A stretch of 33,520 nt of DNA from Phycisphaerae bacterium (GTDB lineage: Bacteria > Planctomycetota > Phycisphaerae > Sedimentisphaerales > Anaerohalosphaeraceae). Both the position numbers and the translations under genes were made by a program. The notes under the pieces were generated by a model that worked only from the letters and a program-made list of their open reading frames with translations, was not told the origin of the DNA and did no database searches. Shown piece after piece: positions 1-33,520 of the stretch. The stretch is taken from NCBI GenBank assembly GCA_018433925.1, contig JAHDQI010000096.1, forward strand, positions 1 through 33,520, in the 5' to 3' direction. The stretch's first letter is position 1; the number at the start of each line of letters is the position of its first letter.

Positions 1-2
1 AT

Positions 3-2648
3 CCCTTCCCGTCGCATATTTGTAAAAGCCGGGAAGACATTGAAACCTCACTCAAACGTCTGCAAGCCCCGGCTCAATTGACCGTTCAGATCAAGGGCGA
101 GGCCGCTCCCCGGCTGAGATACGCTTCTCAGCGGCTGCGGGATCATCTTAGCAGTTTCGGTACAGCTCGGATTATTCTCAGCAGCAGCAAGTTGGACAGG
201 ATAGAAGGGGACCGTACACCAGAGGGATTCCACCTTTATCGGGATCCTGAGGGTACCTATCACATCGAAGGTTACGGTGATTCGGGTACGCTCTACGGGG
301 CGTTGGCGTTGATCGATCGGGTCACAGAAAACGGCCGATGGCCCGAAGTTTTAAATGTCACTGAAGTACCGGCCTTTCGCCTGCGAGGTCCCTGCATCGG
401 CATGCAGCTTACATCCATTTTGCCGGGTCGTAACACGTATGAGTATCCCTATACTCCCGAAAACTTCCCTTTCTTCTATGATAAGGGACAGTGGATCGAG
501 TTTCTGGACTTCCTGGTTTCCAATCGGTTGAACACCCTGTACCTGTGGAACGGTCACCCCTTTGCTTCCCTGGTCAAATTGGAGGACTATCCTTATGCCC
601 TGGAGGTCTCCGAAGAGGTCTATCAGCGTAACGTTGAGATGTACCGCCTGTTGACGGAAGAAGCGGACAAGCGGGGGATATGGATCATTCAAATGTTCTA
701 TAATATCTTTGTATCTAAGTCGTTTTCCGAACACCATAATATTGAAACCCAGCACGCCGCTCCCACTGAACTGATTGCCGACTATAACCGCAAGTCCATC
801 ACCAGGTTTATGGAAATGTATCCGAATGTGGGCTTATTGGTCTGTCTGGGGGAAGCTCTCCGAGGACAGGAAAACCAAGAGACCTGGATGAATGAGGTGG
901 TTATCCCGGCTGTTAAACAGGCCATGGACACATTGGGCGCGACCGAAGAACCTCCCATTGTAGTACGAGCCCATGCGGTCGGCAATGTCAAACAAATGGT
1001 GGAATCCTCTTTAAAACATTACACGAATCTATATACCATGGCCAAGTATAACGGCGAATCACTGACCTCTTATGAACCGCGCGGCGAATGGCAGCAGGTT
1101 CATCTGGATATGAGCCGCTTGGGATCTGCCCACGTGGTCAATGTACATTTGCTTTCCAATCTGGAGCCCTTTCGGTACGGCGCCCAGGATTATATTCGAC
1201 GCTGTGTGCGGGCCTGTCGCGACCGCTTAGGTGCTCAAGGCGTCCACCTGTATCCTCTGGCTTACTGGGACTGGCCGAATGCGCCGGACAAGGTCAATCC
1301 TTATCTCAAACAATACAAACGTGATTGGATCTGGTTTGAGGCCTGGGCCCGATACCTGTGGCAGATTGATCGAAATCCGGATCAGGATCATCGGTATTGG
1401 GTTCAGCGATTGACCGAAATCTACGGCAATACCCAGGCCGCGGAGCAGATTCTCATCGCCTACAATGAATCAGGCCACTGCGCGCCTATGCTGTTGAGAC
1501 GTCTGGGTATCACTGAGGGTAATCGACAAACCCTTTCTTTGGGCATGTTTCTTGATCAATTGGTCAATCCCGGGCCTTATGGTCCCTTCAGCGGTCTGTG
1601 GGAATGGCACGCTCCTCCCGGGGAACGTCTTGAAGAGTATGCTAAAAAGGAATGGACCGGCCGGCCGCATACAGGCGAAACCCCTGTCACGGTTATCGAG
1701 GCCTCTACACGTCATGCCGCACTGGCAGTCAAGGCCATCGAAAAGGCCGCCGGATTGGTAACCCGCAATCCAGACGAGTTTAATCGACTTCGCAATGATA
1801 TATATTGTATTGATCTAATGAGTAAGTTCTATGCTGAAAAAGTTCGGGCCGCCGTTCTGGTCCTGGATTACAGCTATAGCCACAACCCGGAAAGTATGCA
1901 AATGGCTCAAAAACATCTGGCCCGAAGCCTGGAGCATTATCGGGCTCTGACTGATCGCACAACTCAGTTCTATCGTTATGCCAACACCCTGCAAACCGGT
2001 CACCGCCGCATTCCGATTCGAGGCATGAAAGATGATACTCCTTATTACTATCACTGGGAACACATGCTGCCTCTCTATGAAAAGGAACTCGAAGACTTCA
2101 ACGTTCGCCTGACCCGGCTTGAGGATGAAAAAGTCCAACGCAGCCGGCCCGGTCCTCGACTCAAAGGCGTGGCTTTTAAATTGCTTAGTCAGGATTGTGA
2201 AACCTATGAAGTTACTATCGGAGCCAGGCCCTTTATGGATCGCGGATACCGCATCCTGCAAATGGCCGAGGAACTGGAACGCCTAACCGGTATTCGCCTG
2301 TCGCACACTGACGGCAAAGACGGCGTACTCAAGCCCCTGCGTCTTAAGACCGAGGTACCTGTTCAACTTCTGATTGGTTATTTTAATGACAACCGCAGCA
2401 TCTGGGCTCAGCCGCCTAATCTTGACATGGACAGCCAGGCTGCCAAATACGGCGGGGTAGAAAGCGTTATGCAAAATGTTCTGCAAATTGAAGGAAGCCC
2501 CCAGGTCAATATTCATGTTTTTAGTTTTCCAGCCGGAGAGATCACTTTCGACCCCCGCAGCCCGGGCAGCTACCTGGTCCTGGGAGTCATTCCTGCTGAC
2601 ATGGAAGTGACATCACGTAATGCAGAAATTTCTCCGGGACGAGGGTGA
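3..2648 (+). CDS. glycoside hydrolase-like protein, GH67/GH20-type layout (5' partial)
   Basis: The frame is open from base 3, so the gene probably begins outside the window; a TTG at 78 is only a possible internal start. Residue numbers here count from that TTG. Residues 1-100 look like the small alpha/beta domain that precedes the barrel in alpha-glucuronidases and beta-hexosaminidases (GYGDSGTLYGALALI at about 66-80). Residues of about 100-430 look like a TIM barrel, with a conserved-looking Glu259 in CLGEAL and Asp398 in YWDW as possible catalytic residues. A helical middle part and a small beta-rich C-terminal domain follow. Family assignment rests on layout only; GH67-like, GH20-like or an unclassified family are all possible. 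The gene converges on the - strand sugar operon and probably belongs to the same glycan-degrading locus. No signal peptide can be judged because the start is missing. Confidence 0.55.
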   Translation, partial: PFPSHICKSREDIETSLKRLQAPAQLTVQIKGEAAPRLRYASQRLRDHLSSFGTARIILSSSKLDRIEGDRTPEGFHLYRDPEGTYHIEGYGDSGTLYGALALIDRVTENGRWPEVLNVTEVPAFRLRGPCIGMQLTSILPGRNTYEYPYTPENFPFFYDKGQWIEFLDFLVSNRLNTLYLWNGHPFASLVKLEDYPYALEVSEEVYQRNVEMYRLLTEEADKRGIWIIQMFYNIFVSKSFSEHHNIETQHAAPTELIADYNRKSITRFMEMYPNVGLLVCLGEALRGQENQETWMNEVVIPAVKQAMDTLGATEEPPIVVRAHAVGNVKQMVESSLKHYTNLYTMAKYNGESLTSYEPRGEWQQVHLDMSRLGSAHVVNVHLLSNLEPFRYGAQDYIRRCVRACRDRLGAQGVHLYPLAYWDWPNAPDKVNPYLKQYKRDWIWFEAWARYLWQIDRNPDQDHRYWVQRLTEIYGNTQAAEQILIAYNESGHCAPMLLRRLGITEGNRQTLSLGMFLDQLVNPGPYGPFSGLWEWHAPPGERLEEYAKKEWTGRPHTGETPVTVIEASTRHAALAVKAIEKAAGLVTRNPDEFNRLRNDIYCIDLMSKFYAEKVRAAVLVLDYSYSHNPESMQMAQKHLARSLEHYRALTDRTTQFYRYANTLQTGHRRIPIRGMKDDTPYYYHWEHMLPLYEKELEDFNVRLTRLEDEKVQRSRPGPRLKGVAFKLLSQDCETYEVTIGARPFMDRGYRILQMAEELERLTGIRLSHTDGKDGVLKPLRLKTEVPVQLLIGYFNDNRSIWAQPPNLDMDSQAAKYGGVESVMQNVLQIEGSPQVNIHVFSFPAGEITFDPRSPGSYLVLGVIPADMEVTSRNAEISPGRG

Positions 2649-2837
2649 GATTTGCGGCGCCGGTGCTACAGGAGATCTTTTTGACTTGGTTGATGAGGTA
2701 ACAAGTTGTATATAATCGATAAATCATTAACCTTCTCACATAAGTGATGCCTGGCTAAAGAAATAGGAATGCTTTAAAGTGCTCTATCGAATATATATTT
2801 ATACCTCAAAGAGACTCTTGCCAGAGAGGCCCGAACA

Positions 2838-4049
2838 TCAGGGACAAATGCTTTCCGGCCATTGTCCGTTGGGCATTGGGATAGTTTTTAACTCAGCCGG
2901 ATTTAGCACGACATGCTTGATCCGTTTGCGATGCCAGGTATAGACAATGTGTACCAATCCGTCAGCAGTCTGGATCACGGAAGGGTAGGAGAATTGGCGG
3001 TCCGGCCGGTCTTCATACTCCAGCACCAGTGCCGCTTTCCAGCTTTTTCCATCACGGCTGAGTGCGACGTTCAGGGTACCGCGACCCTTGTGGCCCATAC
3101 CCGCCTGGCTGCGAGTGGAGTGATTGTAAACAAGCAACTGGCGACCGTCCGCCAGCGTTACTCCGTCAATTCCCGAGTTGGGATTCGGCAGTATCATTGG
3201 TTGCATGGGTGACCAATTGCTGCCGCCGTCTCTGGACCATGTTTCTAAGATTTTTCCCTCTTGGCTGCGGCATAGCATTTGAATGTGGCCATTGGGGTAT
3301 GTTAGTAATGTCGGCTGGATGGCATTCCTGTCAGATGGATTATTAAGCGGTCCGGCCAGGGTTGCCCAGGTTTTACCGTTGTCGCTGCTGGCTTCAACAT
3401 GAACACGCCAACCGCCGTCTTCGCGACTGGAGGGTGCTAAAATTGTACCGTCGGCCAGTTGAATAGGTTTGTTTTTGACTGGACCAATCAGCATCTGGCC
3501 ATTTTCAGCGACTATCCGTTTCGGCTCAGTCCAATTCCAGCCGCCGTCGGAGGACGTTGTGATCATGCCCCACCATTGGCTCGGAGAGGGGCCAACCTTA
3601 TAAAAAAGCAGCAAATCGCCTCCCCTGGGCTGAAAGAGAACCGGATTCCAGGTTGGGTAGCGAAGTTCAGGTGTTTCTACTCCATTGGCGACTTCGACGA
3701 CCGGAGTCCATTTGCCGTTAAACTTGTGACTGATCCAAATGCCGACATCGGGATTTCGTTCTGCGGTTCCGCCGAAAAAAGAGCATATCAGTTCCCCTTT
3801 GACTTCGGCAATGGTGGCAGCGTGACATGAAGGAAATGGGGCTTGGCAGAATACGAATTCTTCAAGCACTACTCCCGGCTTGCACGAAGGTTGTTCCTGT
3901 TTACAAATCTCTTGTCTGTTCGTTAGAGAATTGTTTTTCGGTTGCATACTCTTGGGGCTCTTTAAAGGATTTTCGGCATCCATCTGTATTGATATGTTCA
4001 GGGAAATTCCGAATATACAAATACACGATTTCAGTAATAAATCCGTCAT
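2838..4049 (-). CDS. sialidase-like (BNR/Asp-box) beta-propeller protein
   Basis: Protein of 403 aa with four Asp-box repeats: SSDGGWNW (166-173), SSDNGKTW (221-228), SRDGGSNW (272-279) and a shortened SRDGKSW (331-337). They mark a six-bladed sialidase-type propeller. The C-terminal FSYPSVIQTADGLVHIVYTW block (353-372) is typical of the sialidase-family proteins found in glycan-utilisation loci. The N-terminus (1-20) is hydrophobic with Cys9 and Cys11 but is not a convincing signal peptide; the start may lie further in. This is the last gene of the - strand operon, 47 bp after the URO-D-like gene. Substrate is unknown. True sialic acid is doubtful because no sialic-acid catabolic gene is nearby. 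Sialidase-fold enzymes also act on other ulosonic acids such as Dha in rhamnogalacturonan-II. Confidence 0.75.
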   Translation of the reverse strand: MTDLLLKSCICIFGISLNISIQMDAENPLKSPKSMQPKNNSLTNRQEICKQEQPSCKPGVVLEEFVFCQAPFPSCHAATIAEVKGELICSFFGGTAERNPDVGIWISHKFNGKWTPVVEVANGVETPELRYPTWNPVLFQPRGGDLLLFYKVGPSPSQWWGMITTSSDGGWNWTEPKRIVAENGQMLIGPVKNKPIQLADGTILAPSSREDGGWRVHVEASSDNGKTWATLAGPLNNPSDRNAIQPTLLTYPNGHIQMLCRSQEGKILETWSRDGGSNWSPMQPMILPNPNSGIDGVTLADGRQLLVYNHSTRSQAGMGHKGRGTLNVALSRDGKSWKAALVLEYEDRPDRQFSYPSVIQTADGLVHIVYTWHRKRIKHVVLNPAELKTIPMPNGQWPESICP

Positions 4050-4096
4050 ACGATCAAGCTCCTGCGTTCAAACCAATTGGTAATTCAACAACTCTT

Positions 4097-5197
4097 TTAG
4101 CGGCGATAGGATTCCAATTTATCGGCGAGTTGTTCCATCTGTTCGGGTCGGATTTTTTCCCCGCCTGCAGTAACGACATTCAGATACACGCCCTTGGGCC
4201 CGATGGCATCCAGTAAAGGAATAGCATCATCAACATCAATATTGGCAACCCAAACAGATTTTCCTGTGTTGAGAATCTTCTTATATAGATCGTACCAATG
4301 TGGTGAACCTCCCGGTGGAACCTGTGGGTCCGGTGTCCATTCGATTGCATCCAATCCTTCGATTTCCAACAGCGAATTCACATTTTCCAGGCATTGATGC
4401 CCATCTACATGGTACATCGAGTGTTCCAGATATTCTACTGATTGTCTGAGGTAAGGGACCACAAAATCATCAAACAACTTCGGCGAAAACATGGCAGCCG
4501 TATCACATTGGAGCAGACCTGTCCTGCCCGGGCCCCAGAGCATAAAATAACCGAAAGCCATACTGTTATCTTCATCCTTTACGATTTCGTACAACTCATC
4601 AAAGGCCTGCCTGTAGGCCATTTCGATCTCATGAAGTTTCTGGTGAACCCACGCAGGTCGCTCAATCATATCCATTAACAGATTCTCGGTTCCCCGCAGT
4701 TCAGTCAGGACATCGAGATTTGGGACGATCGCAGGCAAACCGACAAAATAATGGCCTTGACTATATTCGACGGTTTTTTGAAGTACCGTTTTAAGCATTC
4801 GGCCGTAAGGATGTGCAGGATCAAATAAAAGAGGAGGGTGTGCGTCGGGATTTCTGATACAGGATTGATACCAAATGTTATCTTTCTCATATTTTGGAAT
4901 AGCACCGAGATAGGGTGCTAAAGTAACGGTGCCGATATCCGGCCAGGCTACCGGCAGCACATCTGCGGGCCAGACCTTATGGGCCATGTCATAGAAAATT
5001 CGTTCTGCCACGTACTGCGGATCCTTATGAAAACGTTCCGGATCGGTTATACATCCAGGGTCTACGGTCTCTGCATGAGCCGGCCCGTGACTGTCTATTC
5101 CGGTTCCCCATGATCCAAGTACAAGTCCCTCACACTTCCACCAGTCTATAAAATGCTGTCGTGTTTGGGGCCAATTTGTTTTCCATAGTGTATTCAT
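4097..5197 (-). CDS. URO-D/MtaA-superfamily protein with altered metal site
   Basis: Protein of 366 aa when started at the ATG at 5197 (MNTLWKTNWP). A longer frame reaches 5365 but would run inside the preceding gene and its extra N-terminus looks like no domain. The chosen start lies one base after the upstream stop codon, so translational coupling is likely. The fold is that of uroporphyrinogen decarboxylase and cobamide-dependent methyltransferases (WGPGR at 221-225, YHVDGH at 262-267). In zinc-type MtaA relatives the motif is His-x-Cys with a later Cys. Here it is His263-Val-Asp265 and there is no matching later Cys (VWVANIDVDD region). It is therefore unlikely to be a standard zinc methyltransferase, and haem synthesis is unlikely given the context. 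Members of this superfamily occur in bacterial sugar loci with unknown roles. Confidence 0.7.
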   Translation of the reverse strand: MNTLWKTNWPQTRQHFIDWWKCEGLVLGSWGTGIDSHGPAHAETVDPGCITDPERFHKDPQYVAERIFYDMAHKVWPADVLPVAWPDIGTVTLAPYLGAIPKYEKDNIWYQSCIRNPDAHPPLLFDPAHPYGRMLKTVLQKTVEYSQGHYFVGLPAIVPNLDVLTELRGTENLLMDMIERPAWVHQKLHEIEMAYRQAFDELYEIVKDEDNSMAFGYFMLWGPGRTGLLQCDTAAMFSPKLFDDFVVPYLRQSVEYLEHSMYHVDGHQCLENVNSLLEIEGLDAIEWTPDPQVPPGGSPHWYDLYKKILNTGKSVWVANIDVDDAIPLLDAIGPKGVYLNVVTAGGEKIRPEQMEQLADKLESYRR

Positions 5198-5198
5198 C

Positions 5199-7193
5199 TT
5201 ATTCTGTTTCCGATATTCGTTTGATATCCTGATAGGCAGGCTCAAGACCGGCTGCGTCGATAATCGCTTGCGCTTGCCGGGACCATTTCGGGGCCAGAGG
5301 TTCAACCATTGTATTGGTAATCGGACAGTTGGTTCCCTCATTGCGCACGTTATCTGATTTGACATAATTGAGATCTATCGTCATATCGTGACATGCTGGG
5401 GTCCAAATGTGCAGCCAGAGTCCTTTGTGTTCATGCTTTGAAGTTGCCGATGACCCGTTCAGGATAACGTTATCATGGATGTTCCAATAGGCGGAGCCGT
5501 CATCGGGGTAAATGCATCGAGGACCTTCATAACAATAATTGTAAGCAATTTCAGAACCGGGCTGTTCGCCGAGTACATAAATGATCCCTCCGTCGTTGAG
5601 AGCCCGGTGTGTTTTACCGATGCGGTTATACAATATAGAATTGTTTTTAGCGACTGTCGAAGGAGGTATCTGTGAATTGCCCCACCACCACCCCAGGGCA
5701 ATTCCCCCATAAGGGGTACCGATGATTTCATTATGTATCATTTGAACGTTTTCAACGAAAAAACCGGTCATTCCTTCAACCTGACGAAAGTCCAAACAGA
5801 CCTTATGAACAAAATTATTCGAGATAAGGACATCTTTGCAAACACCTTCAACGCCGTCAGGAAATTGTTCACCGTCGCCGATTTTGTAATGCTGAGGATG
5901 TCCGATATTGATCGACGTTCCCATCAAGTCTCCGAAGTAGTTGCCGATGACTGCGGTATTGACAACATCATTTTCAAGGTTAACCGCTACGGCGCTTGCC
6001 AGATGCTCAAAGCGATTTCGCTCAATTCGAATCGAGTCAACATTGCATAAATTAAACGTACCTTTGGGAATCGTAATATCGTTGTATTCGTTCAAATGCC
6101 AGTTGCCGTCTTTGATATAGCGTGTGAACTGAGACAGGCTCTGTACACTGACCCAGCCGCGAGAGTTGCCCAGCGATGACAGCAGGTAATCGTCATGGGC
6201 AAACGTCAGGCCGTAAAAGTGAATATTACGGACCCGGGCAGAAGTGCTTTGGCCGGCAATGCGGACCAGTCCTTCGACGGCCGGAGCCATCACCCGGGCG
6301 GCCGTCATGTCTTCGCCGCGGGAGTAGTAGTACAAGGTCTTCGTCTGATCGTTGAAATAGAATTCCCCCGGTTCGTCAAGCAGCTCATAGGCGTTGCGAA
6401 GGTGCAGGAGACGGTCGGGTCGGGGAGCGGCACGGAAGGGAACCCAGCTCATATTCAGTGCAATGGCGCCATACGGCTGCTGAAGCATGGCGATGGTATA
6501 GCCGTCCTCGGAAAACATATCTTCGAGGCACACAATCGGCTCACTCCACACATTGGATTGGTACACTTCGACATTATGAGGGTTGTCGTAGACGCCGATC
6601 TCGTCGGCCTTGAATTTGATTCCGGCGAACTCCGTTCCTTCCGAAGAAGCCCACGGTTCCCTGCCGGTGATGGTGAATGTTCCATAACCGCCTTGTCCGA
6701 CAACGCCTTCGGGTTTGCCGGCCATAACAGCCCTTTTCCCATTGACGTAGAGCGCCCGCAGCTTCTTGTCTCTGGCAAGGGGGGCCTTCCAGATCTCCCC
6801 GTCGTGCTGCGTCCATCCAGTCACCGGTATGGCTCCGCTCAAAATCGGGACTTCATTCGGAAATGCCTTATAGATGATGCGGTATCCGTTTGTTCCGGAG
6901 TCTTGAATTGTCAATTCAAAGCTTCTTTCTAATGGATAAATGCCGCCATGGAGGTATACAATGATATCTTTATCCATATCCTGATTAATCAGGCGAATAT
7001 GGTCGCGTGCACGCTCCAGCGTTTGCCAGGGATGATCCAGGCTTCCAGTGGCGCTGTCATCTCCATCAGGAGAGATGTGGAATTCAGTATCAGACCGCTG
7101 AAGTGTTGTTACACAGCCGGTCAAGAGAATAGTAGCAAGTAAGCCCAACCTCTTTATAAGGAGTCCATGAACGATATGTGTTTTCTTGTTCAT
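5199..7193 (-). CDS. right-handed beta-helix lipoprotein, GH141-like glycosidase
   Basis: Protein of 664 aa. The N-terminus is a lipoprotein signal with lipobox LTGC (Cys27), so it is probably anchored on a membrane outside the cytoplasm. The mature protein opens with HISPDGDDSATG and IVYLHGGIYPLERSFEL, then ILSGAIPVTGW. This opening is typical of large parallel beta-helix glycosidases resembling family GH141, which includes an alpha-L-fucosidase and a xylanase; the related GH120 (beta-xylosidase) is an alternative. From about residue 300 onward the sequence shows repeated short beta-helix rungs (VRNIHFYGLTF, VDSIRIERNRF, VQMIHNEIIG). The gene starts 3 bp after the SSS transporter gene and ends one base before the URO-D-like gene, so it is within the same operon. 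Catalytic residues could not be assigned by eye. Confidence 0.7.
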   Translation of the reverse strand: MNKKTHIVHGLLIKRLGLLATILLTGCVTTLQRSDTEFHISPDGDDSATGSLDHPWQTLERARDHIRLINQDMDKDIIVYLHGGIYPLERSFELTIQDSGTNGYRIIYKAFPNEVPILSGAIPVTGWTQHDGEIWKAPLARDKKLRALYVNGKRAVMAGKPEGVVGQGGYGTFTITGREPWASSEGTEFAGIKFKADEIGVYDNPHNVEVYQSNVWSEPIVCLEDMFSEDGYTIAMLQQPYGAIALNMSWVPFRAAPRPDRLLHLRNAYELLDEPGEFYFNDQTKTLYYYSRGEDMTAARVMAPAVEGLVRIAGQSTSARVRNIHFYGLTFAHDDYLLSSLGNSRGWVSVQSLSQFTRYIKDGNWHLNEYNDITIPKGTFNLCNVDSIRIERNRFEHLASAVAVNLENDVVNTAVIGNYFGDLMGTSINIGHPQHYKIGDGEQFPDGVEGVCKDVLISNNFVHKVCLDFRQVEGMTGFFVENVQMIHNEIIGTPYGGIALGWWWGNSQIPPSTVAKNNSILYNRIGKTHRALNDGGIIYVLGEQPGSEIAYNYCYEGPRCIYPDDGSAYWNIHDNVILNGSSATSKHEHKGLWLHIWTPACHDMTIDLNYVKSDNVRNEGTNCPITNTMVEPLAPKWSRQAQAIIDAAGLEPAYQDIKRISETE

Positions 7194-7196
7194 AAT

Positions 7197-8837
7197 TTAA
7201 CTTCCCTTCATTCCAAGCTGGAAGAACAGATACAAGGCGATCATGATGGCTGCCAGAACAGCCCAGGCTGTAAATCCAAATCGCCCCAGTCCCGGATTTC
7301 CCCGATACGCCTGACGTATTGTTGGTAACGGTGTTTCAGAAGTACTATGCTGTGTTAACAGGGAGGTTACTATCATGAATATCATGATTGCACAGAATAA
7401 ATAAAACGATAACAATAGAAAATGCGGAAAAATATCTTCTCCGGCTTCATTTGCGAAAACATTCATAATATCACAGAGACCAATCGACAGCGAAACGGCT
7501 GAGCCAATGATCAAAGTCAGTAAAGCGGCTGCCGAGGTCGAACGCTTCCAGAAGATACCCAACACAAAAACAGCCGAAACAGGCGGAGCCATATATCCGA
7601 TAATCCCCTGGAAGAGGTTAAATAAATTTGTTCCTTCGGCCTTACTCAGGCACCAGGCGATACCCACTGCCAGTAATGCTGAAACAACGGTGGTTATACG
7701 TCCGGCTTGTTTGATTTGATGTTCTGTTGCGGCCGGGACTATCCAGCGTTTATAGATATCCAGTGTAAAGATTGTACTAAAGGAGTTAAGGCCCGAATCC
7801 AGCGTTGAAATCACTGCCGCAATAAGAACGGAAACAATCAAGCCGACGAGTCCTGCCGGCAAAAAAGTACTTACCATACTTAGAAATACCTGTTTATCAT
7901 CACTGATATCGGGCAGTAACTGGGCTGCGAAAATGCCCGGCAGAAGGAAGATAAACGGTGGAGTAATTTTAAGAAAAGCTGCGAACAGGGTACCTCCCTG
8001 GCTTTGCCTCAGGTTTCGGGCGCCCAGTGCACGCTGCACAATCGTCTGGTCTGAACACCAAAACCACAGCGAAAGAACGGGATAGCCCAAAACAAACGCA
8101 TACCATGGATTTTCTGTGCCGGGCGGGTGCATCAGTTTCCAGGTTAACTCTGACGGTGTGTCCCCGCACTGGACTTGCACCAAAGCCGAAAAAGAGTCCA
8201 GCTTGCTTGCGGCAATGATTGAAAGCAAAGCAGCGCCGATAATCATTAAAATGGATTGGAATGAATCCGTCACCATCACGGCTGCCAGTCCCCCGGCAAT
8301 CGTAAAACTGGCAGCAATTGCAGCCAGTGCCCAGACAGATGTCATCAATTCCCATCTCAGCAGTTGAGACAGCAAAGCGCCTCCGGCAAACAATGTGCCT
8401 CCGATCCACAGTACAACGGTTCCGAGCAATGCATAGAACGACATAAATGTGTAGCAACCCCGCCCAAAACGCTTATTCATAAATTCCGGCATCGTGGAAA
8501 TCTTCGTATGCAGGTAAAAAGGTACAAACACCATACCCAACAAAAACAGAAACACCCATGCCATCCACTCAAAATTGGCCGTCACCATACCGGTAGTATA
8601 TCCGGCTCCACAGGTTGCGATTAAAAATGTCGGGCCGATATTCGTTCCAAAAATGCTCAGGCCCACGTTGCTCCATCCCATCGAACGACCGCCAAGAAAC
8701 AAATCTTCACTTTTGCGATGGCGATAACTCACCCAGGCACCAATGGACAGAAGAACCAGCAGATAGCCCGTAAGAACCCAGATATCCAATAAATGCAAGG
8801 TTATCCCCTCGGCCAGAATGACCGGATACTTAATCAT
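7197..8837 (-). CDS. SSS-family sodium:solute (sugar) symporter
   Basis: Protein of 546 aa with about 13-14 hydrophobic segments and hallmarks of the solute:sodium symporter family: SEDLFLGGRSMGW near the first loop, GGLAAVMVTDSFQ in the middle, and VLIAAVISTLDSGLNSFSTIF near the sodium-site region. This SGLT-like subgroup usually carries sugars or sugar acids and is often next to glycoside hydrolase genes. The start codon lies inside the end of the exported mutarotase-like gene (8-bp overlap), so the two are translationally coupled. Together with the RhaT-type protein at 16338 it gives the locus two independent sugar importers. The substrate cannot be read from sequence. Confidence 0.9.
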   Translation of the reverse strand: MIKYPVILAEGITLHLLDIWVLTGYLLVLLSIGAWVSYRHRKSEDLFLGGRSMGWSNVGLSIFGTNIGPTFLIATCGAGYTTGMVTANFEWMAWVFLFLLGMVFVPFYLHTKISTMPEFMNKRFGRGCYTFMSFYALLGTVVLWIGGTLFAGGALLSQLLRWELMTSVWALAAIAASFTIAGGLAAVMVTDSFQSILMIIGAALLSIIAASKLDSFSALVQVQCGDTPSELTWKLMHPPGTENPWYAFVLGYPVLSLWFWCSDQTIVQRALGARNLRQSQGGTLFAAFLKITPPFIFLLPGIFAAQLLPDISDDKQVFLSMVSTFLPAGLVGLIVSVLIAAVISTLDSGLNSFSTIFTLDIYKRWIVPAATEHQIKQAGRITTVVSALLAVGIAWCLSKAEGTNLFNLFQGIIGYMAPPVSAVFVLGIFWKRSTSAAALLTLIIGSAVSLSIGLCDIMNVFANEAGEDIFPHFLLLSFYLFCAIMIFMIVTSLLTQHSTSETPLPTIRQAYRGNPGLGRFGFTAWAVLAAIMIALYLFFQLGMKGS

Positions 8838-9627
8838 TCTCAGACTCCTTATGGAGTGCTGAGTCTGTTACTTGAATCAAGGGCGTCCAAATATTCTTTT
8901 CACCTGGAAGCGGTTGCTGACAGGGATCTGTCTGTGCCCACCATCGTTGATTTACGGGATCTTCTCTGTTCATCTGGTTATCTTTTTCAGGGCGGCTGCC
9001 CATATATTCCAGATAGAAAAATTCATATAACTGATCTTCAATTTCAACCAGAAATATGGAGAAGTTGCGATTGTTGCCCCGAATCATCTGGTCGACTACC
9101 CCGGGCCAGACAGTCTGATGAAGGCTGCGGTATTGACTTTCTTTTTCAGGTTTGATGGTCGTTACCATTGACAGCACTTCCGTTGGTTTCCGATCTACAT
9201 TCAACCCGCGAATATAATTAATCCATTCCATCTGAAGCCAACAACATCCATATTGTACGGCTCGCGGATGAGGAAGGATTAAATTTTTTAATTCAGGGCT
9301 TATCGCTTCAAATGTTTGAGCGGCTGTCAAATATTGTTTTTCCCCTGAAAATTGAAAATAAATCAGATACCATGTGTTTTTTTGAATCACTTTTTTAAAG
9401 ACGGCCGGATTTGATATTCCGGCCAGTTTGAATTTGTCCTCTTCTTTTTGGCTGCACAATGTAGACAACTGTTGAGATACCATTTCTTCCTGGCCGGTTC
9501 TGGCACGGGCAATTAGTCCGACGTATGTGGGCTTTCCTGATAATAAATAATTTTCATAAGGAGAAAACGCAGATACGTCTGAAGACCCTATCATCAGCAT
9601 AAACACGATGGAGTAAAGTTTTTTCAC
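8830..9627 (-). CDS. exported two-domain L-rhamnose-mutarotase-like protein
   Basis: Protein of 265 aa starting with GTG behind a perfect Shine-Dalgarno sequence. Residues 1-20 form a signal peptide (hydrophobic 5-16, likely cleavage after VSA), so the protein is probably periplasmic. Residues of about 150-253 match RhaM: Tyr166, catalytic-type His170 in LHQTVWP, and the Trp229-Trp230 pair in QRWW are kept. The position of the substrate-binding Tyr41 of RhaM is Phe189 (NFSIF). Residues of about 34-140 look like a second, degenerate copy of the same ferredoxin-like fold without the His. RhaM is normally a single-domain cytoplasmic enzyme interconverting anomers of L-rhamnose. An exported tandem form could act on sugars released outside before uptake, or merely bind them. 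It overlaps the SSS transporter gene by 8 bp. Confidence 0.7.
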   Translation of the reverse strand: MKKLYSIVFMLMIGSSDVSAFSPYENYLLSGKPTYVGLIARARTGQEEMVSQQLSTLCSQKEEDKFKLAGISNPAVFKKVIQKNTWYLIYFQFSGEKQYLTAAQTFEAISPELKNLILPHPRAVQYGCCWLQMEWINYIRGLNVDRKPTEVLSMVTTIKPEKESQYRSLHQTVWPGVVDQMIRGNNRNFSIFLVEIEDQLYEFFYLEYMGSRPEKDNQMNREDPVNQRWWAQTDPCQQPLPGEKNIWTPLIQVTDSALHKESEND

Positions 9628-9632
9628 GAATT

Positions 9633-9640
9633 ACCTCCTT
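9633..9640 (-). promoter_or_regulatory. strong ribosome binding site for the exported RhaM-like gene
   Basis: On the - strand this reads AAGGAGGT, a perfect anti-16S match, 5 bases before the GTG codon at 9627-9625. It decides that GTG as the start. It is the strongest ribosome binding site I noticed in the sugar operon, where most genes have weak or partial ones. Confidence 0.85.
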
Positions 9641-9652
9641 TACATAATGTCG

Positions 9653-12004
9653 TTACACAAGGTTCATTAAGGGAACCTGCACTCCTTTTGAATCAATTTG
9701 GTATAACCTGTCATATATTTTTATTTCAACAGGCGCCCCTTCAATCAGCTTAAAATTCGCGCGGGTTGTGTCTACCGTCACTTCCATTATGGCTCCTCGA
9801 TAATTGATCCTGAACTGATAGCGAGTCCAGGCCCGGGCAATTTGCGGATGAAATGCGAGAATGGGACCATCGCTTCGCAGGCCGCCATAACCGCATACCA
9901 GATTCGCCCAAACGCCTGCCGCCGATGTCGCATGATGGCCCTGTTCCGTATTACGGTTGTAGTTATCCAGGTCCAATCGGGCCGCATAGGTAAAAAACTC
10001 GTACGCCTGATCCTTCAATCCCAATTCGAGTGCTAAAATAGAATGCAGAGACGGAGATAAAGATGATTCGTGAATGGTTCGGGCCTCGTAAAAATCATAA
10101 TTGGCTTTTTTTTCTTCTGCAGTGAAATCATCGCTAAAGAAAAACATATGATTGAGTACATCCGGCTGCTTGATCATATTTTTTCGGAAAATTCGAGTAT
10201 AGGCCCAGTTCTTGTAAATAGGGATTTGATCCATTGGAATGTCGGCAACCTCCACATGCGGTAAATCAAAGTAACCGGCATGCTGCTCAAATACTTTGGT
10301 GTCAGGATTTTGGACAATCCGCATTTTTTCAGCCATGTCTTTCCAGGTTTTGGGCTCCTCCGGACCCAGCGATACTTTTTCAATTACTGATTTGTAGTGA
10401 TCCGGAGAATTTGCTTTCATTTCCTCCAGCACATCCAGTGTGAAAAGAAAGATTTTTTTGGCCAGATAATTTGTATAGAAGTTATGATTTACCATCATGT
10501 GGAACTCATCGGGCCCCATGACTCCATAAAGACCAAAGTCCCCGTTCAAAGGACTGTAATCTCCTGCACTTGCATAGAAACGAGAAATCTGAAGAAGCAT
10601 CTCGATGCCTTCTTGGTACAAAAAGTCCTTATCACTGGTGACCTTGTCATATTGCCAGATTGCATAACCAATGGCTCCGCTGATATGATGTTCCAGATCG
10701 ACATGCTGCCAGGTGCCCGAATCCTCATACCCGGAAACGGTTGCAAAGGGATAACGTGCTCCCCGGCAATCCAGGTCCTGTGCTCGCTGAAGCGCCTGAG
10801 GAAGGGTGTGATAGCGATACATCAAGAGATTTTTAGCGGCTTGCGGATTGACAAATAAATGGAACCGATGGCAGTAGATCTCAGTATCCCAAAATGCCCA
10901 GCCGAAATAAACCTCGCCTGTCAACCCTTTACAGAGCGGATTTAGACGGGGATTTTCTCCGCGGTAGGTTTGATAGCTCGACAGGATGGAGAAACGCAGT
11001 CCCTGCAGCGTATCGTCGTCGCCGTCAATATCGACTGCAAAACGGTTCCATGCGTTTTCCATGAAATGGATGTGTTGGTCATATGCTCTATCAAACGTCA
11101 TCTCTGTATATTGATCGCATAAGGAAATCCCGGTATTCCAGTGTTCCTCGATAGGGTCATTTTTCTCCCAGTGATTCATGGCGATCCTGTCAATGCAGGC
11201 AGTTCTGTTTTTATCCAGAGACAACGAAAATTGAAGACCGATGAATTTATCCTGCGACAGGACTTGCGGTGTAACGGATTCAGCCGTCAGCGCGCGAAAA
11301 CTTGAAAATAATCGAAAGCCCGTCCCTTTTGTCTGAGATAGAATCTGACAGCTTGTATCGTTGGACGCTTTTTTAACTTCGGTCCAGAAATTATTTCCTC
11401 TGTCTGAAGCGATGGAACCGGTCGTCTGTGTTTGGGTCCACCCGGAGGCAATCTCGTAACGAGTGTTAAAATCAAGACCCAGCACAATATCAGCTTTTCC
11501 GGAAAAATTCAAGGGTTTCAGGAGAATTCGCTGACAGCCCATTTTTGTTATCTTCATATTCAAAAAACGTATAAAGGTGATATGTAGGTTGCGCCCACTT
11601 TCGAGATGCCAGATGAATTCCCGGCTGTATACCAACTTTTTCATGTCAAGCGTTCGTCTAAAGTGACTGAACTTGACAGCCGCAAGATCAAGTTGCTCGC
11701 CATCGACAGTTATGCGAGTATAAAGCCAATCTACCGCATTAATCATGACACCGCTTTTGTCGATCATTCCCTTAAAGAATTGATCGTGGCTGATTTCAAG
11801 ATAATCATAAAGATGATTGAAATAGCTGCCTAAAAGATGGTCACCGCTGTACCCCTCTTCGAAATACCCTCTCACTCCCATGTGTTCGTTGGAAACTGCA
11901 AAGATTGATTCACTCAGCCGTTGTTGTTCCGGACAAAACCCTTCCTCCACGATCGTCCAGGGATCTCCTTGATAATACTTTACAGGGCGTTTCATTAAAT
12001 GCAT
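9653..12004 (-). CDS. GH65 disaccharide phosphorylase
   Basis: Protein of 783 aa, the usual length for glycoside hydrolase family 65 phosphorylases, with no signal peptide, so cytoplasmic. The N-terminal beta-sandwich (about 1-300) is followed by the (alpha/alpha)6 barrel with GLTGEVYFGWAFWDTEIY (360-377), GVMGPDEFH (494-502; Glu500 matches the general acid), the KQPDVL block near 612 and the phosphate-loop region HHATSAAGVW (690-699). GH65 enzymes split alpha-glucosides such as maltose, kojibiose, nigerose and trehalose with phosphate; one branch uses alpha-1,3-glucosyl-L-rhamnose. Because rhaM and an RhaT-type transporter are in the same operon, that last activity is an attractive but unproven guess. 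Met4 (11995) is an alternative start. The stop lies 25 bp before the exported mutarotase-like gene. Confidence 0.9.
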   Translation of the reverse strand: MHLMKRPVKYYQGDPWTIVEEGFCPEQQRLSESIFAVSNEHMGVRGYFEEGYSGDHLLGSYFNHLYDYLEISHDQFFKGMIDKSGVMINAVDWLYTRITVDGEQLDLAAVKFSHFRRTLDMKKLVYSREFIWHLESGRNLHITFIRFLNMKITKMGCQRILLKPLNFSGKADIVLGLDFNTRYEIASGWTQTQTTGSIASDRGNNFWTEVKKASNDTSCQILSQTKGTGFRLFSSFRALTAESVTPQVLSQDKFIGLQFSLSLDKNRTACIDRIAMNHWEKNDPIEEHWNTGISLCDQYTEMTFDRAYDQHIHFMENAWNRFAVDIDGDDDTLQGLRFSILSSYQTYRGENPRLNPLCKGLTGEVYFGWAFWDTEIYCHRFHLFVNPQAAKNLLMYRYHTLPQALQRAQDLDCRGARYPFATVSGYEDSGTWQHVDLEHHISGAIGYAIWQYDKVTSDKDFLYQEGIEMLLQISRFYASAGDYSPLNGDFGLYGVMGPDEFHMMVNHNFYTNYLAKKIFLFTLDVLEEMKANSPDHYKSVIEKVSLGPEEPKTWKDMAEKMRIVQNPDTKVFEQHAGYFDLPHVEVADIPMDQIPIYKNWAYTRIFRKNMIKQPDVLNHMFFFSDDFTAEEKKANYDFYEARTIHESSLSPSLHSILALELGLKDQAYEFFTYAARLDLDNYNRNTEQGHHATSAAGVWANLVCGYGGLRSDGPILAFHPQIARAWTRYQFRINYRGAIMEVTVDTTRANFKLIEGAPVEIKIYDRLYQIDSKGVQVPLMNLV

Positions 12005-12128
12005 ATCTTTTTTGCTTTCATTAAATACCTTGTTTTAAGGACAATAACTGCCAATGTACACAAAATACATTATTGCATATACCACCGGGACAACTCCAGC
12101 CGTTTCTGTTCCCGAGAAAATGCCGTCT

Positions 12129-14951
12129 TCAGTCGACGACTTGAAACCCCATGGCCGAACAGATGACGGCCTTGTCCGGGAAGCGTTGTTGATAACGTTT
12201 AATCACCGCCTTGTAAGCAGCCGGATTCTTGCCCGGACCACCCTGGAAGCCCTGTTGGCGGGGGGACAGATTGATACCGCCTCGCGGGCCTTTGCCGGTA
12301 CCGTCAGATTGTGGACTCCAATAACGAATATCAATGATATCAACCACCGCGGCACGGTCAGGATCATTTAAGATGGTCTCTTGCACGTCATAAGTAGTGC
12401 TCAGGGCAGTCAGGATTTGTTTGCCGGTTTCCCGTTCCCATGCGCCGATCGTGTCCAGCCAGAACTGAACAAATGATGCAGGGCCTGTGTATTCACCGCT
12501 GGTCATGTGAATGACATTGGGACAATCGCTGAGAACCTCAATGTGATGACGAATATAGGCCTCGTGCAGTTTCCGGCGAACCGGATGTGTTATATCATAG
12601 AATAAATGCGCCTGGAAGATACGTTTGTCGCCGGCATAGGGAACGGGTTCAGGAAAGTCTGTATTGTTGATATTATTCGCCGAACGCCAGGGGAAGTCGG
12701 CCCAGTGGGCGCCTGCTTCCAGGATATTGTGCTGAAAATAGTGGTTATTTAACAGCACCAGCCCCTTGCGCTCTGCCAGTTGGGCAAAGGTTTTGAGGCG
12801 ATTGAAATACCAGGGATTATAACGTGTTAAGTCATAGCGACTCAGTCCATCCCAGGCCGTGCCCTCGCCGCTGCGTGCAAAAGGCATTTCATCGAAGGGT
12901 GCCCAGACTTCCCCATCACTGCGTCGTACTCGCTCATGGTCTTCCCGCCGACGATCATACCATAGTCCGTGATGTTGATAGACTGCGACATACCCGTCGC
13001 TGACCAACTGTGTGGTCAGGATGTCCAAGTTATCTGTCCAGCCCTTGCCGACGCGTCCGGGAACAAAACGTGTTAATTCCGGCTTCGCCTGTTTGAATGC
13101 AATGGACTGCGGGACAACGCGGCCTCGCCACCAATAGGTATCCATGGTTTTTCCGCTCAGGGGTTGGCCGTCAATAGTCAGTTGCCCTTTGAACAGGACC
13201 AGTTGTTTGGTTGCTGGTCCCGGTTTGCTTGGCAAGAGACTGGGATCTTGTTTTATAATAGCGTCAATTGAGGGCAGATTCTTGCTTTTCAGCGGCAACT
13301 CATACTGCTCTCGGGAAGCATTAATCACCTCGGTTAGCTGCGGAGCCGGACGGCTGGAGTTAGCAACCATCTCTTGGGCCTGCTCGAGACTGGGGCGCGT
13401 CGAGCCGGGTGGATGAAGAATGCCGCTCCCAATAAAAGCTCCTGCCTGCTTACCGACTCGACGTTCCACCAGGGCCTGCATCAGACTTTTGGGATTGATA
13501 AAGTCGTTAAACGCTGACCAATGCCCATCTCCCTCAAAAATACCCCAGCAACCAATGGACCAGTTTTGACCCTGAGGCGGCCGATAACAGTCCAACTGGC
13601 TGGCCGTACTCTGCCAAAGCATGCAATGAATAGCTGTCCAGCCGCTAAATTGCAGTTCCGCGCCGCGATAACCTAATCTCAATCCGTTCCCATCAATATT
13701 CACATTATCATATAATACGCCTGTGGCCAAAGCGCCGATCGGACCGCTGTCGTCCAGGGCCCTCCATGCGTCACAGTGTACAAAGGCGTTGGGACCGGCT
13801 GCGCAATGCCCAACGGAGAAGTCATGTCGGCCGTCTTCGGAATAACAGCGAAGAAAAAGGGTCTGCTGACCGGCCGTAAAAAAGGTGTGCCGGCGCCAGC
13901 CGCCATTCTCGGATACCGGTTCAAAAGATTGACAATCGACCACCGTAATCCGACTGGCGCTTTCCCAAACGGACACGGCCGATCCTGCGAAGTGACGAAA
14001 GGTCACTCCTCGCACCCAGGCGTCGCGTACCTGTTCCAGTGTAACACCCACCCAGGCGTGGTCTTCGTCTTTGGGCCGATCTTTTTCATAGGCGGAAATC
14101 AATTGCAGATTTTCGATGCCAACCTGACAAATCCGTCCGGGCCAGTTATAGCGCATCAGGGTAGCGCCGGTTCCTTTAGGATCCAGATCCATGCTGAGCG
14201 GAGCGTCCAGAGTCATTTTCTCGTTGTCGATACTTTTGATCTGCCGATCCCAGACAACATCCAACTCGCCGGCTTTCCAGACACGAGGCGCCTTTTTCGC
14301 ATTCCAGATCTTGGACATATTCATCGCCATGATCCACTCTTCTGAGCTGAGATGTGTAACAAAGACATGATCGCCTGGTTTGAAATCATTGGCGTCAGCC
14401 GGCTTTATTATCGCAGATCCCGTCAAGACGGGTTCGGTAATTGCAATCGCAGCACCTGCGGTTTTATCATCCCGGCCTGATATTCGAATCAAGGCCCTGC
14501 GGTCCTGCCCGATAGCGATCAAACGTGTTCCATTCTGTCCAGGACCGCTGCCTCTGAGTATCACACCGGATTTTTTGATAATCAGTTGACTGAAAATTTC
14601 ATAGTCGCCTGGCTCCAATAGCACCGCGCCGCGCACTCCCTGGGCGTCCGGTTCTAAACGTCCCACGTAATCCAGAGCCGCTTGAATACGCGGACCGTCG
14701 TCACCTGCTGAAGGGGTGACCACTACTTTGACGGGAGCATTGGGCAGCGCTCGTTCGTTCGCCATATAGCCGGCATAGGAAAAATCCACGATACCGGTTT
14801 CTTCATCTTCCAGGTATTGCTCAATCGGGATGGCCCAGTGGGGATCGCCGCCGCCCGGCGGGGAAACGGGACGGATGCCGCAGGCCAGCGATGTAAAGCC
14901 CAGAACGCTGCCGCAAATTACCTTAAAAGTATGTTTGCCGATTATTCTCAT
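12129..14951 (-). CDS. exported beta-helix (pectate-lyase-superfamily) protein with extra C-terminal domain
   Basis: Protein of 940 aa. The N-terminus has a hydrophobic stretch ending SLAC (Cys24), a poor lipobox, so it is exported and possibly a lipoprotein. Residues of about 70-560 form a right-handed beta-helix of the pectate-lyase superfamily: DDGPRIQAALDYV (84-96) and then rungs such as VGIENLQLI and SRITVVDCQSF. From about residue 590 a separate domain begins (QLTIDGQPLSGKTMDTYWWR), with NNHYFQHN near 740 and MTSGEYTGP near 820. It resembles the large uncharacterised Pfam-type domain (I recall DUF6298) seen in Bacteroidota and Planctomycetota glycan loci, with a possible barrel fold and a candidate acidic residue in GEYTGP. 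The substrate is unknown. It lies between the zinc-type URO-D gene (120-bp gap) and GH65 (124-bp gap). Confidence 0.65.
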   Translation of the reverse strand: MRIIGKHTFKVICGSVLGFTSLACGIRPVSPPGGGDPHWAIPIEQYLEDEETGIVDFSYAGYMANERALPNAPVKVVVTPSAGDDGPRIQAALDYVGRLEPDAQGVRGAVLLEPGDYEIFSQLIIKKSGVILRGSGPGQNGTRLIAIGQDRRALIRISGRDDKTAGAAIAITEPVLTGSAIIKPADANDFKPGDHVFVTHLSSEEWIMAMNMSKIWNAKKAPRVWKAGELDVVWDRQIKSIDNEKMTLDAPLSMDLDPKGTGATLMRYNWPGRICQVGIENLQLISAYEKDRPKDEDHAWVGVTLEQVRDAWVRGVTFRHFAGSAVSVWESASRITVVDCQSFEPVSENGGWRRHTFFTAGQQTLFLRCYSEDGRHDFSVGHCAAGPNAFVHCDAWRALDDSGPIGALATGVLYDNVNIDGNGLRLGYRGAELQFSGWTAIHCMLWQSTASQLDCYRPPQGQNWSIGCWGIFEGDGHWSAFNDFINPKSLMQALVERRVGKQAGAFIGSGILHPPGSTRPSLEQAQEMVANSSRPAPQLTEVINASREQYELPLKSKNLPSIDAIIKQDPSLLPSKPGPATKQLVLFKGQLTIDGQPLSGKTMDTYWWRGRVVPQSIAFKQAKPELTRFVPGRVGKGWTDNLDILTTQLVSDGYVAVYQHHGLWYDRRREDHERVRRSDGEVWAPFDEMPFARSGEGTAWDGLSRYDLTRYNPWYFNRLKTFAQLAERKGLVLLNNHYFQHNILEAGAHWADFPWRSANNINNTDFPEPVPYAGDKRIFQAHLFYDITHPVRRKLHEAYIRHHIEVLSDCPNVIHMTSGEYTGPASFVQFWLDTIGAWERETGKQILTALSTTYDVQETILNDPDRAAVVDIIDIRYWSPQSDGTGKGPRGGINLSPRQQGFQGGPGKNPAAYKAVIKRYQQRFPDKAVICSAMGFQVVD

Positions 14952-15071
14952 ATTTTCGTATTTCCTTATACAGGGAAGTTCAGGATTCTATCTGCTGTTC
15001 GCAATTTTGATTTTAAAAATCTCATTTTGCCTTTGCTGGTTTAAGGAGAAGGTCTGCAAAAGCATTATAGC

Positions 15072-16277
15072 TTAATTAGATTCAATATTATGCTCACCTA
15101 AATTCAGAGGATAGTTTCCATATTCACGAACCAGTTTGATAATGTAATCATATATATAACCGGACACATCGCTGGCAACCGAATGATCGGATTGGAAGAT
15201 ATAGCCTCCTCCCTTGGCAGCATTCAGCTTGCGGAGAATCTCCTTTCGAATTTGATCTTTATCGCCTGTTTCCCAAACCTGGATATTGCTGTTCCCGCAG
15301 ATACCCAGCTTGTGCCCATATTCTCGTCGTAACTCAACGGCATCAAGGTCCGCCTTGGCTTCCAGTGGATTCATCGCGTCAATCCCGATTTCAATATAAT
15401 CGTCCAGGATTTGATGTACATTTCCGCATCCATGATAAATGACCATCAGTCCCTTGGAATGAGCATGTTCTGCAATCGCTTTAACCCATGGCTTAAAATA
15501 TTGTCGCCAATAGTTCGGCGAAAAGAACAGGTCTTTGCGGTAGGCTACATCTCCCCAGATTACAAATCCGTCTAATACTCCTTCTGCTGCATCAATCTGG
15601 GCTTTGGCACAGTCCAGGTAGAATTGCCCGATTCGGTTGATTACGCGGCCCATCCGTTCGGGGTGCATCCCAATCCAGAGCATGTTATTTTCCGGTCCGA
15701 TCAGGCGGGTCAGGCATTCATTACATTCGATAATGCTGCCGAAAACCGGAAAATCCGGCCATAATGATTTGACCGTTTCGATCCAGGCAGGGCTGTTGCG
15801 TTCGAAGCCGTCTCCTACACCGGCGATTTGGTTATCCCCCGCCTCATCGTAGCGACGTTTGTCATAAGGATCATCAAATACAAGACCTTCCAGTTTTTCA
15901 ATTGTATTCGTTTCGAAGTCGACAAATTCCGGCATTGGAGCAGTAAATTTTTTCCGCATGATGGCTCCAAAGCCGGTTTTGACGATGACTTCCTCGTCAT
16001 CTTCTTTTAGTATTTCAAATGGCCGTATGAAAGGATCCATATTCGGTACCGTGACGATCCAGTCAAGATCATAATAATAATACGGATTTGCATCTTCAGG
16101 CAATGCTAATTCCTCTCTCCAGCGTTTGATAAAGCCGCCCCAGAAGAAATCACTAATCGGCACACGATCCGGCTCTTGATGACGGAGGGCCTTCTGCATC
16201 CGCTCTAATTTCTCTACTGTATTTTTTTTACGATTAGAATTTGTTTTCTGTTTGCCAACCGTATCAAACATTCCCAT
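15072..16277 (-). CDS. URO-D/MtaA-superfamily protein with intact zinc motif (methyltransferase-like)
   Basis: Protein of 401 aa. The ATG at 16277 follows AAAGGT about 8 bases upstream. It has URO-D features: ALRHQEPDRVP at 30-40, YHGCGN at 281-286 and LGICGN at 324-329. His282, Cys284 and Cys327 fit the His-x-Cys...Cys zinc site of MtaA/MtbA-type methylcobamide:thiol methyltransferases. Classical haem-pathway decarboxylase is unlikely in a sugar operon. A methyl-transfer role, for example removing O-methyl groups from methylated sugars, is possible, but no corrinoid protein, MtaB-like partner or activation protein is in the window. The gene is 60 bp after the transporter gene. It is only distantly similar to its paralogue at 4097-5197, which has lost these ligands. 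Confidence 0.75.
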   Translation of the reverse strand: MGMFDTVGKQKTNSNRKKNTVEKLERMQKALRHQEPDRVPISDFFWGGFIKRWREELALPEDANPYYYYDLDWIVTVPNMDPFIRPFEILKEDDEEVIVKTGFGAIMRKKFTAPMPEFVDFETNTIEKLEGLVFDDPYDKRRYDEAGDNQIAGVGDGFERNSPAWIETVKSLWPDFPVFGSIIECNECLTRLIGPENNMLWIGMHPERMGRVINRIGQFYLDCAKAQIDAAEGVLDGFVIWGDVAYRKDLFFSPNYWRQYFKPWVKAIAEHAHSKGLMVIYHGCGNVHQILDDYIEIGIDAMNPLEAKADLDAVELRREYGHKLGICGNSNIQVWETGDKDQIRKEILRKLNAAKGGGYIFQSDHSVASDVSGYIYDYIIKLVREYGNYPLNLGEHNIESN

Positions 16278-16337
16278 AACACTTACCTTTTGATAAAAGT
16301 TATATTTATGGACCTTATCCTCAGTTGTAGTACTATT

Positions 16338-17408
16338 TTAATTTCCAATATAATTACCATATGTCAACATCAGGACAGCAGCGATCAAAACAAGGATACC
16401 CAGAATAATAAAAGCCACAGTCAGCCGGGCGCACCCTTTCCATTCACGAAAGAGCAACCCCGTCAGGTTGCTGAAAAGAACGAGCATTGTCATATGAATA
16501 GCCCAACTGGTAAATTCATAATCTTTTCCCATTCGTACATGGCCAAGATTGTAGAAAAAGAATTGTCCGTACCAGAGGGTGCCGACAAGAATCGCAAGCA
16601 AGTAATTGTTGAATAAGGAAGCTTTTTGTGTGCCGGGTGAGATTTTAACAAATTCACCGAGAGAGCGATTTTTCATTGCAAGACTCAACGCATAAATCAT
16701 TGAAGTAACAAACGCCCCGGTATTCGCCGTCAAATATGCAACATTACCCTTCCAGTGGCCTGCACCGTGTTCAGCAGCAATTTCAATAACCGGCTCAGTT
16801 ACGGTAATTGCGAAATGGTAGAAGGCCGAAAGAACTCCGGCCAATATCGACAAAAGCAACCCTTTGATAAGCGAAAAATCCCCTCTTCCACTTTCTGTCT
16901 TGCTAAGACTGTACTCCTTAAGACGGCCTGCGATTCCACAAAAAGCAATGCCAATCGCACCCGTAAAAATCCCCGCAATGACCCATGCCGCTCCCGGCTT
17001 CGTCAGGATATCTGCGAATTCGCCGCGAACGAACGGGGGAATAATTGTACCCAGTACACTGGACAGCCCAACTGCGATTGCATACGTTAGCGAAAAACCG
17101 ATATATCGAATCGAGTAATTGAAGGCAATCCCCCCGATCCCGTAAGCCAGGCTGAAACAGAAAGAAAAGAGCAGGTTTTTCGGGCATGTCTGAGCCGCTT
17201 CGTAAAGCACCGTTCCCAATTCAGGAATCGTCAGAAATGCACCAATAATCGGCCAAATGAGCCAGCAAAAGGCGGCCTGAACAATCCAGAACGTTTCCCA
17301 GGACCAGCGGCGGATGAATTTTTGAGGTGCATAACAGTTAGCCGCTAAGAATGCCCCGACGCCGTGAAGGGTTACGCCCAAGAAAGGATGTGGAGAGATC
17401 AGTGTCAT
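16338..17408 (-). CDS. rhaT: RhaT-family L-rhamnose(-type sugar):proton symporter
   Basis: Protein of 356 aa with about ten hydrophobic segments, close to the 344 aa of E. coli RhaT. The N-terminal pattern matches RhaT: HGVGAFLAANCYAPQKFIRR followed directly by WSWETFWIVQ, then SLAYGIGGIAFNYSIRYIG and SYAIAVGLSS-like helices (LTYAIAVGLSSVLGTIIPP). It sits in the inner membrane and should import an unphosphorylated 6-deoxyhexose or a related sugar. The gene is 68 bp downstream of rhaM. No rhaA, rhaB or rhaD can be recognised in the window, so the actual substrate may differ from L-rhamnose. Confidence 0.85.
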   Translation of the reverse strand: MTLISPHPFLGVTLHGVGAFLAANCYAPQKFIRRWSWETFWIVQAAFCWLIWPIIGAFLTIPELGTVLYEAAQTCPKNLLFSFCFSLAYGIGGIAFNYSIRYIGFSLTYAIAVGLSSVLGTIIPPFVRGEFADILTKPGAAWVIAGIFTGAIGIAFCGIAGRLKEYSLSKTESGRGDFSLIKGLLLSILAGVLSAFYHFAITVTEPVIEIAAEHGAGHWKGNVAYLTANTGAFVTSMIYALSLAMKNRSLGEFVKISPGTQKASLFNNYLLAILVGTLWYGQFFFYNLGHVRMGKDYEFTSWAIHMTMLVLFSNLTGLLFREWKGCARLTVAFIILGILVLIAAVLMLTYGNYIGN

Positions 17409-17476
17409 TGTATGCCCTTCTTAAGTGGATCGTGTTCGTTTCTTTGTATCATATCCTTCAACCTTATCAGGCACAC

Positions 17477-17815
17477 TTAATCACAGTGAAAGACTTCTTC
17501 CATATCTGCCCACCACTGACCTTCAGCCCTGTCTTCCAGCGGTTCCTGGCAGGGCATGCAGACATCCCACCATTTTTGAGTGGTTTCATCGGCCGCCATC
17601 TTCTCGCAATCGGCCTTGAAATCATCCCCTGTATATTCTAAGTAACTAAACAGGTAATATTTACCGTCCGGCAGTTTACGAAGATAGATTGAGTAATTTG
17701 TAAAGTGACATTCCGAAATCATCCTTAATACGTCCGGCCACACATTTGCATGCAGTCTCTTATATTCGTCTATTTTATCTTTCTTGAGACCAATTACCCA
17801 GCCAAATCGATCCAT
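17477..17815 (-). CDS. rhaM: L-rhamnose mutarotase
   Basis: Protein of 112 aa, near the 104 aa of E. coli RhaM, with no signal peptide. The known functional positions are all present at matching places: Tyr18, catalytic His22 (RLHANVWP), Tyr41 (NYSIYL) and the Trp82-Trp83 pair (KWWD). The enzyme interconverts alpha and beta anomers of L-rhamnose to supply the isomerase. The C-terminal WWADMEEVFH is the usual end of the family. It lies between the FGGY kinase (48 bp) and the RhaT-type symporter (68 bp). The closely related L-fucose mutarotase activity cannot be excluded. Confidence 0.9.
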   Translation of the reverse strand: MDRFGWVIGLKKDKIDEYKRLHANVWPDVLRMISECHFTNYSIYLRKLPDGKYYLFSYLEYTGDDFKADCEKMAADETTQKWWDVCMPCQEPLEDRAEGQWWADMEEVFHCD

Positions 17816-17863
17816 TTTATCCTCCTGGAAAATCTCTAAATAGTGAACATAGTGAATTTATTG

Positions 17864-19381
17864 TTAATTATTTCGATTGTGATTGTTTCCCAAAAACAGT
17901 TTTAGATATTGATGATACTGCCTGTACGTTTTGTTTATCGGAGCGCGGTCCGATCCGGGGATAAAAACCTTCTTCTTGTTATGATTCAGTTTTGTCAAAT
18001 CATCCAGATTTCCGAACACCTCTGCCTGCAAGGCTGCCAGATAAGCGGCGCCCAGTGCAGAGACTTCTTCAATGCCGATATTCGTAACGGTTACATTTAA
18101 CAGGTCAGCCAGCAACTGCATAACAAACGTATTGGCTGTAATGCCGCCGTCAACATTTAATCCGGCAAGATCAATCCCGCTGTCTGTTTGCATGGTATCA
18201 ACCACGTCTTTAATCTGGATGGGGATGGATTCCAGAGCGGCACGCACAATGTGTGCTTTGTTGCAATCCAGGGTTAATCCCAGAATGGCTGCCTTAAGGT
18301 TCATTTGCCAGTAAGGAGTGCCGAGTCCGCTGAATGCCGGGATGAGGGCAACGCCGTTACTATTCCGTATGGATTGAGCGATAGCGGCGGTCTCTTTGCT
18401 ATCCACGAATAGCCCAAGCTGGTCTCTGAGCCATTTGATTGTTGCGCCACAGGTAACGATAACGCCTTCCAAAGCATAATCGATTCTGTCAGGAGTGCTC
18501 CAGCAGATGGTTGTGACCATTCCCTGTTTTGATCGGATGCGTTTGGAACCGGTATTCAATAGAATCGAGCAACCTGTGCCCAGCGTTGCCTTGGCGGTAC
18601 CGGGGGAAAAACATCCTTCGCCCATAGCCGCGGCGTGAGAATCGCCGATCATTGCGGTGATTTTCACGGGGTCCGGAACAAGGCCTTCGAAATTCGACTC
18701 GCCGTATTGATACGCCGATGGCCGAGCTTCAGGCAGATTCAATCCGTTCAGGCAAAAATGATCCAGTAAATTCAAGTCCCAGCCGAGGGTGTCGAGGTTG
18801 AAAAGGAGTGTTCGCGAGGCATTTGTATAGTCTGTATAGTATTGTTTGCCGTTTGTGAGTTTATATAACAACCAGGTATCGACGGTTCCAAAGCAGGCAT
18901 TCCCTGATTTAATGGCCCGCTGAATGGTCGGGTCATTTTCCCAAAGCCAGATCAATTTGGTGCCGGAGAAATAAGGATCGATAATAAGCCCGGTTTTTTG
19001 AATGATTTCGTTTTCGATGTCAGTATTTTTGAGACGTGTGCAGATATTCACTGAACGTTTACACTGCCAGACCACAGCCGGACACAAGGGCTTGCCGGTT
19101 GGATCCCACAAGAGAAATGTTTCCCTCTGATTTGAAATTCCACAGGCAACAAGATTGGCGGATTTCCCTTTTTCTGTGAGGAAATTATCCAGGCACTGCC
19201 GGATGGCATGGATGACGCTTTGATAGATTTCTTCGGGATCTTGTTCGACGAAGCCGGGATGCGGAAACCGGGATTGCAGGGGGACCATGGCTTTAACGGC
19301 AATACGGCCTTGGCCGTTAAACAGCACGGCTTTGGTGCCGCTGGTTCCCTGATCGATTGCCAGTATATACGAGTCCTGCAT
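17864..19381 (-). CDS. FGGY-family carbohydrate kinase, GlpK-like
   Basis: Protein of 505 aa, the usual length for glycerol kinase. The motifs DQGTSGTKAVLF (10-21), GFVEQDPEEIY (43-53), GISNQRET (81-88), FGTVDTWLLYKLT (164-176) and DYTNASRTLLFN (184-195) follow GlpK closely. The residues that bind glycerol are kept: Arg86, Glu87, Tyr137 and Asp247. However, the usual GDQQAA is GDSHAA, so one contact residue is changed. The reaction is ATP-dependent phosphorylation of glycerol or of a ketose such as apulose, xylulose or rhamnulose. Placement between the split transketolase and rhaM argues for a pathway ketose rather than housekeeping glycerol. I therefore leave the symbol blank. A 156-bp gap with two hairpins separates it from the transketolase gene. 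Confidence 0.85.
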   Translation of the reverse strand: MQDSYILAIDQGTSGTKAVLFNGQGRIAVKAMVPLQSRFPHPGFVEQDPEEIYQSVIHAIRQCLDNFLTEKGKSANLVACGISNQRETFLLWDPTGKPLCPAVVWQCKRSVNICTRLKNTDIENEIIQKTGLIIDPYFSGTKLIWLWENDPTIQRAIKSGNACFGTVDTWLLYKLTNGKQYYTDYTNASRTLLFNLDTLGWDLNLLDHFCLNGLNLPEARPSAYQYGESNFEGLVPDPVKITAMIGDSHAAAMGEGCFSPGTAKATLGTGCSILLNTGSKRIRSKQGMVTTICWSTPDRIDYALEGVIVTCGATIKWLRDQLGLFVDSKETAAIAQSIRNSNGVALIPAFSGLGTPYWQMNLKAAILGLTLDCNKAHIVRAALESIPIQIKDVVDTMQTDSGIDLAGLNVDGGITANTFVMQLLADLLNVTVTNIGIEEVSALGAAYLAALQAEVFGNLDDLTKLNHNKKKVFIPGSDRAPINKTYRQYHQYLKLFLGNNHNRNN

Positions 19382-19432
19382 TTATCTGCGTTCCTTATAT
19401 CTGTGTATTGAAAAAAATGAACATGATTTGTT

Positions 19433-19452
19433 ATTCCCGCGAAGGCGGGAAT
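19433..19452. repeat. REP-like palindrome between operon genes
   Basis: A perfect 8-bp inverted repeat, ATTCCCGC and GCGGGAAT, around the tetraloop GAAG. This core is the same as widespread extragenic palindromes of many bacterial genomes. It sits about 50 bp upstream of the kinase start in the intergenic stretch 19382-19537. It may be a mobile REP-type element, an RNA processing site or a stability hairpin. Only one copy is present in this window. Confidence 0.65.
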
Positions 19453-19498
19453 CTGAAAAGACCGCCCCAAAGTCCTGTTTCGGGCTGGCTTATCTTGG

Positions 19499-19515
19499 TC
19501 CTGGAGTGTCCAGGA
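19499..19515. repeat. second intergenic hairpin downstream of the transketolase gene
   Basis: A perfect 7-bp stem, TCCTGGA and TCCAGGA, with loop GTG. It begins 22 bp after the transketolase C-half stop on the - strand. No T-run follows on the - strand, so it does not look like a complete intrinsic terminator. It could weaken transcription into, or stabilise, the downstream part of the operon. Confidence 0.5.
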
Positions 19516-19537
19516 ACATCAAATGTGTTTTCAAAGA

Positions 19538-20494
19538 TCAATCGTTTTTGCCCATCATAGCTTTAGCGGTTTCAATAATCCCGTTTTTGTCGATTTTATA
19601 GTAGGCCTGGATTTCATGCCGCGGTCCGGCTTTTGAGAACCTTCCCTGAGGAATGCCCAGTTTTACGAATTGAGTTTGAAGTCCTTGTTCAGCGATGATT
19701 TCTGAAATCATGCTTCCAAGCCCGCCGTGCAGCGAATGCTCTTCAACCGTAAGTACATGCCCCGTTTTTTGAATGGACTTGGCAATGGTATCCTGATCCA
19801 GGGGGCGAATCGAAGCGATATTGATTAATTCACAGTGTATCGAATCGGCTTGTAAGGCCTCCGCCGCAAAATATGCATGGTGTGCCGTAGAGCCCATGGT
19901 GATGATCGTGAGGTCCGATCCTGTTTTCAAGAGATCTGCCTGGCCGGGTTGAAACCGGTAATCGTCTCCATGAATCACGGGAAATTTATCGTTGTCCATG
20001 CGAATATAGACAGGACCGTTGTACCGCAGCGCATAGTCAAAGATTTGTTTGGCATCAATCGGATCCGACGGTACAAGAATAAGGATATTGCCCAGCCCCA
20101 GCATCATAGAGATATCGTCAATGGCATGGTGTGTGCTGGCCAGTGGACCGTAACAAACACCTGCATTCAAACCGACCAGTTTGACATTCGTATCCGAGTA
20201 GCAAATATCATTTTTGACTTGTTCAGCAGATCGTGTTGTCAAAAAACAGGCCGCATTGGCCGTGACCGATACAAAACCGCCCAGAGAAAGCCCTGCCGCA
20301 ATTCCAACCAGATTTTGTTCGGCAATCCCGACGTTTATCAATCGTTCAGGGCAACGTTCCATAAAGGGTTTGATCTTTGAGGTACTCGTGGAATCGCTTA
20401 CAAGAACCGCCAGATTGATTTTCTTTTCGGTTGCTTCAAGAAAGGCCTGTACCATGATATCACGTAAATCACATCGCTGGGACCCTTTCATCAT
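19538..20494 (-). CDS. transketolase, C-terminal subunit
   Basis: Protein of 318 aa equal to the pyrimidine-binding and C-terminal domains of transketolase. The conserved Glu that activates thiamine diphosphate is Glu59 in NVGIAEQNLVG. The C-terminal domain follows (VEEHSLHGGLGSMI near 250). The start overlaps the stop of the N-terminal subunit gene by four bases (ATGA), showing translational coupling and a two-chain enzyme. It transfers a C2 ketol unit between sugars. Split transketolases are common in dedicated pentose or branched-sugar pathways, including the apulose-4-phosphate transketolase AptAB (EC 2.2.1.13). That role would fit the apiosidase-like gene two places upstream. A plain pentose-phosphate transketolase is the alternative. 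Confidence 0.9.
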   Translation of the reverse strand: MMKGSQRCDLRDIMVQAFLEATEKKINLAVLVSDSTSTSKIKPFMERCPERLINVGIAEQNLVGIAAGLSLGGFVSVTANAACFLTTRSAEQVKNDICYSDTNVKLVGLNAGVCYGPLASTHHAIDDISMMLGLGNILILVPSDPIDAKQIFDYALRYNGPVYIRMDNDKFPVIHGDDYRFQPGQADLLKTGSDLTIITMGSTAHHAYFAAEALQADSIHCELINIASIRPLDQDTIAKSIQKTGHVLTVEEHSLHGGLGSMISEIIAEQGLQTQFVKLGIPQGRFSKAGPRHEIQAYYKIDKNGIIETAKAMMGKND

Positions 20495-21318
20495 TCCAAC
20501 TCCTCAATCGCACGTGCAACTTCATCACCGGAAGGAATTCGATGATGCCAGGTCGGCTGATCTTCGATAAATGAAACACCTTTGCCTTTGATTGTTCTTG
20601 CAATCACGGCTTTGGGTTGTTGATTGTGCAGATTCAGGGCGTCGATTGTTTCGATAAAGGTCCGGGGAGAATTCCCGTCCGTAAGATAGACATCAAATCC
20701 AAATGCTTTGAGTTTGTCAGTCAGTGGTTCGATGGCCATAATTGCTTCGGTCCTGTCGGCCAGTTGTAATGTGTTTCTGTCAACAATCAGGATTAGGTTG
20801 TCCAGTTTGAAGTGCGCTGCGCTCATGGCGGCTTCCCAGTTGGAACCTTCCTGCAGTTCCCCGTCTCCGGTCAGGACGAAAACCCGAAAGCTTCTGTTTG
20901 ACATTTTTGCACTCAGCGCCAGGCCGGTGCCGACGCTCAGGCCGTGCCCCAGCGCTCCCGTATTCAATTCCACGAAAGGGCATTTCTGGCGGACAGGATG
21001 TCCCGGCAGGTCTGAGTCGAATTGCAGATAGGTTTGCAGTTTGTCTTTGGGTATGTATCCGGCCTCTGCCAGTGTACAGTATAACCCGCAGACACCGTGG
21101 CCTTTACTAAGGATGAATCGATCCCTGTTCGGATTCTCAATGCTTTCTTTGTCAAGATTCAGGATTCGAAAAAAAAGACAGGCAAGGATATCTGCTTCCG
21201 AAAGATCACTGCCGGTATGCCCCTGGCCGGCGTGAACATTCGTCTGAATGATCTTTTTCCGAATCTCTTTTGCTTTTTGAGCTATTTGTTCAGGTTGTAG
21301 ATAAAAAGGATTCGCCAT
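20491..21318 (-). CDS. transketolase, N-terminal subunit
   Basis: Protein of 275 aa equal to the pyrophosphate-binding half of transketolase. It shows the thiamine diphosphate motif GDGELQEGSNWEAA (151-164) ending at Asn182, plus HAGQGHTGSDLS (29-40), SKGHG (71-75) and GALGHGLSVGTG (121-132). It pairs with the overlapping C-terminal subunit to make one active site. It lies 61 bp after the DUF5060-type glycosidase gene. This half gives no hint of substrate beyond its context in a sugar operon. Confidence 0.9.
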   Translation of the reverse strand: MANPFYLQPEQIAQKAKEIRKKIIQTNVHAGQGHTGSDLSEADILACLFFRILNLDKESIENPNRDRFILSKGHGVCGLYCTLAEAGYIPKDKLQTYLQFDSDLPGHPVRQKCPFVELNTGALGHGLSVGTGLALSAKMSNRSFRVFVLTGDGELQEGSNWEAAMSAAHFKLDNLILIVDRNTLQLADRTEAIMAIEPLTDKLKAFGFDVYLTDGNSPRTFIETIDALNLHNQQPKAVIARTIKGKGVSFIEDQPTWHHRIPSGDEVARAIEELE

Positions 21319-21379
21319 AATCTCTCAAAACTATAATACCTCATTTATACTGATAAACGCATCATTTTTATTCATGGTA

Positions 21380-22984
21380 TTACTCATCGCGGCGAATACG
21401 CAATGCCATGTAGGGTTTTCCGGGAAGCGGTACACTGCCTCCATTCTTATCCGCAAAAACATAGTTGTCGCGCTTTGCGATTTCAAATGTACTTTCAATT
21501 GGGGTGATTGTCATATCCCAGGTGTCAATCACTTCAACTTTAAACTTCATACCGTCAGCAAGCTCAGATTTGGGAAGTTCGAAAAGCCACGCAGTGGGCA
21601 TCTGGCGGCCGAAATATCCGAGATAATACGTTCCCCATACGCCGGCAAAGGGACAATTCTGCCATTTGTCGATTGGTTCTAATCCTTCCTGCGGACCTTC
21701 TTCCATAATCGTTCGCAAAAAGGCAAGCCGTGCAGGACTCTGGCCATGTAGGACTCCACCCTTGGCCCACCAAATGATGTCATTAGGATCAAGATAAGTC
21801 TCTCCATGTCCTACATAGGTGCCGGCGATAGTGCCCTCCCAGAAGCGGAATACCAGTTCTTGGCCAGAGATATTGCCCCATCGTTGCGGCAAGTTGCCTT
21901 CGTACTTAACCTCATCAAATATAACTGGCTTTCGATAAACGTCTCGATAGAGCACTGCGCGGCCGTAATCCTGTACTGCTGAGCCGTTTTGGATGCTTGC
22001 ATGGGTGACCCACGGCAGTGTGTGATTGTAGAGCAGCGAGCCGTTGTGAATGGAACGTAGCCGTCCGTATGGATCGTGGGCCTGGACAATCTTAAAAAAA
22101 CGATCCCAATCATCTGGCGTTTTCTCTTTCATGAAATCGTATTCATTAGCCAGCGACCACCAAACATTGCGATAGGCGGACAACCGCGATACAACATAAC
22201 AAAGATACCGGTCATCCGCCTCTTTTGGCATACGGTCAAACCCCCAGTGACCTTTGTCGTAAGGGTGAAAGAGAATAATGTCGGCTTCAATCCCCATATT
22301 GCCAAGCTGCAGAATACGTTTTTCAAAATGGCGGAAAAAATCAGGGTTAAATCGTGTATAATCCCATGTTGAAGGTGGAGTTCCTTCAAATGGAAAGAGG
22401 TAGGGCTCGTTTTTATTGTAGGAATACCACTTTGGAAACAAACAGAAGCGGATCTTGTTAAAAGGGCAATCAGACAGCGTTTTTAAGGTTTGCTCCTGAA
22501 GGTTCAATGGCTGATGGGTCCATGCATAACAGGTTGTTCCGACCTGGCGGTAAGGGGTGCCGTCCGCATAGGCAAAATGATAGGTGTTGGAAATACGAAC
22601 GGGTCCGTGATTACTGTCCGAAGGGTCTGTGCAAATAAAAGATCCTGTTTGGCCTGAAAGTCTGGCCACATTACTCTGGGTTTGATAGGTCCACAAGCCC
22701 GTTTCATCAGGACTAAAACGGATAATATATTCTCCTTGACCATCATAAAATCCTGAAATCTGAACGATCCTGTCTTCTTTTACAAAAACAGCGGAAAGCT
22801 CTATGTCTATGAAAGGATTACCGCCGGCAGGTCCTGTTAATTTCAGTTCAAAAAGACCCCACTTCTCCACCTTCATTTTCTGTCCAAACATGCTGGTTCC
22901 CATAATGGAAAGTAAAAGAACGATGAAAAAAGCTCGAAAACGAATGAATAGCTCCGGATTAATGCCTTCGTCTTGCTGATTCAT
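21380..22984 (-). CDS. exported DUF5060/DUF4038-type glycosidase, apiosidase-like
   Basis: Protein of 534 aa. Residues of about 15-35 form a signal peptide or N-terminal anchor (FFIVLLLSIMG). A beta-sandwich of the DUF5060 type follows (about 37-125; FYDGQGEYIIRFSPDETGLW). Residues of about 130-430 form a clan GH-A-like TIM barrel (DGTPYRQVGTTCYAWTHQ at the first strand), then a small C-terminal beta domain (DUF5605-like). Glu281 in SLANEYD and Glu358 in FDEVKYEG are at the positions expected for acid/base and nucleophile. Barrel proteins of this group are related to GH140 endo-apiosidases, but DUF5060 members are largely uncharacterised. The gene starts 4 bp after the isomerase gene stop. 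Best reading: an exported retaining glycosidase supplying the sugar used by the neighbouring isomerase, kinase and transketolase. Confidence 0.75.
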   Translation of the reverse strand: MNQQDEGINPELFIRFRAFFIVLLLSIMGTSMFGQKMKVEKWGLFELKLTGPAGGNPFIDIELSAVFVKEDRIVQISGFYDGQGEYIIRFSPDETGLWTYQTQSNVARLSGQTGSFICTDPSDSNHGPVRISNTYHFAYADGTPYRQVGTTCYAWTHQPLNLQEQTLKTLSDCPFNKIRFCLFPKWYSYNKNEPYLFPFEGTPPSTWDYTRFNPDFFRHFEKRILQLGNMGIEADIILFHPYDKGHWGFDRMPKEADDRYLCYVVSRLSAYRNVWWSLANEYDFMKEKTPDDWDRFFKIVQAHDPYGRLRSIHNGSLLYNHTLPWVTHASIQNGSAVQDYGRAVLYRDVYRKPVIFDEVKYEGNLPQRWGNISGQELVFRFWEGTIAGTYVGHGETYLDPNDIIWWAKGGVLHGQSPARLAFLRTIMEEGPQEGLEPIDKWQNCPFAGVWGTYYLGYFGRQMPTAWLFELPKSELADGMKFKVEVIDTWDMTITPIESTFEIAKRDNYVFADKNGGSVPLPGKPYMALRIRRDE

Positions 22985-22988
22985 AGTC

Positions 22989-24410
22989 CTACTCGTGATG
23001 GTAAATATCCCATTTCATATATTTCGAGACAGCTTCATGAATCACTTTGGCACAATGGCCGCGGGCCATTCCGACATGATGTTCAAATCCGTTTTGGCAA
23101 ATATGCGAAAGGAGTTTACGAAGTTGATTGACTTTGCATACCGCAATACCGCCGTCCATTCCGAAGGCATCATCGGTAAATTCACCTTCTCCCAGATAAG
23201 ACTTAATCCGGCCGGCCATGTCATCGGTCGAAATTCTGAAAAAAGTCATCGGACCGGGTGCAACCTTACCTTTGATGGCTCCGAAACATCTTTCTCTGTC
23301 TAAAACGGTCCCAAGTACATCCAATTTTGATATCTCGATATCATTGCCCATAAAACTTTTTGGGTAATTACTGCAATGGGTACACACACACATATCCGGT
23401 TCATTGCCGTAGTTATTGTTCCAATCCAGCAGAGCAGGAATTTTGTTACCGGCCAGCAGCAGCGTATACATTGATATTGCGCCGGTAACATCCGTCTCAC
23501 AGGCACTGGGCATATAGCGCTGACCCATCATGGACATCGATAGACAGCTTGCACAGCCATAGTTGTTTTCGATAGAATTCCAGCATTGGATCGCACTGGC
23601 GTCCAATTCATGTTCCTCCATCAGCATATCCAAAACAACGGATAATATTGCCTGTTTTAGAATTGCCTCCTTCTTTATATCTTTAGGGATTCTGCCGTAA
23701 TCCATAATTGCAGCCAGTTTTTCTTTGACAGCATCTGAGGCTGCATCCATTTTCTGTGCCTTTGTAATGATTTCGGAAAGATCGATAGGCACCACGGTAA
23801 TACCTGAGGTCTGAAGAAGCTTTTCGCTGTATCGTACGGTCTGAAAGGCGGCGGGCCGGGTTCCAAATGCTCCGATGCGGGCATTTTTTAGCCCCTTAAC
23901 GACTCGACAAACGGATGCGAAGGATTCGAGGTCGTTTGCAAACAGAGTGCTGTCAATATCACAGGTGTGTTCGGTGGTATCAGTAAACGGGATCTTGTAT
24001 TGGTATAAATTATTACAAACTGAGATCTTGCCGCAAAAGGCGTCACGCCGGCCTTTGACATCGACTTTGCCGATTTCGTCGTTACAGGCCTGAACCAATA
24101 TCGGCACGTCAAGTTTGGCCATCTGAAGTGTCTGAACAATACCCAATTCGTCGCCAAAATTAGGCAAAACAATGAGGATTCCGTCAATAGAATTCCTATG
24201 AGAGCTGAACAACTCTGCGCATATTTTTGCATCTGCCCGTGTTTCAATGGCTCCCGTAGGAGTTGCTTTTTCATCGGGAATAATATATCCCATCCCTAAT
24301 TGAGCCATTTGTGTCGATACTTTTTGCCGTTGCTCAGTAGCAAGTTGCGCGTTGAAAATATTACGGGTTCCTATAATCACGCCCAGAGTAATTTTCTGTT
24401 GGATATCCAT
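22989..24410 (-). CDS. L-fucose/L-arabinose isomerase-family protein
   Basis: Protein of 473 aa, first gene of the - strand operon. The family has two Rossmann-like domains and a C-terminal metal-binding barrel-like domain. Expected metal ligands are visible: Glu305 in ACETDVTGA, Asp329 in LLDWNNNYG and a His near 444-452 in FEHHVGMARGHC. It should convert an aldose to its ketose with Mn2+. It is shorter than classical FucI (about 590 aa) and nearer in length to arabinose isomerase-type members. Unusually, it is rich in Cys (for example CVCTHC at 341-346). The substrate may be a 6-deoxyhexose, a pentose or apiose; the neighbours (kinase, split transketolase, apiosidase-like enzyme) favour a pathway without aldolase. 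The ATG at 24410 is preceded by AAAGG 8 bases upstream. Confidence 0.8.
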   Translation of the reverse strand: MDIQQKITLGVIIGTRNIFNAQLATEQRQKVSTQMAQLGMGYIIPDEKATPTGAIETRADAKICAELFSSHRNSIDGILIVLPNFGDELGIVQTLQMAKLDVPILVQACNDEIGKVDVKGRRDAFCGKISVCNNLYQYKIPFTDTTEHTCDIDSTLFANDLESFASVCRVVKGLKNARIGAFGTRPAAFQTVRYSEKLLQTSGITVVPIDLSEIITKAQKMDAASDAVKEKLAAIMDYGRIPKDIKKEAILKQAILSVVLDMLMEEHELDASAIQCWNSIENNYGCASCLSMSMMGQRYMPSACETDVTGAISMYTLLLAGNKIPALLDWNNNYGNEPDMCVCTHCSNYPKSFMGNDIEISKLDVLGTVLDRERCFGAIKGKVAPGPMTFFRISTDDMAGRIKSYLGEGEFTDDAFGMDGGIAVCKVNQLRKLLSHICQNGFEHHVGMARGHCAKVIHEAVSKYMKWDIYHHE

Positions 24411-24459
24411 AGCTGTTGCCTTTGTATATTAAGAAACTCTATAATGAAAATACGATGAT

Positions 24460-24489
24460 ATCATAAGGAAAAAAGGTAGTCCTCCTCAA
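24460..24489 (-). promoter_or_regulatory. candidate promoter of the sugar operon with overlapping palindrome
   Basis: On the - strand there is TTGAGG (24489-24484), an 18-base spacer and TATGAT (24465-24460), a good match to a housekeeping promoter. Transcription would start near 24453, about 43 bases before the isomerase ATG. The perfect palindrome ATGATATCAT at 24455-24464 covers most of the -10 box and could be a repressor site. No regulator gene is in the window. Confidence 0.45.
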
Positions 24490-24957
24490 TATTGAAAAAA
24501 CCTATCGTATTCTTAGGTATATTCATTATTTGAAGGTATAATAAAGCTACATATAACACAGATAATCTATATATGCAATGTCTATGAATATTTAAAATGA
24601 TGATTTATGGAAGATTTAGCCCCTGACATAATACTGTAGATAATATATAAAGAAATAGATGTTTACAATCCTTAATTGTTGGACTTTCGCTGGTTCCGGG
24701 GAGATTCATTTTTTTGATTAACGATGAACAATATTTACGAGATGTGTATTATAAAAGGCATATCTTTACTTTTTATATCATGATTAAAAGCTCGTTTTTG
24801 ACATTAATATCGACGATTTGAAAAAAAATTTCATGAAACAAGGTATGGAATAAAAAATCGATATAATGCCATATCTCGATACAGTGTTAAAAAGAGATCA
24901 GAGGTTTCGAGGATTCCTGATTTTCATTTTGGGAGTTAATTTTCTTCTCTTTTGAAT

Positions 24958-24973
24958 GAGAATTCTCTATAAT
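24958..24973 (+). promoter_or_regulatory. candidate -10 box and operator-like palindrome before iorA
   Basis: A perfect TATAAT (24968-24973) is directly preceded by the perfect palindrome GAGAATTCTC (24958-24967). No good -35 box exists at the standard distance, as expected of an activator-dependent promoter. The iorA start lies about 50 bases downstream. Confidence 0.35.
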
Positions 24974-25025
24974 AATCCTCGCCTATTGTTTTGTTATAGA
25001 GTTATGAATAAAGGAAAGAGATCGA

Positions 25026-26783
25026 TTGAAAACTTTACTCAGCGGGAATGAAGCCATTGCACGGGGAGCTTATGAGGCAGGCGTGACGGTTGCGGCCGGG
25101 TATCCGGGAACTCCTTCGACCGAAATTCTTGAAAGCGCAGTTCAATACAAGGATGTCATCTACTGCGAATGGTCGCCGAATGAAAAAGTTGCATTCGAAA
25201 TGGCGGCCGCGGCGGCCTGCGCCGGGGCCCGATCCATTGTAACGATGAAGCATGTAGGATTGAATGTGGCGGCCGATCCACTGATGACGCTAAGCTATAT
25301 TGGTGTCGAGGGCGGCATGGTCATCTGTGTTGCAGATGATCCGGGGATGCATTCTTCCCAAAATGAGCAGGATACCCGCAATTATGCCCGGTTTGCGAAA
25401 ATCCCTGTCTTTGAGCCGGCCGACAGCCAGGAAGCCAAAGACTTTGTAAAAATCGGCATTGCTGTTTCGGAGACCTACAAAACCCCGGTTATTCTTCGCA
25501 GCACCACTCGTATCAGCCACTCCCGAAGTATTGTGGAGTTTGCGGATCGCCAGGAAAATACGAGATCCATCGGGCTGGAGAAGAATCCGCCCCGTTTTGT
25601 CCCGATTCCTATTTGGGGCCGTGTCATGCGGAAAAAGGTGGAGGAGCGTCTTGGCCGACTGGGTGAGGCGGCGGCCGCATCCCCGGCGAATCGGATTGAG
25701 TGGAAAGACCGCGCGCTGGGACTCGTTACCAGCGGCATTGCTTACCAGTATGCCCGCGAGGTCTGGCCGGAGGCCTCGATTTTAAAACTCGGTTTTACCT
25801 ATCCGTTTCCGGACCGGCTCATCAGGGAATTTGAGGAGGGTGCGAAAAAGATTCTCGTGATCGAGGAGTTGGATGATATTCTGGAGCAGCACATCAAAGC
25901 CATGGGGATTGAGTGTGTGGGCCGGGAGTATGTGCCGGGGATTGGTGAACTTTCGGTCCCCGTTCTTCAGAAAAGCCGGGCCCGGCTGGAAGGACGAGAA
26001 GAAAGCGGGATTCCCGCTCCGAAATATCTCGACCGCCTGCCTGCCCGTCCGCCGGTCCTGTGTCCGGGCTGTCCGCATCGCGGTATTTTTTCGGCGCTCG
26101 GCAAACATGACGTTGTGGTTACCGGCGATATCGGCTGCTATAGTCTGGGGACGTTCAAGCCGCTTGATCGGATGGATATTATCCTGTGCATGGGTGGAGG
26201 TATTTCGATGGCCCACGGACTGGATAAGGCCGGAGAGAAAAAAAAGGTCGTTGGTATCGTCGGGGACTCGACATTTTTTCATTCCGGCATCACCGGTCTG
26301 CTGAATATTGTTTACAATAAAGGATGTTCTACCATCATTGTTGTGGACAATCGGACAACTGCCATGACCGGGCACCAGGAACATCCCGGTACGGGCATGA
26401 CCCTGATGGGAGAAGAAACCACGGCTGTCTCGATAGAAGAGATTGGGAAGGCCTGCGGGATTGAGCGGGTCCATACGCTCGATCCGTACAATGTGCAGGA
26501 AACGCAGCGGATCATCAAACAGGAGCTGGATTCGGACACCCCCTCGCTGATTGTATCGCGTGCTGTCTGTCCGCTTCGAGCGAGGCGGAAAGTGGGTCCC
26601 ATTCGTCGGATCGATGCTGAACGGTGCCGGGCCTGCGGGGCCTGTCTGAAACTGGGCTGTCCGGCTATTGACGGAAGTCAGAAGAAACCGACGATAAATG
26701 AATATCTATGTTACGGTTGCGGCCTGTGTGAACAGATTTGTCCATTCCATGCAATTACCCATACAGAGGAAACAGCGAGATGA
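25026..26783 (+). CDS. iorA: indolepyruvate:ferredoxin oxidoreductase, alpha subunit
   Basis: Protein of 585 aa, a usual IorA length. The TTG start at 25026 follows AAGGAAAG about 6 bases upstream. The N-terminal domain begins LLSGNEAIARGAYEAGV, with AGYPGTPSTEI (24-34). The middle holds CPGCPHRG (346-353), GDIGCYS and the thiamine-diphosphate motif GDSTFFHSG (413-421). The C-terminus carries two 4Fe-4S motifs: Cys534/537/540/545 and Cys562/565/568/572. The enzyme oxidatively decarboxylates aryl-pyruvates to arylacetyl-CoA with ferredoxin as acceptor, and can run in reverse with reduced ferredoxin. Oxygen sensitivity is typical, pointing to an anaerobe. It overlaps iorB by four bases. Confidence 0.95.
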   Translation: MKTLLSGNEAIARGAYEAGVTVAAGYPGTPSTEILESAVQYKDVIYCEWSPNEKVAFEMAAAAACAGARSIVTMKHVGLNVAADPLMTLSYIGVEGGMVICVADDPGMHSSQNEQDTRNYARFAKIPVFEPADSQEAKDFVKIGIAVSETYKTPVILRSTTRISHSRSIVEFADRQENTRSIGLEKNPPRFVPIPIWGRVMRKKVEERLGRLGEAAAASPANRIEWKDRALGLVTSGIAYQYAREVWPEASILKLGFTYPFPDRLIREFEEGAKKILVIEELDDILEQHIKAMGIECVGREYVPGIGELSVPVLQKSRARLEGREESGIPAPKYLDRLPARPPVLCPGCPHRGIFSALGKHDVVVTGDIGCYSLGTFKPLDRMDIILCMGGGISMAHGLDKAGEKKKVVGIVGDSTFFHSGITGLLNIVYNKGCSTIIVVDNRTTAMTGHQEHPGTGMTLMGEETTAVSIEEIGKACGIERVHTLDPYNVQETQRIIKQELDSDTPSLIVSRAVCPLRARRKVGPIRRIDAERCRACGACLKLGCPAIDGSQKKPTINEYLCYGCGLCEQICPFHAITHTEETAR

Positions 26784-27367
26784 GTAATCAGGAAACCCAA
26801 AGCGTGGTTCTTGTGGGGGTCGGCGGACAGGGAATTTTACTGTCCAGCGAAATCGTTGCCCAAACCGCGATGAAAGCCGGGTATGATGTGAAAACCAATG
26901 AGGTCCATGGTATGGCCCAGCGAGGCGGTTCCGTGATTGCCCAGATTCGATATGGCCGCCGGGTTTACAGTCCTTTGGTGGCGAAGGGGACTGCCCGGGT
27001 CTTGTGTGCCCTGGAGCGGATTGAAGCCCTGCGTTATGCGGACTATCTGGCGCCGGGAGGGCTGGTGGTGGTCAATTCCCAGGTCATTACGCCGGTAACC
27101 GTTTCGATGGGAGCCGCCGAATACCCGGATGATGCTGAACGGATGCTGCGTGAGCAGTTTGAGAATCTGGTATATTTTGACGCGGCCCAAAAGGCCATTG
27201 AACTGGGCAATATCCGGGCGGCGAATGTTGTTCTGCTGGGGGTTCTTTCCACGGGGCTGGACCTTCCGGTTGAAACCTGGCGGGAAGCGATTGCCGGCTG
27301 TGTGAAACCGGCTTATCAGGAGTTGAATCTCAAGGCTTTTGAAGAAGGGAGGAACGCAGCGGCATGA
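26780..27367 (+). CDS. iorB: indolepyruvate:ferredoxin oxidoreductase, beta subunit
   Basis: Protein of 195 aa from the ATG at 26780, which overlaps the iorA stop as ATGA. A longer frame from 26738 would run into iorA and adds nothing family-like. VVLVGVGGQGILLSSEIVAQ near the N-terminus and NEVHGMAQRGGSVIAQIRYG are the standard gamma-type oxidoreductase-domain motifs. Together with IorA it forms the complete two-subunit enzyme. The stop overlaps the paaK start by four bases, so all three genes are translationally coupled and probably made in fixed ratio. Confidence 0.95.
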   Translation: MSNQETQSVVLVGVGGQGILLSSEIVAQTAMKAGYDVKTNEVHGMAQRGGSVIAQIRYGRRVYSPLVAKGTARVLCALERIEALRYADYLAPGGLVVVNSQVITPVTVSMGAAEYPDDAERMLREQFENLVYFDAAQKAIELGNIRAANVVLLGVLSTGLDLPVETWREAIAGCVKPAYQELNLKAFEEGRNAAA

Positions 27368-28656
27368 GTGCAGACCGATACTTTCAGGAATCCCTGGAAA
27401 CAGCTTCTTTGGATGCTCTTCGGGCCATTCAGTCTGAGCGTCTTCGGGCCGTAGTACGCCATGTTTATGAGCACAATCGAGTTCTTCGCGATCAGATGAA
27501 TCAGCGGGGTGTTGATCCGGCAGCGATTCAATCTGTTGAAGATATTGGCGCTCTTCCCCTGATGAATAAGGACCTGTTCCGGGAATGTTATCCGCTGGCA
27601 TTGTGCTGTGTTGCGCCGAACCAATTGGCGGAGATGCACATGTCCAGCGGGTCTACCGGCACACCGGTTGTTATGCCTTATACGAAATCCGATCTCAATC
27701 AGTGGGGCGAATGTATGGCTCGCTGCTATATCATGGCCGGGGCGAGGCCGGGTGATCCCGTACAGATCACACCTTCGTTCGGGTTGTTTAACGGGGGGTT
27801 TGGAATGTATCACGGGGCTCGTGCCGCCGGGTTGTTTATCATTCCCACAGGAGCGGGTAATACGCCGCGGCAGATTAAACTGGCCAAAGATTTCGGCACC
27901 CGCGTTTTGACCGGGGTGGTCAGTTACGGAATCCGGGTCATGGAGGTGATGCAGGAAATGCAGGAACGCCTGCCCGCCCTGCAAATCGGAATTTTCGGGG
28001 CCGAGATCTTTTCAGACTCGATGAAGAAGAAAATTGCCAAAGGTCTTGGGGCGGCGGTGTTTGATATTTACGGCATGACGGAAACCGGCGGTGTCGGAAC
28101 TCTTGGGATGGACTGCCAGGTCCATAACGGCATCCATATCTGGGAAGATCATTATTTTGTAGAAATCCTCAAGCCCGGTAGTGAAGAACCCGTGCTGGAC
28201 GGCCGGCAGGGGGAGCTGGTCATCACTTCCCTGACTCGCCAGGCCCTTCCTGTTATCCGCTTTCGCACGGGAGATCTGACCTGTATTCTCAGCCGTGAGG
28301 TTTGCAGTTGCGGCCGAACGCATGTGCGTGTGGCGCCCATTACCGGCCGTGTGGATGATATGCTGATTGTTAAAGGAGTCAATTTCTTCCCCAAACAGAT
28401 CGAACAGACCCTGATGCAGATTCCGGGTACCGGGGCCAATTACCAGATTATTATTGAGGAGATCGAAGGCGTTCGGGATGTTACCGTCAATGTGGAAGCC
28501 GAGCCGTCTGTAACGGGCTTTATGGTAGAAAAGGCCCTGAAAGAGGCCCTTGGATTCAGCCCCAAAGGCGACGTTTATCCCATCGGAGAACTGCCCAGAC
28601 AACCCGGCAAGGCACAGCGTGTTTTTTACAGAGCTCAAGATGGGACGCTCCAGTAA
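27364..28656 (+). CDS. paaK: phenylacetate-CoA ligase family protein (AMP-forming)
   Basis: Protein of 430 aa, a typical PaaK length. Signature motifs: the P-loop SSGSTGTP (94-101), YGMTETGG (236-243), IRFRTGD (298-304) and the C-terminal hinge region GRVDDMLIVKGVNFFP (328-343). It activates phenylacetate or another arylacetate with ATP and CoA to arylacetyl-CoA, AMP and PPi. Coupling to iorAB is the gene order seen where arylacetates are either scavenged to make aromatic amino acids or formed from them. No ring-attack genes (paaABCDE or paaG-like) are present, so full phenylacetate degradation is not supported here. Confidence 0.9.
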   Translation: MSADRYFQESLETASLDALRAIQSERLRAVVRHVYEHNRVLRDQMNQRGVDPAAIQSVEDIGALPLMNKDLFRECYPLALCCVAPNQLAEMHMSSGSTGTPVVMPYTKSDLNQWGECMARCYIMAGARPGDPVQITPSFGLFNGGFGMYHGARAAGLFIIPTGAGNTPRQIKLAKDFGTRVLTGVVSYGIRVMEVMQEMQERLPALQIGIFGAEIFSDSMKKKIAKGLGAAVFDIYGMTETGGVGTLGMDCQVHNGIHIWEDHYFVEILKPGSEEPVLDGRQGELVITSLTRQALPVIRFRTGDLTCILSREVCSCGRTHVRVAPITGRVDDMLIVKGVNFFPKQIEQTLMQIPGTGANYQIIIEEIEGVRDVTVNVEAEPSVTGFMVEKALKEALGFSPKGDVYPIGELPRQPGKAQRVFYRAQDGTLQ

Positions 28657-28692
28657 TCTGCTAATAATTGATAAAAAAAATCAAAAATAAGG

Positions 28693-28720
28693 TTGTATTG
28701 TCCCAGTCTTTTTTTATAAT
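28693..28720 (+). promoter_or_regulatory. candidate promoter of the TRAP transporter genes
   Basis: TTGTAT (28693-28698), a 16-base spacer and a perfect TATAAT (28715-28720) in the 137-bp gap after paaK. Transcription would begin near 28727, giving a leader of about 67 bases before dctP. The TRAP genes could therefore be expressed separately from iorAB-paaK. No intrinsic terminator is visible after paaK, so read-through is also possible. Confidence 0.45.
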
Positions 28721-28793
28721 AAACACTTCTATATATAGAAACGAATGCGAGCGAAAGTCCTTGCTGAACAGGTCTTTTGGAAAGGATGAAAAA

Positions 28794-29828
28794 ATGAAAA
28801 AGGCAGCTATATTGGTTTTGTGGACCCTTTTTGTTGTATTTCTTCCGGGTTGTAAAAAATCAGAACCAACCGACCAGCCATCCCAAGCGAAAGTCATCCA
28901 ACTGACTTATGCTAATTTCCCTCCCGCATCGACCTTTCCCTGCGTCCAGATGGAGCGCTGGAAGGAAGAGGTTGAAAAGCGCACGGGCGGCCAGGTTAAA
29001 ATCCAAACATTCCCCGGGGGAACCCTGCTGGAAGCCAAGGACATGATGGACGGGGTCATTAATAACCAGGCGGATATCGGTTGCCTGTGTATGGCGTATC
29101 AACCGGGTCGTTTTCTGCTTACCAATGCGACTTCGCTGCCGCTTGGCATTCCCAACTCGAAAGTCGGCAGTCAGGTTTTGTGGGATCTGTATAACAAGTA
29201 CAAACCGGATTCGTTTTCCGAGGTCAAGGTGCTGACGATGTTCGCAACAGCTCCCTCTAACATTATGTCAAAAAAGGCCATCCGGAGTCTGGACGATGTC
29301 CAGGGGGTGGATCTTCGCGCTTCCGGGGGGGCGGCCCAGATTCTGAAGGCCTGGGGAGCCAATCAGGTCGGGATGCCCATGTCTGCGACGCCGGAAGCTC
29401 TGCAGAAGGGCGTGGTTCAGGGATTGTTTTCCTCCCTTGAAGTGATGAAGGACTTTAATTATGCGGAGTTGTGCAGGTATGTTACGATGACGGATACTGT
29501 TATCTATCCGTTCGCGGTTGTTATGAACCAGAAAACATGGGATGGCCTGCCGGATTCGGTCAAACAGATCATGGAGGAATTGGCGCTGGAGCAGTGCGTA
29601 TGGACCGGGGAGTACATGGACCAGCATGTTCGAGATGCGATCGAATGGTCAAAAGATACGTACGAGGTTGAAGTGATTGAATTGACACCTTCGCAAAAAG
29701 AAGAATGGAACAGGCGTCTGGAGACAATCACAGACGAGTGGATTTCGCAGGCGAAGGGGAAAGGCCTGCCGGCTGAAGAAATCGTGACGGATCTGAAAAC
29801 ACTGATTCAAACCTACTCCCGACAGTAA
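28794..29828 (+). CDS. dctP: TRAP transporter substrate-binding lipoprotein (DctP family)
   Basis: Protein of 344 aa from the ATG at 28794, preceded by AAAGGATG with suitable spacing. The frame stays open back to 28668, but that extension hides the lipoprotein signal. The signal peptide ends FLPGC with lipidated Cys20. The mature part shows DctP features: LTYANFPPASTFPCVQMERW, EEVEKRTGGQVKIQTFPGG, GADI-type loop (NNQADIGCLCMAYQPG) and LRASGGAAQILKAWG. It binds an organic acid outside the membrane for the DctQM permease. The neighbours suggest arylacetates or aryl-oxoacids as ligand, though many TRAP systems take sugar acids. Confidence 0.92.
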   Translation: MKKAAILVLWTLFVVFLPGCKKSEPTDQPSQAKVIQLTYANFPPASTFPCVQMERWKEEVEKRTGGQVKIQTFPGGTLLEAKDMMDGVINNQADIGCLCMAYQPGRFLLTNATSLPLGIPNSKVGSQVLWDLYNKYKPDSFSEVKVLTMFATAPSNIMSKKAIRSLDDVQGVDLRASGGAAQILKAWGANQVGMPMSATPEALQKGVVQGLFSSLEVMKDFNYAELCRYVTMTDTVIYPFAVVMNQKTWDGLPDSVKQIMEELALEQCVWTGEYMDQHVRDAIEWSKDTYEVEVIELTPSQKEEWNRRLETITDEWISQAKGKGLPAEEIVTDLKTLIQTYSRQ

Positions 29829-29836
29829 TAGACATC

Positions 29837-30334
29837 ATGCGGATCCAAACGTTATCCATGATTGAGCTTTTCCTGCAGAAGGTCCTGCTGGCCGTGGCGG
29901 CCTTTTTTCTGCTGGCCATGGTCGGGATTACCTGTGCGGATATCCTGCTTCGGCTGTTTGCTAAGCCGCTTCCCGGTGTGTTCGAATTGATGGGCTTTTC
30001 AGGTGCCCTGGTTGCCGCCTGCTCCCTGGCATACACCCAGCGGAAAAAAGACCATCTGGCGGTGGATATTCTGACCAGTCTGTTTCCGAAACCGGTTCAG
30101 AAAGTCTTGGATATTGTTAATCGATTTACGTGTATGCTGTTCTGCGCCGCGGCGGCCTGGCAGATTGCCAAACTGGCGACCACCCTGATGAAAACCGGGG
30201 AAGTGACCGAGACGCTGCGAATTGTGTTCTATCCTTTTACCTATGGAGTGGCGGCTGGTTTCGGACTGCTGACCTTCGTGTTTTTTATTGAATTGCTGAA
30301 AATCCTGTTTGGCTGCACTGAGGAATCCGCATGA
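29837..30334 (+). CDS. dctQ: TRAP transporter small membrane subunit (DctQ family)
   Basis: Protein of 165 aa with four hydrophobic helices (about 18-38, 47-63, 85-108, 130-155). The second-helix pattern PGVFELMGFSGALVAACSLAYTQ, split around residues 37-60, and the following RKKDHLAVDILTSLFPK are classic DctQ. The gene begins 8 bp after dctP and overlaps dctM by four bases. There is little Shine-Dalgarno sequence, so it probably depends on translational coupling to dctP. Confidence 0.9.
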   Translation: MRIQTLSMIELFLQKVLLAVAAFFLLAMVGITCADILLRLFAKPLPGVFELMGFSGALVAACSLAYTQRKKDHLAVDILTSLFPKPVQKVLDIVNRFTCMLFCAAAAWQIAKLATTLMKTGEVTETLRIVFYPFTYGVAAGFGLLTFVFFIELLKILFGCTEESA

Positions 30335-31638
30335 GCATGGCCGCCGTCGGGATTCTTGGAATTGTCGTTTTGATGCTGGTGCTGTTTTTGCTGGGTACGC
30401 CGGTCGGTTTTGCAATGGCGATTGTAGGCTTTTTGGTATTTTCTTATGTGGTCTCTCCCCAGGCGGCCCTGAGCATGGTTGGAACGTCTCTGTGGGCCAC
30501 TTTTTCTAAGTACGGGCTGACGGTGATTCCGCTTTTTATTTTCATGGGTCAAATTGCCTTTCATTCCGGCATTAACCGGAATCTGTACCGAGCGGCCTAT
30601 TGCTGGATTGGTCATATTCGAGGCGGCATCGCGATTGCAACCGTCCTGGCCTGTTCGGCCTTTGCGGCGATCTGCGGTTCCAACACAGCCACCGCCGCCA
30701 CCATGGCGACCGTGGCATTGCCGGAGATGAAAAAATACAACTATCATCCGCGATTGAGTATCGGAGCGATTGCCAGCGGTTCGACGCTTGGAGTGGTCAT
30801 TCCGCCCAGCGTTGTCCTTATCATTATCGGCCTGTCCACTGAGCAGTCCATTGCCAAACTGTTTTACGGAGGCATTGGCGCCGGTGTGGTTTTGACGCTG
30901 CTGCTGGCGCTGACCGTCTATCTGCTTTGTTGGCTCTTTCCGAACTGGGGACCGGTCGGTTCAAAGGTTAGTTTTCGTGAAAAGTTTATTTCGCTCAAAG
31001 GCGCCTTTGAGATGGTGCTTCTGTTTTTGTTGGTCATCCTTGGACTTTACTTCGGGATATTTACCCCCTCTGAAGCCGGAGCGGCCGGGGCGTTCCTGGC
31101 CATTGTCATCGGAGTACTGCAGAAAAAACTGTCCTGGAAGGGATTTCTTGACTCAATTAAAGATACCCTGAAGGCATCCTGTATGGTAATCACGATCGTA
31201 GCCGGTGCCATCATTTTCGGGAAATTTCTGACTGTCACCCGCATTCCCTATGAAATCGCCGATACGGTGGCTTCTCTGCCTGTCCCGAAAACCGTCATTA
31301 TGCTATTGATTTTTATGTTTTTTATTATCGGCGGAGCCGTGATGGATGCCTTGGCACTATTGATGATCAGCATTCCCATTTTCTTTCCGGTGGCAACAGG
31401 TTTAGGTTACGATCCGTTATGGTTTTCCGTTACCATTACTGTAATTACCACGCTGGGAGCCATTACTCCGCCTGTGGGCGCTACGACATATGTTGTGGGA
31501 GCAATGGCCAAAGAGGTCTCCTTGCAGGAGGTCTTTAAGGGGGTTCTGTATTTTATCCCGGCTTATCTCCTGTGCATCCTGCTGCTTATGCTGTTCCCCA
31601 AGATTATTACCTTTTTACCTGCTATTTTGAGACAGTAA
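30331..31638 (+). CDS. dctM: TRAP transporter large permease subunit (DctM family)
   Basis: Protein of 435 aa, the usual DctM size, with about 11-13 membrane helices. Family motifs: LLGTPVGFAMAIVGF (21-35), PLFIFMGQIAFHSGI, ACSAFAAICGSNTATAATM (the sodium/substrate hairpin), GSTLGVVIPPSVVLIIIG and TPPVGATTYVVGAMA. It carries the ion-coupled translocation step of the TRAP system with DctQ. Its ATG overlaps the dctQ stop. No clear intrinsic terminator follows; the next gene is about 300 bp away. Confidence 0.95.
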   Translation: MSMAAVGILGIVVLMLVLFLLGTPVGFAMAIVGFLVFSYVVSPQAALSMVGTSLWATFSKYGLTVIPLFIFMGQIAFHSGINRNLYRAAYCWIGHIRGGIAIATVLACSAFAAICGSNTATAATMATVALPEMKKYNYHPRLSIGAIASGSTLGVVIPPSVVLIIIGLSTEQSIAKLFYGGIGAGVVLTLLLALTVYLLCWLFPNWGPVGSKVSFREKFISLKGAFEMVLLFLLVILGLYFGIFTPSEAGAAGAFLAIVIGVLQKKLSWKGFLDSIKDTLKASCMVITIVAGAIIFGKFLTVTRIPYEIADTVASLPVPKTVIMLLIFMFFIIGGAVMDALALLMISIPIFFPVATGLGYDPLWFSVTITVITTLGAITPPVGATTYVVGAMAKEVSLQEVFKGVLYFIPAYLLCILLLMLFPKIITFLPAILRQ

Positions 31639-31898
31639 GGCGATGTAAAATGGGTTGTCTGCATCGAAGTAAGAAACGGATGCAATCTACAATTTGGCGT
31701 CGCAAGATGTTTATAAGTTCTTTATTTAGAATGGTTTGCTTATGCCTCCAGGAAGGCCGCGGTGTGCCTGAGCCGTTCAGTGTTCCTTTCGAGAAACTAT
31801 AACCCTTTGCAAAAACAATGCTTATAATCAAATCGCCCGTCCTGGGTTTCCCCGATTCAAGTATTCTTCCAGTCTGACATAGCCCTTTTCAGCATTTC

Positions 31899-31927
31899 TT
31901 GACGCAGGCGGTAAATTGTGGGATACT
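31899..31927 (+). promoter_or_regulatory. candidate promoter of dxr
   Basis: TTGACG (31899-31904), a 17-base spacer and GATACT (31922-31927) make a fair housekeeping-type promoter. Transcription would start near 31934, only about three bases before the dxr ATG at 31937. The rest of the gap 31639-31898 shows no gene or clear terminator. Confidence 0.4.
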
Positions 31928-31936
31928 TACAGGTCT

Positions 31937-33103
31937 ATGAAAAAACGAGTGGCGATTCTTGGTTCAACCGGATCTATCGGTCAAAATGCGTTGTGTGTCA
32001 TTGAGGCGCTGGGACCGGAGTACGAAGTTGCGGCGCTGACGGCTCACAGCCGGTATGATTTGCTGGCCGAGCAGGCCGAACGGTATCAGCCGGCCGTTAT
32101 TGCTTTGACGCATCCTGATTTTAAGCCGGGATATGAGGCCTTTTCGGGCGGCTTTTCCGGTAGCGTGTTATATGGTCCTGACAGTTTGGCGGATATCGCA
32201 GTGCGGGAGGATGTAGATATTGTGCTGTGCGGCGTGGTGGGAGCGGCAGGGCTTCCGGCCGTGTTGGCGGCGGCCGGTGCGGGAAAGCGGCTGGCGATTG
32301 CCAATAAGGAGCCGCTGGTGATCGCCGGGGAGCTGCTGACTCGACGGGCGGCTGAAAACGGGGCTGAGATTCTGCCGATAGACAGTGAACATTCAGCCGT
32401 GTTTCAAGCTCTGCAGGCCGGCCGACCGCAAGAGGTGAGGCGGATTGTGCTGACGGCTTCCGGAGGGCCTTTTTTGCGGTCCGGGCGGCAGGAAATGGAG
32501 GAGGCAACTGTCGAGCAGGCCCTGGCGCATCCGACCTGGAGGATGGGACCGAAAATCACAGTTGATTCGGCGACGATGATGAATAAAGCGTTGGAAGTGA
32601 TTGAGGCGCAGTGGCTTTTTGGGCTGCCGGTGGATCAGATTGATGTGCTGATTCATCCGGAGTCGATTGTGCATTCGATGGTGGAATTTGTCGACGGTTC
32701 GGTGATTGCCCAGCTTGGCACGCCAGATATGAAGACGCCGATTCAATACGCTTTGACCTATCCGGAGCGGCGGGAGGGGGTTGCAGAGGGGTTGAAACTG
32801 GAGGAAATGGGTCGTTTGACCTTTGAGCCGCCGGATTTGGAGCAGTTTCGGGCGCTGGCGCTGGGGTATGAGGCGGCACGGCAGGGGGGATCAGCCCCGG
32901 TGGTGCTAAATGCGGCCAATGAGGAGGCGGTGGCGGCTTTTCTGGAGGGAAAGATACGATTTGGCCGAATACGAGAACTTATCGAGCAGACGCTTGAGAC
33001 CCATACGGTGCGGGAACACCTGTCGCTGGAGGCCCTGCTGGAAACTGACGGCTGGGCAAGAAACCGGGTAAGGCGTCTGCTGGAACTGATGGAAACTGTG
33101 TAA
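31937..33103 (+). CDS. dxr: 1-deoxy-D-xylulose 5-phosphate reductoisomerase
   Basis: Protein of 388 aa from the ATG at 31937; E. coli Dxr has 398 aa. The frame extends to a TTG at 31916, but the family begins at MKKRVAILGSTGSIG. The NADPH loop GSTGSIG is at 9-15, ANKEPLV at 122-128, the metal ligands Asp149 and Glu151 in PIDSEHS, Glu220 in NKALE and the substrate-loop HPESIVHSMVEF at 240-251. It makes 2-C-methyl-D-erythritol 4-phosphate, the committed step of the MEP isoprenoid pathway. It is followed 23 bp later by rseP, a common gene pair in bacteria, so this is core genome rather than accessory. Confidence 0.97.
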   Translation: MKKRVAILGSTGSIGQNALCVIEALGPEYEVAALTAHSRYDLLAEQAERYQPAVIALTHPDFKPGYEAFSGGFSGSVLYGPDSLADIAVREDVDIVLCGVVGAAGLPAVLAAAGAGKRLAIANKEPLVIAGELLTRRAAENGAEILPIDSEHSAVFQALQAGRPQEVRRIVLTASGGPFLRSGRQEMEEATVEQALAHPTWRMGPKITVDSATMMNKALEVIEAQWLFGLPVDQIDVLIHPESIVHSMVEFVDGSVIAQLGTPDMKTPIQYALTYPERREGVAEGLKLEEMGRLTFEPPDLEQFRALALGYEAARQGGSAPVVLNAANEEAVAAFLEGKIRFGRIRELIEQTLETHTVREHLSLEALLETDGWARNRVRRLLELMETV

Positions 33104-33126
33104 AAAAAGCATGAGAGGAACACTGA

Positions 33127-33520
33127 ATGGCCGAACAGGAAAAGAAGTCCGATAAACCGCAATCCGAGAAAACGGATCGGGATTTATTTCATATGATGAC
33201 GGATCAGGGAAACGGCAGGTCTGAATGTGAAAAGCCGGCCGAATCGGCTGCCGGACGCTCGGCTGATGAGCCAAGTTCTCTGCCGCAGGAAATTGGCGCC
33301 AAAAGCAAAGCCGCCAAGTTCTTTGATCTGCTGATTGCGCTGGGAATTATCACGGCGGTTATTGTCTTTATTCTGAAGGCACCGGGCGTGGCCGGAACGG
33401 TGGCTCTGGTTGTACTGGGCTTTGGAGCAGTCATTTTTATTCATGAATTCGGGCATTTTATCGTGGCCAAGTTAGGCGGCATCAAGGTGGAGGCGTTTTC
33501 GATTGGTTTTCCGCCAACGA
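33127..33520 (+). CDS. rseP: site-2 intramembrane metalloprotease RseP (3' truncated by window end)
   Basis: The frame opens at the ATG at 33127, with GAGGAA about 6 bases upstream, and runs off the window. HEFGH at 106-110 is the zinc-binding HExxH of M50 proteases, within a membrane helix (about 89-112). In E. coli RseP this motif is at residues 22-26, so this protein has roughly 80 extra N-terminal residues: a charged, low-complexity segment rich in Lys, Glu, Ser and Asp (1-63) and one additional hydrophobic helix (about 67-84). RseP cuts anti-sigma factors and signal-peptide remnants. The gene follows dxr by 23 bp, as expected. Confidence 0.92.

Follow-up and report, generated by a model that had tools for sequence, protein, structure and literature searches.

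A predicted exported tandem protein of the RhaM/FucM mutarotase family encoded together with an SSS-family symporter in Phycisphaerae

To our knowledge, mutarotases are regarded as enzymes that assist sugar breakdown inside the cell, and NanM is the sole clear precedent for one that acts before uptake. The window analysed here, a stretch of 33,520 nucleotides (contig JAHDQI010000096.1) from a Phycisphaerae bacterium (assembly GCA_018433925.1), encodes a doubled RhaM-like protein that has a predicted signal peptide and whose gene overlaps that of an SSS-family sodium/solute symporter, and this raises the question of what such a protein might do on the outer side of the membrane. A sequence-only reading of the same DNA knew of no characterised example. 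Likewise, we found no exported RhaM/FucM-family protein, tandem or single, described in the open-access literature (subscription papers lay mostly outside this scope), which is not proof that there is none. As far as tested, what is new is the compartment, the fusion and the linkage to a carrier, in a family that is itself known.

PF05336 was used to search 118 genomes of the order, 60 of which had matches, and the surroundings of nearly all matches were fetched together with those of a few earlier loci. Proteins were classed as exported using a simple rule (signal peptide or lipobox) and the neighbours were read for each gene. The resulting tree set comprised 102 RhaM-family genes, nearly all of them from this one bacterial order.

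The features of the locus are listed in Table 1. By inspection, the N-terminus of the tandem protein (MKKLYSIVFMLMIGSSDVSA followed by FSPYENYLLSG) has KK, a hydrophobic core and a VSA -3/-1 site, and a predicted signal peptide precedes the same mature start, SPYENYLLSG, in all seven orthologues (the window's included). Moreover, the Shine-Dalgarno sequence is the best among the 15 window genes checked, in keeping with the claim of the sequence-only reading that this gene has the strongest ribosome binding site of the operon. The gene starts 25 bp beyond the end of the GH65 gene, and its stop overlaps the start of the SSS gene by the 8 bp that had been reported (8830-8837); the same overlap is seen in L037, L038 and L039, the three plus-strand orthologous loci with listed gene ends.

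Table 1. Positions of the tandem gene, its parts and its neighbours in the window
Feature	Position	Strand	Remarks
Tandem RhaM/FucM-like CDS, predicted exported	8830-9627	-	265 aa, GTG start, intact
Predicted type I signal peptide, residues 1-20, MKKLYSIVFMLMIGSSDVSA	9568-9627	-	By inspection and orthologue conservation
Domain 1, degenerate RhaM-like (likely), ~residues 31-140	9208-9537	-	All active-site columns lost
Domain 2, RhaM/FucM-like, ~residues 150-258	8854-9180	-	Keeps Y166, H170, W229, W230
His170 codon (= E. coli RhaM H22)	9118-9120	-	Column alignment
Phe189 codon TTC (= E. coli RhaM Y41)	9061-9063	-	Column alignment
Shine-Dalgarno AAAGGAGGT	9633-9641	-	Perfect 9/9, spacer 5
SSS-family sodium/solute symporter, PF00474	7197-8837	-	8-bp overlap with the RhaM gene
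GH65 enzyme, no signal peptide seen	9653-12004	-	Upstream partner in conserved cluster; Pfam and orthologue loci
GH141-type enzyme, PF21231	5199-7193	-	Conserved downstream; putative lipoprotein by inspection (LLTGC)
Normal single-domain FucM-like mutarotase, no signal peptide	17477-17815	-	Adjoins RhaT; 103.9 bits

PF05336 matches the tandem protein at residues 154-251 only (67.6 bits vs a cut-off of 23.4), that is, in domain 2. The active site of the family, which according to the UniProt/HAMAP annotation comprises Y18, H22, Y41, W76 and W77 (E. coli RhaM numbering), presumably has H22 as the proton donor and the remaining four residues as substrate contacts. Domain 2 was described earlier as near-complete with Tyr41 changed to Phe189, and this was found throughout: Y18, H22, W76 and W77 are kept in 7/7 orthologues, as is RWW at columns 75-77, and the Y41 column is Phe in all seven (F189 in the window protein). 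This replacement, common to every member of the window branch, may weaken or abolish catalysis.

The RhaM-like identity proposed before stands as far as membership in PF05336 goes, but not with respect to the side of the family. Judged by its sequence, the tandem protein is nearer to the L-fucose mutarotase FucM than to E. coli RhaM: 7BYU is the nearest solved structure to domain 2 (67 bits, E 1.5e-17), the E. coli-type L-rhamnose mutarotase equivalog TIGR02625 is not reached by far (32 vs 99.6 bits), and in the domain tree, the deep forks of which are weakly resolved, the protein lies on the FucM side while E. coli RhaM groups with other genes. FucM from Acidovorax avenae (7BYU/7BYW, non-phosphorylating pathway) has Tyr18, His22 and the WW pair in common with domain 2; it is however a single domain of ~110-120 aa with Tyr41 present, whereas the window protein is predicted to be exported, is doubled and has Phe at position 41. 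RhaM/YiiL and RhaU (PF05336, TIGR02625) belong to the same Pfam family and share most active-site residues, but E. coli-type RhaM is cytoplasmic and its branch in this order, with which E. coli RhaM groups, is separate and wholly non-exported.

For the first domain, which had been called degenerate, the orthologue alignment reveals a second conserved unit (residues ~31-140) that retains none of the RhaM site residues in 7/7 orthologues; its origin from RhaM is less firmly supported. A profile-profile comparison (one pairwise comparison) gave an in-register match across the beta2-beta3 motif (AGISNPAVFKK..YLIYFQFSGEK vs NIRNYSIYL..YLFSYFEYxG) with a probability of 70.7 and E 3.8e-5, and in the most distant orthologue, L042, domain 1 gives a weak RhaM-HMM match of 19 bits. 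Modelled alone, domain 1 has the beta-alpha-beta-beta-alpha-beta order expected for the dimeric-alpha+beta-barrel topology, at low confidence (pLDDT 67), and AlphaFold modelled the tandem poorly (pLDDT 59, pTM 0.41). These low-confidence models matched dimeric alpha+beta barrels in Foldseek and VIA-align, which is supportive and not decisive; RhaM entries were absent from the VIA-align match lists, and the domain 1 profile gave nothing significant against PDB sequences. Taken together, these comparisons and models suggest that domain 1 is likely a degenerate RhaM. A degenerate first and a kept second domain are also found in L044, L052 and L123.

Six further orthologues, 54-70% identical, were identified among 98 relatives searched, four in the same genus (G001-G004), one in the same family (G025) and one in the same order (G073); in a phylum search of 392 genomes, full-length window-type proteins were found only in the window's genus. 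No tandem relative was present on the viral contigs and plasmids scanned, and a scan of genome contigs gave a relative with a single domain only. Purifying selection acts on each of the two domains (NG86 dN/dS ~0.03-0.27 where computable); among the more distant pairs, dN is roughly double in domain 1 compared with domain 2. In five of the six other orthologous loci the SSS gene comes directly after the orthologue and has GH141 beside it, and the vicinity also holds a relative of the alpha-galacturonidase-like gene at 78-2648; a GH65 gene precedes the orthologue wherever the ORF call resolves it. The G073 orthologue has no SSS gene on its 11.6-kb contig.

The window protein is not an isolated case but belongs to one of several exported, often tandem, lineages: of the 102 RhaM-family proteins surveyed, 43 look exported, mostly as lipoproteins, and 59 do not. 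The sequence-only reading had named homologues lacking signal peptides as evidence against itself, yet all seven orthologues have a predicted one. The linkage to SSS genes that it proposed to look for was recovered, since a same-strand SSS gene directly adjoins 23/43 exported and 0/59 non-exported members (Fisher p 2.3e-11, kinship ignored). On the tree, export changed at least 7 times and SSS adjacency at least 11 times, and an independent-pairs test pointed in the same direction with too few pairs for significance. The FucM side of the tree holds a non-exported clade together with the exported lineages, and this clade includes the normal copy at 17477, present as described earlier. Within lineages the first and second domains of the tandems group apart, and at least three tandem fusions must therefore have occurred: in the main lipoprotein tandem lineage, in the L046/L123 pair and in the window branch. 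Outside the order, 294 genomes of the phylum searched with PF05336 yielded no tandem.

The other exported proteins of the order resemble the window protein in that many are tandem and many lie beside SSS genes of the same subgroup, but they are mostly lipoproteins with Tyr41, and most of the tandems keep His22 and Tyr41 in both domains; the window branch differs by its type I signal peptide and its position upstream of the SSS gene. Nearly all exported members have Y18, H22 and W76, and most have Y41. The sister group of domain 2 in the window branch consists of single-domain lipoproteins, likewise with Phe41 (94/94). Many independent origins of Phe41 were considered and discarded, as the 13 rows having it require only 4 changes on the tree. 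In L151 a single-domain exported copy lies 4 bp after an SSS gene, in another family of the same class. Exported copies also adjoin GH29 fucosidase genes (L104, L106), GH141 (L131) and ABC importer genes: L075 and L078 have a permease together with the binding protein of the importer itself, and L059 has an ABC ATPase; cytosolic RhaM genes are at times near fucosidases (7/62).

All 24 RhaM-paired SSS proteins fall into one subgroup (26 rows, SH-aLRT 88), to which none of the 19 other SSS proteins of the window's genome belongs. The claim that a RhaM partner accompanies every member of this subgroup was put to the test and is false: six SSS proteins 49-70% identical to that of the window (G491, G492, G084, G008, G500 and G041) are without a RhaM neighbour, and the carrier therefore does not need RhaM. 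Among 12 loci examined from the larger half of the subgroup, all without RhaM, GH29 or GH95 fucosidases are present in 9 and a Peripla_BP_4 protein in 8, several of the latter being lipoproteins encoded directly beside the SSS gene. Given these neighbours, the subgroup seems dedicated to fucose-type sugars, and its exported partner appears to be sometimes RhaM and sometimes a binding protein. Peripla_BP_4 lipoprotein genes adjoin SSS and fucosidase genes at L185:4109-5074, L187:4037-5002, L188:1400-2425, L190:4133-5134 and L191:1452-2429; no ABC genes are among the neighbours read at these five loci, and it is possible that their SSS proteins are binding-protein-dependent carriers.

L-fucose or a product ending in fucose is the probable sugar, because 7BYU is the nearest structure, because the GH141 enzyme BT1002 releases 2-O-methyl-xylose-alpha-1,3-L-fucose from RG-II (PMC10154630), and because the orthologue in G073 lies in an L-fucose-like catabolic cluster; L-rhamnose and L-galactose may be alternatives. 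Specifically, the G073 cluster (L042:5598-10641) has two SDR dehydrogenases, a GntR regulator, a class II (fuculose-P-aldolase-like) aldolase and an Amidohydro_2 protein weakly like L-fucono-1,5-lactonase, with annotations below equivalog cut-offs. The GH65 enzyme of the window lacks a signal peptide in a cluster that is otherwise export-oriented, which suggests that a di- or oligosaccharide, and not a monosaccharide alone, may be taken up.

The window as a whole resembles a region for RG-II/pectin degradation, with genes for an alpha-D-galacturonidase-like protein (78-2648 (+); NF049878 1021 bits, under its cut-off of 1300), a BNR_2 protein (2838-4049 (-)), the GH141 enzyme and an apiosidase-like PF13204 protein (21380-22984 (-)). 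A transketolase is split into N- and C-half genes (19538-21318 (-)) inside a sugar cluster that also has an FGGY kinase and an isomerase matching Fucose_iso_C. Furthermore, a URO-D/MtaA-like methyltransferase-family gene is present at 15072-16277 (-), as well as in L059, L073, L075, L078 and L085. Such genes lie beside 43/107 RhaM-family genes, exported or not, and are perhaps linked to O-methylated sugars.

We suggest, giving it an even chance of being right, that the tandem protein is a periplasmic fucose-type mutarotase that conditions sugar for uptake by the adjacent SSS carrier. Descended from an L-fucose-type mutarotase (the FucM branch of PF05336), it would be exported and work in the periplasm with the symporter encoded right after it; domain 2 would hold the sugar site and domain 1, its site lost, would most likely form the other half of an internal pseudo-dimer. 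Extracytoplasmic glycosidases, here GH141, would free one anomer of a reducing fucose-type sugar, and the protein would equilibrate the anomers and present the sugar to a carrier preferring one of them, as proposed for NanM with sialic acid. NanM, the fold of which is a kelch propeller, differs in its sugar and is unrelated in sequence and fold, the window protein matching PF05336 only. The logic is nevertheless the same: NanM is a periplasmic sialic acid mutarotase that acts outside the cytoplasm alongside sugar uptake (PMC3658417, PMC8141875). SiaT, a carrier of the SSS family, has the beta form of Neu5Ac bound (PMC5931594).

Phe189 makes catalysis by the window protein uncertain, and hence the main competing explanation is that it solely binds or delivers the sugar, although we consider this somewhat unlikely. 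Here domain 2 would bind the sugar, or a fucose-ended oligosaccharide, unconverted and hand it to the SSS carrier in the way of a substrate-binding protein (SBP), which fits the loss of Tyr41 in all orthologues with the other sugar-site residues kept, the same Phe in the single-domain lipoproteins of the sister clade, and the Peripla_BP_4 lipoproteins at RhaM-less loci of the same SSS subgroup, as if the two were interchangeable. On the other hand, His22 is kept and the Peripla_BP_4 proteins could feed sensors instead. An SBP fold (Peripla_BP_4 or TRAP type) gave no Pfam match in the tandem protein, and we are not aware of any SSS carrier that is served by a binding protein. Moreover, the exported RhaM genes beside ABC importers argue against a simple missing-binding-protein role and for a chemical one; in L075 and L078 RhaM is not needed for binding because the importer's own binding protein is adjacent. 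The paper on TAXI-GltS lists TRAP and TTT as the only previous secondary carriers that depend on an SBP (PMC12344293). TRAP, TTT and TAXI-GltS systems likewise have a soluble exported protein encoded with a secondary carrier (PMC12344293), but in our case the carrier is SSS and its putative dependence would be on a partner with a mutarotase fold, or on Peripla_BP_4 in sister loci. Conversion of a mutarotase fold into a periplasmic component that binds or delivers sugar for an SSS (LeuT-fold) symporter, and that a Peripla_BP_4 lipoprotein can replace in related loci, is in our judgement unlikely.

A fully active periplasmic mutarotase could instead serve the extracytoplasmic glycosidases, e.g. 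by removing an inhibitory product anomer as suggested for NanM, the SSS link being operon convenience; GH141 in the same cluster agrees with this, as do the GH29 or ABC importer genes that adjoin other exported copies, but the translationally coupled overlap and the SSS enrichment favour the carrier and Phe189 speaks against full activity, which makes it quite unlikely. The degenerate first domain, the fast-evolving branches and the unusual conserved mature N-terminus FSPYENYLLSGKPT might indicate a receptor, lectin, sensor accessory or new reaction in which the fold is kept and the ancestral function gone, a reading that we regard as very unlikely given that the active-site His, Tyr18 and WW of domain 2 are invariant. 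Finally, decay of a functionless duplicate, compatible with the loss of the domain 1 site and of Y41, is scarcely credible for a gene intact in 7 genomes and having a perfect Shine-Dalgarno, and it was rejected since dN/dS is far below 1 in both domains.

The linkage of exported RhaM/FucM-family proteins to these carriers would provide an annotation handle for a large unassigned SSS group (fucose-type sugars). The binding reading, if true, would test the proposal that only elevator-type carriers use soluble binding proteins (PMC12344293), and a binding component for SSS, if true, would add to the SBP-dependent secondary carriers a class that is not of the elevator type. Repeated export, tandem fusion and linkage to one SSS subgroup would make control of the anomer before transport a general feature of polysaccharide-degrading Planctomycetota.
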